Of a DNA stretch of 64,000 nucleotides, positions 1 to 64,000 are shown piece after piece. Origin of the DNA: Marinicella meishanensis. GTDB lineage: Bacteria; Pseudomonadota; Gammaproteobacteria; Xanthomonadales; Marinicellaceae. The translations under genes and the position numbers were made by a program. Each line of letters begins with the position of its first letter. Position 1 is the first letter of the stretch. The stretch spans positions 248,001 through 312,000 of the forward strand of contig NZ_JAIOUV010000002.1 in NCBI RefSeq assembly GCF_019931145.1, written 5' to 3'. Under the pieces are notes generated by a model. The model was given only the letters and a program-made list of their open reading frames with translations, searched no databases and was not told the DNA's origin.

Positions 1-112
1 TGAATTGTTGTTCTTCGGCAGCCGTGCCATCACACCAATGAATGTGGTCGGGTTGAGTCAATTCAGCCACTTGTTTGACCCAATCGGCCAAGGCTTGGTT
101 TGTTGTGGTCAT
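1..112 (-). CDS. pckG: GTP-dependent phosphoenolpyruvate carboxykinase, N-terminal fragment
   Basis: Partial gene cut by the left edge of the window; only the first 37 codons are visible, starting at the ATG complementary to 110-112. The translated start contains LADWVKQVAELTQPDHIHW followed by CDGTAAEEQ. This matches the N-terminus of GTP-type PEP carboxykinases, where an 'ALTQPD.v.WCDGS.EE' segment is typical. The enzyme converts oxaloacetate and GTP to phosphoenolpyruvate and CO2 in gluconeogenesis. No clear Shine-Dalgarno sequence precedes the ATG. The gene lies 109 bp beyond the parB stop on the same strand, and that gap could hold its promoter. The short fragment limits certainty. Confidence 0.7.
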   Translation of the reverse strand, partial: MTTTNQALADWVKQVAELTQPDHIHWCDGTAAEEQQF

Positions 113-221
113 GTCAACTTTATCTTACAGAAAAATTGGTGGCAAACCTTAACCTTTCAAGCCCTGAAAATCAAGCAAAAGCGATCAAGATCCAGTAAAA
201 TCAAGGCTTTTTTGGTTGCGT

Positions 222-1121
222 TCACTTGATCCGATTCAAGATGCCGTCCAACTCATCTGAGCCGTGGTAATGAATGACCAATTTGCCGTTGCCTTTGGGG
301 CTGTGATGGATGTCAACTTTGGCACACAGTTGTTCGGACAATTTCTGTTCCAGGTGTTTGATGTCTGCTGACTTTGCGACCGCTTTCGGTGCGGCTTTGA
401 CCGCCGGATTTTTCAAAGATTTGACCAAGGCTTCGGCTTGCCTGACCGACATCTTTTTGCTGCTGATTTGCTGTGCTGCCGGCCATTGTTGCGCCTCATC
501 CAAGGCCAACAAACAGCGGGCATGACCCATTTCCAACAGACCATCATTGAGCATGTCTTTGACTTTGGGGGTCAGCTCCAACAACCGCAATAGATTGCTC
601 ACCGCCACCCGTGAACGCCCAACCGCTTCCGCCGCTTGGGCATGGGTGATGGTGAATTCCTCGATCAGCCGTTGCAAGGCCAAGGCTTCTTCCAAGGGAT
701 TGAGGTCTTCACGCTGGATGTTCTCAATCAAGGCCATGGCGATGGTTTGTTGGTCATCCACTTGTTTGACCAACACCGGCACTTCGGTCAATTGGGCCAG
801 TTGCGCCGCACGCCAGCGCCGTTCACCGGCGATGATTTCATAGCGGTTTCCGGCTATGTGCCTGACCACGATTGGTTGCACGATGCCCTGGGCCTCAATC
901 GAGTCGGCCAATTCTTGCAATTTGCCTTGATCCATGATGCTGCGAGGTTGGTATTGGCCCGGCTGCAGTTGATCGGTTTGTAGGGTTTGCAGCTCACTGG
1001 TGGTTTCTGGACTGCTTTTGGCTTCGGTGCGACTGCCCAACAAGGCATCCAAACCCCGTCCCAAGCCGCTTTTGCGGGCCGGTTTTTTGCTCGCTTTCTT
1101 CTTGGTCAATTTTTTAGGCAT
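222..1121 (-). CDS. parB: Chromosome partitioning protein ParB
   Basis: Centromere-binding partner of ParA in chromosome segregation, 299 aa, a usual size. The N-terminus is a lysine-rich tail followed by GLGRGLDALLG, typical of chromosomal ParB. The ParB/Spo0J nuclease-like fold follows, with the CTP-binding signature GERRWRAAQLA and ENIQREDLNPLEEA. A helix-turn-helix around HAQAAEAVGRSRVAVSNLLR comes next, and then a C-terminal dimerisation region. A strong ribosome-binding site (GAGGAGG) sits just upstream of the ATG, and the start overlaps the parA stop by 8 bp, so translation is probably coupled. No canonical parS (GTTTCACGTGAAAC) was seen in the window. Confidence 0.96.
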   Translation of the reverse strand: MPKKLTKKKASKKPARKSGLGRGLDALLGSRTEAKSSPETTSELQTLQTDQLQPGQYQPRSIMDQGKLQELADSIEAQGIVQPIVVRHIAGNRYEIIAGERRWRAAQLAQLTEVPVLVKQVDDQQTIAMALIENIQREDLNPLEEALALQRLIEEFTITHAQAAEAVGRSRVAVSNLLRLLELTPKVKDMLNDGLLEMGHARCLLALDEAQQWPAAQQISSKKMSVRQAEALVKSLKNPAVKAAPKAVAKSADIKHLEQKLSEQLCAKVDIHHSPKGNGKLVIHYHGSDELDGILNRIK

Positions 1122-1899
1122 GGTTCCTCCTCAACAGTTCACTGGCCAAGCCCTTGTAGGCCACCGCCCCGCGAGACAAGTGGTCATACTCAATGGCAGA
1201 TTGCCCATAACTGGGAGCCTCGGCCACTTTCACATTGCGTGGCACCACCGTCATGAACACTTTGGAGCCAAAATGTTCGCTGATTTGGGCGGCCACGTCA
1301 TTGGCCAGGTTGTTGCGGCCATCAAACATGGTGCGCAACAAGCCTTCAATTTCGAGTTTGGGATTGACACTTTGCCGAACCCGCTCAATGGTGTCCATCA
1401 AAGAGGTCAAACCTTCCAAGGCATAGTACTCGCATTGCATCGGGATCAGCACACTGTGGGCGGCTGCCAGGGCATTGACGGTCAAGATACTCAAGGATGG
1501 CGGACAATCAATCAACACAAAATCATAATTGGCCACCACCGGCTGTAATTGTTGTTGCAGTATGGTTTGTGGCTCTTCGTATTCCATCAACTGCAGTTCA
1601 GCCGCAGTCAAGTCGGTGTTGGCCCCGATCAAATCCAAGGCTGGAAAACTCATGATGGCGTCGGCGGCCTGACATTCATCCATCAACAATTCACAGGCGG
1701 ATAGATTCAAGGCCCGCGAATCGGCACCACAGGCCATGGTGGCATTGCCTTGTGGGTCCAAATCAATCAATAAGACTTGCTTGCCCAGTTGCGACAGGCC
1801 CACCGCCAAGTTAACGGTGGTGGTGGTCTTGCCGACCCCACCCTTTTGGTTGGCCACGGCGATGATTTTGTGTTTGTATTGACTCATGTCACTGCCCAT
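1114..1899 (-). CDS. parA: Chromosome partitioning ATPase ParA
   Basis: Soj/ParA-type ATPase of 261 aa that drives chromosome segregation with ParB. It shows the deviant Walker A motif KGGVGKTTT near residue 20, the A' motif LLIDLDPQGNAT, and Walker B VLIDCPPSLS. A second in-frame ATG at 1887 (MSQYKHKI) is an alternative start; neither is preceded by a convincing Shine-Dalgarno sequence. The gene sits 12 bp downstream of rsmG and overlaps parB, giving the common order rsmG-parA-parB. mnmG, often next to rsmG in other bacteria, is about 30 kb away here. Confidence 0.96.
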   Translation of the reverse strand: MGSDMSQYKHKIIAVANQKGGVGKTTTTVNLAVGLSQLGKQVLLIDLDPQGNATMACGADSRALNLSACELLMDECQAADAIMSFPALDLIGANTDLTAAELQLMEYEEPQTILQQQLQPVVANYDFVLIDCPPSLSILTVNALAAAHSVLIPMQCEYYALEGLTSLMDTIERVRQSVNPKLEIEGLLRTMFDGRNNLANDVAAQISEHFGSKVFMTVVPRNVKVAEAPSYGQSAIEYDHLSRGAVAYKGLASELLRRNHA

Positions 1900-1911
1900 T
1901 GCTTGTGTGCT

Positions 1912-2559
1912 TCATTGTTTGCAGAACTCATACAGTTTGCGTGCTTCAGCCAGAAACGGCACCTGTATGTCCCACACCTGGGTCTGATGGAACCCACCAT
2001 CGGCTGCCAATGGTTCAGGTTTGGGTCCTTTCATGGCCAAAAACCGGGTCTGGTTGTGGCCCAAATGGGCCGTCATGGCCAAAAATTGATTGGTTGCCGA
2101 AAAAGCCCGTGATGTTACCACATCAAATTTTTTATCAGGAAAATAATTTTCCACCCGCTCGTGGACCACCGTGACATTTGACAATCCCAATTCGCGCTTC
2201 ACTTGGCGCATGAAACGGGCTTTTTTGCCCACCGCATCCAACAACACCAATGCCTTATCGGGGTACATGATGGCCAAAATAAACCCAGGGATGCCGGCTC
2301 CGGTGCCCACATCGATGATGCGATCACCCTGATAATGCGGCACCACGGCCAAAGCATCCAAGGCATGGTGGGTGACCATCTGCGCCAAATCGTCAATCGC
2401 TGTGAGGTTGTAGGCCTGGTTCCATTTGCGCAACATCAGCAAGTAGTCCATGATCACCGTTGCCTGGTCGGTTGACAAGCCCAACTGCGCCATTCCCTGG
2501 ACCAGTTGTTTTGTTTGTAACTTTATTAAATTGGCTTCGTTCATTGGTGAAAGTATCAT
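1912..2559 (-). CDS. rsmG: 16S rRNA (guanine527-N7)-methyltransferase RsmG
   Basis: SAM-dependent enzyme (GidB family) that methylates N7 of G527 in 16S rRNA. At 215 aa it is the usual size. The conserved segment MLRKWNQAYNLTAIDD precedes the SAM-binding motif I IIDVGTGAGIPGFILA. An acidic strand follows (VLLDAVGKKARFMRQ), then VVTSRAFSATNQFL, which matches the family's 'v.sRAfa....l' motif. An alternative ATG at 2544 would shorten the protein by five residues; no strong ribosome-binding site decides between them. It is the first gene of the minus-strand block rsmG-parA-parB and is divergent from the methyltransferase gene at 2681. Confidence 0.95.
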   Translation of the reverse strand: MILSPMNEANLIKLQTKQLVQGMAQLGLSTDQATVIMDYLLMLRKWNQAYNLTAIDDLAQMVTHHALDALAVVPHYQGDRIIDVGTGAGIPGFILAIMYPDKALVLLDAVGKKARFMRQVKRELGLSNVTVVHERVENYFPDKKFDVVTSRAFSATNQFLAMTAHLGHNQTRFLAMKGPKPEPLAADGGFHQTQVWDIQVPFLAEARKLYEFCKQ

Positions 2560-2680
2560 AAAATGTGACTTTTAACCCATGATATGGCACTGATAATCAG
2601 TAAAGTAATATGACACAGCACTGCGACCGAGCGCACAGGGATCAGACAGCCACATCATAACAAAAAAGGCGAATCAATAC

Positions 2681-3319
2681 ATGAATTTTGACACAGCAAG
2701 ACAGAACATGGTCACCCAACAGGTCCGCTCTTGGGATGTCATCAACAAAGACATTTTGCACGCCATGTTGCACATCCAAAGGGAAGAATTTGTGCAGGTG
2801 CCACAGCGCAAGTTGGCATTTGCTGATCTGGCGTTGCCCATTGGCCACGACCAAAGCATGATGAAGCCAGTGATTGAGGGCCGCATGCTGCAAGCCATCG
2901 ATTTACAGGCCGACCAGCTGGTGTTGGAAATTGGCACCGGCAGTGCTTATGTCACCGCCCTGATCAGCCAACTGGTCAGCCACGTCCACAGCATCGATGT
3001 GCACGAGGACTTCACCACCGCAGCCAAACAAAAACTGAAAGAAAACCACATTGACAACGTCACCTGTGAAACCGAAGACTTTTATACTTTCCAGCCGGTG
3101 CAAAAATACGACCGGGTGGTGCTCACCGGTTCGGTCGACGCTTTGCCGCCACAGGTCTTTGACTGGATCAAAAAAGGCGGTCAAATTTTCGTGGTGGTCG
3201 GTCAAGACCCCATCATGGAAGCCCGGGTTTACACAGCCCCTGACCAATATTCATCGCATTTTGACACGGTTGTTGCCAAACTGGAACAGCCCAACGAACA
3301 ACACACATTCAAACTCTGA
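2681..3319 (+). CDS. pcm: Protein-L-isoaspartate O-methyltransferase family protein
   Basis: SAM-dependent methyltransferase of 212 aa resembling PCMT enzymes, which repair isoaspartyl residues in damaged proteins. The N-terminal MNFDTARQNMVTQQVRSWDV and the SAM motif LVLEIGTGSAYVTALIS are visible, as is the substrate-side IGHDQSMMKPVI, equivalent to the family's 'IG.gQTiS.P'. Both the second motif (GHDQSMMKP) and motif I (GTGSAY rather than GTGSGY) depart from classical Pcm. Activity on isoaspartate is therefore likely but not certain. A modest AAGG ribosome-binding site precedes the ATG. It ends only 7 bp before tolC, with which it is probably co-transcribed. Confidence 0.82.
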   Translation: MNFDTARQNMVTQQVRSWDVINKDILHAMLHIQREEFVQVPQRKLAFADLALPIGHDQSMMKPVIEGRMLQAIDLQADQLVLEIGTGSAYVTALISQLVSHVHSIDVHEDFTTAAKQKLKENHIDNVTCETEDFYTFQPVQKYDRVVLTGSVDALPPQVFDWIKKGGQIFVVVGQDPIMEARVYTAPDQYSSHFDTVVAKLEQPNEQHTFKL

Positions 3320-3326
3320 CAATCCT

Positions 3327-4679
3327 ATGAAGAAAATTGTATTAATCGGCGCCTTGATGACGGGTACCGCACAAGCCGAAGATTTGGTTGACATCCTGCA
3401 AGTGGCCTTACAAGAGGACCCACAACTCAGTGCCGCTAAATTCAATCAAGAAGCCACCTTGGAAAATAAGAAACAAGCCTGGGCCAATTTCCTGCCGCAG
3501 GTGGATGGCTCATGGTCCAAATCCGAATCCAATTCCAGAACTGAGTTCGATGGCGGCCAAGTCAATGACCCACCCAAGTCTGAAAGTGATGGCTGGAACC
3601 TCAGCCTCAACCAAAGCATTTACAACCACACCAACGTGATTGGCCTGCAACAAGCCGATCTGGAAATCGCCAAAGGCCATGCCAATTACGATGCCGCGGT
3701 GCAGGATTTTCTGGTGCGGGTGTCCGAAAGCTATTTCGACGTGTTGACCAACATCGATGCGGTCAAATTCGCCGAGGCCGAAGAAAAAGCCATCCAACGC
3801 CAGCTGGAGCAAGCCGAACAACGCTATGAAGTGGGTTTGGCTGCGATCACCGATGTGCATGAAGCCCGCGCCCAATACGACGGCGCCCGGGCCAGTGTCA
3901 TCAGCGCCAAAAACCTGTTGGATGACACCAAAGAGGCATTGTATGAAATCACCTTGAACTATTACCCCAGCCTGAACTCTTTGCCCGATGAATTCAACCA
4001 ACAAACCTTGGCCAACGATGACATCAAATACTGGGAAGATTTGGCACTGAACAACAACCCCGAATTGGTGGTCGCCAAAATCGATGCCGACTTGGCGGAG
4101 AAAACCATGCAAGTGCAACAAGCCGGCCATTACCCCACGGTGGGTTTGTCGGCCAGTCGCGGCAAATCAAACGCCGCCGGTAGGTCCTTCCAGGATTTTG
4201 ACGAGAATGGCAACTTGGTGGATCGGGTCACCCCAGACAGCAGCGCCACTTCTTCATCCATTTCGTTGAATGTGAGCGTGCCCATCTTCTCTGGTGGCCG
4301 CACCTCGTCATTGACCCGCCAAGCCAAACTGCGTTACCGCGCGGCGATGGAAAACTACGACCGCACCACCTTCTCCACCGTGCGCAGCACCCGCAATGCT
4401 TATCACAACGTGGAAGCCGGCTGGAGTTCGGTCCAAGCCCGACAACTGGCGGTGGTTTCGGCCAAAAGTGCTGAACAAGCCACTGCGGCTGGTTTTGAAG
4501 TGGGCACCCGCAACATCGTTGAGGTGCTGAATTCACAACGGACTTTGTATCAAGCCCAACGTGATTACTCGCGAGCCAAACATGATTATTTGTTGAATAT
4601 TTTGCGCCTGAAACGCGCCGCCGGCATCCTGGAACAGGCCGACATCGAAAGTGTTAATGCACTGCTAACTGTTCAATGA
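3327..4679 (+). CDS. tolC: TolC family outer membrane efflux protein
   Basis: Outer-membrane channel of 450 aa for tripartite efflux pumps and type I secretion. The chosen ATG gives a clean signal peptide ending ...GTAQA-ED. The body has the duplicated TolC architecture. Each half has long amphipathic helices (for example VQDFLVRVSESYFDVLTN and QLEQAEQRYEVGLAAITDV), the second ending in FEVGTRNIVEVLNSQRTLYQAQRDY, a strong TolC signature. It follows the Pcm-like gene by 7 bp and lacks its own obvious Shine-Dalgarno site, suggesting coupling. Its last 26 bp overlap the convergent PilZ gene. No inner-membrane pump genes lie next to it, so its partners are unlinked. Confidence 0.93.
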   Translation: MKKIVLIGALMTGTAQAEDLVDILQVALQEDPQLSAAKFNQEATLENKKQAWANFLPQVDGSWSKSESNSRTEFDGGQVNDPPKSESDGWNLSLNQSIYNHTNVIGLQQADLEIAKGHANYDAAVQDFLVRVSESYFDVLTNIDAVKFAEAEEKAIQRQLEQAEQRYEVGLAAITDVHEARAQYDGARASVISAKNLLDDTKEALYEITLNYYPSLNSLPDEFNQQTLANDDIKYWEDLALNNNPELVVAKIDADLAEKTMQVQQAGHYPTVGLSASRGKSNAAGRSFQDFDENGNLVDRVTPDSSATSSSISLNVSVPIFSGGRTSSLTRQAKLRYRAAMENYDRTTFSTVRSTRNAYHNVEAGWSSVQARQLAVVSAKSAEQATAAGFEVGTRNIVEVLNSQRTLYQAQRDYSRAKHDYLLNILRLKRAAGILEQADIESVNALLTVQ

Positions 4680-4986
4680 ATTCATTCAAGGTGGTTTGAT
4701 CGGCATCTGAAATATCGATGATTTGAAAACCACCGAATGTCAAACCACTGGTTTGTAAGTCTGACCATATGCATTCCGCGCCGACCTTGATATATACTTC
4801 AGGGTCGCCGGTCAGCACCAGCTCCAATTGAAAGATCATCCCCGGGTTCATGCCCACGCGACCGGCCAGCAAAAATCCACTGGCAGAAATGTCAATCAAG
4901 CGACCGATGCGGTCTTGACTCAATTGATTGACAGCCAATGATCCCTCAGGGGGATTCACGCGGGTATTCTCTCTTTTCTCAAACAT
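4654..4986 (-). CDS. PilZ domain protein, cyclic-di-GMP receptor
   Basis: Single PilZ domain of 110 aa. The c-di-GMP-binding motifs are intact: RxxxR appears as RENTR near residues 5-9, and D/NxSxxG as DISASG near residue 34. The ATG at 4986 is preferred over the one at 4992 because AGGA sits 7 nt upstream of it. It starts 17 bp after the DUF1631 gene on the same strand and is probably the second cistron of that operon, suggesting that the two proteins act together. Its 3' end overlaps tolC convergently by 26 bp. Confidence 0.85.
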   Translation of the reverse strand: MFEKRENTRVNPPEGSLAVNQLSQDRIGRLIDISASGFLLAGRVGMNPGMIFQLELVLTGDPEVYIKVGAECIWSDLQTSGLTFGGFQIIDISDADQTTLNEFIEQLAVH

Positions 4987-5003
4987 GATCATTTCCTGTG
5001 CGG

Positions 5004-7280
5004 TCAGGCCGCCATTTTCTTCAATCGGTTCATGATTTTATTCAGTGCTTTTCTGAAATAGCCCCCTTCGGGTATGTCCACCTTGATGATGTTTTTGCGC
5101 ACCATGTCGATGGCCAATCGGGGCAATTTCATTTTGTGTGGATGGCGCCCCACCAAATCCACAAACAGCACCGTTTCACTCATGGTGCTGACCCAGCTGA
5201 GCTTGCGCCGCAAGGTTTCTTTTTGTTGGTTGATGATGAAATCAAACAAGGAGCCATATGGCATGTTGATGACCTTCTCCATGATCAGTTTTTCTTCGTC
5301 ATTCAACTCCCTGATTTCTTCAATTTTCTTGTTGGCCGTTTCCACTTCCTGGCTTTTGACGGCCTCATCAATGGACAACACTTTTTTCAAAGTCGGCGGC
5401 TTGGCTTCCTCGGGTGACTCTTTTTCTTTTTCTTGCCAGCCCAGGCAGGTATGGATGTTGTCTTTGGTGGAAATGCGGTCTCGCTTGGAGAATCCCAGTT
5501 CATCCATGGTCTGATCCAGGTGATGCATGGCGGCCAATTTATCGGGGCCGCTGAGATTCATGAATTCTTTTTTGTTGCCTATTTGTGAGATGATCTGTGC
5601 CGACTGGGTTTTCTTCTGCCACTGTTCTGAATCCTTGCCTTCGCGTAACAGGGTCAGCGTCAACGAGTCTTTCCAGACATGCTGAATGATGTCCCTGATG
5701 AACTTCACATCACAGCCGTCCAGAATTTGATCCAAGTGTTTTTCCACCTCGGCTTTGGTGACTTCCATCTTTTCCTTGCCTTGGGCAGCACTGATCCACT
5801 TTTGTTCGGCTTTTTGTGCCCGATTCTCAGTGACTTCCAAATACTGTGTCAGGTCTTTAAGGGCGTCGACAAAGGATGCGGTCGAACCATCGAATGATTT
5901 GGCCGCTGAATCGCTGTATTGGTGGATCTGCTTGATGACATTGGTGCCGTGCCACTTTTGCGAGGATTCAACCAACAGTTCCATGAATTTTCTGGCTGGG
6001 TGAGCGGCATCGGCAAAAAAGTTTTCGTCATTGACTGCCATGCGCAACAAGGGCACATTGATGGCATTGAACGATGAGCGGATGTGCGAATCGATGGTCT
6101 CGTCATTCTCGATTTCATCATACACCATGCCCATCAGATCAAGGGTTTTGTGTTGTTTGGGCGACAGCTCAGGGTAGTAATTGCCGGTGTTGTTTTTGAC
6201 CTGGTCAGCCAACATCTCTTTCAAGTTGTTGATGTTCTTGCTGGTCGCAACTACCCCGGATTCTTGGGCGATCTGGGCCAATGCCTGGTCAAAATCGGTG
6301 TCGGCAATGCTCTGGCCACTGCCGTCACTGACAGGTTGCTTGACTGCCGAACCGCGGGCCGGCGACAACAAGTCAAAGATGTTTTCCACCAACTGTTTGG
6401 TTTGTGGATCAAACTGCCGGGTCGGGGGTTGGTAATCACCAGCGGCGATGCCCGGTGATCCGGCTTGACCGCCCGGGTGGCTGCCACCGAGATAACCACC
6501 ACCGGGCTGACCTGAGGCACCCATTGGACCGCCGCCCATGGGCCCACTGCTTGGAGCGCCACCGTGGGCTCCCATGTCTGCGGCAGCGGCTTGCTCAGCA
6601 GCGGCTTGTTCAGATTCGGGGTGATCACCAGCTGAGCGCCTCCCAGCGGCACGTTTCGGTTTGGCCACTTCAGGCTGAATGTTGGGTAAGATCCCGGCAT
6701 CAATGAACACCTGATTGATTTCGTGGTAAGCCTGGTTGATGTTGCTGCTGAATTCTTTGGTGATCAATTCAATGATCATGGTTTTAACCTGCACTGCAAA
6801 CTCAATGGATTTGAAGGCATGGCTGAACAGCCAAACGATAGATGCGGGTGAAAACGGCATGTTGGTTTTGTCGATCTGTTCATTGCCATAGATCACATTC
6901 ATGCGCTTTTCCAAGGTGTACAATTCACCGTGACTCACCACTTCCAAGGTGGAGTCCATTTGTGTCAGCGACAAGGAGATGGACAGCTCTTCGTCTTCCA
7001 CCAGGGACAGGGACATTTTTTTGTCGGATTTGTTGACTTCTGCTGAAATGAATTCAGGCATGGATTTGATTTTGGTGCGCATCAATTGCGAAAATTGTTT
7101 GGCCCCAGATTTCAACTGCCGATACTGATTGAACAACTCCTGCTCTGCTTGATTCGAAGTGGCATTCTCGGCCAAGTTGAACAGTTTTTTCAAGGTCAGG
7201 CTCATGGCCGCCTTCAGGTTCACCTGTAAGTGCTTATCAAAAATAACAATGCATTCGCTTAATATTTTGTTTTTATTCAT
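5004..7280 (-). CDS. DUF1631 family protein, unknown function
   Basis: Large soluble protein of 758 aa from the ATG at 7280 (MNKNKILSECIVIFDKHL). A longer in-frame reading to 7373 exists but has no support. It resembles DUF1631 proteins, which some databases mislabel as thymidine phosphorylase. No catalytic motif is evident. The protein is mostly helical, with a low-complexity Gly/Pro/Ala stretch around residues 215-290 (repeats such as GGGPMG and GGGYLGG) separating an N-terminal domain from a long C-terminal one. The basic C-terminus ends ...RLKKMAA. The next cistron is a PilZ protein, so a role in c-di-GMP-linked surface behaviour is plausible but inferred. Confidence 0.75.
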   Translation of the reverse strand: MNKNKILSECIVIFDKHLQVNLKAAMSLTLKKLFNLAENATSNQAEQELFNQYRQLKSGAKQFSQLMRTKIKSMPEFISAEVNKSDKKMSLSLVEDEELSISLSLTQMDSTLEVVSHGELYTLEKRMNVIYGNEQIDKTNMPFSPASIVWLFSHAFKSIEFAVQVKTMIIELITKEFSSNINQAYHEINQVFIDAGILPNIQPEVAKPKRAAGRRSAGDHPESEQAAAEQAAAADMGAHGGAPSSGPMGGGPMGASGQPGGGYLGGSHPGGQAGSPGIAAGDYQPPTRQFDPQTKQLVENIFDLLSPARGSAVKQPVSDGSGQSIADTDFDQALAQIAQESGVVATSKNINNLKEMLADQVKNNTGNYYPELSPKQHKTLDLMGMVYDEIENDETIDSHIRSSFNAINVPLLRMAVNDENFFADAAHPARKFMELLVESSQKWHGTNVIKQIHQYSDSAAKSFDGSTASFVDALKDLTQYLEVTENRAQKAEQKWISAAQGKEKMEVTKAEVEKHLDQILDGCDVKFIRDIIQHVWKDSLTLTLLREGKDSEQWQKKTQSAQIISQIGNKKEFMNLSGPDKLAAMHHLDQTMDELGFSKRDRISTKDNIHTCLGWQEKEKESPEEAKPPTLKKVLSIDEAVKSQEVETANKKIEEIRELNDEEKLIMEKVINMPYGSLFDFIINQQKETLRRKLSWVSTMSETVLFVDLVGRHPHKMKLPRLAIDMVRKNIIKVDIPEGGYFRKALNKIMNRLKKMAA

Positions 7281-7424
7281 GGTCCCAGCTTTTTTTGATG
7301 CGGTCTGGCAAACTGATTCAAGCCCGACGGCTTGGAGGCGTGATGCGCAAGTCCAGACCACATACGTACACACAACACATGATAAATAAATTACAAGATA
7401 GTACAGATATTTGCAAGAATTATC

Positions 7425-7449
7425 ACAACCCGACAGGACGTCGGGTTGT
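7425..7449. terminator. 10-bp perfect stem-loop between DUF937 and DUF1631 genes
   Basis: Inverted repeat ACAACCCGAC / GTCGGGTTGT with a 5-nt loop, located 28 bp after the DUF937 stop on the minus strand. No clear U tract follows in either direction, so it may be a weak or factor-assisted terminator, or an mRNA-stabilising hairpin. Confidence 0.5.
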
Positions 7450-7477
7450 TAACCTTGGATGAGATGGATTTGTGGAT

Positions 7478-8077
7478 TCAGCGCTTGAAAAATCCGCTGA
7501 GTAAGCCCGAACCTTGTTTCAGCACATCGGACAAGTCAACATCACCGTCACCATCACTGTCCAAGGCACGCTCCAAAAACCCCAGGTTGGGCTGGCGTTG
7601 TTGCACGGCTTGGCGCTCTTGTCGCAACAGGTCTTGCAAACCAGACACACCCAGGTTGTTTTGTTGTTTGGCTTTGCCCACTGCACCCAAAACCACCGGT
7701 GCCAAATTGGCCAAAATTTTCCCCACATCGCCGCCGCTCAAGCCAGTGGCTTTGCCCAGTTGATTGGCCACATTGTTTTGCCGTTGGCCCAATACGTGGC
7801 CCAGGATCTTTTCACCCGCAGATTGATGGCTGGACTGGCCCAGCAATGCACCCACATGATCCAAGATGCCGCCCTGGTGGTCACGTTCCAAGGCCCGGGA
7901 CAAGGACTCGGCACCGGCCTGTGACTGGCTGTTTTTTTGCAACGCCGACAACAGCATGGGGATGGCAGCGGCCACCGCCCGTTGGGTGGCGTCCTGATTA
8001 CCGCCCACCTGCCGACTGACCTGTTCAATGGCTTGTTGACCCAAGCTGTCTTTGATGAGATCGAAAATTCCTGACAT
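7478..8077 (-). CDS. DUF937 (YidB-like) protein with calcium-loop-like tail
   Basis: Protein of 199 aa. The N-terminal two-thirds is a DUF937/YidB-like domain, with MSGIFDLIKDSLGQQAIEQV, then AAAIPMLLSALQKN, LLGQ repeats and the GKATGLSGGDVGKILANLAPVVLGA segment typical of the family. Near the C-terminus there is an acidic DSDGDGDVDLSDVLKQ loop (about residues 174-189), which fits the DxDxDG pattern of EF-hand or dockerin-type calcium loops. This tail recurs in DUF937 proteins. No signal peptide is visible. The family's function is unknown. The gene appears to be transcribed alone, with a stem-loop after it. Confidence 0.8.
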   Translation of the reverse strand: MSGIFDLIKDSLGQQAIEQVSRQVGGNQDATQRAVAAAIPMLLSALQKNSQSQAGAESLSRALERDHQGGILDHVGALLGQSSHQSAGEKILGHVLGQRQNNVANQLGKATGLSGGDVGKILANLAPVVLGAVGKAKQQNNLGVSGLQDLLRQERQAVQQRQPNLGFLERALDSDGDGDVDLSDVLKQGSGLLSGFFKR

Positions 8078-8257
8078 AACGAATTCCTGTATTGTAAAAG
8101 AGCATTACAAAATAGACCAAAGCAACCGCAGAAGCAAGCACCCAAGTGTCAACAATCATTAAATCCGCCACCCCAGCACCGACATCTGGCTGGCTGCAAC
8201 CGATCGCTCAGCCCAGGCCGCATTCGCCCAATTGCCAATTTACGTCACCTCACAACG

Positions 8258-8286
8258 CAACAAGGCAGCGCGCGGCTGCCTTGTTG
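8258..8286. terminator. 12-bp perfect stem-loop after the GAPDH gene
   Basis: Inverted repeat CAACAAGGCAGC / GCTGCCTTGTTG with a 5-nt GCGCG loop, 22 bp downstream of the GAPDH stop on the minus strand. The very stable stem suggests transcription termination or 3' stabilisation, although no U run follows on the minus strand. Confidence 0.6.
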
Positions 8287-8307
8287 AATGAATGCACTGA
8301 ACGGCGC

Positions 8308-9780
8308 TTACTGATTGGGGTAAGTCGGCCACTGCACACCGGCCAACTGCTCCAAACACCGCACCACTTGGCAAGAATAACCAAATTCGTTGTCATACCA
8401 GCAGTACAACACCACGCTGTTGCCTTCCACGATGGTGGCTTTGGAATCAATCACACAAGCCTGTCTGGAACCCACAAAATCGGTCGACACCGCTTCAGTG
8501 GAAATGGTGTAGCCAATTTGTTGTTGCAAGCGTGAATGCAAAGATTTGCGACGCAGGAACTCATTCAACTCATCCAAAGTGGTGCGTTGACCCAGTTGGA
8601 TGTTCAAAATTGCCATCGACACATTCGGCGTGGGCACGCGTATCGCGTTGCCGGTTAATTTACCGGCCAACTCCGGCAGCACTTTGGCCACGGCTTTGGC
8701 GGCACCGGTGGAGGTCAACACCATGTTCAAGGCGGCACTGCGTCCGCGGCGGTCTTTGTTGTGGTAGTTATCAATCAAGTTTTGATCGTTGGTGTAAGCA
8801 TGCACGGTTTCTATGTGACCATTCTTGACACCGTATTCATCATTCAAACACTTGAGCACCGGCACAATGGCATTGGTGGTACACGATGCAGCACAAATCA
8901 CGTCTTGGTCCGGGGTGATCAAGTGGTGGTTGATGCCATACACGATGTTGGGGATGTCACCTTTGGCTGGTGCCGTTAACAACACTTTGGCCGCACCTGG
9001 ACGCAGGTGACCGCGCAGCCCGGCTTCATCTTTCCACACCCCGGTGTTATCTACGATCAAGGCGTTGTTGATGCCGTACTCGGTGTAGTCAATGTCGGCC
9101 GGTGAATTGGCGTAAATGATTTGCACTTCATTGCCGTTGATGACCAATTTATTTTGCTCATGCAACACCCGGATGGTGCCGTTGAACTTGCCGTGTACCG
9201 AATCCTTACGCAACAGAGCCGCACGCTTCTCCAGGTCATTGTCGGCATTGCTTTTGCGCACCACAATGGCTTTCAATACCAACACGTCGCCACCACCGGT
9301 TTTGTCGACCAACAAGCGCGCCACCAAGCGGCCAATGCGACCGAAACCATACAGCACCACGTCTTGTGACTCTTCCAATGGCTTGGCATCCGAATCGATC
9401 AAGTGCGCCAATTCCTGTTTCACATAGGCGTCCACATCGGCTTGACCAATGTCTTCATAGCTGTTGGTTTTGAAATAGCGGTAAACCATCTTACCCACGT
9501 CGATGTGGGCAGGACCCAAAGGCAATTCAGCGATGGCTTTGATGAAAGGGAACGTTTCGTATTCACTCAACTCACTGGCTTCCACCTGGCGGACAAAGCG
9601 GTGGGCCTTCATCAGGTCAGTCACCGATTGGTTGATCATGCGTTTACCATACATATACAAGGACACATTGCGGCGGCGATACAAGCGACCAATCAAAGGG
9701 ATCATGCCCTCGGCCAGGGCTTCTCGTTCTTTCCAATCGGCAAAAAATTCAGTTGGTAACGGTCTGTTTTCTTCTGTCAT
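8308..9780 (-). CDS. Glyceraldehyde-3-phosphate dehydrogenase, long form with N-terminal extension
   Basis: NAD(P)-dependent GAPDH-family enzyme of 490 aa from the ATG at 9780. GGAG lies 5 nt upstream; a GTG immediately before the ATG is an alternative start. Classical GAPDH is about 335 aa. Here a helical extension of roughly 150 residues precedes the Rossmann motif YGFGRIGRLVARLLVDK. The catalytic cysteine is in CAASCTTNAIVP at about residue 300, followed by HAYTNDQNLIDNYH, GRSAALNMVLTSTGAAKAV and the C-terminal WYDNEFGYSCQVVR, so the core looks intact. Extended GAPDHs occur in several gammaproteobacteria beside or instead of the short enzyme. No other glycolytic genes adjoin it. Confidence 0.9.
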   Translation of the reverse strand: MTEENRPLPTEFFADWKEREALAEGMIPLIGRLYRRRNVSLYMYGKRMINQSVTDLMKAHRFVRQVEASELSEYETFPFIKAIAELPLGPAHIDVGKMVYRYFKTNSYEDIGQADVDAYVKQELAHLIDSDAKPLEESQDVVLYGFGRIGRLVARLLVDKTGGGDVLVLKAIVVRKSNADNDLEKRAALLRKDSVHGKFNGTIRVLHEQNKLVINGNEVQIIYANSPADIDYTEYGINNALIVDNTGVWKDEAGLRGHLRPGAAKVLLTAPAKGDIPNIVYGINHHLITPDQDVICAASCTTNAIVPVLKCLNDEYGVKNGHIETVHAYTNDQNLIDNYHNKDRRGRSAALNMVLTSTGAAKAVAKVLPELAGKLTGNAIRVPTPNVSMAILNIQLGQRTTLDELNEFLRRKSLHSRLQQQIGYTISTEAVSTDFVGSRQACVIDSKATIVEGNSVVLYCWYDNEFGYSCQVVRCLEQLAGVQWPTYPNQ

Positions 9781-9783
9781 CAC

Positions 9784-10084
9784 ATCTCCAGCACGAAGCG
9801 GTCGGTAGTTCCAAAGTAGTCACCTTGGCCAGCCATGCCTTGTGCCATGACCCAACCAGGCAGATTATGCGAGTCACACCTCGATCCGGCTTGATCAGCC
9901 AGGCTGGCATGTCCAGTCGCAGGAGGTCTCGAAACACCCCCGATAAATTGGGCGCCTATTCTACCACCGAAAGCGGATTCTGCACAGCCGCGCGCGGCTT
10001 AAATTGATCACAAAGTCCTTCCCAAATATTTTTTTTTGTAATAGAATGCGCGCTCGCACAATTTCTGTGCTGAACCACCCCTGC
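9784..10084. other. Intergenic region between GAPDH and tRNA-Asp
   Basis: About 300 bp without a supported gene. It should contain the minus-strand GAPDH promoter, which I could not define convincingly, and at its right end the tRNA promoter. Reading frames here are short and lack family resemblance. Confidence 0.6.
10042..10047 (+). promoter_or_regulatory. Putative -10 element of the tRNA-Asp promoter
   Basis: TAGAAT is followed immediately by a GC-rich discriminator (GCGCGCTCG), about 38 bp upstream of the mature tRNA 5' end. This combination is typical of stringently controlled stable-RNA promoters. The -35 region at the expected distance is weak. Confidence 0.5.
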
Positions 10085-10161
10085 GGAGCGGTAGTTCAGT
10101 TGGTTAGAATACCGGCCTGTCACGCCGGGGGTCGCGGGTTCGAGTCCCGTCCGCTCCGCCA
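10085..10161 (+). tRNA. tRNA-Asp (anticodon GTC)
   Basis: A 77-nt cloverleaf. The acceptor stem GGAGCGG pairs with CCGCTCC. The D arm contains AGTTCAGTTGGTTAGA. The anticodon arm CCGGC-ctGTCac-GCCGG carries GTC, and the T arm has GGTTCGAGTC. The discriminator G is followed by an encoded CCA. It stands alone and is read in the same direction as the downstream M1 peptidase gene. Confidence 0.97.
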
Positions 10162-10257
10162 TCATCATCGACGCTTTGAACCACCACACCGCACCGGTCT
10201 TGGCTTGTATTTCATGAGCGATCAGGTAATATATCGTTTTCACTTGATACCCATGCC

Positions 10258-12159
10258 ATGAGAATTTTGATCCTGTGTTGTGCGCTGCTAACCGGCTGTG
10301 CCAAACCACCCCAAACCACCCCATCCGAACCGGCTCAAACCAAGCCAGTCACCACCACTGTGAAGCCTGACCCCCACTCTTTTGCCAACACCCATCAGGT
10401 GAAAAGTCGGCATTTGGAATTGGACCTGGCGGTTAACTTCGAAGAACAAATCCTCGAAGGTCATGCCATCATTCATTATGATGTGGTGGACCCGGACAGT
10501 CGGCATTTGGTGTTGGACACCCGCGATTTGAAAATCAAACGCGTTGAAGCCGTCAATCACAGCAAGCAACGCAAGCTGTCGTGGCGCAAAGGACAAAGCA
10601 TCACCGGTTTGGGCACCGAATTGATCATCGACCTTCCGGTTGATCAGGCCCCGATCAAAGTCGTCTATGAAAGCATGCCGCAGGCTTCTGGTCTGCAATG
10701 GTTGAATCCAGATCAAACCAGCGGCAAACAACACCCATTCATGTTCTCGCAATCCCAGGCAATCCATGCAAGAAGTTGGATTCCCTTGCAAGACACCCCC
10801 GCTGTGCGGCTGACCTATGCCGCGACCATCCGCACCGATCCGGCCCTGCGTGCGGTGCTCAGTGCCGACAACAACGACCAAAACAGTGTCGACGGGGTGC
10901 ATCAATTCACCATGGAACAAGCCATTCCTGGTTATTTGATTGCCATCGCAGTGGGCGATTTGACCTTCCAAAAGATCAGTGAACACGTCACCGTTTATGC
11001 CGAACAGGAAGTCTTGGCAGCCGCCGCCCATGAATTCGCCGCCACCGAAGACATGATCACCGCCACCGAAGCTTTGTACGGGCCCTATCGCTGGGGGCAA
11101 TATGACTTGTTGGTGTTGCCGCCGAGCTTTCCTTTTGGCGGCATGGAAAATCCCAAACTGTCACACATCACCCCCACCATCATTGCCGGTGACCGCTCGC
11201 TGGATTCCTTGATTGCCCACGAGCTGGCCCATTCCTGGTCCGGCAACTTGGTCACCAATGCCGTGTGGCATGATGCCTGGTTGAATGAAGGCTTCACCAC
11301 CTACCTGGAATCACGCATCACAGAAGCGGTGCATGGCACCGACCGCATGCAAATGGAAGGGGCTTTGTCCTATCAGGCGCTGTTGCGGGCAATGCAAACC
11401 ATGGATGACGAACAACAGAAACTGGTCAGCCAGGCGCCCTTTGCCGATCCCGATGATCATTTCACCGCCGTGACTTATGACAAAGGCCGGTTTTTCTTGG
11501 AGTGGCTGGAGCAACAAGTGGGCCGCGAGGTGTTTGATCGGTTTTTGAATGGATATTTTGATCAGTTTGCTTTTCAAAGCATTCAAACCGCGGACTTTTT
11601 GGCATATTTGCAAACCAACCTGCTGACACCACATGCCGACCAGGTCAACATGACGCAGATTAAAGACTGGATTTATGCACCCGGGATACCGGACTATTTC
11701 ACCCCGCCGATGACCAACAAGTTCACGCAAATCGACCGCACCGTTGCAGCTTGGCTGGCGGGTGAATTGTCAGCCAATGACATTGAAACGCAAGCCTGGA
11801 GCACCCAAGAATGGCTGCATTTTCTGCGTGCCTTGCCGGCAGAATTGTCGCCGGCACAGCTGCAGAACCTGGATCAGACCTTTGCCTTCACCCAACGTCA
11901 GAACAGTGAAATCGCTCACGATTGGCTGCTGATCTGCATCCGCAACCAATACCAACAAGCCTATCCACGCTTGATTGAATATTTGACCCACATCGGACGG
12001 GTGAAACTGATCAAACCCCTGTATGAAGCGATGATGGCACAAACCGCGACCCACCAACTGGCGCGGCAGATCTACCATCAAGCCCGCAGCGGCTACCACA
12101 ACATCGCCACCCGTCAGATCGACTTGATTGTGGGTCGTGAGGCGGACAAGCCAGACTGA
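10258..12159 (+). CDS. M1 family zinc metallopeptidase (leukotriene A4 hydrolase/aminopeptidase B-like) lipoprotein
   Basis: Zinc aminopeptidase of 633 aa. The N-terminus is a lipoprotein signal with lipobox LLTGC (Cys about residue 14), so the enzyme is probably anchored in the cell envelope. Catalytic features are complete. The exopeptidase motif appears as FPFGGMENPKLS, and the zinc site as HELAH (His321, Glu322, His325) with the third ligand Glu344 in NEGF. TYDKGRFFLEWL further on matches the LTA4H-like subgroup, as does the C-terminal helical domain (LTA4H_C-like). The likely role is trimming amino acids from peptides in the periplasm. It starts 97 bp after the tRNA and is probably a single-gene unit. 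Confidence 0.93.
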   Translation: MRILILCCALLTGCAKPPQTTPSEPAQTKPVTTTVKPDPHSFANTHQVKSRHLELDLAVNFEEQILEGHAIIHYDVVDPDSRHLVLDTRDLKIKRVEAVNHSKQRKLSWRKGQSITGLGTELIIDLPVDQAPIKVVYESMPQASGLQWLNPDQTSGKQHPFMFSQSQAIHARSWIPLQDTPAVRLTYAATIRTDPALRAVLSADNNDQNSVDGVHQFTMEQAIPGYLIAIAVGDLTFQKISEHVTVYAEQEVLAAAAHEFAATEDMITATEALYGPYRWGQYDLLVLPPSFPFGGMENPKLSHITPTIIAGDRSLDSLIAHELAHSWSGNLVTNAVWHDAWLNEGFTTYLESRITEAVHGTDRMQMEGALSYQALLRAMQTMDDEQQKLVSQAPFADPDDHFTAVTYDKGRFFLEWLEQQVGREVFDRFLNGYFDQFAFQSIQTADFLAYLQTNLLTPHADQVNMTQIKDWIYAPGIPDYFTPPMTNKFTQIDRTVAAWLAGELSANDIETQAWSTQEWLHFLRALPAELSPAQLQNLDQTFAFTQRQNSEIAHDWLLICIRNQYQQAYPRLIEYLTHIGRVKLIKPLYEAMMAQTATHQLARQIYHQARSGYHNIATRQIDLIVGREADKPD

Positions 12160-12200
12160 TTTGATTGGGCATTGACGCCGCAGCGAAGGCTAACTAGATA

Positions 12201-12237
12201 GCATGGGGATTTGTTTAAAACCGCCCCATCCCCATGC
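12201..12237. repeat. 10-bp perfect inverted repeat covering the start codon of the broken flavin reductase gene
   Basis: GCATGGGGAT at 12201-12210 is exactly complementary to ATCCCCATGC at 12228-12237, separated by 17 nt. It lies 42 bp after the M1 peptidase stop. The right arm contains the ATG at 12234, so the hairpin could terminate upstream transcripts or mask translation of the next gene. Confidence 0.6.
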
Positions 12238-13111
12238 TGATCAATGCCGACCAGATCCAACAAATGGATCGCATCAAACGCCTCAACTTCATCAACGCCA
12301 TCACCGGCATCAAGCCAGCGAATTTAATCGGCTCCAACAGCCCCAAGCACGGCAGCAACCTGGCCATCTTCAGTTCGGTTGTGCATTTGGGCAGCAACCC
12401 GGCGTTGTTGGGTTTCATTACCCGACCCACCGGTGAGGTGCCCAGAAACACCCTGGAAAACATTGAAGCCACAGGGTACTACACCATCAACCACGTGCCC
12501 AACCACAGGGGCTGTTAACACCCACTGAAAGACCACTGTTCAGGCTGCAAAGGTCACAATCAAGGCGCGAAAAGCGTGGTTTGGTCATTCCAATCGAGCG
12601 ATGAGCAACGCAGGGTGTGGCCTTTGCTGTCTGAACCCATGGGGCTGGGTCGTATTTTTCATCCCTCAGCGTTATTCACTCGTTCATGTGGAGTGACCAC
12701 ACCTCACGACTGATGCCTTGATGGCTGAAAAATACGATCCAGCAGTCGCCTTTCAGTGGGTGTTAACAGGCCCTAGCAGCCCAAGCCCACCAAACCTCGG
12801 CCAAATACCCCAAAGGTCAATCGGAGTTTGCTTTGTGTGGTTTCACCGAATCCTATTTGGCTGATTTTCCAGCCCCTTTTGTGGCCGAAGCTGGCATCAA
12901 AATCGGCCTCAAATTGGCCCAGCAAATTCCCATTGAATTGAATCAAACCCGCTTGGTCATCGGTGCGGTTGAATTGATAGAACTGGACGAACGGTGGCTC
13001 AGCCCCGAGGGATACATCGACCTGCAAGCCGCGCAAACCGCAGGCATCAGTGGCCTGAACAGCTATTACCGCTTGATCAAGCAAGAAGCGCACCCATACG
13101 CCCGCCCATGA
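12234..13111 (+). pseudogene. Flavin reductase family protein, split by a palindromic element
   Basis: Two fragments of one flavin reductase-like (FMN-binding split-barrel) gene. The left part, 12234-12506, encodes MLINADQIQQMDRIKRLNFI and then ITGIKPANLIGS and GSNPALLGFITRP, ending in GYYTINHVPN. The right part, about 12775-13111, continues in another frame with AAQAHQTSAKYPKG, SEFALCGFTESYL and the C-terminal AGISGLNSYYRL. Members of this family join these segments directly (TINHV...AHQTSAKYP). Between them lies a 268-bp repeat element with terminal inverted repeats, which adds a stop shortly after the left fragment. The gene is almost certainly non-functional. Confidence 0.85.
12507..12774. 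mobile_element. MITE-like palindromic element, full two-module copy
   Basis: A 268-bp element with no coding capacity. Its terminal inverted repeats run from AGGGGCTGTTAACACCCACT at the left to the complement of AGGGCCTGTTAACACCCACT at the right, with one mismatch, and both continue with GAAAG. Inside are two large imperfect palindromes. Module A (12539-12635) has 20-bp arms starting TTCAGGCTGCAAAGG. Module B (12645-12742) has 20-bp arms starting CTGGGTCGTATTTTTCA and a central GTGGAGTGACCACAC hairpin. Related copies lie at 24809-24961 and 30391-30552. It interrupts a flavin reductase gene. No convincing target-site duplication was seen. Confidence 0.85.
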
Positions 13112-13166
13112 CAACCAACGAGCCGGAGTTCCTGCAGAATGAGTGCCACTTTCAGACGGGTCCGTT

Positions 13167-13172
13167 TATAAT
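13167..13172 (+). promoter_or_regulatory. Putative -10 element for the xdhC operon
   Basis: A consensus TATAAT lies 72 bp upstream of the XdhC start codon. A weak -35 candidate (GTGCCA at 13143-13148, 18-bp spacer) accompanies it. Its position between the broken flavin reductase gene and xdhC supports it as the operon promoter. Confidence 0.4.
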
Positions 13173-13244
13173 GTTCTGATGACCATGATGCCGACCCGAG
13201 ACCCGATGCTTGCTGCCCCAACAACCACCTTGATTCGTTAAACC

Positions 13245-14213
13245 ATGCTGGAACAAATCGCCCCCTTATGGCCCACATTCGACGCCCTCCGGAAACAAGG
13301 TGAGCCTTTGGTGTTGGCCACTTTGGTCTCAGCCAGTGGCTCCAGTTACAAACGCCCCGGTGCCATGTTATTGATCGAAGCCAATGGCCGCACCCATGGT
13401 TTGATCAGTGGCGGCTGTTTGGAAGCCGATGTCGCAGACCATGCTGAACAAGTCTTTGCTGACCAACAAAGCCGCACCTTGACCTATGACATGAGTGATG
13501 ATTCGATTTTTGGTTTGGGGGCCGGCTGTGACGGCACCCTGACCTTGGTGTTGCAATGGCTGCATGGAGACTACCTGCCATTGGCGGCCTTGAACCCATT
13601 GCCCGGGCAAGCACAAACCAGCCAATTGAAGATCAATGATGGGAGCCAGGCAGACTGTCCGATTGGCGCCTATGTGCTGCAACAGGGTGAACAACGACTG
13701 GAGTCACATCCGGGCCAACTGTCATTGGCAGCCAATGACCCCACGGTGTTGACCTTTCGCCCACCACCACACATCGTCATTTGTGGGGCCGGCATAGACG
13801 TGTATCCATTGGTCGCCATGTTGCGCCTGTTGCATTGGCACATCGAAGTGTTGGATCACCGACCCGCCCGCCTGGCGGCCGCTGAATTGGCCGATGTCAC
13901 CACCACCCAGGTGTCGTTGAATGATTTGGGCAGCAGACCGCAACAAGCCGATTCTGCGGTGCTCATCATGACCCACAACTTGTCTCACGATGCCCGCTAC
14001 CTGAGTCATTTCACGGTCCAAGATGTCAACTGGATCGGTTTGTTGGGCCCACAGCAAAGGCGCGACAAGGTGCTGTCGCTGGCCCAGCTTAAGCCAGCGC
14101 AAACCCAAGGCCGCCTGCATGCGCCGGTGGGGCTGGACATCGGTGGGCACATGCCAGAAACCATTGCGGTGTCGATCGTGGCCCAGCTGCAACATGATTT
14201 GGTCCATTCATGA
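13245..14213 (+). CDS. xdhC: XdhC family molybdenum cofactor insertion/maturation protein
   Basis: XdhC/CoxI-type chaperone of 322 aa, which in known members binds molybdenum cofactor, promotes its sulfuration and inserts it into xanthine dehydrogenase-family enzymes. The N-terminal XdhC/CoxI motif ASGSSYKRPGAMLLIE is followed by GLISGGCLEADVADHAEQ and a FGLGAGCDGT segment. The C-terminal Rossmann-like domain has HIVICGAGIDVYPLVAML and IGLLGPQQRRDKV. The gene ends with a 4-bp ATGA overlap with the following nucleotidyltransferase gene, so the two are translationally coupled. No molybdenum hydroxylase subunit gene is present in this window, so the client enzyme must be elsewhere. Confidence 0.9.
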   Translation: MLEQIAPLWPTFDALRKQGEPLVLATLVSASGSSYKRPGAMLLIEANGRTHGLISGGCLEADVADHAEQVFADQQSRTLTYDMSDDSIFGLGAGCDGTLTLVLQWLHGDYLPLAALNPLPGQAQTSQLKINDGSQADCPIGAYVLQQGEQRLESHPGQLSLAANDPTVLTFRPPPHIVICGAGIDVYPLVAMLRLLHWHIEVLDHRPARLAAAELADVTTTQVSLNDLGSRPQQADSAVLIMTHNLSHDARYLSHFTVQDVNWIGLLGPQQRRDKVLSLAQLKPAQTQGRLHAPVGLDIGGHMPETIAVSIVAQLQHDLVHS

Positions 14214-14776
14214 CAACCCATGGCTTGATCCTGGCCGCCGGCCAATCCCAACGGCTGGGACAAAGCAAGCAACTGCTCCCGTTCCAGGGCCGCAGTTTGT
14301 TGCGACATGTCGAACACCTGCTGGCGCCCTTGGTGGATCAGTTGTTTGTGGTGCTGGGCCACAACCACCAACGGCTGCAAGGCGAGTTACAACAGGCTCA
14401 AGTGATCATCAATGAGCGGTGGTCTGAGGGCTTGGGCAGTTCTTTGCAGTGTGGTTTATTGACCGCTCAAAGCGGCGCCGATGCCTTGCTGGTGGCCTTG
14501 TGCGACCAGCCGAAGATCCCCGCCAGCCACTATCGGTCGTTGTTGCGGCAAGCCCAGGCCCATCCGGGTTACATGGTGGCCACGGCGTATGCCGATGCAC
14601 CCGGTGTGCCGGCGGTGTTTCAACGTCCGCATTTTACCGCCTTGCAGCAAAATCAGGGCCAACAAGGGGCCCAAAAGTTGTTGCAAAACAAGGCTTTCCC
14701 TTTGATCAGCCTGGCCTGTGAAGCAGCGGCCTTCGATGTCGACTGTCCGGCTGACATTGACTTGATGAATTCCTGA
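14210..14776 (+). CDS. MobA-like nucleotidyltransferase (MocA type)
   Basis: NTP transferase of 188 aa of the MocA/MobA-like family, which attaches CMP (or GMP) to molybdopterin cofactor. The N-terminal nucleotide-binding signature GLILAAGQSQRLGQSKQLLP is complete. The metal-binding core is also present, with LLVALCDQPKIPASHYRSLL and AYADAPGVPAVFQRPHF; the latter matches 'g.pGhPv.f'. Coupling to xdhC by a 4-bp overlap favours a MocA-like role in preparing molybdopterin cytosine dinucleotide for a hydroxylase. The exact nucleotide used cannot be read from the sequence. Confidence 0.88.
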   Translation: MTTHGLILAAGQSQRLGQSKQLLPFQGRSLLRHVEHLLAPLVDQLFVVLGHNHQRLQGELQQAQVIINERWSEGLGSSLQCGLLTAQSGADALLVALCDQPKIPASHYRSLLRQAQAHPGYMVATAYADAPGVPAVFQRPHFTALQQNQGQQGAQKLLQNKAFPLISLACEAAAFDVDCPADIDLMNS

Positions 14777-14887
14777 ATGCATGCCAAGGTGAATGGATGA
14801 TTGATCTCTGCACCCGTACCAAAAGCCAGGTTGACAGCAGGTGAGTTGACCGCTTAAAGTAAGTGATCTGACTTTCCGAGAATTGAT

Positions 14888-16924
14888 GTGAATGTGACTT
14901 TTTTCGCCACTTTATTGGTGCAGTCCATAAGCGCATTGCTGATTGGCTGGTTGTTGCATTACTACGCCCGCATCTACCAGCGCAAATACCTGTTTTACTG
15001 GGCCTACAGTTTTTATGGCTTGGCGGTGTTTCTCTCCGGCTCATTTTTGGGTTTGGCCTCGGTACAACTGGGAATGTCCCCCACCTCACCATGGCGCATG
15101 CTCAATTTGTTTTTGTTCACCACTGCCGGCTATTTACAGATTGCCTTCCTGGTGATTGGTACCACTTCCTTGGTCAAAGACACCGACATCAAAAAGCGCA
15201 CCATGTGGCGCATATGGGTGATCTGCATGGTGATCGCCCTGACCGTGACCCTGTTTAAAAACTGGGACCCTGATGGCGCCGGTTTGCGCTACATCACCCG
15301 CATTGGATTGCGTTATTTCACCGCTGGCCTGGCCTGCTTGGGCACCGCCATTTACATCTTGCGCAATGATCCCAACCCCATCATCGGTAAAAAACTGGTG
15401 ACCATTGGCTTTTTCATCTATGGCTTTGAAATGTCCTTTTTGGGGTGGTTAACTTTCGAAAGACAATTCATGGGAGGCAGTGAGCTGCTGGGTTATCTGG
15501 TGCCATACCATGGTTTGTTTGAATTGATTCTGTACCCCATGATCGGTATCGGCTTGATCGTGTGGTTGCTGGAAGTGGAACGCAACCGCAGCCAAAAAGT
15601 GGTGGAGCAGTTACAACACCTGAATTTATCCGATGGCTTGACCGGCTTGCCCAACCAAGCCGCGTTGAACCAATACCTGCAACAATGGACCCAAGTGGCT
15701 GAGCCCAAGGACACCATGACCCTGGCTTTGTTCGGGGTGGATAAAATGTCTCGCTTCAATGTCGGCGAAGGCTTCAAAAAAGGTGATCAATTGCTCATTG
15801 CCCTGGGCAAGCGCATTGAGATGCTGTGCACCGGCCAACCCTTCTACGGGCGCATGTATGGTGATGTCTTTGTGTTGTTGATCAGCGGCTCTGGCAACAA
15901 CCAAACCAACAAAGTCAATAACCTTCGGAAGCAATTGTCACGACCGTTCAAACTGGCCGGCAAAACCTACCATTTGGAAGTCAGTTCCGGTGCGGTTTCA
16001 TTCACCGCCGAGCAGGATTTCGAGGTGGCTTACAATCAGGCCAACCAAGCTTTGCAATCGGCCAAATTCTTGGGTGGCAAACAAAGTTTGAGTTACCGCA
16101 AGAACATGACTTTGCCGGACAAAACCGACCTGTCTTTTGAAAATGAGTTGCGCACCGCCTTGAAAAACAAGCAGTTCATTTTGCATTACCAACCCATTTG
16201 GCTGAACAAAAGCAGCATCATCTGTTTTGAAGCCTTGATCCGCTGGCAACACCCGACCCAAGGCTTGTTGCAACCGGCAGCCTTTTTGTCCCTGGTGCAG
16301 CAACTGGGTCTGATGGTGGAGTTGGATTATTGGGTCACAGAAGAAGCCATCAAGCAGGTCAAAAAATGGCGCAAGATCAATCCCGATGCGGCGAAAGTCA
16401 CGGTCAACCTGTCGGCCGACACCATTCAGCACGGCGGCATTGTTGAGCACATCAAACAATGCTCTTTGAAGCATCAGGTCACCACCGGCCACATCACCGC
16501 TGAAATCACCGAAAACACGGTGATGCACAACCTCGAAAGTGGCACCAACACGCTGAATGAATTGCGTCAGTTGGGATTGAACATCGCCATCGATGATTTT
16601 GGCACGGGGTATTCTTCACTCAACTACCTGCGCACCTTCCCGTCTGATGTGATCAAGTTTGACCGCTCTTTTGTGGGTGATTCTCAGAACCACAACATCA
16701 ACCAGGAAATCCTCAAGGCCTTGATCCCGTTGTGCCATCAGCTGCAGAAAAAAGTGGTGGTTGAAGGGATTGAAAACCAAGCCCAATTTCAACAACTGGA
16801 ACACCTACAAGTGGATGGTTTTCAAGGCTACTACTTGTGCTATCCGGTGGCTGTTGAAGAAGCCACCAAGATGTTGACCATGAGCAAAAAATCCATGCTC
16901 AAAGCCATGCTCCAAGGCCGATAG
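14888..16924 (+). CDS. Membrane GGDEF-EAL protein, probable c-di-GMP phosphodiesterase
   Basis: Protein of 678 aa starting at GTG 14888; an overlapping ATG at 14886 runs straight into TGA. The first 225 residues form about six or seven membrane segments. A GGDEF-like domain follows (DGLTGLPNQAALNQYL), but its signature is degenerate (RMYGDVFVLL), so cyclase activity is unlikely. The EAL domain is intact, with FEALIRWQHP, AEITENTV, IDDFGTGYSSLNYL, FDRSFV, VVEGIEN and FQGYY, covering the known metal and catalytic positions. The likely role is degradation of c-di-GMP, with the GGDEF-like domain as a regulator. It converges on the Bcr/CflA transporter gene, leaving only 2 bp between the stops. 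Confidence 0.9.
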   Translation: MNVTFFATLLVQSISALLIGWLLHYYARIYQRKYLFYWAYSFYGLAVFLSGSFLGLASVQLGMSPTSPWRMLNLFLFTTAGYLQIAFLVIGTTSLVKDTDIKKRTMWRIWVICMVIALTVTLFKNWDPDGAGLRYITRIGLRYFTAGLACLGTAIYILRNDPNPIIGKKLVTIGFFIYGFEMSFLGWLTFERQFMGGSELLGYLVPYHGLFELILYPMIGIGLIVWLLEVERNRSQKVVEQLQHLNLSDGLTGLPNQAALNQYLQQWTQVAEPKDTMTLALFGVDKMSRFNVGEGFKKGDQLLIALGKRIEMLCTGQPFYGRMYGDVFVLLISGSGNNQTNKVNNLRKQLSRPFKLAGKTYHLEVSSGAVSFTAEQDFEVAYNQANQALQSAKFLGGKQSLSYRKNMTLPDKTDLSFENELRTALKNKQFILHYQPIWLNKSSIICFEALIRWQHPTQGLLQPAAFLSLVQQLGLMVELDYWVTEEAIKQVKKWRKINPDAAKVTVNLSADTIQHGGIVEHIKQCSLKHQVTTGHITAEITENTVMHNLESGTNTLNELRQLGLNIAIDDFGTGYSSLNYLRTFPSDVIKFDRSFVGDSQNHNINQEILKALIPLCHQLQKKVVVEGIENQAQFQQLEHLQVDGFQGYYLCYPVAVEEATKMLTMSKKSMLKAMLQGR

Positions 16925-16926
16925 GC

Positions 16927-18141
16927 TCATTCACTGGCTGCCTTGGGCACATGTCGGCGGCTGAGTTGCAACATGATGAACGCCAACAACGAGGTGCTGA
17001 AAAAACCAATCATCACCGGCATCACCGTGGCCGACAGTTGCAAGGAGATGCCAATGCCCAACGACGCGGCAATCAAGGCCGACACCACCCCGATGACTGA
17101 AGCCCCCATGCCCGCATCGTCACCCAAGGGCCACATGGCAATGGCAATCAAATTGCCATAAGCCAAACCAATGCTGATGTTGATGCTGCCCAACAACAAC
17201 ATCAACACCCACAGCGGGGGAATGCCGGCATACAGCCAACACAAAATCAGCCCCAAGGTGTTGCAAATCAGCATCAGGGTCAATGCCACTTGGGTGACTC
17301 GGAACGCGCCAAAATGCATCACCACTTTGGCATTGGCATAGGCCGCCAAGCCAAAAAACAAGGCAATGCCACCAAAGATCATGGGGAAATACTCAGCCAC
17401 GCCATAGACTTGATCAAACAGTTGTTGGGCACTGTTCAAATAGGCCATGAACCCACTGAAAATGATGCCACTGATGACAGCAAATGTCATGGACAAGGGT
17501 TGTTTAATGACCCGCACGAAGGCCGCCCAATGGGTCGCCATTTTCAATGGCTTGCGCCGTTCAGCGGGCAGTGACTCAGGCAAGCGAAAACCCGACCACA
17601 ACACAATCAAGCAACCAAACAACAAATAAGCATACAAAATCCACTGCCAGGGCCCCACCAACAGCAACAAGCTGCCCAGGGTCGGGGCAAACACCGGCAC
17701 CATGATGAACATCATCATCACCAGTGACGTCACCCGCGCCATTTCGTTGCCCGCAAAGTGGTCCCGGGTGATGGCGTTGACCATGATTCTGGCAGCCGCC
17801 GCCCCCGCGCCTTGTAAGGCCCGGGCCAACAGAAACAGTGTGTAATTGTCGGCAAACAAACACAAAATCGAAGCCAACACATACAAGCCCACACCAAACA
17901 TCAACACCGGCTTGCGGCCAATGCTGTCAGACACCGGACCATAAAACAACTGGGCCGCGGCGAAACCCAGCATGTAAGCGGTGATGATCCATTGTTGGTG
18001 GTTGGCCACCTGTAAGCCGTAGTATTCAGCAATCAACGGCATCGCCGGCAATTGCAGATCAATCGTCAGGGCGCCCAAAGAGGTCATCATGGCCAATAAG
18101 GTGATCAGCTCACCCAGGCCGATGTGTGGTTGCTTTGGCAT
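16927..18141 (-). CDS. Bcr/CflA family multidrug efflux MFS transporter
   Basis: Major facilitator superfamily transporter of 404 aa with about 12 membrane segments. The N-terminal ALTIDLQLPAMPLIAEYY is the Bcr/CflA subgroup signature. The loop motif GPVSDSIGRKPVLMFGVGLY is the MFS motif A, and LLARALQGAGAAAARIMVNA is the antiporter-type motif. Members export drugs such as bicyclomycin, chloramphenicol or sulfonamides by proton antiport; the substrate here is unknown. The gene lies 14 bp downstream of the TPR-diguanylate cyclase gene on the same strand and may be its second cistron. Confidence 0.9.
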   Translation of the reverse strand: MPKQPHIGLGELITLLAMMTSLGALTIDLQLPAMPLIAEYYGLQVANHQQWIITAYMLGFAAAQLFYGPVSDSIGRKPVLMFGVGLYVLASILCLFADNYTLFLLARALQGAGAAAARIMVNAITRDHFAGNEMARVTSLVMMMFIMVPVFAPTLGSLLLLVGPWQWILYAYLLFGCLIVLWSGFRLPESLPAERRKPLKMATHWAAFVRVIKQPLSMTFAVISGIIFSGFMAYLNSAQQLFDQVYGVAEYFPMIFGGIALFFGLAAYANAKVVMHFGAFRVTQVALTLMLICNTLGLILCWLYAGIPPLWVLMLLLGSINISIGLAYGNLIAIAMWPLGDDAGMGASVIGVVSALIAASLGIGISLQLSATVMPVMIGFFSTSLLAFIMLQLSRRHVPKAASE

Positions 18142-18155
18142 GGCGTTGGTGGAAT

Positions 18156-19922
18156 TCAGTTGCCGGTGGCCATGACCACGCAGTTGCTGCCCCGGTGTTT
18201 GGCGGTGGCCAAGGCTTTATCGGCTTGATACATGGCCATGTTCCAGGCCGAAGGTGATTGCCCCCCAACCCGGCTGAGTCCCACGGCGGCACTCAATTTC
18301 ACTTCTGCCCCATTGAGGTGGGTGGGGGTGTTGGCGATCACCCGTAACAATTCGGTGGAAAAATCGTCTTTTTCTGCAGCCGTGATGTCATCGGTGATCA
18401 ACATGAACTCTTCACCGCCCCATCGCCCCAAAAAGCGTTGGGCGTTGGTCAGTTGTTGTAACGCAGCGGCCACTTGTTGCAGCACAAAATCACCGTAATC
18501 GTGGTTGTGTTCATCATTGATGGTTCTGAAGTCATCCAAATCAACCAACCACAACAAGCGCTGTCCCTGGACCGACGGCTTGCGCGTCAAGACCCAGTCC
18601 CGGATGGCCCGGCGATTGCCCACTTGGGTCAAACTGTCGGTCATGGCCATTTGGGTCAGCTTCTTCTTGGTCAATTGTTGCCACCACAAAAACACCAACA
18701 ACATCAGCGCCAAAGCCGAGGCGATGACCAACATGATTTTGCGGTTGTGCTCAGCGGCCTGGATCTGGATCTGGTCATTGACCCGTTGGCTCTTCAAGGC
18801 GGCCAATTCTTGGCGGTTTTGTGAATCATCCAGCCGCACCTGCATTTGTGCCATGATTTGTTGATTGAAATTTTCTTGCACCTCACGATCAATCTCAATG
18901 GCCAAGCGATACATCTCGATCGCTGTTTCTTGATGCCCCAATCGGGCATAGGTGCTGGCCAGGTTGTGGACCGGATTGGTGCTGCCAGTTACGGCTTGTT
19001 TGTTGGCCGGATCGGTGAAATAGGCTTTGACTCGGTCGGCATGGTCCAAGGCCGCTAGTTGCTCACCTTGCATCGACAGGATTGAGGCCACCGTGCTCAT
19101 CACGTTGTGATAGTCGACATTGAAACTGCCGGTTTCTTGATAAATGGCCATGGATTGCTCGGCATAATCCAGGGCCTCGGTCAGTTGATCCAGGCCGGTG
19201 TACGAAGCGGCCAAGCCTGAATACACTTGTGCCACCCGGCTTTTCGGCCAATGTTCATTGATCATCGCCGCCACTTGTTGGAACAGTTTCAAGGCTTCGG
19301 TGAAGCGCTGCTGGCCATTCAAGGTGGCTGCCAGGTTGAACAGCACCGGCGGTTGATAGCGAAAGTCCTCATGGGTTTCCATCAAATTCAGTGCTTCATA
19401 ATAGGTCTCGATGGCTTGTTCATGCTCACGCATTTCTGAATTCAACACGCCCAAGTTGACCAACAACGGAATTTGTTCTTCGACCAAGGACAAGCGACTG
19501 GCCTCGACCATTGCCGCATCATAATTTTCAGCGGCACTGATGCGGTCACCGATGCGGTGAAAAACACTGCCGGCCCGTCGCTGCAGTTTCACCCCTTGTA
19601 AGGAATCGGGCAAGTTCAAAGCCAGGTTTTCCAAAGCATAAGCACTGGCCCTGGCGGCCTCGGTCAGATCAGAACTGGCTTGGGCCCAACCCAGGCAGCC
19701 CAATGCCTGGCCATATTGGATGGGTTGGGTTTCGGCTTGAATCATGGACATGACCTGCTGTGCCAGGTCCATGGCAGCGGTCGGATCATTGTCTTCTTGA
19801 GCCTGGCATTGTTCAATCAACGCAGCCGGCGTGGTGGGGTCGGCAGCCGTTGCTTGAGTCCAGCCGCTGTCAGCCAACAGCAAGAACCAGACAGTGATTT
19901 GAATTCGGCCAAATAAATTCAT
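18156..19922 (-). CDS. Periplasmic TPR-sensor diguanylate cyclase
   Basis: Protein of 588 aa. The ATG at 19922 is chosen because GGAGG lies 10 nt upstream and because a signal peptide follows. About 350 residues of tetratricopeptide-like helical repeats follow (for example IETYYEALNLMETHEDF and ALKLFQQVAAMINEHWP), which would lie in the periplasm. One membrane helix (IMLVIASALALMLLVFLWW) leads to a cytoplasmic GGDEF domain. That domain has MTDSLTQVGNRRAI, the DLDDFRTINDEHNHDYGDFV metal site and an active-type signature GRWGGEEFML. It should make c-di-GMP from GTP. No RxxD inhibitory site is obvious before the signature. Confidence 0.9.
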   Translation of the reverse strand: MNLFGRIQITVWFLLLADSGWTQATAADPTTPAALIEQCQAQEDNDPTAAMDLAQQVMSMIQAETQPIQYGQALGCLGWAQASSDLTEAARASAYALENLALNLPDSLQGVKLQRRAGSVFHRIGDRISAAENYDAAMVEASRLSLVEEQIPLLVNLGVLNSEMREHEQAIETYYEALNLMETHEDFRYQPPVLFNLAATLNGQQRFTEALKLFQQVAAMINEHWPKSRVAQVYSGLAASYTGLDQLTEALDYAEQSMAIYQETGSFNVDYHNVMSTVASILSMQGEQLAALDHADRVKAYFTDPANKQAVTGSTNPVHNLASTYARLGHQETAIEMYRLAIEIDREVQENFNQQIMAQMQVRLDDSQNRQELAALKSQRVNDQIQIQAAEHNRKIMLVIASALALMLLVFLWWQQLTKKKLTQMAMTDSLTQVGNRRAIRDWVLTRKPSVQGQRLLWLVDLDDFRTINDEHNHDYGDFVLQQVAAALQQLTNAQRFLGRWGGEEFMLITDDITAAEKDDFSTELLRVIANTPTHLNGAEVKLSAAVGLSRVGGQSPSAWNMAMYQADKALATAKHRGSNCVVMATGN

Positions 19923-20045
19923 GCGCCAATTGCCTCCGGGTAAGCCAATGTTTTCATGCCCACATGCTAACTGATAATGTCGGCCGACGCCAGACTGAAA
20001 CCACCTGCAATCACACAAAAACCATGGCCAACCCCTCTGGGCGCC

Positions 20046-20531
20046 TCAATCGGTGGATTTTTTCACCGAACTGGCGTGGTCTTTGACCACATACCACTGC
20101 CCGGCCAAACGCTGCAGGTCATAACTGACGATCATGCGGTTGAAATAAGGCTGGCCATCGCGTTCGGGTTCGCGGTAAATGATTTGCACCACCGCATAGG
20201 CCAACTCAGTGCCCACCGTCAGTTGCAAAATTTCAGTTTCAAAGGTCCAGTTGGGCTGGGCAAACCAATTTTCATGAAAGGCCATAAAGCCATCGACTCC
20301 ATGGATGATTTCTTGCCCAGGCAGTATCAACTGCATGCCGCCTGCGGTTGACAGGGTGGCGGCCAAAGTGTCCAAGTCTTTGTTTGAGACGGCGTTCAGG
20401 TGGGTGGTCAATACCCGCCGTGCGGCTTCCTCGACCACCCCTGCAGGGGCCGGTTTGTGGGGTTGGCAACCGGCCAACCAGCCGCTCACCAACAACCACA
20501 GCCAAGGCCAGATGGATCTGTTTGTTTTCAT
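20046..20531 (-). CDS. NTF2/SnoaL-like domain lipoprotein
   Basis: Predicted lipoprotein of 161 aa with lipobox WLAGC (Cys about residue 22); GGAG 5 nt upstream supports the ATG at 20531. The mature part fits the NTF2-like/SnoaL fold, with an N-terminal helix pair (VEEAARRVLTTHLNAVSNKD), LDTLAATL, a curved sheet including EIIHGVDGFMAFHENWF, and a closing WYVVKDHAS strand. Such domains serve as ligand-binding or catalytic cups, and no specific function can be assigned. It lies 28 bp downstream of the metal permease gene on the same strand and may be co-transcribed with it. Confidence 0.75.
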   Translation of the reverse strand: MKTNRSIWPWLWLLVSGWLAGCQPHKPAPAGVVEEAARRVLTTHLNAVSNKDLDTLAATLSTAGGMQLILPGQEIIHGVDGFMAFHENWFAQPNWTFETEILQLTVGTELAYAVVQIIYREPERDGQPYFNRMIVSYDLQRLAGQWYVVKDHASSVKKSTD

Positions 20532-20559
20532 GTGATCTCCTTTTTGCTTAAGTGGCGCT

Positions 20560-21621
20560 TCAGCCACAACAGGCATCATCTGATGCCGGTGGTTTTTTAC
20601 CCGGCAGCCAGGGCCACAGGGCCAACAGCAACAACACCAGGGCACTGCACCATTGCAACACCACCGGCACCATCTCGTGGTGCATGGGGTGACCCATGGT
20701 GAAATTGATGTGCTCGGTCATGCTGTTGACCAGCACCCCCAACAACAAGGCACTGCTGATGATGCCCAACAAATACAGCCACATGGTGCGCTGACCCATT
20801 TGTTGTTGCACCACCCCCAAGGTGGCCATGTTGGTGGCTGGCCCAGCCAACAAGTAAATCAACACCGCGCCGGGTGAAATGCCGGCCAGCAAAAACCCAG
20901 CTGCAATGGGGGTGGACCCGGTGGCACAAACATACATGGGAATGCCCACCAACAGCATCACCAGCATCGCCAACCAGCTGTCACCCCACTGCAACAGCCA
21001 ATTGGCCGGCACAAAGGCTTGCACCCCCGCGGCGAACAGCAAGCCAATGACCAACCAAAACAAGATGCTTTGGTACAAATCGGTCAAGGCATAAACCACC
21101 CCATCCAAGGCCTGTTTGAACCAGCCAGGTGCGGTCACCGGCGCAGGCTCTTGGCTTTGGCTGCCACAACAAGCGGAGCCGGACGCGGTCATCTTAGGGG
21201 GTGATTCCGGCGCAAAAAAATACACCAACAAACCGGTGACCATGGCAGAAAACAACGCCGCCAACGGCCTGATGACGGCCATCACCGGGCCCATCATGGC
21301 ATAGGTGATGCTGATCGAATCCACCCCCGTTTCGGGGGTTGAAACCAGAAATGAAGTGGTGGCCGGTTTCGATGCCCCTGCCTGGCGCAAACCCAAGGCG
21401 GCTGGAATCACCCCGCAGGAACACAGGGGCAAGGGCACCCCCAACAAAGCGGCTTTGAAAATGGCTCCCAAACCCGGTTGGGTCAAATGGCGCTGCAGCA
21501 AGGCTTGCGGCATCAATGACTTGAACAAGCCACCAATCAACAAGCCCAACAACAACCAGGGCGCCGCTTCCAAGGTCAGGGCCAACAAGGCGTTCAAGTA
21601 TGAATTCAAGTAACTCATCAT
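20560..21621 (-). CDS. SO_0444-type permease (DUF318), probable Cu/Zn efflux
   Basis: Polytopic membrane protein of 353 aa resembling the SO_0444 family of putative Cu/Zn efflux permeases, related to ArsP/DUF318. The hallmark segment LGVPLPLCSCGVIPAALGLR and the pair STPETGVDSISITYAMMGP are visible, repeated in degenerate form in the second half as GIPMYVCATGSTPIAAGFL. About ten membrane helices can be seen. Cysteine pairs occur in the central loop (ACCGSQ) and at the extreme C-terminus (ACCG), consistent with soft-metal handling. Two adjacent ATG codons (21621 and 21618) are possible starts. The NTF2-like lipoprotein gene follows. Confidence 0.85.
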   Translation of the reverse strand: MMSYLNSYLNALLALTLEAAPWLLLGLLIGGLFKSLMPQALLQRHLTQPGLGAIFKAALLGVPLPLCSCGVIPAALGLRQAGASKPATTSFLVSTPETGVDSISITYAMMGPVMAVIRPLAALFSAMVTGLLVYFFAPESPPKMTASGSACCGSQSQEPAPVTAPGWFKQALDGVVYALTDLYQSILFWLVIGLLFAAGVQAFVPANWLLQWGDSWLAMLVMLLVGIPMYVCATGSTPIAAGFLLAGISPGAVLIYLLAGPATNMATLGVVQQQMGQRTMWLYLLGIISSALLLGVLVNSMTEHINFTMGHPMHHEMVPVVLQWCSALVLLLLALWPWLPGKKPPASDDACCG

Positions 21622-21628
21622 CCCGAAC

Positions 21629-22147
21629 TCAAAGTAGGGTGATCAACCACAGCACCACGGCCACCAAAATGCCCAACAAAGCGAACAAATAGGCCCAGCG
21701 CAACAGTCTATATTTGCGGCGCAGGATTTGGCCAATTTGATAAATGTCATTGATCAACAGGGTGCGGGCAGCCTCGTTGTCCACCAGCTGTTGTTGCAAG
21801 TATTGTTGATAGCTGGCTTGGCTGTGGCGGGTAAAAAAACCAAAAAACAGTGGATTCTTGATTTCTTCGATCGGGGTGTTTTGCTTGCCGGTGATGTTTT
21901 TGGGAATCAACACCATCACGGTCAACACCATGGGCACCAACTCCAGCAACATGAACACCAACATGATTTTCAGCAAAGCCGGATCCAACTGCGCCTGGCT
22001 GAGGATGCGGGTCAACACCACAGTGAACATCAAAGCCAGGGTACCGATCAGGATGTTGGCTTTTTGATCGGCCATCAGGTTCAGCTGCGTTTGGTTTTGG
22101 TGGGCCGTGCGCAGGGTCTGGATCACGTCATTGTCGGCAGGATTCAT
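21629..22147 (-). CDS. DUF5706 / Pycsar effector-like transmembrane protein
   Basis: Protein of 172 aa from the ATG at 22147; a longer in-frame reading to 22225 exists and no Shine-Dalgarno site settles the start. It resembles the DUF5706 (PycTM) family. The N-terminal helix LRTAHQNQTQLNLMADQKAN leads directly into two membrane helices (residues about 32-90). NPLFFGFFTRHSQASYQQYL follows, then a helical segment (INDIYQIGQILRRKYRLLR) and a final membrane helix. In Pycsar defence, such proteins oligomerise in the membrane on binding cCMP or cUMP and impair it. No nucleotide cyclase gene lies beside it, so a defence role is unproven; it may be a housekeeping relative. It is 7 bp upstream of the permease gene. 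Confidence 0.72.
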   Translation of the reverse strand: MNPADNDVIQTLRTAHQNQTQLNLMADQKANILIGTLALMFTVVLTRILSQAQLDPALLKIMLVFMLLELVPMVLTVMVLIPKNITGKQNTPIEEIKNPLFFGFFTRHSQASYQQYLQQQLVDNEAARTLLINDIYQIGQILRRKYRLLRWAYLFALLGILVAVVLWLITLL

Positions 22148-22283
22148 GGCAGACAGCTTGGTTGCAACCCATGCAGTATAACATGGACTTTGGCAGGCGG
22201 AGCGGCGCCTGGATGGCAGGCTCAAAGCCCGGTTTAAGCGGGCCTAGACCCCTGGCCAGGACCAGGGATCAGGCTGCAGTATA

Positions 22284-24707
22284 TCAGAAGTCGACGTTCA
22301 GCTTGGCGAAGTAAAACCCACCATTGATGCCGAATGGCAAGGTTTCCCAGCCGTAGACAAAACCCAGTTGGGGGAATGGAAAGCCATCCACTTCATCCCA
22401 TTTGTCCGGGTACTCATCAAAGATGTTGGTGCCGCCCACGGTCAGTTTGACTTGGTCGGTGAACGCATAACTGACCGACAAATCGGTCAACCATTTGCCG
22501 CTCCACTTTTGCTTGATGCCGGTGAAACCCTGACCCGACACGCTGCCAAAGTAATTAAAACGCAGGTTGGTTGACCACTGGTTGTGATCGTGGGTGAAAC
22601 TGAGTAAAGCATGTTCACCGGGTTGACCTTCTTCAATCAACACCCGCTGGGTTTCATCAAAGATCTGTTCGGGTGACAACACATCTGAAGCCGATCGCAC
22701 GGTGGTCACATCGGTGTCATTGAAGTGCAAAGCACCGACCACACTGAGCAAGGAACCGTTGTCAAATTCGGTGTTGAAGGTGCCCACGATGTCCAAGCCC
22801 ACCGTTTCGGTGTCAATGGCATTGGTGAAGAATTGGGCTTGGCCCACATTCAATGGCCTGAGCAACACCGCAATGGGACACACCGATGCATCGGTGCAAT
22901 TTTCACTGTCGGGCTCTGGGTTGATGCTGGTGGAGAACACGATGCGATCATCGATGTCGATGCGGTACAAATCCGCCGTCAAGGTGAAGCGATCGTTCAT
23001 TTCATAAACAAAACCCAAACTGGCATTCACCGACGTTTCCTCTTGCAAATCGGGCACCCCGAAGGCCAGAGCCACTTCACTGCCTTGGCGGGCGGTGATG
23101 GTTTCAGTCAGCACCCCGGCGGCGTTCAAATTGGTCGATACCTGTGAATAGAAGGCTTGCTGCACACTGGGCGCCCGAAAACCGGTGGACACGGTGCCGC
23201 GGATGGCAAAGGCATCGGTGACATTCAACAAGCCAGAAATCTTACCGGTGAAGCTGGAGCCAAAATCTGAATAGTCTTCAGCCCGCACCGCCAAACCCAA
23301 CATGAAATCATCGGTCAGGTTACTCTCAAAATCGGCATACACACCGATCGAATCACGGCCATCGTCCACTTCGGTTGCTGGCGTGAAGCCGGGGAAACCC
23401 TGGATACCGGCTGCGGCGATGCCGCCATTTTGGTTGAGGATGATGATGCTGGGGTCGTTGTTGGGGCCGTAGGCATAAGACACCAAGTCGCCCCGCACGA
23501 TTTGGTAATTTTCATCGCGGTATTCCAAACCATAAGAAGCATAAATGGGCGAGTCCCACGATGAATCGTAACGACCTTGGAGGTCGAAGTTCAAGGTGCG
23601 TTGGTCGTATTTCAAGGTGCCGTCTTGGGCACCGGTGGGTGAACCGGGACCAAAACTGACGTTCCACGAATTGGCGGTGCGGAAGGTGAAGCGGCTGTGA
23701 CCCAATCCGGCATTCAAATCCCAGCGCCAACGGTCATTGAAATCACCCCTGAAACCGGCATTCAAGGAACGGTCATTGACGGTGGTGATCAAAGTCGGTA
23801 AAAAGCCATTGGGATACAAATCCGGTGACGTGCGGTCATCTCCAGCCGAACGGAAAAAGCCCGAGGAATTGCCCTCACGATCAGAACCACCCCCGAAGAA
23901 ATAAAATTCCGACTCACCAAAGGGCACTTCAGCGTTGAACCAAAAAGACAAGTTTTCGGAATCGGCATCACCGATGCGTTGGGTCACCCGTGGCGGATCC
24001 ACCCGCAAGGAATCGACCCCGGCACGGTTGGTTTCACCGCGGTCGCGGTATTCCAAAGACAGGTTCAAAAAGCCGTCATCACCCAAACCAAAACCGGTGT
24101 TGATGCCGGTCATCAGCACTTCTCCATCCCCTTCGTAATGCTGTCCGGCTTGTACGGTCAGTTGGGTGCCCTCGGCGCGATTTTTGAGGATGATGTTGAT
24201 CACCCCGGAGATGGCATCCGAACCGTATTGGGCCGCCGCACCATCGCGCAGAATTTCAATGCGATCAATGGCAGACACTGGAATGGCATTGATGTCGGTG
24301 CCGGCTGAACCCCGGGCAATGGTTTGTTGCACATTGACCAAAGCTTGTTGATGGCGGCGTTTGCCGTTGACCAGGACCAGCACTTGATCGGGGCCCAAGC
24401 CACGCAAGGTGGCGGGTCTGATGATGTCGGTGCCATCACTGATGGTGGTGGATGAAAAGTTGAAAGATGGTGCCAACAATTGCAGAATCTTGCCCACTTC
24501 AGTGGCCCCGCTGTTGGTGATCTCTTCACTGGTGATGATGTCCACCGGCGCCGCGGTCTCGGTGATGGTGCGGCCCGCCACGCGGGTCCCGACCGAGACG
24601 ATGTTGCCCAGGTCTTCGACCTGGTCGTCGGTTTGTGCCAGCGCCATGGGTGCGCAGTGGAATGCAGTCAGCGCCGCGATGGCGCCAATCAATGGATGCT
24701 TTTTCAT
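22284..24707 (-). CDS. TonB-dependent receptor
   Basis: Outer-membrane receptor of 807 aa for energy-dependent uptake of an unidentified large substrate. A signal peptide (ending ...PMALA-QT) is followed by a plug domain with VSVGTRVAGRTITETAAPVD, LQLLAPSFNF, LRGLGPDQVLVLVNGKRRH and IDRIEILRDGAAAQYGSDAI. About 600 residues of beta-barrel strands follow, ending in the aromatic/hydrophobic terminal strand FYFAKLNVDF. The GKRRHQQALVNVQ plug segment is typical of CirA/Oar-like receptors in Xanthomonadales and relatives. AGAGGG precedes the ATG. It is a single-gene unit with a putative promoter at 24767-24795 immediately beside a repeat element. Confidence 0.93.
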   Translation of the reverse strand: MKKHPLIGAIAALTAFHCAPMALAQTDDQVEDLGNIVSVGTRVAGRTITETAAPVDIITSEEITNSGATEVGKILQLLAPSFNFSSTTISDGTDIIRPATLRGLGPDQVLVLVNGKRRHQQALVNVQQTIARGSAGTDINAIPVSAIDRIEILRDGAAAQYGSDAISGVINIILKNRAEGTQLTVQAGQHYEGDGEVLMTGINTGFGLGDDGFLNLSLEYRDRGETNRAGVDSLRVDPPRVTQRIGDADSENLSFWFNAEVPFGESEFYFFGGGSDREGNSSGFFRSAGDDRTSPDLYPNGFLPTLITTVNDRSLNAGFRGDFNDRWRWDLNAGLGHSRFTFRTANSWNVSFGPGSPTGAQDGTLKYDQRTLNFDLQGRYDSSWDSPIYASYGLEYRDENYQIVRGDLVSYAYGPNNDPSIIILNQNGGIAAAGIQGFPGFTPATEVDDGRDSIGVYADFESNLTDDFMLGLAVRAEDYSDFGSSFTGKISGLLNVTDAFAIRGTVSTGFRAPSVQQAFYSQVSTNLNAAGVLTETITARQGSEVALAFGVPDLQEETSVNASLGFVYEMNDRFTLTADLYRIDIDDRIVFSTSINPEPDSENCTDASVCPIAVLLRPLNVGQAQFFTNAIDTETVGLDIVGTFNTEFDNGSLLSVVGALHFNDTDVTTVRSASDVLSPEQIFDETQRVLIEEGQPGEHALLSFTHDHNQWSTNLRFNYFGSVSGQGFTGIKQKWSGKWLTDLSVSYAFTDQVKLTVGGTNIFDEYPDKWDEVDGFPFPQLGFVYGWETLPFGINGGFYFAKLNVDF

Positions 24708-24766
24708 AAACCCTCTTGTTGCTTGATTGTTGTTATTTGGCCGTCTAAATACAGCCTTGTACAGAA

Positions 24767-24795
24767 AGTATAGGCAGAGTTTTAAGAAAAAACAA
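24767..24795 (-). promoter_or_regulatory. Putative sigma-70 promoter of the TonB receptor gene
   Basis: On the minus strand, TTGTTT (complement of 24790-24795) and TATACT (complement of 24767-24772) are separated by exactly 17 bp, about 60 bp upstream of the receptor ATG. The palindromic element at 24809 begins 13 bp upstream of the -35. Confidence 0.45.
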
Positions 24796-24808
24796 GGTGA
24801 TTTTTGTC

Positions 24809-24961
24809 AGGGCCTGTTAACACCCACTGAATGGCGGCGGCTGGATCGTATTTTTCAGCCATCAAGGCATCTGTCGTGACCTGTGGTCACTCCACATGAA
24901 CAACTGAATAACGCCGAGGGATGGAAAACACGACCCAGCCCAGTGGGTGTTAACTGGCCCA
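24809..24961. mobile_element. MITE-like palindromic element, single-module copy
   Basis: A 153-bp copy with terminal repeats AGGGCCTGTTAACACCCACT at the left and the complementary AGTGGGTGTTAACTGGCCC at the right. It contains only module B: GGCTGGATCGTATTTTTCAG, a central TGTGGTCACTCCACA-type hairpin and the closing GAAAACACGACCCAGCC arm. It fills the gap between a TonB receptor promoter and the DPP-IV operon's last gene. Confidence 0.85.
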
Positions 24962-24971
24962 AGGCCCCGGA

Positions 24972-25349
24972 TCACTGCCAGGTTTGGATCATGATCACGG
25001 CACTGGCGGCCAGCACCACGAGTAAGGCCAACATCACCGGCCAACGCAGTGCTTTGAATCGACGCTTGGGCAGTGAGACCAGCACGTCCTCATTGGCCAC
25101 CACATGAATTTCTACAAAGGTGTCCCAAAAACTGGCTTTCACTTCGTTGTGGCGTTGCAAATCTTTGGTTTTGGTGGCACCTTGGCCGATGCTGCGGCGG
25201 ATGCGGGTTTCGACCTGTCCTTGGGGCTCCCCACCAATGACCGACTCGGCTTGAAACACATAAGTCATGGGTACGCTGCTGAAGCTGCGACTGAAAATTT
25301 GTGCTTGTTCTCCAGCAGGAATTTTGATGGTTTGCTTGGATCGGTTCAT
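24972..25349 (-). CDS. Uncharacterised protein with C-terminal membrane anchor
   Basis: Protein of 125 aa that I do not recognise. The first 90 residues are soluble and polar, with a basic, Gln-rich middle (QVETRIRRSIGQGATK) and a beta-rich segment (SFWDTFVEIHVVANEDVLVSL). After a basic KRRFKALRW stretch, a single hydrophobic helix (about residues 102-122) ends the protein. This layout suggests a tail-anchored protein with its main domain in the cytoplasm, or a type I-like topology. It is the last gene of the minus-strand run after the 143-aa membrane protein, ALDH and DPP-IV genes, 79 bp after the preceding stop. Confidence 0.6.
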   Translation of the reverse strand: MNRSKQTIKIPAGEQAQIFSRSFSSVPMTYVFQAESVIGGEPQGQVETRIRRSIGQGATKTKDLQRHNEVKASFWDTFVEIHVVANEDVLVSLPKRRFKALRWPVMLALLVVLAASAVIMIQTWQ

Positions 25350-25428
25350 GGGCTTGGACTCCAGGTCTTGGTGATGGCATCGAGCCTGCCATTATGCCAT
25401 GAACCAGCAACACCGCAGCCAACCATCG

Positions 25429-25860
25429 TTATTCCACCTCTTGCACCACCACCACGGTTTCGTGGAAAGCGATGCCGTGTTGCGCACACAAAGCCTTGAG
25501 TTGCTCGATCGAGACGCCAGGTAATTTGACCGGTTCACCGCTTTTCATGATCAACACCCCAAAGGTTTTGCCGGCTTCATTCCAGACCTCCACTTGGTCG
25601 ACGTCATGCCAGGGGTAATTGACCACACTTTGGTTGGCTTGCGAATATTGGGCAAAACCAAATGGCGTGACAAAAGTCTTCGGCGTTTTGCTGGGGAAAA
25701 AGCGCATTTTGATCAGGTTGAAGATCAGCACCAAAGGCAACAAAATGACCAACACAATCAAAATCGGGATCATCACCAACAAGATCAATATGAACACCAC
25801 CCAGCTCAATGGGCTGCGGCCGTTTGGCATGTTGCTGAGGATGACTTGAGATAACTTCAT
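25429..25860 (-). CDS. Uncharacterised membrane protein
   Basis: Protein of 143 aa, not recognised as a named family. A strongly hydrophobic region at residues about 19-50 forms one long or two short membrane helices. About 90 soluble residues follow, with WHDVDQVEVWNEAGKTFGVLIM, a strand-rich pattern resembling PH-like or bPH domains of small bacterial membrane proteins. The C-terminus is helix then strand (QLKALCAQHGIAFHETVVVV). It starts 11 bp after the aldehyde dehydrogenase stop and so probably belongs to the same transcript, but nothing links it to that enzyme's reaction. Confidence 0.6.
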   Translation of the reverse strand: MKLSQVILSNMPNGRSPLSWVVFILILLVMIPILIVLVILLPLVLIFNLIKMRFFPSKTPKTFVTPFGFAQYSQANQSVVNYPWHDVDQVEVWNEAGKTFGVLIMKSGEPVKLPGVSIEQLKALCAQHGIAFHETVVVVQEVE

Positions 25861-25871
25861 GAGTGTTCCTG

Positions 25872-27305
25872 TCAGTGGGCCCCCAAAACGGCCTTGGTTT
25901 CCAAAAATTCGGCGAAGCCCTGCGGCCCACGTTCACGGCCATTGCCTGAGTGTTTATAGCCACCAAATGGCGCGGTGCGATCCATTTGCGCCCCGTTGAG
26001 GTGAATCATGCCGGCCCGCAGTTGCTGAGCCACCTGTTTGACCCGTTCGGGATCGGCCCCGGACACATAACCGGACAGGCCGTAATCATTGGCGTTGGCC
26101 AATTCGATCGCCTGCTGTTCAGATTCATATGGAATCAAACACAGCACCGGGCCAAAGATTTCCTGTTGCGCAATGGCCATGTCATTGCGAACCTGGGTGA
26201 AGGCGGTGGGTTTGACGTAAAACCCGGTGTCCAGGCCGGCCGGTTTGCCGGGGCCACCCACCAACAACTGGGCCCCTTCATCGATGCCTTGTTGAATCAG
26301 GTGTTGAATGCGGTCCCATTGCACCTGGGAAACCACCGGTCCACAAAAGCTGTTGCGGTCTGTCGGGTTGCCCACGGTGATGTTTTCCAAGGTCATTTTG
26401 ACCACCGCTTCGGCTTCGGCCAAGCGGGCTTGGGGCACCAACATTCGCGATGGGGCATTGCAGTTTTGTCCGGAGTTGACGCACATGGTTTTGCTGCCTC
26501 CGGCCACCGCTTTGCCAAAGGCCTCCGCTGACAGATCGTCCAAAATGATGTTGGCCGATTTGCCACCCAATTCCTGGGTCACCCGCTTGATCGAGGGTGC
26601 GGCGTCCTGGGCCACGGCGATGCCGGCCCGGGTCGAGCCGGTGAACGACACCATTTGAATATCGGGATGGGCTGAAATGGCGGCGCCCACCGTGGGGCCA
26701 TCCCCATTGACCATGTTCACCACCCCTTGCGGCACGCCCGCTTGGTGCAACACTTCCATCAACAAGTAGGCCGAGAATGGCGCCACTTCAGAGGGTTTCC
26801 ACACCACGGTACAACCGGTGGCCAAGGCAGGGGCCAACTTGCACCCTATTTGGTTCACCGGCCAATTCCAGGGCGTGATGAAACCACACACCCCGATCGG
26901 TTCTTCGCGGATCCAGGCGGTGTCTTGCTGGTATTCGAATGCATAATCACGCAACACATCAATGGCCGATTTGAAGTGCAGGTAGCCGGCAGCCGCTTGG
27001 TTGGAACCACTGAGCCAGGCTGGCGCACCCATTTCTTCGGTGATGGCCGCGGCGATGTCATCCGAGCGCTTTTTGTATTCGCTGGCCACCGCTTGCAACA
27101 GCTCCAGGCGCTGGTCTCGGGTGGTTTGAGCGAAATCAACGAATGCCGCCTGGGCCGCTTGTACCGCGGCATCGACATCGGCCGACGTGCCCAGGGAGAT
27201 TTGTCCGGCCACTTGTTCGGTGGCAGGGTTGATCACCGCCAATCGTTCGCGGTTTTCGGGCACCACCCATTGGCCATTCAAATAAAAATTCAGGTAATCT
27301 CTCAT
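25872..27305 (-). CDS. NAD(P)-dependent aldehyde dehydrogenase family protein
   Basis: ALDH-superfamily enzyme of 477 aa that oxidises an aldehyde to the acid. The cofactor and active-site landmarks are visible: FITPWNWPVNQIGCKLAPAL, VWKPSEVAPFSA, VSFTGSTRAGIAVAQ, the general-base segment TQELGGKSANIIL and the catalytic cysteine in NSGQNCNAPSRML (about Cys282). EIFGPVLCLIPY and PFGGYKHSGNGRERG complete the pattern. The substrate cannot be told from sequence. The start ATG overlaps the stop of the upstream DPP-IV gene by 4 bp, indicating tight co-expression with peptide degradation. Confidence 0.92.
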   Translation of the reverse strand: MRDYLNFYLNGQWVVPENRERLAVINPATEQVAGQISLGTSADVDAAVQAAQAAFVDFAQTTRDQRLELLQAVASEYKKRSDDIAAAITEEMGAPAWLSGSNQAAAGYLHFKSAIDVLRDYAFEYQQDTAWIREEPIGVCGFITPWNWPVNQIGCKLAPALATGCTVVWKPSEVAPFSAYLLMEVLHQAGVPQGVVNMVNGDGPTVGAAISAHPDIQMVSFTGSTRAGIAVAQDAAPSIKRVTQELGGKSANIILDDLSAEAFGKAVAGGSKTMCVNSGQNCNAPSRMLVPQARLAEAEAVVKMTLENITVGNPTDRNSFCGPVVSQVQWDRIQHLIQQGIDEGAQLLVGGPGKPAGLDTGFYVKPTAFTQVRNDMAIAQQEIFGPVLCLIPYESEQQAIELANANDYGLSGYVSGADPERVKQVAQQLRAGMIHLNGAQMDRTAPFGGYKHSGNGRERGPQGFAEFLETKAVLGAH

Positions 27306-29527
27306 GGGGCCTCCGGTGACTTGGGTTTGAGGTGTTTGATGAAATAGTCGGCGATGGTGCTGTACACGTGGAATTGTGGTTTGGCGCCACTGATGCCGTG
27401 TTTGCCACCCGGATAGATCATGGTGTCAAACAAAATCCCCTCATCCTGCAACACTTTAATCATTTTGGTCGAATTCAAGAACAACACGTTGTCATCGGCC
27501 ATGCCATGAATCAACAACAGCGGTTTGCGGATGTTTTTGGCATGCTCAAATGTCGCTGTTTGGCGGTAACCATCCGGGTTCAGTTGTGGGGTGGACATGT
27601 ACCGTTCGGTGTAATGCGTGTCATACAAGGCAAAGTCGGTCACCGGTGCCACCGAGACACCCAGTGCGTAATCATCCGGGGCGTTGGTCAAGGCCTTGAG
27701 GGTCATGAAACCACCGTAACTCCAACCAAAAATGCCCACTTTGTCGGCTGCCACAAACGGCAAAGATTTGACAAAGTTCGTGCCCACCAGTTGATCGGCC
27801 AATTCCACCGTGCCCATTTGTTGATACAAGGCCGATTCGAACTTCATGCCGCGGCGGTCACTGCCGCGGTTGTCAATCACGAACACCACAAAACCCTGCT
27901 GGGCCATGTATTGTTCAATCCACCGACCCCAGGATTTGGTCACGTATTGCACATGCGGACCCCCATAGACGTATTGGAACACTGGGTATTGTTGTTGGGG
28001 ATCAAAATCCTTGGGTTTGATCATGCGGTAATGCAAGGTGTGCCCATCGGCGGCCTTGAGGGTGCCGAACTCATTGTCCAGATGATTATCCACATAAGGG
28101 TAATAGGGGTGCCCCTCAACCACTTTGTTTTCATTCAGCCACACCACGCGAGACCCAGCAGCCTGGTGCAAGGACGTTTGTGGTGGGTGGTTGCGGTCTG
28201 ACCATTGATCGATGTAATGGCTGGCGCTGGCATCCATGGTGATGTCATGGAACCCTTCGCGCTGGGTGATTTTCTCAGGCTCACCCGGCTGGGTGTAATT
28301 GACCCGATACAAATGGCGTTCCAAAGGCGATGTCAAGCTGCCGGTGAAATACACCCAACTGGCCGCTTCATCGACGCCCTCGACGGCGTCCACCACCCAC
28401 TCACCATCGGTGAGCTGGCGGATCAGGGTGCCGTCATTGGCATACAGATACAGGTGTTTGAAGCCATTGCGTTCAGAGGCCCAAATGAAATGACCGTCTG
28501 GCAGGAATTTCAAATCATGGTGTAAGTTGATCCAGGTATCACTGCTTTCGGTGACCACCGTTTGGCTTTGGCCTTTCAGGTCAGCAAACCGCAGTTGTAA
28601 GGTTTGTTGGTTGCGGCTTTGCCATTGGTAACTGAGCCGTTGGCTGTCAGGCAGCCACCCGACCCGGGCGATGTAAATGTCTTGTTCCTCGCCCAGATCC
28701 ACCCATTGGGTTTGGCCATTTGCCAGGTCAACGATGCCCAGTTTGATGGTGACGTTGGCCTCGCCGGTATAAGGGTATCGCTGTTCAATCACTTCGATGT
28801 CATCGGCATTGATCTCATAGCGCTTGGTCACTGCCACGGGTGACTCGTCCACTTGCAGATAAGCAATGTACCGCTCATCCGGTGACCACCAATAACCGGT
28901 GTCGCGGTCCATTTCTTCCTGCGCCACAAATTCGGCCATGCCATTTTTGATCAGGCCTGCACCATCGGTGGTTAGCTGTTTTTCCTCACCGGTTTCGGTG
29001 TTGACCACGAACACGTCTTGATCTCGAATGAATGACACGTATTGGGCTTTGGGTGAGAATTTGGCATCGGTCTCGAACGCCGCCGAGGCCGTCAGTTGTT
29101 GGGTCTTTTTGCTGGCCAACTGATAGACATACAAATCGCCATTCAGAGGAAACAACAAGGCATCCCCGGCTTCGGACCACGCGTAATCAATGATGCCCGA
29201 CACATTGGCCAGGCGTTGTCGTTCGCGACGGGCTTTTTCCTCGTCTGACAGCACCTCTTCCCCGTCCAGCAAATCATTTGAATCCACCAGCAATCGTTTG
29301 GCTTGATCGGCAATGTGGTATTCCCACAGGTCATATTGGTCTTTGTTGTCGGCCTTGCCTTGCAGATAAGTCACCCGCGAGCCATCGGGCGACATTTTCA
29401 AAGCCCGCAAGCTGGGGCCAGACAAATCCGGGCTGGCAAAGATGCGTTCCAAGGTCAGGGTTTCGGCATTGCTAAGATCGGTTTGGAAAGTCATAATGAG
29501 TGTGAGCAACAAACAAATGGGTTTCAT
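27302..29527 (-). CDS. S9 family peptidase, dipeptidyl peptidase IV type
   Basis: Exported prolyl-type serine peptidase of 741 aa. The ATG at 29527 gives a hydrophobic signal sequence; an upstream TTG at 29545 is less likely. The N-terminal half is the DPP-IV beta-propeller, including FVAQEEMDRDTGYWWSPDE, the glutamate motif that binds the substrate N-terminus. The C-terminal alpha/beta hydrolase domain has the nucleophile in GWSYGGFMTLKAL, the aspartate in LLIHGMADDNVLF and the histidine in YPGGKHGISG. It would remove X-Pro or X-Ala dipeptides from peptides. It is followed by an aldehyde dehydrogenase gene with a 4-bp overlap. Confidence 0.93.
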   Translation of the reverse strand: MKPICLLLTLIMTFQTDLSNAETLTLERIFASPDLSGPSLRALKMSPDGSRVTYLQGKADNKDQYDLWEYHIADQAKRLLVDSNDLLDGEEVLSDEEKARRERQRLANVSGIIDYAWSEAGDALLFPLNGDLYVYQLASKKTQQLTASAAFETDAKFSPKAQYVSFIRDQDVFVVNTETGEEKQLTTDGAGLIKNGMAEFVAQEEMDRDTGYWWSPDERYIAYLQVDESPVAVTKRYEINADDIEVIEQRYPYTGEANVTIKLGIVDLANGQTQWVDLGEEQDIYIARVGWLPDSQRLSYQWQSRNQQTLQLRFADLKGQSQTVVTESSDTWINLHHDLKFLPDGHFIWASERNGFKHLYLYANDGTLIRQLTDGEWVVDAVEGVDEAASWVYFTGSLTSPLERHLYRVNYTQPGEPEKITQREGFHDITMDASASHYIDQWSDRNHPPQTSLHQAAGSRVVWLNENKVVEGHPYYPYVDNHLDNEFGTLKAADGHTLHYRMIKPKDFDPQQQYPVFQYVYGGPHVQYVTKSWGRWIEQYMAQQGFVVFVIDNRGSDRRGMKFESALYQQMGTVELADQLVGTNFVKSLPFVAADKVGIFGWSYGGFMTLKALTNAPDDYALGVSVAPVTDFALYDTHYTERYMSTPQLNPDGYRQTATFEHAKNIRKPLLLIHGMADDNVLFLNSTKMIKVLQDEGILFDTMIYPGGKHGISGAKPQFHVYSTIADYFIKHLKPKSPEAP

Positions 29528-29627
29528 GAGGAATGATGATTTCAAAGGCCAACAGTTATACCAGAATGACCAGCATAAATCATGTGAAGGATGACCTGAT
29601 TGCAGAATTCTTCAGCAGTCAAATGGC

Positions 29628-30383
29628 ATGACTTTCCACAAAAGCAATCACAGCAGCCACCCCGAAGCCTTGTGCCAGGAAGCCGCTGGCCTTGAAGCAA
29701 TCAGACAAGTGCTGACCGAGCATCAGATCCCCATCCAAATTCCACAGGTCCATGCCGTCAACGACCACAGCCTGAAACTGCAACGCATTGATCACAGGGC
29801 TGGTTCCGCACACCAATGGACCGCCTTCGGCCAAGCCCTGGCCCAGCTGCACCAAATCCCTCAAGCACAACTCGGCTGGCTCCAGGACAATTTCATTGGG
29901 CTGAACCCCCAACGCAATGGCTGGAGCGATGACTGGGGTCAATTCTTTTGCCAGCACCGCCTGGGCTTTCAACTGACGCTGCTGCGCGATGTTCAGCAAC
30001 GCCGCACCTGGCAGCAGCTGCTGGATCGAATCAAACGACCGTTGACCCAATGGCTCAACCAGCACCTTGACCACCCCAGTTTGTTGCATGGTGATTTGTG
30101 GTCAGGCAATGTGTTGTTTGACGCCACCGGTGTGTGGCTGATTGATCCGGCGGTGTACTGCGGTGACGCTGAAGCCGATTTGGCCATGACCCAGCTGTTC
30201 GGCGGCTTTCCCGCCGTGTTTTACCGCGGCTATGAATCGGCGCGACCGTTGTCAGCCGCCTACCCGGTGAAGAAAATCATTTATAACCTCTACCACCAAT
30301 TGAACCACTTGAATTTATTTGGCTCGGGGTATTTGGGTGGCTGTGAGCGGGCTTTTGCGGTTTTGTTGCAACGCTTTGGCTGA
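29628..30383 (+). CDS. Fructosamine kinase family protein, short N-terminus
   Basis: Protein of 251 aa related to fructosamine-3-kinase/YniA, which phosphorylates glycated lysines for deglycation. The catalytic HGDLWSGNVLF and the metal motif LIDPAVYCGDAEADLAM are intact, as are GWLQDNFIGLNPQRNG and the C-terminal YNLYHQLNHLNLFGSGY. The family is usually about 285-290 aa. Here the first 35-40 residues (the early strands and Gly-rich loop of the ATP site) are missing, and an in-frame stop lies 34-36 bp upstream of the ATG. This may be a decayed gene or a naturally short variant. The gene is divergent from DPP-IV. Confidence 0.75.
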   Translation: MTFHKSNHSSHPEALCQEAAGLEAIRQVLTEHQIPIQIPQVHAVNDHSLKLQRIDHRAGSAHQWTAFGQALAQLHQIPQAQLGWLQDNFIGLNPQRNGWSDDWGQFFCQHRLGFQLTLLRDVQQRRTWQQLLDRIKRPLTQWLNQHLDHPSLLHGDLWSGNVLFDATGVWLIDPAVYCGDAEADLAMTQLFGGFPAVFYRGYESARPLSAAYPVKKIIYNLYHQLNHLNLFGSGYLGGCERAFAVLLQRFG

Positions 30384-30390
30384 TGAGGCA

Positions 30391-30552
30391 GAACAGTGGT
30401 CTTTCAGTGGGTGTTAACAGGCCCCGGCCTTAACACCCAATGAAAGGCGACGGCAGGATCGTATTTTTCACCCATCAAGGCATCAGTCGTGAGGTGTGGT
30501 CACTCCACATGAACGAGTGAATAACGCTGAGGGGTGGAAAATACGATCCAGC
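30391..30552. mobile_element. MITE-like palindromic element, rearranged copy
   Basis: Composite relic. Positions 30391-30424 match the reverse complement of the left end of the element at 12507 (GAACAGTGGTCTTTCAGTGG and on through TGTTAACAG). Then, from 30429, a degenerate left end (TTAACACCCAATGAAAGGCG) leads into a complete module B ending GAAAATACGATCCAGC. It lies in the convergent gap between the fructosamine kinase and cupin genes, where its hairpins could act as a bidirectional terminator. Confidence 0.8.
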
Positions 30553-30558
30553 AAAGGG

Positions 30559-30891
30559 TCACTTCAACTCGGTTTCGATCAAAACCACGGTGGATTGACC
30601 GACATTTTTGATGTTGTGCGCTTGCGCCGGCAGCATCAAGGCACTGCCCGTTTCGATGATGATGGTGCGTTCCGGTTGCTCCGAGTTCAGCGGCTGCAAC
30701 AACAACTCACCGCCCGCAACCACATAAACCGTGCGGACCGGATAGGCATGTTGATGCGGCCCTGATTCGGTGCCTGGCGGGAAGGTGTTGCGCACCATCA
30801 ACACCCGCTCATTGTCCATCAACACTTCTTGTTGCCAGACCGATTCAACACCGTTGGCTGACAACAACAAAAAGCTCAAAATTATGATCAT
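30559..30891 (-). CDS. Exported small cupin-domain protein
   Basis: Protein of 110 aa with an N-terminal hydrophobic signal (MIIILSFLLLSANGVES). It contains a single cupin fold. Motif 1-like FPPGTESGPHQHAYPVRTVYVVAGG carries two histidines spaced as metal ligands, and motif 2 includes ALMLPAQAHNIKNVG. Substrate and reaction are unknown; small periplasmic cupins may bind metals or sugars. It is a single gene, and its 3' end abuts a palindromic repeat element. Confidence 0.8.
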   Translation of the reverse strand: MIIILSFLLLSANGVESVWQQEVLMDNERVLMVRNTFPPGTESGPHQHAYPVRTVYVVAGGELLLQPLNSEQPERTIIIETGSALMLPAQAHNIKNVGQSTVVLIETELK

Positions 30892-31030
30892 GGTTTTTCC
30901 CTCATCTTAACGGACACATGGTAAACGCCAATAACAATCAACAATGAATCAACACAGCCACCCCTTCGTCATCCTTGGGTTTGGTCGTTTCCGCATCCTG
31001 CTCACACGACACACCGCCATCCATGTAGGC

Positions 31031-31066
31031 GACCCGGGGATCTTCTATTCAAGAAGAATCCTGGGT
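31031..31066. repeat. Imperfect palindromic repeat
   Basis: GACCCGGGGATCTTCT / AGAAGAATCCTGGGTT form an imperfect hairpin separated by ATTCA-type loop bases. It lies between the cupin and mnmG genes, next to another palindrome at 31111, and has no coding content. Confidence 0.5.
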
Positions 31067-31110
31067 TGGAAAGGGATTTGGATATATCGGTAAAACCTAT
31101 CCCAAAAGCC

Positions 31111-31139
31111 GTCATCCTCGGGCTTGACCCGGGGATGAC
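31111..31139. repeat. GTCAT-type dispersed palindromic repeat
   Basis: GTCATCCTCGGG-cttga-CCCGGGGATGAC-like inverted repeat, 30 bp after the mnmG stop on the minus strand. The same core (GTCAT..CCGGcttgaCCGG..AT) recurs at 38744-38766. Such repeats are dispersed in many proteobacterial genomes and often lie at transcript ends. Confidence 0.7.
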
Positions 31140-31168
31140 GGTGGCTGGGGTTGTATCGGTGTTGAAGA

Positions 31169-33040
31169 TCAACCCGCCTTTTTCAAATACACCAACAGCA
31201 AGGACACCGCGGCAGGGGTCATGCCCTGGATGCGGCTGGCTTGGCCGATGGTGGCCGGTTTGATGCGGTTGAGTTTTTCGGTCAACTCGCCACTCAATCC
31301 TTTGATTTGGCCGTAGTCGAAGTCGGCCGGTAAGGCTTTGTGCTCATGCGCTTTGGCTTTGTCGATCTCTTGTTGTTGGCGATCCAGGTAACCGGCGTAT
31401 TGGGTTTGGATTTCGACCTGTTCCAGCACCTTCTCAGCCCGTGAAGGCAGGCTGATTTCATCCAGCTCCAGCAACATGCTGATGTTGACTTCAGGCCGGC
31501 GCAACAAATCATAGGCGCTGGTTTCTTTGCTCAAGTCAATGCCGGTTTGGGTGATGAATTTTTTGCCCAAGGCATTGTTGGGACCCAGCCACAGCGACTT
31601 GAGGTGCTCCAGGGAGCCTTCAACATGCTGTTTCTTCTCACTGAATGCCGCCCAGCGCCGGTCATCGACCAAGCCCAATTCGCGGCCTTTTTCGGTCAGG
31701 CGGAAATCGGCGTTGTCTTCACGCAGCATCAAGCGGTATTCAGCCCGCGAGGTGAACATGCGGTAGGGCTCGTTGGTGCCTTGGGTGATCAAGTCATCAA
31801 TCAACACCCCCATGTACGCTTCATTGCGGGCCGGGGTCCAGGCCGGTTTGCCCGCCACTTTCAAAGCCGCATTCATGCCCGCGATCAAGCCTTGGGCACC
31901 AGCCTCTTCATAGCCGGTGGTGCCATTGATTTGACCAGCGAAATACAGGTTTTCGACGTATTTGGTTTCCAATGACGCCTGCAAGCCACGCGGATCAAAG
32001 AAGTCGTATTCAATGGCATAACCCGGGCGGGTGATGTGGGCGTTTTCAAAGCCTTTGATGGAGCGCACCAACTGCAATTGCACATCAAACGGCAACGAGG
32101 TCGAAATGCCATTGGGGTATAACTCATGGGTGCCCAAGCCCTCGGGTTCAACGAAAATCTGGTGTGAGTCCTTGTCGGCAAAGCGCATGATTTTGTCCTC
32201 AATGGAGGGACAATAGCGCGGACCACGACCTTCAATTTCACCCGAATACATCGGTGAACGGTCCAAACCAGCACGGATATGATCATGGGTCTGTGTGTTG
32301 GTGTGGGTGATGTAACAACTGACTTGCTCGGGATGTTGGTCCAAGGAGCCCAGGTAAGAAAACACCGGTCTGGGACTGTCACCGGGCTGTTCTTCCATCA
32401 CCGAAAAATCGACGGTTTTGCCATCGATGCGTGGTGGGGTTCCAGTTTTTAAGCGGTCCACTTCGAACGGCAGGGCCCGCAGTTTTTGCGCCAACACCGT
32501 GGCCGGCGGATCACCGGCGCGGCCACCCGCAAAATTTGACAGGCCGATGTGGATTTTACCGGCCAAGAAAGTGCCCACCGTCAGCACCACAGTCTTGGCC
32601 ATGAACACCAAGCCCATTTGCGTGACACAGCCTTTGACTTGGTCGTGCTCAATGATCAGGTCTTCCACCCCTTGTTGGAAGATGTGCAGGTTTGGCTGAT
32701 TTTCCACCACGGATCTGATGTGGGCCCGATACAGGTTGCGATCGCATTGTGCCCGGGTGGCCCGGACTGCCGCGCCTTTGCGTGAATTCAAGGTGCGCCA
32801 TTGGATGCCGGCATGATCGGTGGCGGTGGCCATGACCCCGCCCAAAGCGTCAATCTCTTTGACCAGATGGCCTTTACCGATGCCGCCGATGGCTGGGTTG
32901 CAAGACATTTGGCCGATGGTTTCGATGTTGTGGGTCAACAGCAGGGTTTTGGCCCCCACCCGCGCAGCCGCCAACGCCGCCTCGGTACCGGCATGGCCGC
33001 CACCCACCACAATCACATCAAAAACGGTGTCGTATTTCAT
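31169..33040 (-). CDS. mnmG: tRNA uridine-5-carboxymethylaminomethyl(34) synthesis enzyme MnmG
   Basis: FAD-dependent enzyme of 623 aa that, with MnmE, modifies the wobble uridine of several tRNAs. The N-terminal FAD site [21 protein letters not shown] and the hallmark [20 protein letters not shown] are present. [19 protein letters not shown] and the TGTPPRIDG motif follow, and the C-terminal GidA helical domain ends near [16 protein letters not shown]. Length matches E. coli MnmG. Unlike in many genomes it is not adjacent to rsmG-parA-parB, which lie about 30 kb away. It is divergent from the amidohydrolase gene, with a 165-bp intergenic region. Confidence 0.97.
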
Positions 33041-33205
33041 GGTCAGATCAAAAAATCAAAATCAACCCGTTATTTTACCTTGAGATCACCCAGAAACAAG
33101 CCAAAAGCCCGCGGCAGCGTCATTTTATGGGCAGAATCATCGATTATTCCTGCCCAACCTCAACTTTCTTTAGTAGGATGCTGGGACTTGTCACGGATTT
33201 ATACA

Positions 33206-35425
33206 ATGAAAACCTTGCGGTATGTGGTGTGGATAATGGGTTGCTTGATCAGCCTCCACTCGGTCGCGCGGATACCTGCCACCGGGTTGTGGGTGCCGCC
33301 CAAACACAACGGCCATGGCATCGATTTACAAAAGGCCGGACCGAACTACGTGGTGTTGTTTTACACCTACGATGATCAACAACAACCGATCTGGTACTTG
33401 GGGGTGGCCAGTTGGCAAGCCAATGCCGAGATCCTGGTCGGTGGACTGGATGAATACCGTTATGAACATGGGGCCGCAGAGCCCACTCAGCGAGTGGGGC
33501 AAGTCGGCGAATTTACATTGACTTTTGACCAACCTGACCCGGCTTGTGAGGGTGTGGATGCGGCGCACCACGCCACCTTCAATTGGCAGCTAGGCGCACA
33601 GCAAGGCAGTTGGTGTTTGGTCAGCACTTTGGCGCAAAGTGATGTCAGACAAGTTGACTTCACCGGCCAATACTTCAGTGGCAGCGAAGATTCTGGTTGG
33701 GGATATTCATTGGATTACCAAGGCACCGGACCCGAACGCACCGTGGCTGCCTTGGTTTACTATTACGGCCTCGATGGGTCGCCTTTGTGGGCTTTGGGCA
33801 GTGGTGCCAGCCGCAATGGCCAAAGCACCTTGGACATGAATCACGTCATCGGGTATTGCCGCACCTGCCCGCCGGTTGCTTTGTCATTCACCCCCATTGG
33901 CCATGTAACCCTGCAATTGAATTTGCAACACAACCAGCGGGTCGGCCTCAACCAAATCGAGTTGCGCCACTACCAAAGTGAGGCGCAGGTTTGGCAGCGA
34001 ACCGACGCCCCCCTGATTCCATTGAGTGAACCCGAACCCGGCATGAATCCATTGCCCGCTCAACTCGGGGCTGAGCAAAGCACCGCCGTGGTCGATGTCA
34101 AGCTGGTGCCCATGACCACTGGTCTGCCGGTGCTCGAACATCAAAACGTGGTGTTTGAACAAGGCCAAATCATCGACATCAATCAAGACCCCTCTTTTGC
34201 CAGTCGCTTCACCGGCACCCAGATCGAAGGTCGGGGCCTGTACTTGGCCCCCGGCCTGTCCGAAATGCATTTACACATCAACACCGGCGGCCTCCAGGCG
34301 GCTGAACAAGCCGGCTTGTTGTTGATTGCCAACGGCGTCACCACCGCGTTGAACACCGGCAATGACTTTGCCATTGACGTGCCCCAATTGGGGGAGCGCT
34401 TCGAACAAGGGGAATTGATTGGGCCCACACTGTATGCCGGCCAAGTGGCCTATGGCGTGGCGGACAACAGCAACCCCAGTTTGACGGTGTCTTCGCCGGC
34501 TGAGGCCACTGCCTATGCCGAACGGTTGGACCTGGAAGCATACGACTTCATCAAGTTTTATTGGCAACTGACCGGCCCCACCATCACCCAGTTCTTTCTG
34601 GAAAGTGAACGCCTGTCATTGCCGGTCATAGGCCACATTCCACAAACCCAAGCCATGTTTCGTTCCCTGTTTCAAGGGCAAAAATTGGCGGTTCACATCC
34701 AAGAACCACACGTCACCCATTTGAATTTTCAACGCGATGACAGCCGCTTGCCTGAAGTGGCTGAGATCTTTCTGGAACATGGCACATACATGTCACCGAC
34801 CTTGGCAGTGTTTGAGTCCTATGTCAACATTTCAGGCAATGAAACCGAAGCCTACCAAGCACTGATCACCCGAGAAGGGCATCAATTCACCCCCCAAGCG
34901 GTGAAAAACATTTGGCGCAATTACTTCAATCAACCCTTCATTCAAAACGGCGACCAGGAAGATTTACAGGATTTGATGGCCTTTTACATGCGCATGACCT
35001 GGGTGCTGTTCGAGGCCGGGGTGCCGCTGCTCAGCGGCACCGATGCCACTGGTTTTCCAGGGGTGATGGCTGGCTATGGGGTGCATGAAGAATTGCGCTT
35101 GTTACATGAAGCGGGCATCCCAGTGCCCGAGGTGTTGGCCATCAGCACCCGCAACGCCGGTCAATTCATCCAGCAAACCCTGCCAAACGAGACACCATTT
35201 GGTACCATTGAAACGGGCCACCGGGCTGATTTCATCTTGACTGAGGCCAATCCCTTGGACTCCTTAGAAACCCTCAAAACCCCTTCGGGGGTGATGGCCC
35301 GGGGCCGCTTTTGGTCGCAAGACCACCTGCAGTCTTTGTTGCTGAGCTTGGACCTGAAACAGGCCTCTACAGAGCCTGCACACAATAAGGCCTTGCCCCA
35401 TTGCAACCACCAACACATCCACTGA
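33206..35425 (+). CDS. Secreted amidohydrolase with duplicated N-terminal beta domain
   Basis: Protein of 739 aa; the ATG at 33206 starts a signal peptide (MKTLRYVVWIMGCLISLHS). Residues about 25-260 hold two copies of a beta-rich unit: GHGIDLQKAGPNYVVLFYTY followed by PIWYLG, then GWGYSLDYQGTGPERTVAAL followed by SPLWALGSG. Such 'G.G.dlq...Y...g.p.WYl' repeats occur in secreted proteins of related bacteria. The C-terminal part is an amidohydrolase/imidazolonepropionase-like domain, with metal motif EMHLHINTGG, IKFYWQLTGP, GHIPQTQ, and LLSGTDATGFPGV before NAGQFI. It probably hydrolyses a C-N bond in an unknown extracytoplasmic substrate. A terminator follows. Confidence 0.82.
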   Translation: MKTLRYVVWIMGCLISLHSVARIPATGLWVPPKHNGHGIDLQKAGPNYVVLFYTYDDQQQPIWYLGVASWQANAEILVGGLDEYRYEHGAAEPTQRVGQVGEFTLTFDQPDPACEGVDAAHHATFNWQLGAQQGSWCLVSTLAQSDVRQVDFTGQYFSGSEDSGWGYSLDYQGTGPERTVAALVYYYGLDGSPLWALGSGASRNGQSTLDMNHVIGYCRTCPPVALSFTPIGHVTLQLNLQHNQRVGLNQIELRHYQSEAQVWQRTDAPLIPLSEPEPGMNPLPAQLGAEQSTAVVDVKLVPMTTGLPVLEHQNVVFEQGQIIDINQDPSFASRFTGTQIEGRGLYLAPGLSEMHLHINTGGLQAAEQAGLLLIANGVTTALNTGNDFAIDVPQLGERFEQGELIGPTLYAGQVAYGVADNSNPSLTVSSPAEATAYAERLDLEAYDFIKFYWQLTGPTITQFFLESERLSLPVIGHIPQTQAMFRSLFQGQKLAVHIQEPHVTHLNFQRDDSRLPEVAEIFLEHGTYMSPTLAVFESYVNISGNETEAYQALITREGHQFTPQAVKNIWRNYFNQPFIQNGDQEDLQDLMAFYMRMTWVLFEAGVPLLSGTDATGFPGVMAGYGVHEELRLLHEAGIPVPEVLAISTRNAGQFIQQTLPNETPFGTIETGHRADFILTEANPLDSLETLKTPSGVMARGRFWSQDHLQSLLLSLDLKQASTEPAHNKALPHCNHQHIH

Positions 35426-35470
35426 GCCAGTGTCACCAACCGGTCGCTGCATCACCGCTCCCCCAGACAC

Positions 35471-35499
35471 CAAAAAAGGCCGTCACTGGCCTTTTTGGG
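35471..35499 (+). terminator. Rho-independent terminator after the amidohydrolase gene
   Basis: CCAAAAAAGGCC and GGCCTTTTTGG pair around a short GTCACT loop and are followed by a G/T-rich run, 46 bp after the stop. The A/T-flanked stem could work for both strands, including the convergent TonB receptor gene that ends at 35596. Confidence 0.75.
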
Positions 35500-35595
35500 G
35501 GTGTTGAATCACACCCATTCCCTCGATATAGATGCAATTTTATTTGGAGGGCACTGATGGGCCGGAGTCGTCCTTGCGGCCCATGCTTCAGTTCA

Positions 35596-38361
35596 TCAGA
35601 AGGTCTGGGTGTATCGGGCGTACACCACCGCGCCTCTGGGGTCATCGGTACTCTTGAAGTAACCCGCTTCTTCATTGGTGTTGGGATCAAACACCGGATC
35701 CTTGTCGGTGCAGTTGATGCATCCCAGTTGCAACTTTTTGTCCTCACCAATGAACATCGTATAGGCCACATCAAACGTGGTGTGCGATGGCGTATCGGCG
35801 GTGCCCGTCAAACTGTTGACTTGGCTGGTGCGCAAACCGCTGCGGTAATTGGCGGTGGCTTGGATGGTGTGGGCACCCCACGCATAGTTGACCGAGAAGT
35901 TGTTGCGCAATTGGGGGAAGTCTCCCAAAATCACATTGCCGGTGCCATCAATCGGTGCCCCCGTGGTGGGGTTGTTGTTGGCATCGAGCACAATCGGCGC
36001 GAAATCAAACTGATCGTAATAGGTCGCGGTGTTTTTGAAACCCAAGCGACCGTTGCCCAAGTTCATGTGATAGGCCATGGTCAAATCAAAGCCGTTGACT
36101 GTTTGAAAGGCCCCATTGTTGAACGAACGGTTGACCCGAGCGATGGGGGTGCCTGGACCACCTGGACGCACCACTTGATTGGGGTCATTCAAGGCCAGAA
36201 TGGTGTTCAAAGGCAGTTGCACGATGATGTTCTCGTGGTCAAAGTTGAAGTAATCAAACGACACCACAAAGTTCTCAAAAAACTCAGGCTCCCAGACCAC
36301 ACCGATGTTGTAAGACTCCGACTCCTCGGGTTGCAACAACGGATTTCCGGCATTGTCGACCCGGGTTTGACCGTTGCCGCAATCAGCCGGGGTCAAGTCA
36401 GTCGCGTTGCCATTTTGCCCCGGAACGGCGCCCGTGGGGTCAGGGCAACGCACCGGATCGATCAATGATGGGAAGCTGGAGACCACGCCGCCGAACAGTT
36501 CAGGCAATGAAGGGGCGCGGAACGATTCGCCGTAGGAAGCCCGCACCACCAATTCTGGCAGTGGTCGCCATTTGATGCCGACCTTGGGTTTGGTGGTGGT
36601 ACCAAAATCAGAGTAGTCCTCGTAACGGGCAGCGATTTGCATTTCCACCGTTTCATGCAGTGGAATCACCGCTTCGGCATACAGCGAAGTCACATCGCGC
36701 TCACCAAAGGTGTCGTTGGCCCGACCGGTGCCGACCAAGCCACCTGAATTGCGCAAAGGGTCGGATTCATTGGCAAAATACTGCTCACGAAATTCAACAC
36801 CCACAGCCAAATTCAAATCACCGGCTGGCAATTCCCACAACGGTCCTGAAAAATTGGCCACCGTGCTTTTTTCCCAGCTGACGTTGCGGTTTTCAAAAGT
36901 CACTTTGGCAATGTCGAGGATGCGTTGTTCATTGGGGGCGAAGGGGTTGTAATACAACACTTCGCCACTGCCACTGGGGTCATTCAAGCCCAAGAACAAT
37001 TGTTGCAGGGCGACGCCGTTGATGGCGTTGCGGTTTTCCACCAACACATTGCTGCGGGTGTAGCCCACGCCGATGTCATAATCCCAGGAAGATGAACCAA
37101 TGAAACCTTGCAGACCGGCATTGAAGCGGTAACCTTGCGAGTTGATTTCACCGGTTCTTGGGCCAAAATCAACCGGCCGGTACAACAGCCCCAGGTCTTC
37201 GCCTGAGGTGTTGTACGGGTTTTCCGCAGGGAAGTAAATCAACAGGTTGGAAAACGGCAACTGGGCTCGGGTGGCCTGCTGCTCTGGCGTCAATATGCTC
37301 ACGGTGCTGGATCCAGCCACATTGTAGACACTGGTCCACGGTGCCGGTGCCGCGATGTTGACACTGCGGTTGTTGTTGTACGCCGCATCGACATACAGCT
37401 CCATGGTGGGGCTGATTTCATGGGTCAAGAACAGGGAGGTGGCAAAGCGCTCACTGTCCGGAAAGAAGTTGATGAAATCGTTGTAGTTGAATGAACAAGC
37501 GGTGCCACCCAAGGCGTTGATCACGGAGGTGCAGTTATCGGCCGCATTGACCGTGAAGTTGTCAAATGAAATCAAAGTCGGTGGTGATCCAAACAAGGAC
37601 CGTTGGTCCACCCCGCCCCGCGCCCGTTGATCGGCGGTGGCGGAAAAGTCTCGATCTCTGTAGAACAAAGCTTCGCGATCCAGGTAGTTGAAGGTGGTGG
37701 TGAAGTGGGTGCGGTCATTGCCACCACCAAAAATGGTGTTGAAGCTGGTTTGTGGGGTGTCGCCCTCAACGTCGGTTTGGTACCCCATGGTTAATTCGGT
37801 GCCCTCGTAATCCTTACGCAGCACAATGTTCATCACCCCAGCCACCGCGTCGGCACCATAAATGGCCGACGCCCCGTCTTTCAACAATTCAATGCGCTCG
37901 ATGGCGGCCATTGGAATGGAATTCAAATCAACGAATGACGAGGTGATGTTTTGCGCTTGGCCATAACCCGCCACCCGACGACCGTTGATCAACACCAAAG
38001 TGGCATTCAAACCCAGACCACGCAAGTTCAGGCTGCTGGTGCCATTGGCAAATGAGTTGTTGTTGTCATCGCCGATGTTGGCCGAAGAAATGGTCAAAGT
38101 GCGGACAAAGTCCTGGATGGTGTTGTGGCCTGACAATTCCAATTCATCACGTCCGATCACTGTCACCGGTGACACCCCCTCCAAATCGGTGGTGCGGATG
38201 CGTGAACCAACGACCTTGATGGTGCCTTGCTCAGCCACGTCATCTTCGGTGTCATTGTCACTGTTGGCTTGTTGGGCCTGCACTTGGCTGGCCAGCAACA
38301 CACTGAACCCAACCCCCTTCAATAATCGGGCGATGTCTTCAGACAGTTTGGTTTTTTTCAT
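35596..38361 (-). CDS. TonB-dependent receptor
   Basis: Outer-membrane receptor of 921 aa. The ATG at 38361 is supported by GGAG 7-8 nt upstream; a TTG two codons earlier is less likely. A signal peptide (ending ...SQVQA-QQ) is followed by the plug domain with SRIRTTDLEGVSPVTVIGRDE, LRGLGLNATLVLINGRRVAG and IERIELLKDGASAIYGADAV. A long barrel then ends in the terminal strand VVYARYTQTF. The plug motifs place it in the large 'TonB-dependent receptor/Oar-like' group of Xanthomonadales-type bacteria; the ligand is unknown. A near-consensus promoter lies at 38420-38447. It is convergent with the amidohydrolase gene. Confidence 0.93.
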   Translation of the reverse strand: MKKTKLSEDIARLLKGVGFSVLLASQVQAQQANSDNDTEDDVAEQGTIKVVGSRIRTTDLEGVSPVTVIGRDELELSGHNTIQDFVRTLTISSANIGDDNNNSFANGTSSLNLRGLGLNATLVLINGRRVAGYGQAQNITSSFVDLNSIPMAAIERIELLKDGASAIYGADAVAGVMNIVLRKDYEGTELTMGYQTDVEGDTPQTSFNTIFGGGNDRTHFTTTFNYLDREALFYRDRDFSATADQRARGGVDQRSLFGSPPTLISFDNFTVNAADNCTSVINALGGTACSFNYNDFINFFPDSERFATSLFLTHEISPTMELYVDAAYNNNRSVNIAAPAPWTSVYNVAGSSTVSILTPEQQATRAQLPFSNLLIYFPAENPYNTSGEDLGLLYRPVDFGPRTGEINSQGYRFNAGLQGFIGSSSWDYDIGVGYTRSNVLVENRNAINGVALQQLFLGLNDPSGSGEVLYYNPFAPNEQRILDIAKVTFENRNVSWEKSTVANFSGPLWELPAGDLNLAVGVEFREQYFANESDPLRNSGGLVGTGRANDTFGERDVTSLYAEAVIPLHETVEMQIAARYEDYSDFGTTTKPKVGIKWRPLPELVVRASYGESFRAPSLPELFGGVVSSFPSLIDPVRCPDPTGAVPGQNGNATDLTPADCGNGQTRVDNAGNPLLQPEESESYNIGVVWEPEFFENFVVSFDYFNFDHENIIVQLPLNTILALNDPNQVVRPGGPGTPIARVNRSFNNGAFQTVNGFDLTMAYHMNLGNGRLGFKNTATYYDQFDFAPIVLDANNNPTTGAPIDGTGNVILGDFPQLRNNFSVNYAWGAHTIQATANYRSGLRTSQVNSLTGTADTPSHTTFDVAYTMFIGEDKKLQLGCINCTDKDPVFDPNTNEEAGYFKSTDDPRGAVVYARYTQTF

Positions 38362-38419
38362 GCTCAATCTCCAATGTTTTAGTTATTATCGTACTATATC
38401 TTTCGTAAGTACATTAAAC

Positions 38420-38447
38420 ATAGTACTAAAGATTTAGTATTTGTCAA
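38420..38447 (-). promoter_or_regulatory. Putative sigma-70 promoter of the second TonB receptor
   Basis: On the minus strand a perfect -35 TTGACA (complement of 38442-38447) and a -10 TACTAT (complement of 38420-38425) are separated by 16 bp, about 60 bp upstream of the ATG. The sequence around the -10 carries repeated AGTAC/ATCTTT half-sites that could be an operator. Confidence 0.55.
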
Positions 38448-38528
38448 TGTTCAAACACGTATTAATTAAAAAAAAGTTAAATCAACCGAAAGAAAAACTA
38501 TAGAGAATCAAAAAAAATGGGGAGGCTG

Positions 38529-38546
38529 TATCCAATATATTGGATA
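38529..38546. repeat. 18-bp perfect palindrome
   Basis: TATCCAATATATTGGATA reads identically on both strands. It lies in the AT-rich gap upstream of the TonB receptor promoter. It could be a regulator-binding site; no regulator gene adjoins it. Confidence 0.6.
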
Positions 38547-38743
38547 TTCGAAATATCGAACGACAAGCTAAAGTACCGCCAGTATCCAAGAAAAAATCCA
38601 CTGGCTTTCCTGCTTGATGGTGTTGGCAAATATCATCAAAAGCGGTCCAACAATGCACCTGGGTTCATGCCTGACACCGATTATCAATTGGTTACTTGTT
38701 GTCTTCACACAACGCAAAAGTGGTTTTCTAAAAAAATCACGTC

Positions 38744-38766
38744 ATTACCCGGCTTGACCGGGTAAT
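38744..38766. terminator. GTCAT-type palindromic repeat, possible terminator of the AT-rich gene
   Basis: ATTACCCGG-cttga-CCGGGTAAT is a perfect 9-bp stem, 13 bp after the stop of the frameshifted gene on the minus strand. It shares its core with the repeat at 31111-31139. On the minus strand it is followed by ACGTGATTTTTTTAG, whose T run is consistent with termination. Confidence 0.6.
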
Positions 38767-38778
38767 CCAACTTTGAAT

Positions 38779-39619
38779 TCAAAGCTTTTTCAACTCCTCA
38801 TCAGTTAGCTTCACTTTTACATGCTCAAAAATTGACGGCGAATGTGAGCCCACAACCCACTCCAACTCGATGGTATTACTTTGAACAGGCCAATTCGATA
38901 CTCTTATGAATGGTATTGAGCTAAAAAGCAAATAATTTAATTTATACACAGGCTCTGGATGCAACAACCCCACAAACCTCATGTCAGTGCCAGTTAGATC
39001 AGCTAGAATAATTGCAGAAATGCTCTTCCTACATGCTTTTACCTCTCCCATCTTTTCTTTGAAGAAAGCAGAATTTTCAAGACTCGCTTTGAGCTTCACA
39101 TTTCCAGATGTGTCAATGAAAGGCACTGAGTATTTCGATCCGCCAATCAAAAATTCTTTAGCCGCATATGAACCGAAAACAAATGGATTAGAAATGTGAT
39201 CAGACACAATAAATAAGATCCGAGGACCGTGATGACCTGAAAGCTGCTTTGCCTTATCTGAAGCTTTGGTCCTTAATACATTGGTAATTTGTCTGAACCA
39301 ATGAGGTGAATTTTCAAGCGTTTCATCTATGCCAGTTTGGCAGTTTATGGCAGAATGATTTAAAGAAGTTACTTCTGCAAAAAAATTTAATCTCGTTTGC
39401 ATCTACAATGAAATCAACGCCTCCATTAGATATATCTTCACCGACAATCACTTCATTGAAGTGAAATCTTAAATACGAAAAAATCAATGCTTCGGTTTTT
39501 GCTGACAATTCATCGTCTTTAAGTCGATTTTCGATTTTTTTATAATGGTCAGGGTACTTAACAAGTAAAAAATCTTTAAAGCTTTCTACGACCTCAGAAA
39601 CAGATGTTTCCATAAACAT
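38779..39619 (-). pseudogene. Frameshifted AT-rich gene of unknown function, possibly nuclease-like
   Basis: Two minus-strand frames join into one protein of about 279 aa. The first (39619 to about 39387) begins MFMETSVSEVVESFKDFLL and reaches GGVDFIVDANEIKFF. The second, from about 39393 to 38779, continues NFFAEVTSLNHSAINCQTGI, then GPRILFIVSDHISNPFVFGS and the C-terminal region. The switch occurs at a run of seven T residues (in the coding sense); removing one T restores a continuous frame reading ...IKFFAEVTSL. The VDFIVD...FFAEV pattern resembles the core of PD-(D/E)xK-type endonucleases, but the match is weak. The base composition is clearly more AT-rich than its neighbours, suggesting acquisition by transfer. 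Confidence 0.65.
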
Positions 39620-39649
39620 GTTTCAAAATGTTGTCTGATTCATCACAAC

Positions 39650-40048
39650 TTAATGCGATTTCCTGGGGGCATGCTGGTAGGCCAAGCCCAACAAACAAAC
39701 GATCAGCAACACGCTGTATTCCATGCCATTGCGGCCCAATCCGACCACGAACCAACCCACCGGGGCATGCACCAAAATGATGCCCATCAGGTAAATGCCC
39801 GCATACAGCAAACACCAGTAAAAGGTCAAAAAGCCGGCCGCCAACAACGGTGTGCCAAGGATTTCTACGGCGGTGATGCCCCAGGCGATGGCCAACCCAA
39901 AGGGCCAACCCAAACCATCCAACCAGGCCCCAAAGGGTGCCACGGCATCGTGCAACCAACGGGCCCAACCATGGGCCGCGATCAAACCGCTGATCAATAA
40001 CCGTTGCAGCAACAGCACCCGCTGCGCCCGATGAGGGGATTCATTCAT
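39650..40048 (-). CDS. DoxX family-like membrane protein
   Basis: Protein of 132 aa with four predicted membrane helices. The ATG at 40048 is supported by AGGAG 8 nt upstream. The arrangement fits the DoxX/DoxD-like family: first helix LLLQRLLISGLIAAHGWARW, then FGLAIAWGITAVEILGTPLLAAGF, LLYAGIYLMGIILVH and a final helix. Family members are linked to thiosulfate oxidation or redox stress in some species, but no function can be stated here. The GGDEF remnant lies 23 bp upstream, so the two may once have been co-transcribed. Confidence 0.7.
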   Translation of the reverse strand: MNESPHRAQRVLLLQRLLISGLIAAHGWARWLHDAVAPFGAWLDGLGWPFGLAIAWGITAVEILGTPLLAAGFLTFYWCLLYAGIYLMGIILVHAPVGWFVVGLGRNGMEYSVLLIVCLLGLAYQHAPRKSH

Positions 40049-40071
40049 GGTGTGACTCCTGTTTGTTGCCT

Positions 40072-40212
40072 TCATGTGGTGTGCCAAACCACCTGATTGC
40101 GGCCCTGGTGTTTGGCCTGATACAAGGCTTGGTCGGCTTGGGCCAAGTCGCGCTCAATGGACTCATCGCCAGACAACTGATGCACACCAATGCTGACGTT
40201 GAAAGTGGGGAG
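40072..40212 (-). pseudogene. 3' remnant of a diguanylate cyclase (GGDEF) gene
   Basis: About 46 codons ending in TGA at 40072-40074 encode NLPTFNVSIGVHQLSGDESI then ERDLAQADQALYQAKHQGRN and QVVWHTT. This is the unmistakable C-terminal end of a GGDEF domain ('vSiGva......l..ADkALY.AK..GRN.v'). Upstream the frame meets a stop, and neither the GGDEF signature nor a start is present. The rest of the gene has been deleted. It is not a fragment of the cyclase at 18156, whose last residues differ. Confidence 0.85.
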
Positions 40213-40295
40213 GTTGAGAACATGTCAATGATTATATGACGAATCATACTGGCCGGCCGAGAAAAATGCGCTGGGGTGTCCCTGCCGGAATGCCA

Positions 40296-40832
40296 TCAAC
40301 GGCTGGCTGGGCCCAACCACTGGTACATGACCAAGGCATCCACCAAACCCTGGGCGGGGTGCTCAAAAGCACGGGGCAAGCGACCCACCGTCTCAAACCC
40401 CAGTTTGTGCCACAATCGCACGGCGCCTTCGTTGCTGGTGGCAACGAAATTGAATTGCATGGCCAAATAGCCCAGCTCGATGGCCGTCTGTTTCGAATGT
40501 TCACACAACAGGGTGGCCAAACCCTGCCCCCGGGCTTGGGCTGACACCATATATCCACAATTACACACATGGCTGCCTGGACCCGCTTGGTTGGACTTGA
40601 TGAAGTATGTGCCCAAGATGGTGTCCGCTAGGGTCACCACAAAGGTCGCTCGGGGTGTATCCATCCACAGCCGACGGCCTTGCTCAGAGGTCAGGTCACG
40701 GTCAAAACCATAGGTTTCACCCGCCGCCACAATGGCATGAAAAAAGGACCAGATGCCAGGCCAATCGGCATCGGTGGCTGGCCTGATTTGCACGGATTGG
40801 GTTTGGGCGGTCTTCGCCGATTGATCATTCAT
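40296..40832 (-). CDS. GNAT family N-acetyltransferase
   Basis: Protein of 178 aa from the ATG at 40832. It carries the GNAT fold, with VQIRPATDADWPGIWSFFHA at the start. The acetyl-CoA motif A follows as CGYMVSAQARGQGLATLLCE (Q/RxxGxG/A equivalent ARGQGLA), and motif B as AMQFNFVATSNEGAVRLWHK then GFETVGRLPRAF. The substrate is unknown; the arrangement with 'N..A..lw.k.GF' resembles small-molecule or amino-acid acetyltransferases. It overlaps the DUF1428 gene by 8 bp and is probably the second gene of a two-gene operon. Confidence 0.88.
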   Translation of the reverse strand: MNDQSAKTAQTQSVQIRPATDADWPGIWSFFHAIVAAGETYGFDRDLTSEQGRRLWMDTPRATFVVTLADTILGTYFIKSNQAGPGSHVCNCGYMVSAQARGQGLATLLCEHSKQTAIELGYLAMQFNFVATSNEGAVRLWHKLGFETVGRLPRAFEHPAQGLVDALVMYQWLGPASR

Positions 40833-41193
40833 GGTGCGAAACCAAGGGCACAAAACCGCCATAGGCCATGCGCGATGGATCAAAGCCGCTGTTGGATGCG
40901 GCCATCAACTTGGCCACTTCAGGGTCCGCCGCGACCCGCTCATTGGCGGCATCGCGGTCGGCTTTGCAGGCGAATCGAACCCAACCAAACACCACCACTT
41001 CATCTTCCTCGACTGCCACAGCGTCAAGAAAAGACCGGGTGCCTGCCAGCTGCAAGTCATCACCAACAAACTCTCGATAATCCAGCGCGCCGTGTTTGAC
41101 CCAAATGGCCGCAATGGCACTGGCCACACTTTGGTAGGCTTTGAGGTGTGCCTTGGGAATGGGCAAGGCAAAACCATCGATGTAATCGTTCAT
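40825..41193 (-). CDS. DUF1428 family protein
   Basis: Protein of 122 aa belonging to DUF1428, a small family with a dimeric alpha/beta-barrel (YciI/EthD-like) fold and unknown function. Family landmarks are the start YIDGFALPIPKAHLKAYQSV, GALDYREFVGDDL, VVFGWVRFACKADRDAANER and the C-terminal RMAYGGFVPLV. GGAGA 6 nt upstream supports the ATG. Its stop overlaps the start of the GNAT gene by 8 bp, indicating translational coupling. Confidence 0.85.
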   Translation of the reverse strand: MNDYIDGFALPIPKAHLKAYQSVASAIAAIWVKHGALDYREFVGDDLQLAGTRSFLDAVAVEEDEVVVFGWVRFACKADRDAANERVAADPEVAKLMAASNSGFDPSRMAYGGFVPLVSHHE

Positions 41194-41305
41194 ACCGTCT
41201 CCGATCGGTGTAATCAGTTAGATATTAAAGGAACCAAGGCCGGAGGTTCAAGCACCAACTGTAAAACCAGCTCACACCACTGGGGTGATTCATTGCCGGC
41301 CTTGT

Positions 41306-41959
41306 TCACCAGCGCTGGGCCGTGACTTGATAGCGCAATGAACCGCCGGTTTGCAGGCTGTTGAAGGGATAACAGGTGGTGAGGATCAATTCATCTTCGG
41401 TGTTGATGCCCACCTGCTGTTGGTTGGCGTCCACCACCCGCAGGTCATGCACCCGATAGCGGAAGGTGCCGGCGGTGGTTTCGATGTCAATCAGGTCATC
41501 CAGTTTGACCTGACCGAGGAAGTCAAAGTGGGAATCATTGTGGGCACTGATCACCGTACTGCGGGCCTGACCCGGCATGCCCGAGGTGAGGGTGCGGGCC
41601 GGGCCAAAGGCCATGTTGCGACCGTTGGCTCCTTCCAACACATAGGTGGTTTCGTTCAAAGCGGGGAATGTCAGCTTGGCCACCGGATGGGTGTCGGCCC
41701 AACTCCATGGTTGGTGGGGCTCACCGTCTTGCCGGGTGGCCTCCCAGGCCTCGGCGATCAGGTACTGAGCCAAATGGGCTTTGGCCAGCAGGTAGACGGA
41801 GGAACCCACCTGCCAGCTGCCCACGGTCAACAATGCAGCGATGACGACCTTGATCCAAAGGTGCTTCTTGGGTTTGCGATGGACCCTGATGGAAGCACTT
41901 GATTTGGATTGAAAGGTAAAACCACGAGGATCAGACAAGGCCATCATCGACTCCATCAT
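41306..41959 (-). CDS. Class GN sortase
   Basis: Membrane-anchored cysteine transpeptidase of 217 aa typical of marine gammaproteobacteria. A basic N-terminal segment precedes one membrane helix (IKVVIAALLTVGSWQVGSSV). The sortase barrel follows. The catalytic histidine is in STVISAHNDSHFDFLG, the cysteine in LILTTCYPFN and the arginine in GGSLRYQVTA. The Gram-positive 'GHrdthF' motif appears here as AHNDSHF. The start overlaps the stop of the target-protein gene by ATGA, which fits the one-enzyme/one-substrate pairing known for this class. Confidence 0.92.
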   Translation of the reverse strand: MMESMMALSDPRGFTFQSKSSASIRVHRKPKKHLWIKVVIAALLTVGSWQVGSSVYLLAKAHLAQYLIAEAWEATRQDGEPHQPWSWADTHPVAKLTFPALNETTYVLEGANGRNMAFGPARTLTSGMPGQARSTVISAHNDSHFDFLGQVKLDDLIDIETTAGTFRYRVHDLRVVDANQQQVGINTEDELILTTCYPFNSLQTGGSLRYQVTAQRW

Positions 41960-44058
41960 TCAGCGTTCAAAAAACCGGCACGGCGGTTGAGGGTCATGCC
42001 GGCACCCAGCAGCAGCAAGCCCAGCAGCAAACCCCAGCGCCAGCCCAAAGACCCTTGCGGATAGGGCACTTGCTGGGCAGCTTTGGCCTGCGCCTGGCGA
42101 CTGGCATCGGGGTTGCGGTCGACCGCCACCATGGCGGTGAACTCGGTGATCAAACGGTGGTTCAAGGCCAGTGCAATGATCTGCTCTTTGAGCACCTCAT
42201 AATCACCACCCAACATCAAATCATCGGTCATTTCTTCGACTTGGTTGCGGGCCCACAAGCGGGCGATGCCGGTGGTGCGGTCATCGTCCCTCAGTTGCAG
42301 TTGTTCTGACCAGGTTTTGCTTTGTCCCCCGGTTTGACTGAAACCGCTGACCACGAAGGAAGGCGCGCCCATGGCTTTGTTCAGGGGGGTTTTGCTGGTG
42401 ATGACCAGTGGTTGGTCCATGTACAAATCAGGAATCACACTGGGACTTTGCACCACATCCGGCGTGTTCCAGGTCACCGCCAAGTCGGTCAAAGCCGGTC
42501 GGGACAGCTGCTCAAACAAATGGCTCATGACGTCATTGACTTGGTTCAGACCGGCGATGTGGGTGTAGGTGCCGCGGCCGAACATGGCGGCCTTGCTCAT
42601 GAAATAGTTATTGGGTGCCGGGCCAATGGCAATGGTGAACAACCGGGCCTGGCCGATGTCTTGCGCGATTTGGTCAAAAATCTGCGCTTCATTGCCCACC
42701 GAACCGTCGGTCATGAAAATGATTTGGTTCAAATAACCGGATTTGATGTTCTCTCGCTGCATGGCGATCTGCAGGGCCGGTGCCATGTTGGTGCCCCCAT
42801 CGGAACTGAAACCATCGACAAAATTCAAGGCCAATTGGATGTTGTCCGGGGTGCCAGGGCGCGATGCCGGGAACAAGGCTTTGGCGGAGGAATCGAAATC
42901 AATCACATTGAAATATGTCTGGTCATCCAATTCAGACAGGGCGAATAACAACGCGTCCTTGGATTGTTCCAATGCCACCCCATGCATCGAACCGGAGGTG
43001 TCCATGATGTAAGTCAGGTTGCGGGGCTGGGCCGATTTTTCCGCCACATTCGGTGGCATCACCATCAACAATGAATACTCATAGCCGCCTTTTTGTTCAG
43101 AAAAATAAGCCGCTTTGGGCGACTGTCCCTGACGTGGGTACCAGCGCAAGACAAAATCATTGGCATCATACAGCTGTTCGTCGCGCAAGCGGATCCAATG
43201 CGCATCAAATTCTTGGCTGATGGCCACATTGTGATGCAAGGAGCGCAACTCATCCAACTCAAACCCGGCATCCAAGCGCACGTTGATGCGGCGTTGACCC
43301 GCATCCATCACGCCGGTCGTGGCCGGTAACTCAGGATCCATGCCCGGTGGAATGTAACGCGGCTTGATCGCCATGGGCAAACGCAACTCAAAGGCTTGTT
43401 GTTGATATGCCAAACTCAACTGGAAAGTGATTTCCACACTGATCAACTCTTGCGGTCCGATGTTGGCGATGTCGGAGGTGAAAATGTTGGGTCGGTATTG
43501 TTTGACCATGGTGGCAGTCAATCCCTCTGATTTGGCTTGTTGGTAAATCTGCTCGGCCTGCTTTTTCTCATGGATTTCACCTTCGATGACACGCTCTCCG
43601 ACGGTCATTCGCATGCGATAAACGGCCGATTGATCGGCCATCGGGAAGGCATAAACCGCCTCGGTGATCCAATCATCGCGGTCGTTGTAAAATGATTGTT
43701 TCAGCTTGATGGTGGCCAACAAGCCAAACACATCGACATCGTAATCAGTCGCCACCAATCGCAGGTTGTGGTATTCACCGGTGGTTTTATTGAACGACAT
43801 CATCATGCCACTGGCAATGTCATCGAAGTCCACCGCCGCCGGGGAGTGGCTTTGGGCATGGGCATTCAATTGATACAAGGAAGTGAAAAACATGAACATG
43901 GAAAAAATCACCACGTCTTTCCAATTCAGCCCCAGTTTTTGATGCATCTTCTCACGCTGTTGTTTGACCGCATTCGGTTTGGCGGGGTTTTGGGGCGACT
44001 TCTTTTGGGCCAGTTGTTCCAATTCCCAGCGAATGGATTTGTGCTTGTTGGCTTTCAT
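41956..44058 (-). CDS. Marine proteobacterial sortase target protein with VIT and VWA domains
   Basis: Protein of 700 aa; the ATG at 44058 has GGAG 7 nt upstream, unlike the ATG at 44091. After a basic N-terminus and a hydrophobic export segment (about residues 48-68), a VIT domain follows, with LKQSFYNDRDDWITEAVYAF and EGEIHEKKQAEQIYQQAKSE. A VWA domain has an intact MIDAS start (YIMDTSGSMHG) and FMTDGSVGNE. The C-terminus has the sorting-signal layout: motif VPYPQGSLG, a hydrophobic helix (WGLLLGLLLLGAGM) and a basic tail (LNRRAG). Its motif has glycine where threonine is expected. It is paired with the sortase gene by a 4-bp overlap and is similar in architecture to inter-alpha-trypsin inhibitor heavy chains. 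Confidence 0.92.
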   Translation of the reverse strand: MKANKHKSIRWELEQLAQKKSPQNPAKPNAVKQQREKMHQKLGLNWKDVVIFSMFMFFTSLYQLNAHAQSHSPAAVDFDDIASGMMMSFNKTTGEYHNLRLVATDYDVDVFGLLATIKLKQSFYNDRDDWITEAVYAFPMADQSAVYRMRMTVGERVIEGEIHEKKQAEQIYQQAKSEGLTATMVKQYRPNIFTSDIANIGPQELISVEITFQLSLAYQQQAFELRLPMAIKPRYIPPGMDPELPATTGVMDAGQRRINVRLDAGFELDELRSLHHNVAISQEFDAHWIRLRDEQLYDANDFVLRWYPRQGQSPKAAYFSEQKGGYEYSLLMVMPPNVAEKSAQPRNLTYIMDTSGSMHGVALEQSKDALLFALSELDDQTYFNVIDFDSSAKALFPASRPGTPDNIQLALNFVDGFSSDGGTNMAPALQIAMQRENIKSGYLNQIIFMTDGSVGNEAQIFDQIAQDIGQARLFTIAIGPAPNNYFMSKAAMFGRGTYTHIAGLNQVNDVMSHLFEQLSRPALTDLAVTWNTPDVVQSPSVIPDLYMDQPLVITSKTPLNKAMGAPSFVVSGFSQTGGQSKTWSEQLQLRDDDRTTGIARLWARNQVEEMTDDLMLGGDYEVLKEQIIALALNHRLITEFTAMVAVDRNPDASRQAQAKAAQQVPYPQGSLGWRWGLLLGLLLLGAGMTLNRRAGFLNAE

Positions 44059-44176
44059 GGCTTGACTCCATTGATTTGACTTGGATGCCATTAAAACCCA
44101 GCAAAAAGCCCTGGCGCTGTTGGATAAATGATCAGTTGTGGCAAGTTATGACCAAAACGGGCAAACCACAGCCCAC

Positions 44177-44205
44177 AAAAAAAGCCGGCCCTGTCGGACC
44201 GGCTT
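44177..44205 (-). terminator. Rho-independent terminator of the secreted-protein gene
   Basis: On the minus strand AAGCCGGTCC and GGCCGGCTT pair around a short loop and are followed by TTTTTTT. It lies 22 bp after the stop of the 425-aa secreted protein, upstream of the sortase-target gene. Confidence 0.85.
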
Positions 44206-44226
44206 GGCTGCGTCATCTGTGAGACA

Positions 44227-45504
44227 TCAGAATGCCGGGCAAGTGGGTGGCACCGCTGTGCCCTCAAAGCCGGTGGCAAAGATCAGATCATTTTCAAACC
44301 CGGTCGCAAAAATACGAAATGGAACCGTGACACCGTCGGGTCCTCGAGGGACAGCGAACGGCAAACTGCTGCCATCACCAAAGGCATAAGGGTCAATGGC
44401 ATCCGGTAAGGTGGTGATCACCCCATTGGAGACATTGATCCAACGACCGGTGTTTTCATTGGCAAAAATGGCCACCAGTTTGTTTTGTGCACTGAACATC
44501 AAACTGGTCAACACCCCGGTGTTGCTGCCTGGATCCGGAAAGTTGGTACAGCTGGCTTGCATGGTGTTTGAATCCACTTCAATCAACACATCGGTGGTGT
44601 CAAAACTCATGGTATCCAAGGCATAATAGTTACCATTCACGGGGCTGACCGCAAAATCATTGATGCCGTAATCCATCATGCCGGTGCTGGCCAAACAATC
44701 GGTCACTGCCTGATCGGCATTGCCGTTGGCAATGAAGTCGGCGACCACGCATTGGGAAAAGGTGTTGGTGCGGTCTCGGAACTGGTTCATCACCGCCGCA
44801 CAAGTGGCGTCGGTGGTGGTGTCGGCTTCGGCCCAAACCGCCGGGATGTCACCTCCGGCAGCGGCGGTCAATGCAGCACTGGTGACCTGACCGATCATGA
44901 TGCGGGGCACTTGATACAGCACCTCACCGGTACCGGCCATCACATCGGCGCTGGACTCGTAGTTGGTTTTATAACCCAACAGGTACAGGTTGCCAGTCGG
45001 GTCAAAAGACGCCGCAGAGTGGACGATGGGAATCACCTGTTCGTTGTCGGGAGGCAACACCACATCTTCGGCCGGGGGTTGGACAGAACCAATCCTTTGG
45101 TAGCCGCCGTCATTGCCGATGCGGTAGACATCCACTGGGTCGGCCACCATCATGTCACCGGGTTGACCCGGCGCCGGAAAAGGAAAAGTCAGCTCCAAAT
45201 GGGTGCCGATGCCCATGGCATCGGTGGGCATCAAACCATACAGAAACCGATCAATGGGGTTCAGCCCCAATCCATCGATGGGATTGGCCAACACACTGCA
45301 GGTGTTCAAAGTGTTGACAAAAGTTTGGTTTGACATGTTGGTGCATTGTCGATACAGGACGTTGTTGCCCAAGGCGTTGTAACTGATGCTGAAGGCTTGG
45401 TTGTCGGTGTCCGTGAATGCCGTGCTGACATCGGGAACACACTGCACACCACCGGCTTGTGCGCCGGAAACGGCAAACAAACCCACACACAATATTTTCT
45501 TCAT
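44227..45504 (-). CDS. Secreted protein with tandem C-terminal IFATGFE motif
   Basis: Uncharacterised exported protein of 425 aa. The ATG at 45504 begins a signal peptide (MKKILCVGLFAVSGAQA-GG). The mature part looks like a beta-propeller-type 'read-out' protein. Repeated segments such as AASFDPTGNLYLLGYK, INDFAVSPVNGNYYALDT and SLMFSAQNKLVAIFANENTG each place a strand before a 'd..gnlY.l' turn. The C-terminus carries two copies of IFATGFE. The related IFxDGFE motif is common at the ends of secreted proteins in relatives and is probably a sorting or processing signal (inference). It forms a single-gene unit with its own terminator. Confidence 0.72.
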   Translation of the reverse strand: MKKILCVGLFAVSGAQAGGVQCVPDVSTAFTDTDNQAFSISYNALGNNVLYRQCTNMSNQTFVNTLNTCSVLANPIDGLGLNPIDRFLYGLMPTDAMGIGTHLELTFPFPAPGQPGDMMVADPVDVYRIGNDGGYQRIGSVQPPAEDVVLPPDNEQVIPIVHSAASFDPTGNLYLLGYKTNYESSADVMAGTGEVLYQVPRIMIGQVTSAALTAAAGGDIPAVWAEADTTTDATCAAVMNQFRDRTNTFSQCVVADFIANGNADQAVTDCLASTGMMDYGINDFAVSPVNGNYYALDTMSFDTTDVLIEVDSNTMQASCTNFPDPGSNTGVLTSLMFSAQNKLVAIFANENTGRWINVSNGVITTLPDAIDPYAFGDGSSLPFAVPRGPDGVTVPFRIFATGFENDLIFATGFEGTAVPPTCPAF

Positions 45505-45694
45505 AATACCCCACTCTCTGATTAACATGTATTGGCAACAATTATCCACCAATGCGGTGGAAAATGTTGAACCGACGCACATTTTGCCAAAAAAATCTTC
45601 ATTTTCAAAAGTTTTGTCATGGATTGACGACTGATTTTTTCAGAAGTGACAATCTTTGTTGATGTCACAGATTGTTAAAACCACCTGCCACCAT

Positions 45695-45723
45695 TTGACG
45701 CTTGATTCATTGCTTGCTATTCT
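45695..45723 (+). promoter_or_regulatory. Putative sigma-70 promoter of the Kbp/YgaU gene
   Basis: TTGACG (45695-45700) and TATTCT (45718-45723) are separated by exactly 17 bp, 34 bp upstream of the ATG at 45757. Confidence 0.6.
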
Positions 45724-45756
45724 GTTTGTCTTCATCATCTTTAGAGAGGTAGTTAC

Positions 45757-46263
45757 ATGGGATTTTTTGATTTTCTGGCCGACGCCGGCAGCAAAGTGTT
45801 CGGCAAAGACGAAAAAGAGGCCGACGTCACCCTGCCCATCATCAAACACATCGAAAACAGTGGCGTGGACATCAGCCACATGAAATCCAAGTTTGCCGGT
45901 GGTGTGGTGACCTTGTCCGGTTATGTGCCGAACCAAGAACAAAAAGAAAAATCGGTGTTGACCGCTGGCAACATTGCTGGGGTCAGCCGGGTGCAAGACA
46001 ACTTGATTCTGGGTGCCCCGCCAGCCGATGCCGCAGCCGCGGAACAGGCCGAGGCCGAAGTGGCTGCGGCCGAAGAAGGCAAAGCCGGTGAAGCCGCATG
46101 GGAATCCAAAACCTACACGGTTCAGCCCGGCGACACCTTGGGCAAAATCGCCAAAGAATTTTATGGCAATGCCATGGAATACCCCAAAATTTTTGAGGCC
46201 AATAAACCGATGCTGAAAGATCCGGACAAAATTTACCCCGGACAAGTTTTACGCATCCCCTAA
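45757..46263 (+). CDS. kbp: Kbp/YgaU-like BON-LysM protein
   Basis: Cytoplasmic protein of 168 aa with a BON domain followed by a LysM domain, the architecture of E. coli Kbp (YgaU), a potassium-binding protein. The start MGFFDFLADAGSKVFG parallels MGLFNFVKDAG in YgaU. The BON part has GGVVTLSGYVPNQEQKEKS and AGNIAGVSRVQDNL. After a short Ala/Glu-rich linker, LysM reads YTVQPGDTLGKIAKEFYGNA and ends KPMLKDPDKIYPGQVLRIP, nearly identical to YgaU. GAGAGG precedes the ATG. It has a clear promoter and a terminator, so it is probably monocistronic. Confidence 0.9.
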   Translation: MGFFDFLADAGSKVFGKDEKEADVTLPIIKHIENSGVDISHMKSKFAGGVVTLSGYVPNQEQKEKSVLTAGNIAGVSRVQDNLILGAPPADAAAAEQAEAEVAAAEEGKAGEAAWESKTYTVQPGDTLGKIAKEFYGNAMEYPKIFEANKPMLKDPDKIYPGQVLRIP

Positions 46264-46288
46264 ACAACCGAACATATCAGGGTGTGGA

Positions 46289-46330
46289 ACGGCCACTTGG
46301 CAGGCAACTGTCCAGTGGCCGTTTTATTAT
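46289..46330 (+). terminator. Rho-independent terminator of the Kbp gene
   Basis: ACGGCCACT pairs with AGTGGCCGT across a 16-nt loop, followed by TTTATTATT. It starts 26 bp after the stop and may also serve the convergent small exported protein gene that ends at 46327. Confidence 0.85.
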
Positions 46331-46773
46331 TGGGTTTTGCTCATGTCGAAATGGACCTCCAACGTGGGGCCAACGGCATGGCAACCCGTCTCGTCTAACT
46401 CAACCACCACATCCGTGAATGTGCTGACTTCATCGAATCGTTCGACTGTGACTTGATAAATTCCTGGATTTTTTGACAACAGCGAAATGGGTTGACTCAA
46501 GATTTTTTCATTGCTGATGTGAGCAAAAAGATTTTTGGGGCAATGTATGTATTGTCCGGGTTTGAATTCGCGTTTGAATGCCTCCCCTTCAATCAGGATG
46601 GCGATGTGCTCACAATCAAATGGAATTGGGTTCCAGTTGTCATCAACCTGTTGAATGGCCAAACTGGTTCGTGAATCCGCGGTACAGAGGTATGACCGCC
46701 ACGGTTGTGCTTCCGCAGCCTGTAAGCCCAGCAACAGGAATATGGACGTGATTACTTTGTTTGCTGAATCCAT
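46327..46773 (-). CDS. Small exported protein of unknown function
   Basis: Protein of 148 aa, not recognised. The ATG at 46773 has GGAGA 7 nt upstream. A signal peptide ends ...LQAAEA-QP. The mature protein has four cysteines (in YLCTAD, FDCEHI, IHCPKN and TGCHAV) that could form two disulfides, and a beta-rich sequence such as NPGIYQVTVERFD. It lies 39 bp downstream of tcdA on the same strand and might be the last cistron of that operon, though its exported nature differs from the cytoplasmic enzymes before it. Confidence 0.65.
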   Translation of the reverse strand: MDSANKVITSIFLLLGLQAAEAQPWRSYLCTADSRTSLAIQQVDDNWNPIPFDCEHIAILIEGEAFKREFKPGQYIHCPKNLFAHISNEKILSQPISLLSKNPGIYQVTVERFDEVSTFTDVVVELDETGCHAVGPTLEVHFDMSKTQ

Positions 46774-46812
46774 TGCCAATTCTCCATGGTGGATAGGAGA
46801 TTGGACCTTTGA

Positions 46813-47547
46813 TCATTGGATCAGTTCCTTGAGCACCACATCGGCGGCGCGGATGCCGAATGAACTGATCACCATTGGGCTGGTGCCGTAGCCGGAATCG
46901 CAATCGAGTTTGAGGGAGGTGGGATCGTCGGTTTCGCAGAACGGCAGGACCATGTTTTGGTCGGAATAAACCGCTTGGATGTTGAATTTTTTGCGTTGTT
47001 TTAAACCGTGGTGTTTGCGCAATTCATAGCGCACTTTTTTCAACAAGCGATCGCCGCTGCTTTGCGCCAGATCCCCAGTCAGGATGCGGCTGGGGTCGGT
47101 TTTGCCGCCGGCACCGCCACAGGTGACCACCGGGATGCCGCGTTGTCGGCATCCGGTCAACAACAAGACCTTGTGTTTGACCGAGTCAATGGCATCGATC
47201 AGGTAATCAAACGTGAGCAACAGCTCATCGGCATTGCTGGCCATGAAAAAAGCTTCGTGGGCCGTCACCTGGCACGCAGGGTTGATGTCGGCAATCCGCC
47301 GGGCCATGGTCTGCACTTTGCTCTGTCCCACGGTGCTGTCCAAAGCATGGATTTGGCGGTTGATGTTGGTCACGCACAATTCATCGGCATCAATCAGGGT
47401 CAAGTGCCCCACCCCGCTGCGGGCCAGCATTTCGGCCGCCCAACAACCGACACCGCCCAAACCAACAATGGCCACATGGGCCTGCTGCAACTGCGCCAGC
47501 TGGGTGACTCCAAATAAGCGTTCAATGCCACCAAAACGGTCTTTCAT
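46813..47547 (-). CDS. tcdA: tRNA threonylcarbamoyladenosine dehydratase TcdA
   Basis: E1-like ATP-dependent enzyme of 244 aa (CsdL/YgdL) that cyclises t6A37 to ct6A in tRNAs. The start RFGGIERLFG is the family hallmark. The adenylation site appears as HVAIVGLGGVGCWAAEMLAR followed by IDADELCVTNINRQIHAL. Other family segments are FDYLIDAIDSVKHKVLLL, GGAGGKTDPSRI and the C-terminal LDCDSGYGTSPMVISSFG. The start overlaps the tatD stop by 4 bp, so the two are translationally coupled. Confidence 0.95.
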   Translation of the reverse strand: MKDRFGGIERLFGVTQLAQLQQAHVAIVGLGGVGCWAAEMLARSGVGHLTLIDADELCVTNINRQIHALDSTVGQSKVQTMARRIADINPACQVTAHEAFFMASNADELLLTFDYLIDAIDSVKHKVLLLTGCRQRGIPVVTCGGAGGKTDPSRILTGDLAQSSGDRLLKKVRYELRKHHGLKQRKKFNIQAVYSDQNMVLPFCETDDPTSLKLDCDSGYGTSPMVISSFGIRAADVVLKELIQ

Positions 47548-48308
47548 AAGCCAAAAAGCCTCCGCGCATTGTCGCTGGTCTGCGTGGCCAACTGCATTGG
47601 ATCGATGTCTTTGATGGCGGCGATGTCTTGGTTCACCCGCAGCAAATCAATCGGCAAATTGCGTTTGCCATGGCGGTCATAAAACGGTTGATCCGGGGCA
47701 TCGGTTTCCAACAGCATGTGCTGGGGGTCCACCGCGCGCACCAAAGCTTGGAGTTTGCTGGCTTTGGGATTGCACACCGCCGGCCCAAATCCCAGCAACA
47801 CCCCACAATCGGTGATCTGCTTGGCTTGTTCGATCGAGCCATTAAAACTGTGCATCACGGCCTGAAAATAATCGTGTTGACGCAACACGTCGAACACCTC
47901 GGCCACCGCGCCGCGCACGTGCAAAATCAATGGCAAATTGAAGTGTTTGGCCAACACCACCTGGGCTTCAAACACCAGGCGTTGTTTCTTTTTATCCAGG
48001 TTTTTGAGGAAATGATCCAGGCCACACTCGCCGATGCCCACGGCTTGGCTTACGGGGATGGCGGCGGCCAACTGTTCCAGGTCAGCACCACTGTGTTGAT
48101 CAATGTAATAAGGGTGTAAGCCCAAAGTGTGCACAATGGCTGGGTGGCTGTTGGCCAATTGTTCAACGGCGGCAAATCGTTGGCGACTGACCGCAGGTAC
48201 CACAAAGCGTTGCACGCCTGAAATGTGGGCCAGCTTGACCAGTTCCTCGCGGTCCAGATCAAATCGCGGATCATCCAAATGAATGTGTGAATCTATCAGT
48301 TCGATCAA
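47544..48308 (-). CDS. TatD family metal-dependent hydrolase (DNase)
   Basis: TIM-barrel hydrolase of 254 aa of the TatD/YcfH/YjjV group, magnesium-dependent 3'-5' exonucleases acting on DNA or RNA. The metal sites are visible: IDSHIHLDDPRFD at the N-terminus, HTLGLHPYYID, VGIGECGLDHF (the family's glutamate), LILHVRGAVAEVF, VMHSFNGS and MLLETDAPDQPF. The LD-H in 'GLDHF' replaces the usual 'GLDyy', a minor variation seen in YjjV-like members. It overlaps cyoE and tcdA by 4 bp on each side, so it is embedded in a tightly coupled operon. Confidence 0.93.
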   Translation of the reverse strand: MIELIDSHIHLDDPRFDLDREELVKLAHISGVQRFVVPAVSRQRFAAVEQLANSHPAIVHTLGLHPYYIDQHSGADLEQLAAAIPVSQAVGIGECGLDHFLKNLDKKKQRLVFEAQVVLAKHFNLPLILHVRGAVAEVFDVLRQHDYFQAVMHSFNGSIEQAKQITDCGVLLGFGPAVCNPKASKLQALVRAVDPQHMLLETDAPDQPFYDRHGKRNLPIDLLRVNQDIAAIKDIDPMQLATQTSDNARRLFGL

Positions 48309-49213
48309 ATCACCGGTTCCACAAACAGTCGTGGCATCACATCACCCCAGTGCACGTAATGATCCACCAGCAAGAAGGCAAACAACAGCATCAAATACCA
48401 AATGGAGTATTTAAACGTTTGCCAGGCCAATAAGGGCGATTGGGTTTTTTTCAATTGCAGTGTCATCCACAGGAATTTACCACCCAGCAACAGCGCGCCG
48501 ATCAAATAAATCAGACCACTCATGCCGGTGAGGAACGGAAACACCGTGACCAGGATCAAAATGATGGTGTATAAAATGATGTGCAGCTGGGTGAATTTGA
48601 CCCCATGGGTGACCGGCAACATGGGGATGTCTGCTTTGGCGTAATCCTCCTTGCGGTAAATCGCCAAGGCCCAAAAATGCGGCGGTGTCCAGGCAAAGAT
48701 GATGCCAAACAAGATCAACGAGTCAGCAGTCACATGCCCGGTCATGGTGGACCAACCCAACACCGGTGGGGTGGCACCGGCGGCCCCACCAATCACGATG
48801 TTTTGCGGCGTGGCCCGCTTCAGAAAAAAAGTATAAATGAAGGCATAACCAATCAATGACAAGAAGGTCAACACAGCGGTCAACACATTGACAAAGTACA
48901 CCAGCACCGACATGCCCAACACGGTCAACAAACCCGCAAATATCAACACCTTGGCGGCACTGAGTTCGCCGCTGGGCAATGGCCGGTGTTGGGTACGGAG
49001 CATGATGGCATCGGCTTTTTGGTCGGCCCAATGGTTGATCGCTGCCGCCGCGCCTGAGGACAGGCCGATGCCCACCATGCCCCACCACACCAAGATCCAT
49101 TCCGAGGTGGGAAAGTTGCGCATGGACAACAGCATACCGACCAAGGCGGTGAACAAAATCAACAACACCACTTTGGGTTTGGTCAATTCCAAGTATTGTT
49201 TCAGTTGACTCAT
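48305..49213 (-). CDS. cyoE: Protoheme IX farnesyltransferase (heme O synthase)
   Basis: Polytopic prenyltransferase of 302 aa (CyoE/CtaB) that converts heme B to heme O by adding a farnesyl group, the first step to heme A. The N-terminal LELTKPKVVLLILFTALVGM and the substrate/metal motifs NHWADQKADAIMLRTQHRPL and GGAAGATPPVLGWS are characteristic, with WALAIYRKEDYAKADIPMLP further on. About nine membrane helices are evident. It follows ctaA by 9 bp and overlaps tatD by 4 bp. Its product supports the cytochrome oxidase encoded upstream. Confidence 0.96.
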   Translation of the reverse strand: MSQLKQYLELTKPKVVLLILFTALVGMLLSMRNFPTSEWILVWWGMVGIGLSSGAAAAINHWADQKADAIMLRTQHRPLPSGELSAAKVLIFAGLLTVLGMSVLVYFVNVLTAVLTFLSLIGYAFIYTFFLKRATPQNIVIGGAAGATPPVLGWSTMTGHVTADSLILFGIIFAWTPPHFWALAIYRKEDYAKADIPMLPVTHGVKFTQLHIILYTIILILVTVFPFLTGMSGLIYLIGALLLGGKFLWMTLQLKKTQSPLLAWQTFKYSIWYLMLLFAFLLVDHYVHWGDVMPRLFVEPVI

Positions 49214-49222
49214 GGGTGTCGC

Positions 49223-50197
49223 TCAGGCCGTCGAATTTCTGGTTTTATACAACAAAATGACCATGTTGGCCAGCAACAAGGCCGCCACGCCATTGTGCAA
49301 GGTGGCCACCACCAAAGGCAATGAATAGGTCACATTGATGATGCCCAAGGTGATTTGCAACGCGAGCAACACCAACAAACTGATGCCCATGGGCAACAGC
49401 TCACGATTCCGGGTCAGCTTGAAAATCAACCAGGCAAAGTAGCCCGTCACCACCACCGCACCGATGCGGTGCATCATCTGAATGGCCATGCGGGCCGGGC
49501 CATCTTTGACCCCAAACTCATAGTCTGGCCCAATTTGTTTATACAAATCCATGGCTTGGGCAAAATCCATCGGCGGCCACCACATGCCATTACATTGGGG
49601 AAAGCCAACACAAGCCAAAGCGGCATAATTGGCACTGGTCCAGCCACCCAGGGCAATTTGCAGCATCAACAACACGGTCCCAACCACCACCATCCATTGT
49701 TTCACATGGCCGGCATAGCGGTAGGGGGTCAATGAAGGGGTGCGGGAGGCCGCCAGCCACACCATCAAGGACATCACCGTTAAGCCACCCAGTAAGTGGG
49801 CCATCACCACCACCGGGTGCAGTTTCCAGGTCACGGTCCACATCCCCAGCATGCCCTGGAAAATGATCGCCAGCAACACCACCAAAGGCAAACTGTATGA
49901 GGCCATGTGGCGTTGTCTGAAGGCCCAGACAAACAACACGATGGCGATCACGCCCAAGATGGTGGCCAAGTATCGGTGGACCATTTCTTTCCAGGCTTTG
50001 GCAATCTCAACCACCCGCTCGTGGGTGGCATTGGCCTGGGCAATTTCATCGGCTTCATTGGGCCAGGTGATGTGACCATAACAACCCGGCCAATCGGGAC
50101 AACCCAGCCCGGCATCGGACAAGCGCACATAGCCGCCCAACACAATCACACACAAGGTCAAACCGACCGCAAACCACGCCAAATGTCTGTATTTCAT
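49223..50197 (-). CDS. ctaA: Heme A synthase CtaA
   Basis: Membrane protein of 324 aa (COX15/CtaA) that oxidises heme O to heme A for cytochrome oxidase. It has the double four-helix arrangement of the family: GGYVRLSDAGLGCPDWPGCY with its paired cysteines and HERVVEIAKAWKEMVHRYLA in the first half. VVVMAHLLGGL, the SANYAALACVGFPQCNG cysteine pair and a QMMHRIGAVVVTGYFAWL heme histidine segment follow. It starts 1 bp after the 188-aa protein and lies 9 bp before cyoE. Confidence 0.95.
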   Translation of the reverse strand: MKYRHLAWFAVGLTLCVIVLGGYVRLSDAGLGCPDWPGCYGHITWPNEADEIAQANATHERVVEIAKAWKEMVHRYLATILGVIAIVLFVWAFRQRHMASYSLPLVVLLAIIFQGMLGMWTVTWKLHPVVVMAHLLGGLTVMSLMVWLAASRTPSLTPYRYAGHVKQWMVVVGTVLLMLQIALGGWTSANYAALACVGFPQCNGMWWPPMDFAQAMDLYKQIGPDYEFGVKDGPARMAIQMMHRIGAVVVTGYFAWLIFKLTRNRELLPMGISLLVLLALQITLGIINVTYSLPLVVATLHNGVAALLLANMVILLYKTRNSTA

Positions 50198-50198
50198 A

Positions 50199-50765
50199 TC
50201 AATCGCCTTTTCTTTTCACCAACAAGGATAAATCTTTGATGATTTCACTGGAAGTGTTTTCTGGGGTAAAGGCCATCATCAAGTAGCCTTCGGGAGCCAC
50301 CACATACAAGCCATGCCCATTTTGCAAGGACACTTGCGACAATTCATCCATCACTTGGACCAGGGCTTCTTCACCGGCCAAAGACACTTTTTGGATGTGG
50401 GGATAGGCATCTGGCAAGTCAGACAAAAAATCATCGGCCATCAGCATCAATTGCATTTTTTCCAGGCGATGACCCAGGCTCAATCGGTATTTGTGTAGAT
50501 CTGTTTCCAAGGCCGGGCACTGGGCACCACAAGCCTCTGGGGTGCGGCGGATCAAGGTCCAATGGCCTGCCAATGCTTGGGCCCAAGGGGCATCGGTGTG
50601 ATCGGCCAATTTCACCAGTGGTGAAACAAAATGACCATGGTTCTTGGTGCTGTCAGGTTGGTATTCAATCAAACCCGAACTGAGCATATAAGCCACCACC
50701 ACAGGCGCCATAAACAGCACCGCTGTGAAGATGATGGTCAATCGATTTTTGGTTTTAGCTTGCAT
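50199..50765 (-). CDS. Cytochrome oxidase cluster membrane protein with Sco-like CxxxC
   Basis: Protein of 188 aa with one N-terminal membrane helix (LTIIFTAVLFMAPVVVAYML) and a periplasmic domain. Similar uncharacterised proteins occur in oxidase assembly clusters of gammaproteobacteria between SURF1 and CtaA. The segment WTLIRRTPEACGAQCPALET, with a CxxxC pair, resembles the redox/copper motif of Sco-like thioredoxin-fold proteins. GHGLYVVAPEGYLMMAF near the C-terminus resembles their last strands ('lylidp.G.l'). A role in copper or thiol handling during CuA assembly is therefore plausible but inferred. It overlaps the SURF1 gene by 11 bp and abuts ctaA. Confidence 0.75.
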   Translation of the reverse strand: MQAKTKNRLTIIFTAVLFMAPVVVAYMLSSGLIEYQPDSTKNHGHFVSPLVKLADHTDAPWAQALAGHWTLIRRTPEACGAQCPALETDLHKYRLSLGHRLEKMQLMLMADDFLSDLPDAYPHIQKVSLAGEEALVQVMDELSQVSLQNGHGLYVVAPEGYLMMAFTPENTSSEIIKDLSLLVKRKGD

Positions 50766-51480
50766 CTTGTTTTCTTGTCATTTGTTTGCGGATGAATAGG
50801 CCATACACCAGGCACAACACCACCGCCATGGTGAACCATTGGGCGGCATAGGCTTGGTGCTTGGCCACCGTCATGCGGGGTAATTGCCAGGCCCGCACAA
50901 AACCATGATCCATGGCAGGATCCAGTTTCAACACCTGCGGCAAGACCTCACACTTTGTGTCTGATTGATTGGCACAGTGTCGTTGTTTGATCAGGTTCAC
51001 CGTTGGCGCCTGGGGCAAATAGGTGACGGTTTGTTGCGCCTGATGCTGGATGGTTTGTTCACCCAGTTGCACACCTGGCCGTGGCCAATCACCGATCAAA
51101 CCACGCACCAATTGCGGCCCTGACTCAATGTCCAAATCAAGGGCGGCTTCAGGCTGCCAACCGCGGTTGACCAACAACCATTGTTGCGATTGGGTTTGCA
51201 TCGCGGTGAACACAAAATACCCCACCTGGCCGTCAATGATCTGGTTGGCCAACAGCAGGTGCGTGGGGTGGTATTCACCCCAGGTTTCAATGCGATTGAA
51301 CGGTTGCAGGCGTTGCCATTCTGCATCGGTTTGTGGCCTCAACCACTGTTTGTCGGCCAGGCGTTCATTGATCACGCGCTTTTCTTCGGCCCGGCCCAAT
51401 TGCCAAAAACCAGCCCACACCATCAGGCAGAAGATCATCAACCACAATGCCGTGAACAGCCAGGGAAAACGCCGCCTCAT
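50755..51480 (-). CDS. SURF1 family cytochrome oxidase assembly protein
   Basis: Protein of 241 aa with the SURF1/Shy1 layout: one membrane helix at each end and a periplasmic domain between. Conserved family segments include GFWQLGRAEEKRVINERL near the start, GEYHPTHLLLANQIIDGQVG, WLLVNRGWQPEAA in the middle, and KHQAYAAQWFTMAVVLCLVY at the C-terminus. SURF1 aids heme A insertion into subunit I. It lies 9 bp downstream of the DUF2909 gene and overlaps the 188-aa gene. Confidence 0.92.
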   Translation of the reverse strand: MRRRFPWLFTALWLMIFCLMVWAGFWQLGRAEEKRVINERLADKQWLRPQTDAEWQRLQPFNRIETWGEYHPTHLLLANQIIDGQVGYFVFTAMQTQSQQWLLVNRGWQPEAALDLDIESGPQLVRGLIGDWPRPGVQLGEQTIQHQAQQTVTYLPQAPTVNLIKQRHCANQSDTKCEVLPQVLKLDPAMDHGFVRAWQLPRMTVAKHQAYAAQWFTMAVVLCLVYGLFIRKQMTRKQDAS

Positions 51481-51489
51481 GTCAGGTTC

Positions 51490-51705
51490 TCAGGGTCGGT
51501 TCAAGAAATTGGGTTGGTGGGGCTCGATCCAGCCCATGTAGGCCGCCAGGATGATGAACAAAAACAGCAGCACACTCAAAGCCACGCGGACGGTCAAAAA
51601 ACGCACCGTGTTTTGACTTTGACCCTTGCCTTTGACCAAATAAAACATGGCCGAACCGAGGCTGAATAAGATGAACAACAAAATGACAATGATCAGGTAC
51701 TTCAT
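51490..51705 (-). CDS. DUF2909 / twin transmembrane protein
   Basis: Small protein of 71 aa with two membrane helices (IIVILLFILFSLGSAMFYLV and VALSVLLFLFIILAAYMGWI) linked by a short basic loop (KGKGQSQNTVRF). It matches the DUF2909 small proteins that are commonly encoded between coxC and SURF1 in gammaproteobacteria. Function unknown; position implies a part in oxidase assembly. It is the first gene after the terminator at 51755. Confidence 0.82.
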   Translation of the reverse strand: MKYLIIVILLFILFSLGSAMFYLVKGKGQSQNTVRFLTVRVALSVLLFLFIILAAYMGWIEPHQPNFLNRP

Positions 51706-51754
51706 GGGCAGGGCTGTGACAATCAGAAGCCGTATTTTAATGGATTTGCTGTAA

Positions 51755-51779
51755 AAAACCCATCAAAGCGATGGGTTTT
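51755..51779 (-). terminator. Terminator after coxC
   Basis: On the minus strand AAAACCCATC and GATGGGTTTT form a 10-bp stem with a 5-nt loop, followed by TTTACAGC (six T residues in all). It lies 26 bp after the coxC stop and divides the structural oxidase genes from the assembly genes downstream. Confidence 0.85.
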
Positions 51780-51805
51780 CTACACAATCTATGGGCGACT
51801 CTGGA

Positions 51806-52678
51806 TCAAATGATGTACACAAAGATGAACAGACCCAGCCAGACCACGTCCACAAAGTGCCAATACCAAGCCACGGCCTCAAAACCAAAGTGACTTTCGG
51901 GGCGGAAGTGGCCACGCCACACGCGCACCGTGATCACCGAGATCATGATCGCTCCCAGGGTCACGTGCATGCCGTGGAAGCCGGTCAACATGAAGAAGGT
52001 CGAACCATAAATACCGGAACTCAACTTCAAGTTGTATTCCTGATAAGCAATCACATACTCTTCGGCTTGATAGAAGATGAAGATGGCACCCAACAGCACC
52101 GTGGCGATCAACCAAATCACGGTTTGCTTGCGGTTGTTGGCCCGCAAGGCATGGTGAGCGATGGTGATGGTCACCGAACTGGCCAACAACAACAAGGTGT
52201 TGACCAAAGGCAGGTGGTAAGGATCAATCAGGGTGAATTGGCCACCCAAGTCCAAAGGACCGTTGGTCGGCCACACCCCTTCATATCCGGGGTACAACAC
52301 TTCATTGGTGGCCAAGCCGGTGCCTTCGCCACCCAACCAGGGCACCGAGAAGTTTCGCGCATAAAACAAAGCCCCAAAGAAACAGGCGAAAAACATCACC
52401 TCTGAAAAGATGAACCAGATCATGCCCATGCGGAATGAGGTGTCCACTTGGGTGTTGTACAAACGCTCTTCACTTTCTTTGACCACTTCACCAAACCAAC
52501 CAAACATCATCCAAATGATGATGGCCAGGCCCAGGTACATGACCCATGGCGTGCCAGGGTTTTCACTGTTCAACAGGTTGATGGCACCCAACACGGTGAC
52601 CGTCAAACCAATCGAACCCACAATCGGCCACTTGGCCAAATGTGGAACGTAATATTGATCTTTACTCGCTTCTGACAT
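51806..52678 (-). CDS. coxC: Cytochrome c oxidase subunit III
   Basis: Membrane subunit of 290 aa of the aa3-type oxidase. It shows the N-terminal YYVPHLAKWPIVGSIGLTVT, MGMIWFIFSEVMFFACFFGA (with the conserved glutamate of subunit III), NTLLLLASSVTITIAHHAL, and the C-terminal MLTGFHGMHVTLGAIM, HFGFEAVAWYWHFVDVVWLG. Seven helices are predicted. It begins 19 bp after ctaG and is followed by a terminator. Confidence 0.96.
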   Translation of the reverse strand: MSEASKDQYYVPHLAKWPIVGSIGLTVTVLGAINLLNSENPGTPWVMYLGLAIIIWMMFGWFGEVVKESEERLYNTQVDTSFRMGMIWFIFSEVMFFACFFGALFYARNFSVPWLGGEGTGLATNEVLYPGYEGVWPTNGPLDLGGQFTLIDPYHLPLVNTLLLLASSVTITIAHHALRANNRKQTVIWLIATVLLGAIFIFYQAEEYVIAYQEYNLKLSSGIYGSTFFMLTGFHGMHVTLGAIMISVITVRVWRGHFRPESHFGFEAVAWYWHFVDVVWLGLFIFVYII

Positions 52679-52697
52679 GTTAATAAGCCCCTAAATG

Positions 52698-53264
52698 TTA
52701 AATGTTGTCGTGATTTGTGTTGTTGGCCGCTTGTTCAGCGGTCATTTTATTTTTATTAAAGAAGGTGTATGACAAAGTCAGCACTTCAATGTCTTTGGGA
52801 ATATCGGAACTGACGATGAAGGTCACTGGCATGTTCTTCTCTTCACCCGGTTGCAACAGTTGTTCGGTGAAACAAAAGCACTCGGTTTTGCTGAAATACA
52901 ATGATGCTTGGCCCGGCGCCACACTGGGTACGGCTTGGCCAGTGACCGCCACATCAGCCACATTTTGCGCGATGTATTCTGTGGCATACAATTTACCTGG
53001 AATCACTTCCATGGAAAACTGTTTGGGTTTGAAGGCCCAAGGCAAGTCGCTGTTGACGGTGCCATCGAATTGCACCGTGATGGTGTGGTCAGCCGTTTGG
53101 TTGGTGACGTCTTCGGTGGCCACCACCCCGGTCTTGCCGTTCAGGCCGGTGATGTCACAGATGATGTCATACAGGGGAATCATCAATCCCACAAAACCCA
53201 CCATGGCCACCACCACCACGAGGCTGGTTCGGACCACCTTTCTGGTACCCAGTTCACGCTGCAT
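52698..53264 (-). CDS. ctaG: Cytochrome c oxidase assembly protein CtaG (Cox11)
   Basis: Copper chaperone of 188 aa that delivers Cu to the CuB centre of subunit I. The ATG at 53264 (MQRELGTRKV) starts just before a membrane helix (SLVVVVAMVGFVGLMIPLYD), followed by ICDITGLNG. The copper-binding signature is SKTECFCFTEQLLQPGEEKN with the CFCF motif, and the C-terminal LTLSYTFFNK is typical. The start overlaps the 3' end of the 42-aa small protein gene by 11 bp. Confidence 0.95.
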   Translation of the reverse strand: MQRELGTRKVVRTSLVVVVAMVGFVGLMIPLYDIICDITGLNGKTGVVATEDVTNQTADHTITVQFDGTVNSDLPWAFKPKQFSMEVIPGKLYATEYIAQNVADVAVTGQAVPSVAPGQASLYFSKTECFCFTEQLLQPGEEKNMPVTFIVSSDIPKDIEVLTLSYTFFNKNKMTAEQAANNTNHDNI

Positions 53265-53382
53265 GGGTCGCCACCTTATACACCGCCCAAGCAAAGAAAC
53301 CCACCGCCACCAGCGCCAACACCACGGCGGTTTTTCTGGCGGCTTTGCGTTGTTGCTGGAGGCGTTGTTCTTCTGAATTCAT
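53254..53382 (-). CDS. Cytochrome oxidase small assembly protein (42 aa)
   Basis: Very short gene of 42 codons plus TGA, between coxA and ctaG. The ATG complements 53380-53382. It encodes a basic, Gln/Arg-rich start (MNSEEQRLQQQRKAARKTAV) and one membrane helix (VLALVAVGFFAWAVYKVA). Small single-helix proteins of this type are known at this exact position in proteobacterial cox operons. AGG lies upstream at a workable distance. It starts 14 bp after the coxA stop and overlaps ctaG by 11 bp. Confidence 0.8.
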   Translation of the reverse strand: MNSEEQRLQQQRKAARKTAVVLALVAVGFFAWAVYKVATHAA

Positions 53383-53396
53383 CGCTGTGCCTGGCT

Positions 53397-55022
53397 TCAG
53401 TGGGTTTTACCGTGAGCCATTTTGTCCAAATCAACCGGTCCGAAATCTTCGAACGTGTGATACGGCGCCGGTGAAGGCACGGTCCATTCCAGACCTTTGG
53501 CGCCTTCCCACACTTCAGCCGTCGCTTTTTCACCACCGCGCACGGTTTTCCACACGATGTAGATGAAGAAGACCTGGGCCAAACCGAAGGCAAAACCACC
53601 GATCGAAGACCACATGTTGAATTCAGCAAACTGCGTGGAATAATCCGGAATCCGTCTGGGCATACCGGCCAAGCCCAAGAAGTGTTGTGGGAAGAACAAC
53701 ACGTTGACAGAAATGGTCGACCACCAGAAGTGGATTTTACCCAAGCGTTCGTTGTACATGTGACCCGACCATTTGGGCAACCAGTAATAAGCCCCGGCGA
53801 TGATCGCAAACACCGCACCGGTCACCAACACATAATGGAAATGCGCCACAATGAAGTAGGTGTCGTGGTACTGCAGATCCACTGGCGCCAAGGCCATCAT
53901 CACCCCGGAGAAACCACCGATGGTGAACAAGATCACGAAGGCCAATGAGAACAGCATCGGTGTTTCAAAGGTCATCGACCCTTTCCACATCGTCGCCACC
54001 CAGTTAAACACCTTCACCCCAGTGGGCACCGCAATCATCATGGTGGCGTACATGAAATACAATTCAGCGCCCAAGGGCATCCCGACTGAAAACATGTGGT
54101 GCGCCCACACAATGAAGGACAAGAATGCAATGGCCGCGGTGGCGTAAACCATCGACACGTAACCAAACAACGGCTTGCGGGCAAAGGTGGGAATGATTTC
54201 AGAAATCACACCAAAGGCCGGCAAGATCATGATGTACACTTCGGGGTGACCGAAGAACCAGAAAATGTGCTGGAACAACACCGGATCACCACCGCCGGCG
54301 GCGTTGAAGAAACTGGTGTCAAAGTAGCGATCGGTCAACAACATGGTCACCGCACCGGCCAACACAGGCATCACGGCGATCAACAAGAAGGCGGTGATCA
54401 ACCAAGTCCAAACGAACAAGGGCATGTTCAAGTAGCCGACGTTGGGCGCGCGCATGTTCATGATGGTGGCGATCACATTGATCGCACCCATGATCGAGGA
54501 AATCCCCATCAAATGCACGGCAAACACCAAATAAGCGACGTTGTGTCCACCTTGCAACACCAAGGGTGGGTACATGGTCCAACCACCGGCTGGCGCCCCG
54601 CCATCCATGAATAAGGTCGATGACAAAATGGCGAAAGCGAATGGCAAAATCCAGAATGACCAGTTGTTCATCCGTGGCAAGGCCATGTCAGGGGCCCCAA
54701 TCATCATTGGGATCATCCAGTTGGCCAAGCCCACAAAGGCTGGCATCACCGCACCAAACACCATGATCAATGCATGCATGGTGGTCATTTGGTTGAAGAA
54801 ATCTGGCTCCACGAATTGCAGGCCAGGTTGGAACAGTTCCAGTCGAATGACCATCGCCATGGCGCCACCAAAGATGAACATGGCAAAGGCAAAGATCAAA
54901 TACAAGGTACCGATGTCTTTGTGATTGGTGGTCATCAACCAACGCTTCACAAACCCTTTGGGCTTGTGATCATGATCGTGGTGATCGTGAGCTATTTCAT
55001 CGTGTGTGATATCGTGACTCAT
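53397..55022 (-). CDS. coxA: Cytochrome c oxidase subunit I
   Basis: Catalytic heme-copper subunit of 541 aa. The ATG at 55022 has AGAGG at good spacing. Twelve helices are present. Key motifs include TMHALIMVFGAVMPAFVG (heme a ligand), FWFFGHPEVYIMILPAFGVI (CuB histidine and the His-Tyr crosslink with the K-channel region), WAHHMFSVGMPLGAELYF and FIVAHFHYVLVTGAVFAIIA (heme a/a3 ligands). The proton D-channel segment (NWMIPMMIGAPDMALPRMNN) is intact, so this is an A-type oxidase. A His/Asp-rich N-terminal stretch (HDHHDHDHKPKG) is unusual and could bind metal. Confidence 0.97.
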   Translation of the reverse strand: MSHDITHDEIAHDHHDHDHKPKGFVKRWLMTTNHKDIGTLYLIFAFAMFIFGGAMAMVIRLELFQPGLQFVEPDFFNQMTTMHALIMVFGAVMPAFVGLANWMIPMMIGAPDMALPRMNNWSFWILPFAFAILSSTLFMDGGAPAGGWTMYPPLVLQGGHNVAYLVFAVHLMGISSIMGAINVIATIMNMRAPNVGYLNMPLFVWTWLITAFLLIAVMPVLAGAVTMLLTDRYFDTSFFNAAGGGDPVLFQHIFWFFGHPEVYIMILPAFGVISEIIPTFARKPLFGYVSMVYATAAIAFLSFIVWAHHMFSVGMPLGAELYFMYATMMIAVPTGVKVFNWVATMWKGSMTFETPMLFSLAFVILFTIGGFSGVMMALAPVDLQYHDTYFIVAHFHYVLVTGAVFAIIAGAYYWLPKWSGHMYNERLGKIHFWWSTISVNVLFFPQHFLGLAGMPRRIPDYSTQFAEFNMWSSIGGFAFGLAQVFFIYIVWKTVRGGEKATAEVWEGAKGLEWTVPSPAPYHTFEDFGPVDLDKMAHGKTH

Positions 55023-55037
55023 CTTCAATCCTCTCAA

Positions 55038-56192
55038 TTATTGTTTCATGCTTTTGACAGTGGCTGGCTGAACGGCGTCAGCAGCGGTGTTGCCAAAAGA
55101 ATTGCGGGTGTAAGTGATGGCAGCGGCGATGTCACTTTCTGACAACAAATTACCGAATGCCTGCATTGCGGTGCCGGGCTTGCCATTGAGCACCAAATCA
55201 ATTTGGGCTGCTGGATCGCCATTGACCAATTCACTGCCAGCCAGGGCAGGGAAAGCCGGCTCCATGCCGGTGCCGTCGGCTTGGTGACAGGTGGCACATT
55301 GGGTGTTGTACACCTCTTCGCCCTGGGCCATCAGCTCAGCTTGGGTCCATTCTTTGTCAACCATTTCAGCTTCCACGGCTTGGGTGCCTTTTTGTTCGGC
55401 CAACCAAGCAGCGTAATCTTCCTGACTCAACACCTCGACCACAATGGGCATGAAGCCATGGTCTTTACCACACAACTCGGCACATTGACCGCGGTAAGTG
55501 CCTGGGGTTTTGACATTGGTCCAGGCTTCATTGATGAAACCGGGTATGGCGTCTCGCTTCCAACCAAAATCAGGCACCCACCAGGCGTGGATCACGTCAT
55601 CGGCGGTGAGCAAGAAGCGGATGTTGGTGTTGGCTGGGATGACCAATGGGTTGTCGACATCCAACAGGTAATTCTCAACGGTGGCCGGATCAATTCCTGA
55701 GCCCTTTTGGCGGGCCAGGTTGCTGTCTTTGGCCAGGGTGCTCAAAAAACTGATGCCCTCTTCCATGTAATCGTATTTCCACTTCCATTGGTAACCGGTC
55801 ACTTTGATCGTCAGGTCAAACTGCATGCGTTTGCCGGCATCATCGGTGGGGTTCTCCATGGTGATCAAAGCACGGGTCGCTGGTATCGCAATCACCACCA
55901 AAATCAAAATGGGGATGATGGTCCAAATCACTTCAGCCTTGGTGCTGTGGGTGAATTGTTCGGCTTGAGCGCCTTTGGATTTGCGGTGGGCGAAGATCGA
56001 CACGATCATGGCGCCAAACACCACCACCCCAATCACAATACAAATCCACAAGGTGAACATGTGCATCCCATAGGCGGCCTCACTGAATTCGGTGACACCC
56101 TTTCTTAAATTCAATCCATATTCAGCTGCGGCCATGGACGTTGCCAACAAACCCGCAATCAGCATCATGAATTTAATCTGTGCTTTTTTCAT
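55038..56192 (-). CDS. coxB: Cytochrome c oxidase subunit II with fused cytochrome c domain
   Basis: Subunit of 384 aa (caa3-like arrangement). A signal sequence and two membrane helices come first, then a cupredoxin domain with the CuA site. Its ligands are in DVIHAWWVPDFGWKRDAIPG and CAELCGKDHGFMPI (two Cys, His, Met). After a linker, a C-terminal class I cytochrome c domain carries the heme motif CATCHQADGTGMEPAFPALA with a later Met in TAMQAFGNLLSE. The fused domain accepts electrons directly from soluble or membrane cytochrome c. It is the first gene of the cox block. Confidence 0.96.
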   Translation of the reverse strand: MKKAQIKFMMLIAGLLATSMAAAEYGLNLRKGVTEFSEAAYGMHMFTLWICIVIGVVVFGAMIVSIFAHRKSKGAQAEQFTHSTKAEVIWTIIPILILVVIAIPATRALITMENPTDDAGKRMQFDLTIKVTGYQWKWKYDYMEEGISFLSTLAKDSNLARQKGSGIDPATVENYLLDVDNPLVIPANTNIRFLLTADDVIHAWWVPDFGWKRDAIPGFINEAWTNVKTPGTYRGQCAELCGKDHGFMPIVVEVLSQEDYAAWLAEQKGTQAVEAEMVDKEWTQAELMAQGEEVYNTQCATCHQADGTGMEPAFPALAGSELVNGDPAAQIDLVLNGKPGTAMQAFGNLLSESDIAAAITYTRNSFGNTAADAVQPATVKSMKQ

Positions 56193-56609
56193 AAATTATT
56201 ACCCTAAAGAATTTTTGAAAACCAAGACCTGGCTCGTGTGGCAATGATGTTTGCCGGGGGAATGCCACACACATTGCACCCAACAAAGGCCGACTGAGGC
56301 GCTGCCCCAATCAATCATCAACCCTCAAAAACCAACCGGTCAAACCGGCCACTGTGGCTGCGACCAAATGTCGCACAGGTCAAACGCGGCAATTCTACCA
56401 CGCGACATCAAAAATATCTGCAACTTGTGTTATTTTTTTGTTAGCTGACAGTGCTTCACTGGCCTGTTTTGGCGGGCCGTTTTGCGGTCGCTGTGACGCC
56501 CCACAAAAAAATTGAAAAAAAATGTGTTGATTGGCCCGACTCAATCATCTTCCTACTTAAACACCTGCCAATCAGGTGTCCGAATTGTTAATACGAAGAG
56601 GATGAAACC
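56193..56609. other. Intergenic region between coxB and the small secreted ORF
   Basis: About 417 bp without a supported gene. It should contain the cox operon promoter on the minus strand; a TAGAAT in that strand near 56396 is a candidate -10 without a matching -35. A 7-bp perfect hairpin (ACACCTG-ccaat-CAGGTGT, 56561-56579) lies 30 bp before the small ORF. Confidence 0.55.
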
Positions 56610-56795
56610 ATGAAAAAACACACATTATTGATGCTGACTGGCCTGACCCTGGCAGGCCCAATTCAAGCCGCTGAACCTTTCATCACCTACCGCATTGGAA
56701 TTTCTGACAGATGTGGCAGAGGGAATATTTCTGTGGCAGCCCAACAAGGTGGCTGTGGATTCCAACTTTGCCCGCATGGAGGGTTACAACTCTGA
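56610..56795 (+). pseudogene. Small secreted ORF, probably frameshifted
   Basis: A 61-codon frame with a good ribosome-binding site (AGAGGA) and a clear signal peptide (MKKHTLLMLTGLTLAGPIQA-AE). After about residue 30 the frame becomes Cys/Gly-rich and uses rare AGA codons (DRCGRGNISV). In contrast, the adjacent frame reads a protein-like TALEFLTDVAEGIFLWQPNK followed by VAVDSNFARMEGYNSD and ends at a stop two bases beyond. The most likely explanation is a single-base indel soon after the signal-peptide cleavage site. It could also be an intact small secreted peptide. No family was recognised. Confidence 0.5.
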
Positions 56796-56903
56796 CTGAC
56801 CATTCATTATACAACGGTTCAGCAGCGACTGATTGTGTTGCGCTGGGTTCAGTGCATTCATTATAATTCACGCTCGCTTTCAAACACTTTGCCGGAACCC
56901 CTC

Positions 56904-59900
56904 ATGACACAGCAAGCCCTGCCCTTTTCCGATCATTACTTGATGGATGAAGAAACCCTGGTCAACCAACTGTTGGATGCCGCCAATCCCGGTGCCACCA
57001 AACGCCAGGAAATCAAACAACTGGCCACTGAATTGGTCCAAAACGTGCGGGCCCAAATCGATGACATGGATGGGGTCGATGCGTTCATGAAGGAATACGA
57101 CCTGTCATCCAAAGAAGGCATCTTATTGATGTGTCTGGCCGAAGCCTTGTTGCGCATCCCGGACAAAGTCACCGCCGACAAGTTGATCAAAGACAAAATT
57201 CTCGAGGCCGACTGGAAATCCCATTTGGGTAAAAGTGATTCCTTGTTCGTCAATGCCTCCACCTGGGGCTTGATGCTGACCGGTAAAATCATTGACATCG
57301 ATGAAAGCAAAAGCGGCATGAAAAAAGCGCTGGACAAATTCATCAACAAAACCGGCGAACCGGTGATCCGCAAAGGCATCCACCGAGCCATGCAGGTGAT
57401 GGGCAAACAATTTGTCATGGGCCGCAACATCAACGAAGCGATCAAACGATCCGGCAAAAAAGGGTTCAGAGACTACCGCTACTCCTATGACATGCTGGGC
57501 GAAGCCGCCTTGACCCAAGCCGATGCCGACCGCTATTTTCAGGCTTATTTGTCATCCATCGACCGCATTGCCGCGGCCAACCGCAAACGCCACATCAACG
57601 ACGCCTCGAGCATTTCCATCAAATTGTCAGCCCTGCATCCACGTTACGAGGTGGCCAATGTGTCGCGGGTGATCACCGAGCTGGTGCCCCGGGTGTTGGA
57701 AATTGCCAACCAAGCCAAGGCCCTCAATGTGGCGCTCACCATCGATGCCGAAGAAGCCGATCGCTTGGAAATTTCCTTGCAGGTTTTTGCCGCCGTTTAT
57801 GCCCAACTGGAAGATTACCAAGGCTTTGGACTGGTGGTCCAGGCCTACCAAAAACGGGCTTTGAAAGTGCTGGAGTGGCTGGCTGATTTGTACGATCAAC
57901 ACCACCGCCTGATCCCCATCCGTTTGGTCAAAGGCGCCTATTGGGACACCGAAGTGAAACGGGCCCAGGAACAGGGGTTGAGTCATTATCCGGTGTTCAC
58001 CCGCAAGGTCAACACCGATGTGTCCTATTTGGCTTGTGCCCGCTTTTTGTTGCACAACCGCTCACGCTTTTACCCGCAATTTGCCACCCACAACGCCAAC
58101 ACCGTGGCCGCGGTCAAAGTCATGGCGGGTGATGCCGGCGGCTATGAATTTCAACGCCTGCATGGCATGGGCCAGGCCCTGCATGCCCAAACCATCAGCC
58201 CCGATGGCTTGGACCGACCCTGTCGCATTTACGCGCCGGTGGGTTCGCACGAGGACTTGCTGCCCTATTTGGTGCGGCGTTTGCTGGAAAATGGCGCCAA
58301 CACCTCATTCGTTAACCGCCTCACCGATTTGAACCTGGACATCGATGACATCACCCAAGACCCGATTGAAAAAACCCGCAAGCACAAATCGCATTTGCAC
58401 CCGATGTTGCCGTTGCCGCGCGACATTTTTGGCGCCGATCGGGTCAATTCAGCCGGGGTGAATTTGGGTGACATGCAAACCGTGGACACGCTGTTGGCAG
58501 CGATTCAAGCCGAAGCCAGCCACAAACACCACGCCACCTCCTTGGTGCCTGGCAGCGAGGCCGCAGGCGAGTTGGTGGAAGTGTATGCACCGGCCAATTT
58601 GGAGGTGCAGGTGGGTACCTACAACCGCGCGCAGAGCGACGACATTAAGCGCGCCATCAGCCAAGCCCGCAAGGCCTTCCCGGCCTGGCGCGACACCGCA
58701 GTGGCGACCAAAGCCAATGCTTTGTTGAAACTGGCTGACCTGTTGGAACAACACCAAACGGAATTGCTCTACCTGCTGCAAAACGAAGCCGGTAAAACCC
58801 TGGGCGATTGCATCGCGGAATTGCGCGAAGCGGTGGATTTTTGTCGCTACTATGCTGCTGAGGCCACCCGCTTGTGTGTCAGTGGCGAAAAGATGCCTGG
58901 CCCCACCGGCGAAAGCAACTATCTGTACCATCAGGGCAAAGGCGTGTTTGTTTGCATCAGCCCATGGAATTTTCCGCTGGCCATCTTCACCGGACAAATT
59001 GTGGCGGCCTTGGTCACCGGCAACTGTGTGATTGCCAAGCCGGCCGAACAAACCAGCTTGATTGGCCATTTCACTGCCCAACTGATTCACCAAGCCGGCA
59101 TCCCCACCGACGTGTTTCAACTGTTGCTGGGACCCGGCAGCGCCATCGGCACCCCCTTGTGTCAAAGCAATGACATCGCTGGGGTGGTGTTCACCGGTTC
59201 CACCCAAACCGCGCAGATCATCAACCAAAACTTGGCCAGCCGCCAAGGCGCTGCGATTGCCACATTGATCGCCGAAACCGGCGGCCAAAACTGCATGATT
59301 GCCGACTCTTCTTGCCTGCCCGAACAATTGGTCAAGGACGTCATCAATTCCGCCTTTTTCAGTGCCGGTCAACGCTGTTCGGCCCTGCGGGTGTTGTTCA
59401 TCCAGGACGATGTGGCTGATAAAGTCATCCACATGTTGCAAGGGGCGATGGACGAGTTGAGTGTGGGCAAACCACAGCTGTTCGCCACCGACTTGGGCCC
59501 GGTGATCGATGCCCGTGCCCTGCAGGTGCTGCAAAACCACCAGGCCCGCATGCAGCAACAGGCCAAACCCATCAAGTCTTTGCCCACACCCCCACTGAAT
59601 GGTCACTTCTTTGCCCCCCAAGCGGTCGAGATCGACTCACTGGATTTGCTCGAACAAGAAATTTTCGGCCCCTTCTTGCACGTGATCCGCTACCGCGCCA
59701 GCGAATTGGACCAAGTGATTGATGCCATCAATGGCACCGGTTATGGCCTGACCGCCGGCGTCCATTCACGCATCGATGACACCATTGAATACGTGATGTC
59801 ACGCATCCAGGCCGGCAACTGCTACATCAACCGCAACATGACCGGTGCGGTCGTTGGGGTGAATCCCTTCGGTGGCATGGGCTTGTCCGGCACCGGCCCC

Positions 59901-60014
59901 AAAGCCGGCGGGCCGGGCTATCTGCGTCAATTCCTCACCGAAAAAACCATCACCAACAACATATCTGCGGTGGGCGGCAACGCCGACTTGTTGGAGCTGT
60001 CGGACGACGAGTGA
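56904..60014 (+). CDS. putA: Bifunctional proline dehydrogenase / L-glutamate gamma-semialdehyde dehydrogenase PutA
   Basis: Enzyme of 1036 aa that oxidises proline to glutamate in two steps. The ATG at 56904 gives a start typical of short PutA. After a helical N-terminal arm, the FAD-dependent proline dehydrogenase barrel spans about residues 120-480, with [44 protein letters not shown] and [13 protein letters not shown]. The aldehyde dehydrogenase half spans about 560-1020, with [52 protein letters not shown] and the catalytic cysteine in [14 protein letters not shown] (about Cys825). The N-terminal ribbon-helix-helix repressor domain of E. coli PutA (1320 aa) is absent, so this form should not self-regulate transcription. 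Confidence 0.96.
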
Positions 60015-60033
60015 TGCCCTGATCAAGTGGTGC

Positions 60034-60058
60034 CTGATGTGACAATGGTTCACATCAG
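60034..60058 (+). terminator. Stem-loop after putA
   Basis: CTGATGTGA pairs perfectly with TCACATCAG across a 7-nt loop, 20 bp after the putA stop. No strong T run follows, so it is at best a weak terminator. Confidence 0.4.
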
Positions 60059-60204
60059 CACATAAAACGTGAACCACATCATACATTTTCCAACGCTGCA
60101 ATAAAATCACCACCCAACCCTTGTTTCTTCGCTTGTGGCGGTGAATCATGGGGGTGCTGTCGATGATTTTTGGCGACAGGCGCAACCCGCAGAGGAGGTG
60201 AATG

Positions 60205-60615
60205 ATGCGACATTTCATGTTTTTTTGGCTGCTGGCATGTCAGCTGCCCCATGCCGCCCTGGCCCTTGACTGGAAACCCGGTTACATGAGCTGTGACCAA
60301 GCGGTGCGACAACCCATTGCCCGCGCTTGGCGTGCGGCCAACTACCTGGAAGAAACGCTGTCTGAGATCGAGAAAGACCTCAAAGACGGCGATGACTGTG
60401 GGGCCGACACCCTGGCCTTGTTGGAGCGTTTGGACGGTTTGATTGGCACGGTCTATGAACCACTGCAATCAGCCATTGAGCGCCTGCCCGAATGTGAGAA
60501 ATTTTTCAGCGAAGGCCTGATGGGCTTGTTGAAAACACGCTCTGATGGCCTCTCTGACCGACTGTTTCTGGCCTCCAGAACGGCGGCCACTTTGATCGAC
60601 CAGTGCGACAACTGA
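60205..60615 (+). CDS. Small exported protein of unknown function
   Basis: Protein of 136 aa, not recognised. Two adjacent ATG codons (60202, 60205) follow an excellent AGGAGGTGA; spacing favours 60205. A signal peptide ends near ALA-LD. The mature part is largely helical (ARAWRAANYLEETLSEIEKD and FFSEGLMGLLKTRSDGLSDR) and has four cysteines (SCDQ, DDCG, PECE, DQCD), which could form two disulfides in the periplasm. It stands alone between putA and exeA. Confidence 0.65.
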   Translation: MRHFMFFWLLACQLPHAALALDWKPGYMSCDQAVRQPIARAWRAANYLEETLSEIEKDLKDGDDCGADTLALLERLDGLIGTVYEPLQSAIERLPECEKFFSEGLMGLLKTRSDGLSDRLFLASRTAATLIDQCDN

Positions 60616-60929
60616 TCACGCGGTCGCGCGCAAGCTTGATTACAATTTGACTCGAATTCGATTTGGCCAAGCAGGGTTGGGGCCGTGATAGACCGCTGCC
60701 GAGGACCTTGTTGATCACCACAGTCAATCGGTCCCAACAGTCGGCAATCATGTGGTGAAACAATTGCCTTTCGCCCGGTTCGGCGCTGAGGAAAGCACCA
60801 CCACCGACAAATAACCCGGATCCAACCGAACTAGCGAGAATAAATTTGTTTGCTGGCCTGCTGACTTTGTATCCCCGGGCAAAGGGCATTACAATTGAAC
60901 CTTTTTGTTGACCACTTGCCACAGCAGCC
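60616..60929. other. Intergenic region before exeA
   Basis: About 314 bp with no supported gene on the plus strand. A minus-strand frame runs open across it and into both neighbours, but I could not tie it to a family or a start signal. The exeA promoter is expected near its right end. Confidence 0.5.
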
Positions 60930-62435
60930 ATGTATTTGGAATATTTCAACTTGCAACAAGCACCGTTCTCGATCACCCCAGATCCTGAATTTGTTTACTT
61001 GAGCGAAAAACACCAGGAATCATTGGCCCATTTGGTTTATGGCGTCACCCGCGGTGGCGGTGCTGGTTTTGTGCAACTGACGGGCGAAGTGGGTACCGGC
61101 AAAACCACCATCAGTCGCTTGTTCCTACAAAAACTACCGGCCGACACCCAAGCGGCCTTGATCCTCAACCCCAACATCACCCCGGTGGAATTGCTGGAAA
61201 ACATCTTCAAAGAATTCAAGCTTTCTACCCGTGGCATCAAGGGTAAACTCAATGCCATGGTGGAAAAACTCAATCAACAGCTGTTGCAGTGGTGGTCTGA
61301 AGGCAAAAACACCGTGGTGATCATCGACGAAGCGCAAAACATCCCACGTGACACCTTGGAACAATTGCGTTTGTTGACCAATTTGGAAACCGATCAACAA
61401 AAGCTGCTGCAAATCATCCTCATTGGCCAACCAGAATTGAAACAACTGATGCAACGCAAAGATTTGCGCCAACTGGCCCAACGCATCACTTCCCGCTTTC
61501 ATTTACAACCACTGTCGGCGGCCGAAACCCGCCGTTACATCCGCCACCGGGTGGCGGTTTCCAGTGGCGCCGATAACTTGTTTTCCAGCCGCGCCATCGA
61601 ACGGATTTTTCAGCAAACCCAAGGCATTCCCAGACTGATCAATGTGCTGTGTGATCGGGCCTTGGTGGTGGCCTTCGCGGCCGAAGACGACCGGGTCGGC
61701 AGCAAGCATGTGAAACAAGCCATCCGGGAAATTTATCCCGACCAGGTCAATGACTGGCACAAACTGTGGCCCATGGCCCTGATTGCGGTGTTGGCCCTGG
61801 TTTGGTGGCTGTGGCCGAATGCGGTGGTTGATGACCCAACCATTGATGTGCCGATCGAGTCACCCTGGGTGGTGCCCACCGAAGCGCCACTGGAATGGCC
61901 CAGTGCGGCCATCAGCTGGCAGCAATTATTGGCCCTGTGGGATGCCGATAATGGGGTCATCTGGAACCAAACCCGTTGCCCGGACATCAGCCTGATTGGC
62001 ATGGGTTGTTTGCGCCGTCAGGGCAACCTGAATCAAATCAGCCAACAAAATGTGCCCGTGCTGTTGTTGTTGGACAATGATCAGCTGGCCTTGCTCAAAG
62101 CCCAGCGCAATGGACAATGGTTGGTCGGCACCGCTGCCGGTGATCGTTGGGTGACAGCACAAGCCATCAATCAACGCTGGTTGGGCAGTTATTTCATCCT
62201 CTGGCCAATGGCAGTTGAACTGATTAATGATACAATCGGCGCTGCCACCCAGGATTGGGCATTGAATGTGGCACAAGTGATTGACAATGACCCCAGCATC
62301 CAAGCCGATGGGTTGACCGATTGGGTCACCGAATTCCAACAACGCAATGGTTTGGTGGCTGATGGCATCATTGGCAAAGAAACCCAAATGGCGCTGTCAT
62401 TGCACGCCTATCACGGACCCAAATTAGTTGAGTAA
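60930..62435 (+). CDS. exeA: ExeA-like AAA ATPase with peptidoglycan-binding domain
   Basis: General secretion pathway protein A homologue of 501 aa. The N-terminus YLEYFNLQQAPFSITPDPEF is the ExeA/MshM signature. The AAA domain has Walker A GEVGTGKTTISRLFLQKL and Walker B NTVVIIDEAQNIP, and GIPRLINVLCDRALV sensor-type segments. A membrane helix (PMALIAVLALVWWLWP, about residue 280) leads to a periplasmic part ending in a putative peptidoglycan-binding domain (TEFQQRNGLVADGIIGKETQ). With GspB it helps insert the type II secretion secretin through the cell wall. It starts a three-gene run with 3 bp to gspB. Confidence 0.9.
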   Translation: MYLEYFNLQQAPFSITPDPEFVYLSEKHQESLAHLVYGVTRGGGAGFVQLTGEVGTGKTTISRLFLQKLPADTQAALILNPNITPVELLENIFKEFKLSTRGIKGKLNAMVEKLNQQLLQWWSEGKNTVVIIDEAQNIPRDTLEQLRLLTNLETDQQKLLQIILIGQPELKQLMQRKDLRQLAQRITSRFHLQPLSAAETRRYIRHRVAVSSGADNLFSSRAIERIFQQTQGIPRLINVLCDRALVVAFAAEDDRVGSKHVKQAIREIYPDQVNDWHKLWPMALIAVLALVWWLWPNAVVDDPTIDVPIESPWVVPTEAPLEWPSAAISWQQLLALWDADNGVIWNQTRCPDISLIGMGCLRRQGNLNQISQQNVPVLLLLDNDQLALLKAQRNGQWLVGTAAGDRWVTAQAINQRWLGSYFILWPMAVELINDTIGAATQDWALNVAQVIDNDPSIQADGLTDWVTEFQQRNGLVADGIIGKETQMALSLHAYHGPKLVE

Positions 62436-62438
62436 GAC

Positions 62439-63269
62439 ATGTCTTCCATCATTGATGCATTGAAAAAATCTGCGCAAAACCGCTCATCTCAGCAAGAGTC
62501 AGCGGCCAACACCATCAACTTCAGTCAAGAGTCACCACCCCAAAGCCGCCGCGGCTTTTGGTTGTTGGTGCTGCTGTTGTTGCTGGTCGTCGGCGGCCTG
62601 TTGGCATGGCAACAAGGTTGGCACCATGCCGTGATGGCCCAAGCCCAAAGCTGGCTGGGCTCGACACCAGAGCAACCGGCGGCAGCGACCCAAACAAACG
62701 AGCCAACCGAACCACCCGCTGCCAGACCCGGGCCCACAGCCAAACCGGCAACCCCACCAACGACCCGTTTAACGCCACCCAAAGCGGCTGAAGTCAAAGC
62801 CCAAAGCGCGGCCGAGAAAAGCCGCAACGACACCCCAACAACAACCGCAGAGCAAGCCACGCAATCCAATCCGGAGCCGGCTGCAGAGCGACCACCAGCG
62901 GTACCCAGCGAACCGGTGGCAGAAGACACCATCACCGTGGTGGAAAACCGCAACAGCAGCGAAACCGAAACGGCCCCTGAGACACCCACCGAAGAACCGG
63001 CGGCCGATGACCGCATGATGTTACAACCCCAATTGCAACAAGATTATTTGTTAATCCATCAGATCGATTTTGCGATTCGCAAAAACATCCCGCCGATTAA
63101 ACTCAACATCCACATTTTTGATCCCGATCCAGACAAACGCATGGTGATCTTGAATGGGGTGAAATTTTTGACCGGTGATGTCATTGAGGAGTTGGTGACG
63201 GTGGATGAAATCGTCAAAGAAGGGGTGGTGTTGAAATTTGAAAACATCCGCTTTCTTGTGCCCAAGTGA
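62439..63269 (+). CDS. gspB: General secretion pathway protein GspB
   Basis: Inner-membrane-anchored protein of 276 aa that partners ExeA. The start MSSIIDALKKSAQNR is the family's conserved cytoplasmic motif ('ILdALkKs..eR'). A membrane helix (GFWLLVLLLLLVVGGLLAW) is followed by a Pro/Thr/Ala-rich spacer of about 130 residues spanning the periplasm. The C-terminal GspB domain reads PPIKLNIHIFDPDPDKRMVI then LNGVKFLTGDVIEELVTVD and ends FENIRFLVPK. It ends in a GTGA overlap with the rhomboid gene. Confidence 0.92.
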   Translation: MSSIIDALKKSAQNRSSQQESAANTINFSQESPPQSRRGFWLLVLLLLLVVGGLLAWQQGWHHAVMAQAQSWLGSTPEQPAAATQTNEPTEPPAARPGPTAKPATPPTTRLTPPKAAEVKAQSAAEKSRNDTPTTTAEQATQSNPEPAAERPPAVPSEPVAEDTITVVENRNSSETETAPETPTEEPAADDRMMLQPQLQQDYLLIHQIDFAIRKNIPPIKLNIHIFDPDPDKRMVILNGVKFLTGDVIEELVTVDEIVKEGVVLKFENIRFLVPK

Positions 63270-63898
63270 TCAACTTTTCCAACCTCAAGCCCAGCCATTT
63301 TCCCTACGTTTCGTTGGTCTTGTTGTTGCTGTTTTTGCTGTTTTTGGTGTTGTCCGAAATGAGCCCTTACCGGGATCATCTGCTGAACCAGTATGCGATC
63401 AACACCGCAGCCTACTGGCAGGTCATCCAACAACAACCGATCGAAACGGTGCGCTTGATCACGGCGTTGTTTTTACACGGCAACATCCTGCATTGGGTGA
63501 TCAACAATTCGGTGTTTTTGTTGTTGGCCTTTGCCATTGAGCGGGTCATTGGCTGGCAAAAATTCCTCGCGGTGTTTTTGTTGTCAGGGGTGGTGGGCAA
63601 CTTATTTGCCTGCTACTTTTTGCAAGAACAAGACAACTTATTGCTTGGCGCCAGCGGCGCGGTGTCGGGCTTAATCGGCCTGTGGCTGGTGCTGTTTCCA
63701 CAAAAAAAAATCAACTTCATCCTGCCCATCGGCTTGTATTTACAAAAAACGTCGATGCCAATTGCGGTGGTCATCATTCTGTGGCTGATCATCCAGATCA
63801 TTCTGCAATTTCAGCCCAATCCGTCTTATGACATCGCCTGGATCAGTCACATCATGGGCTTTACAACTGGTTTTTTGTTGGCTTGGTTTGTAAAATAA
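63266..63898 (+). CDS. Rhomboid family intramembrane serine protease
   Basis: Intramembrane protease of 210 aa with six predicted helices. It starts with GTG overlapping the gspB stop by 4 bp; a later ATG (MSPYRDH) would remove the first helix. Landmarks are FLHGNILHWVINN (conserved H..N in helix 2), the nucleophile motif LLGASGAVSGLIG (GxSG) in helix 4, and the catalytic histidine in WISHIMGFTTGFLLAW in helix 6. Substrates are unknown. Co-expression with the ExeA/GspB pair suggests, without proof, a link to envelope secretion. Confidence 0.9.
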   Translation: MINFSNLKPSHFPYVSLVLLLLFLLFLVLSEMSPYRDHLLNQYAINTAAYWQVIQQQPIETVRLITALFLHGNILHWVINNSVFLLLAFAIERVIGWQKFLAVFLLSGVVGNLFACYFLQEQDNLLLGASGAVSGLIGLWLVLFPQKKINFILPIGLYLQKTSMPIAVVIILWLIIQIILQFQPNPSYDIAWISHIMGFTTGFLLAWFVK

Positions 63899-63925
63899 GA
63901 TCACCCAAGGCCCTCATCACCGGAC

Positions 63926-64000
63926 ATGAAAACCAAGAGTTTGTACCGCATCAACTACATCACCAATGCCGATGTTTACGAGTTGTATGCCCAATCCGTC
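63926..64000 (+). CDS. DUF1820 family protein, N-terminal fragment
   Basis: Partial gene running off the right edge; 25 codons are visible from the ATG at 63926, reading KTKSLYRINYITNADVYELY. This matches the start of DUF1820 proteins, small gammaproteobacterial proteins (about 110 aa) beginning 'YRv.F.n.g.vYEvYar.v'. Function unknown. It follows the rhomboid gene by 27 bp on the same strand. Confidence 0.7.
   Translation, partial: MKTKSLYRINYITNADVYELYAQSV

Follow-up and report, generated by a model that had tools for sequence, protein, structure and literature searches.

Three loci in a 64,000-nucleotide stretch of Marinicella meishanensis DNA (the window) are copies of a small, non-coding, MITE-like mobile element that is unusual inside: what is new is a folded core that stays conserved while the ends change. 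The element occurs in many copies, one of which lies in a gene. Its stems carry compensatory changes, the loop bases of the core are conserved, and the core is widely spread among bacteria with varied ends. The features of the window and related elements are collected in Table 1.

Table 1. Features of the three window loci, the tandem dimers of the genome and core-bearing elements elsewhere
Feature	Position	Strand	Basis or remark
Full two-module element, 264 bp between outer GGCC-type ends	12509..12772	+	12507-12774 with AG/CT steps
Left terminal inverted repeat, full element	12507..12538	+	Inverted-repeat search
Right terminal inverted repeat, full element	12743..12774	-	Inverted-repeat search
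Module A core, 79-nt hairpin (CAAGGC..AACGC)	12547..12625	+	Model R2, 71.8 bits
Module B core, the module A hairpin inverted	12655..12734	-	Model R2, 66.9 bits
Module B arms, full element	12644-12668/12719-12743		Inverted-repeat check
Flavin-reductase-like gene, 5' part	12264..12506	+	PF01613, 28.6 bits (cut-off 27); gene start not fixed
Split gene, 3' part (AAQAHQTSAKY.. to stop)	12776..13111	+	Reading frame; first 57 residues without Pfam match
Single-module copy: two terminal repeats flanking module B, without module A	24811..24959	.	Genome match and inverted repeats
20-nt ends, single-module copy	24810-24829/24941-24960
Core, single-module copy	24849..24928	+	Model R2, 66.3 bits
Third locus, read as tandem-dimer remnant: A-side end, dimer junction (30420-30429), module B	30391..30552	.	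Sequence, inverted repeats, dimer comparison
Module B arms, third locus	30453-30477/30528-30552
Core, third locus	30462..30541	+	Model R2, 70.4 bits
Tandem dimers, M. meishanensis genome	C10:262524-263055 and C11:36287-36816
Halomonas megaplasmid, two inverted cores			R2, 61.5 and 47.6 bits
Azotobacter chroococcum plasmid, two inverted cores			R2, 59.7 and 39.9 bits
Pseudomonas aeruginosa plasmid, two inverted cores			54.1 and 38.4 bits
Methylophaga frappieri plasmid			R2, 42.7 bits
Ca. Magnetococcus massalia			R2, 24.0 bits; R3, 35.8 bits

Layout of the element and its copies in the genome

The terminal repeats that the earlier note had described at the three loci were borne out by direct reading and by an inverted-repeat check, in which the 32-nt ends of the full element are 91% complementary. 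With up to two mismatches allowed, the terminal core has seven matches in the window against 0.64 expected, a number reached in none of 100 shuffles, and six of the seven fall inside the three loci. Modules A and B had been regarded as different palindromes. As judged from their sequences, they are instead inverted relatives of one 79-nt hairpin, the same core being found in both by the covariance model R2, whose seed held A and B modules of other copies in this genome. The local alignment of A with inverted B scores 31, and the highest score among 2000 shuffles is 29; because this score is modest and the core model was built with both modules, the homology of A and B rests mainly on shared motifs and spacing. 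The third locus had been taken for a fusion of a module-A-side end with a whole module B. Both parts are indeed present, but the locus reads best as the deletion remnant of a tandem dimer, since its junction, GGCCCCGGCC followed by TTAACACC, is the one found between the units of two such dimers in the genome.

The genome (3.99 Mb) was searched with the shorter, single-module copy and with the longer one as a query of 274 bases, which yielded 35 and 64 match rows, respectively. The longer query produced 22 matches that cover at least 238 of its 274 bases, 21 of them at an identity of at least 84% and one at 74%. The three loci are thus not the sole copies, as had been expected from their density in the window. 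Both ends could be located in 18 copies, and in 16 of these the distance between the outer GGCC ends is exactly 264 bp; the mean pairwise identity among 17 copies is 0.908. The aligned copies have consensus ends AGGGCCTGTTAACACC with YTAG/CTAR-like flanks. Alignment A1 left out a copy with the A interior inverted (L050), one with a deletion (L065), one whose left end was not located (L051), two second units of dimers (L038 and L047) and the copy at 74% identity (L055).

Several irregular copies were observed. In L050 (G000:C15:186498-186769) the inner part of the A hairpin lies inverted within the stem arms; L075 (G000:C9:113457-113547), a truncated copy, has it in the same orientation. Two 26-bp palindromes with 10-bp arms, at G000:C1:78744 (L067) and G000:C8:410150 (L070), consist of two element ends only; they share an identical junction at different sites, and look like ends whose inside has been lost. 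Relatives carry units of 33-73 bp that have GAGACC ends (L268, L289, L293, L257 and L267).

The folded core and its distribution

The first copy has folding z-scores of -9.75 as RNA, -10.94 as DNA and -9.74 as RNA of the other strand. In an alignment of the whole element, which comprises 17 copies from this genome and five from relatives, 92.5% of the cells are paired, whereas structures slid along the alignment reach only 34.2-41.5%. Changes on both sides are found in 36 of 98 pairs (16.3 when shuffled) and in 98 cells (24.2 when shuffled), and the ends of the element covary within single copies.

The core is 78-80 nt long, mostly 79, with near-constant spacing, and is formed by an outer stem, CAAGG facing AAC-C-G, an inner stem, an apical stem and a loop of about five bases. 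Alignment A3 was made from 33 cores, out of 35 that had been extracted at 30 loci; two truncated picks (module B of L048 and of L060) were omitted, and the extraction missed modules that departed from the two motifs at more than one base. It contains 233 compensatory cells against 80.7 in shuffled alignments, and both partners have changed in 25 of its 29 pairs (21.3 when shuffled). The 49 cores of alignment A4 are 89.1% paired, with 456 compensatory cells against 142.9; here, 26 of the 29 pairs change on both sides against 23.8, a value that 26 of 500 shuffles reach, and on the core alignments this count is a weak measure. C15, A16, A17, G18, G19, A62, C63, C65 and G67 are invariant in all 49 A4 cores, an invariance that is partly built in because the cores were picked by motif (at most one mismatch to CAAGGC plus AACGC) or by model. 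Exceptions are one change at G18 in A3 and the variants in L342 and L338. In these two, from Ca. Magnetococcus and Cupriavidus, respectively, CTAGGC and AACGAC replace CAAGGC and AACGC, which is perhaps a second loop-motif variant. As a core carrier, the Cupriavidus stretch was rejected, its R3 score being a weak 20.9 bits.

Folding favours the core strand over its complement in 28 (RNA) and 29 (DNA) of 29 loci from the class, and in 28 (RNA) and 31 (DNA) of 33 seed cores, with the reservation that the class loci were found with a wobble-tolerant model and that loop energies may differ by strand. In the cores, G-T cells outnumber A-C cells by 103 to 17 (181.8 to 125.2 when shuffled), and in the seed alignment by 78 to 22 (122.5 to 69.1), whereas the terminal repeats are nearly symmetric (15 versus 11). 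Module B of the copies in A1, with a structure predicted from the plus strand, shows 65 G-T versus 19 A-C cells on the complement of the core strand, which counts against strand specificity there. The orientation of neighbouring genes shows no bias at the class loci and thus lends no support to a role in the mRNAs of the neighbours. Outside heuristically called reading frames of at least 100 codons lie 21 of 25 class loci, a count that left out four further loci at contig ends.

BLAST detected matches in G016 and G010 among 30 relatives. The whole-element model R1 matched 15 of 33 genomes of the family, including that of M. meishanensis, in three of four genera; the ends of the matched relatives differ, and include GAGACCTTTGC, TTAACCTGGCATCA, TTAAGGAGACCCTGATC, CTAGGGAAGCTCTGATT and others. 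At a limit of E 1e-4 or better per genome, R2 had matches in 130 of the 369 class genomes, again including this one, in 100 of 272 genera, and gave no match in the other 239. Its copy counts are lower bounds, because 12 candidates were scored per genome under stricter filters. For one window protein, the 80 top-ranking named relatives all belong to the Gammaproteobacteria, with 65-71% identity, and the class was taken from this result; in GTDB it includes the former Betaproteobacteria. As a rough control for false matches, 305 kb of named loci were scanned, and the single match up to E 1 was to a gammaproteobacterial MAG (3.4e-11). Two convergent cores are present at 13 of 30 class loci (one from this genome), with a gap of 27-46 nt that is 27-29 nt in ten of the 13, and one of the 30 has two cores on the same strand. 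Among 17 units that were selected by eye because their ends could be recognised, the larger elements are 260-264 bp and the smaller ones about 158-161 bp long. Across lineages the ends differ, but the core, its convergent two-core layout and two size classes (about 262 and 160 bp) are found repeatedly.

An end 21-mer had no match in contigs of other species, a set from which records of this genome were possibly excluded, and an end 15-mer was found in four of 398 genomes of the order, this one and three with one match each. Close variants of the 15-mer also occur at elements from other families. Nothing was found in plasmids when the class elements L306 and L323 were used as queries, nor in phages with a Correia sequence or the Halomonas element as query. 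In contigs of G014, G606, G760 and G473, several matches are located no more than about 150 bases from the contig start, so that the repeats are likely to interrupt draft assemblies and to be undercounted.

Rfam covariance models had no match up to E 1 in the window copy or in five loci (four from relatives and one from this genome), and no published description of the core was found in the titles and abstract openings of the literature. PMC2267715 reports 67 undescribed stem-loop repeat families, to which the core may belong. The short, gonococcal form of the Correia element of Neisseria (L337) matches the core over all 79 positions, with 20.3 bits for R2 and 28.6 bits for R3 (E 3.5e-6 in 3941 bases), and has CAAGGC and AACGC in register; its margin is moderate, other hairpins in the same stretch reaching 16.5 bits. 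The core models did not match the long Correia form (L335), nor did R3 match an Eleftheria terrae stretch that resembles Correia (L372). L337, L338, L342 and L371 were not seeds of R3, whereas L339, L340 and L341 were, and the R3 scores of these three are, therefore, not independent. The comparison suggests that the short Correia form and the core are likely to share descent.

Insertion sites and candidate mobilisers

The first copy interrupts a flavin-reductase-like gene, with a PF01613 match in the left part and none in the right. In four relatives (G003, G009, G012 and G017), BLAST matches of the left flank end where the element begins, and in four (G003, G007, G009 and G017) those of the right flank start beyond it. 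Of six relatives' loci examined by script, the motif was found in two, those of G003 and G017, and in these the gene reads across the site. Both have 18 nt between the same codons, which corresponds to a net insertion of 266 bp; the site is consistent with such an insertion and no target duplication, provided that the ancestor shared these 18 nt. Orthologous sites carrying the same sequence would have spoken for a conserved element, and at the one site compared the readable relatives are empty, in favour of a variable insertion.

Identical flanking 4-mers are found at three of 18 copies of this genome and identical dinucleotides at seven of 18 (5.4 when shuffled), with no clear target duplication. 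By contrast, in a sister subfamily ended by GAGACCTTTGC (GAGACC), perfect 5-bp repeats flank 17 of 32 copies against 1.9 when shuffled, and eight further copies agree in four of the five bases. Target duplications, which had been proposed as a check, are thus seen in the sister subfamily and not clearly in the copies themselves. Identical CTAG or TTAA is present on both sides of 14 of the 17 units chosen by eye (16 elements and one IS). IS5 elements prefer YTAR for insertion. The 5-base duplications of the GAGACC subfamily differ from YTAR 4-mers, and more than one kind of transposase may, therefore, act. The element is short, as is usual for MITEs, and its multiple copies, lack of coding sequence, terminal inverted repeats, insertion into a gene and homologues in relatives, together with the 5-bp duplications of the sister subfamily, agree with the earlier reading as a non-autonomous transposable element.

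The relative G009 has a 1163-bp unit, flanked by TTAA at either end, that contains a transposase gene (PF01609), the product of which scores 318.7 bits with an IS5-family NCBIfam model (cut-off 140). The unit ends TTAAGGAGATCCTGATTTATTATTT are close to the element ends TTAAGGAGACCCTGATCTATTCATTATTT of the same genome. Among 28 PF01609 loci, all scanned for end motifs and 11 for inverted repeats, this is the one whose ends resemble the element of its own genome. PMC4596501 tabulates GAGACCTTTGC as the ends of the IS5-family ISNme1 and of some BrickBuilt copies. PF01609 transposases are present in eight of 12 genomes searched; none was found in M. meishanensis, G014, G016 or G163, where mobility thus lies in the past or depends on another family. 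The search for a transposase with the same ends accordingly led to a near match in a relative, but to no PF01609 gene in this genome, whose own ends GGCCTGTTAACA were matched to no IS. With up to three mismatches, the terminal pattern occurs at 151 places in the genome against 98 for a reversed control. In 20 stretches taken from the listed end matches and read by motif, no second end at IS distance was found; they hold solo ends, small palindromes and partial copies. The interior, with two structured cores in 264 bp, was not seen to derive from a transposase gene, as judged from the cores.

At positions 985-1030 of L344 (G009:C27), an IS-type end abuts the next and shares its TTAA, an arrangement that can be likened to the end-to-end palindromes and dimers of the elements. 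At about position 2349 of L349 (G141:C174), a motif close to a GGAAGCTCTGAT end lies near a PF01609 transposase, a possible second end-matched IS; G141 also carries an element with GGAAGCTCTGAT-type ends (L253).

Proposed explanation and alternatives

We consider it probable that this is a MITE-like element mobilised in trans by IS5-type transposases and carrying a folded core inside. The terminal inverted repeats would most likely be recognised in trans by IS5-family transposases, which would insert the element at YTAR-type sites (CTAG, TTAA); the interior carries one or two folded 79-nt hairpin cores. As the cores of two-module elements are inverted, each strand has one core in the right orientation. 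Through changes in its ends, the element may come to use different IS5-type transposases, and the core may be retained because a folded single strand, either RNA or ssDNA, aids persistence or spread and so serves the element itself. A wider history is put forward tentatively, doubt slightly outweighing belief. The core would be ancient and older than its ends, would have spread across Gammaproteobacteria, Neisseria and possibly other Proteobacteria, and would repeatedly have acquired new IS-type terminal repeats, in the way that SINEs borrow the machinery of LINEs; Correia would be one of its branches, and the strand-specific folded RNA or ssDNA would be recognised by a conserved partner.

MITEs are usually viewed as genome-specific leftovers of one IS, and the terminal repeats, size and copy number found here are usual for them. 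The element could then be a relic of one IS that is functionless inside, with arms kept complementary by template switching at the hairpin; one arm pair has a clustered matched change (L042), and the inverted A-hairpin interiors of L050 and L075 also fit. Template-switch correction would, however, tend to erase mismatched loops, whereas the nine loop or closing bases listed above are constant in the 49 A4 cores, the spacing is near constant and the wobble pairs are strand-biased, which leaves this explanation quite unlikely. Conservation of the inside in 100 of 272 sampled class genera while the ends turn over suggests that selection keeps the inside. Such selection could act for the host, if the core were a mobile structured RNA that served it as a regulator, terminator or mRNA-stability element. 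The RNA-like covariation, the strand bias and the position of most class loci outside called reading frames are in line with this, as is the action of Correia on expression through promoters, IHF and RNase III that is reported in PMC2649163 and PMC10969869. It is nevertheless unlikely, given that neighbouring genes show no orientation bias, that one copy interrupts a gene at a site empty in relatives, and that 239 of the 369 class genomes lack a match at the limit used.

The REP-type system that the earlier note had also entertained, a REP/REPIN-like element moved by a RAYT (Y1) transposase, is highly improbable. REP/REPIN elements are inverted hairpin pairs spread through intergenic regions, and the inverted paired hairpins and imperfect palindromes recall them; the Y1 family PF01797 is found in 12 of 18 genomes of the genus, with three matches in that of M. 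meishanensis. In contrast, no PF01797 match was found in G016 or G010, the carriers of the closest copies, which disfavours this origin, and the end motif is absent from the loci of the three Y1 genes. The element further differs from REP/REPIN in its long terminal inverted repeats, its larger size and the 5-bp duplications of a subfamily.

With IS5-type mobilisation of a folded core as the preferred reading, the element stands close to IS5-family IS and MITEs (BrickBuilt, ISNme1), whose ends are shared or nearly matched in its relatives, and differs from them by its conserved folded interior. ERIC, YPAL, RUP, NEMIS and similar structured repeats are likewise small palindromic mobile repeats that fold when transcribed, a likeness of description. 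The core covariance model allows such elements to be found and compared between distant bacteria, and turns the identity of whatever recognises the CAAGG/AAC-C-G hairpin, in RNA or ssDNA form, into a testable question. It also offers a link between the long-known orphan Correia element and a wider family with IS5-type ends. According to PMC2649163 and PMC10969869, Correia is a small palindromic element never shown to encode a protein, with TA and sometimes CA target sites, main sizes of 153-157 and 104-108 bp, and fragments; inversion is reported in PMC10969869, and the mobilising mechanism is stated to be undetermined in PMC2649163. The terminal repeats of Correia, where its ends were read, differ from those of the present element, and it has one core instead of two inverted ones. 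Versions of 226-550 bp in G014, G004 and G001 (L286-L288, L290, L292 and L294) have extra hairpin-like sequence in the apical part of the core, which perhaps parallels the difference between long and short Correia elements.
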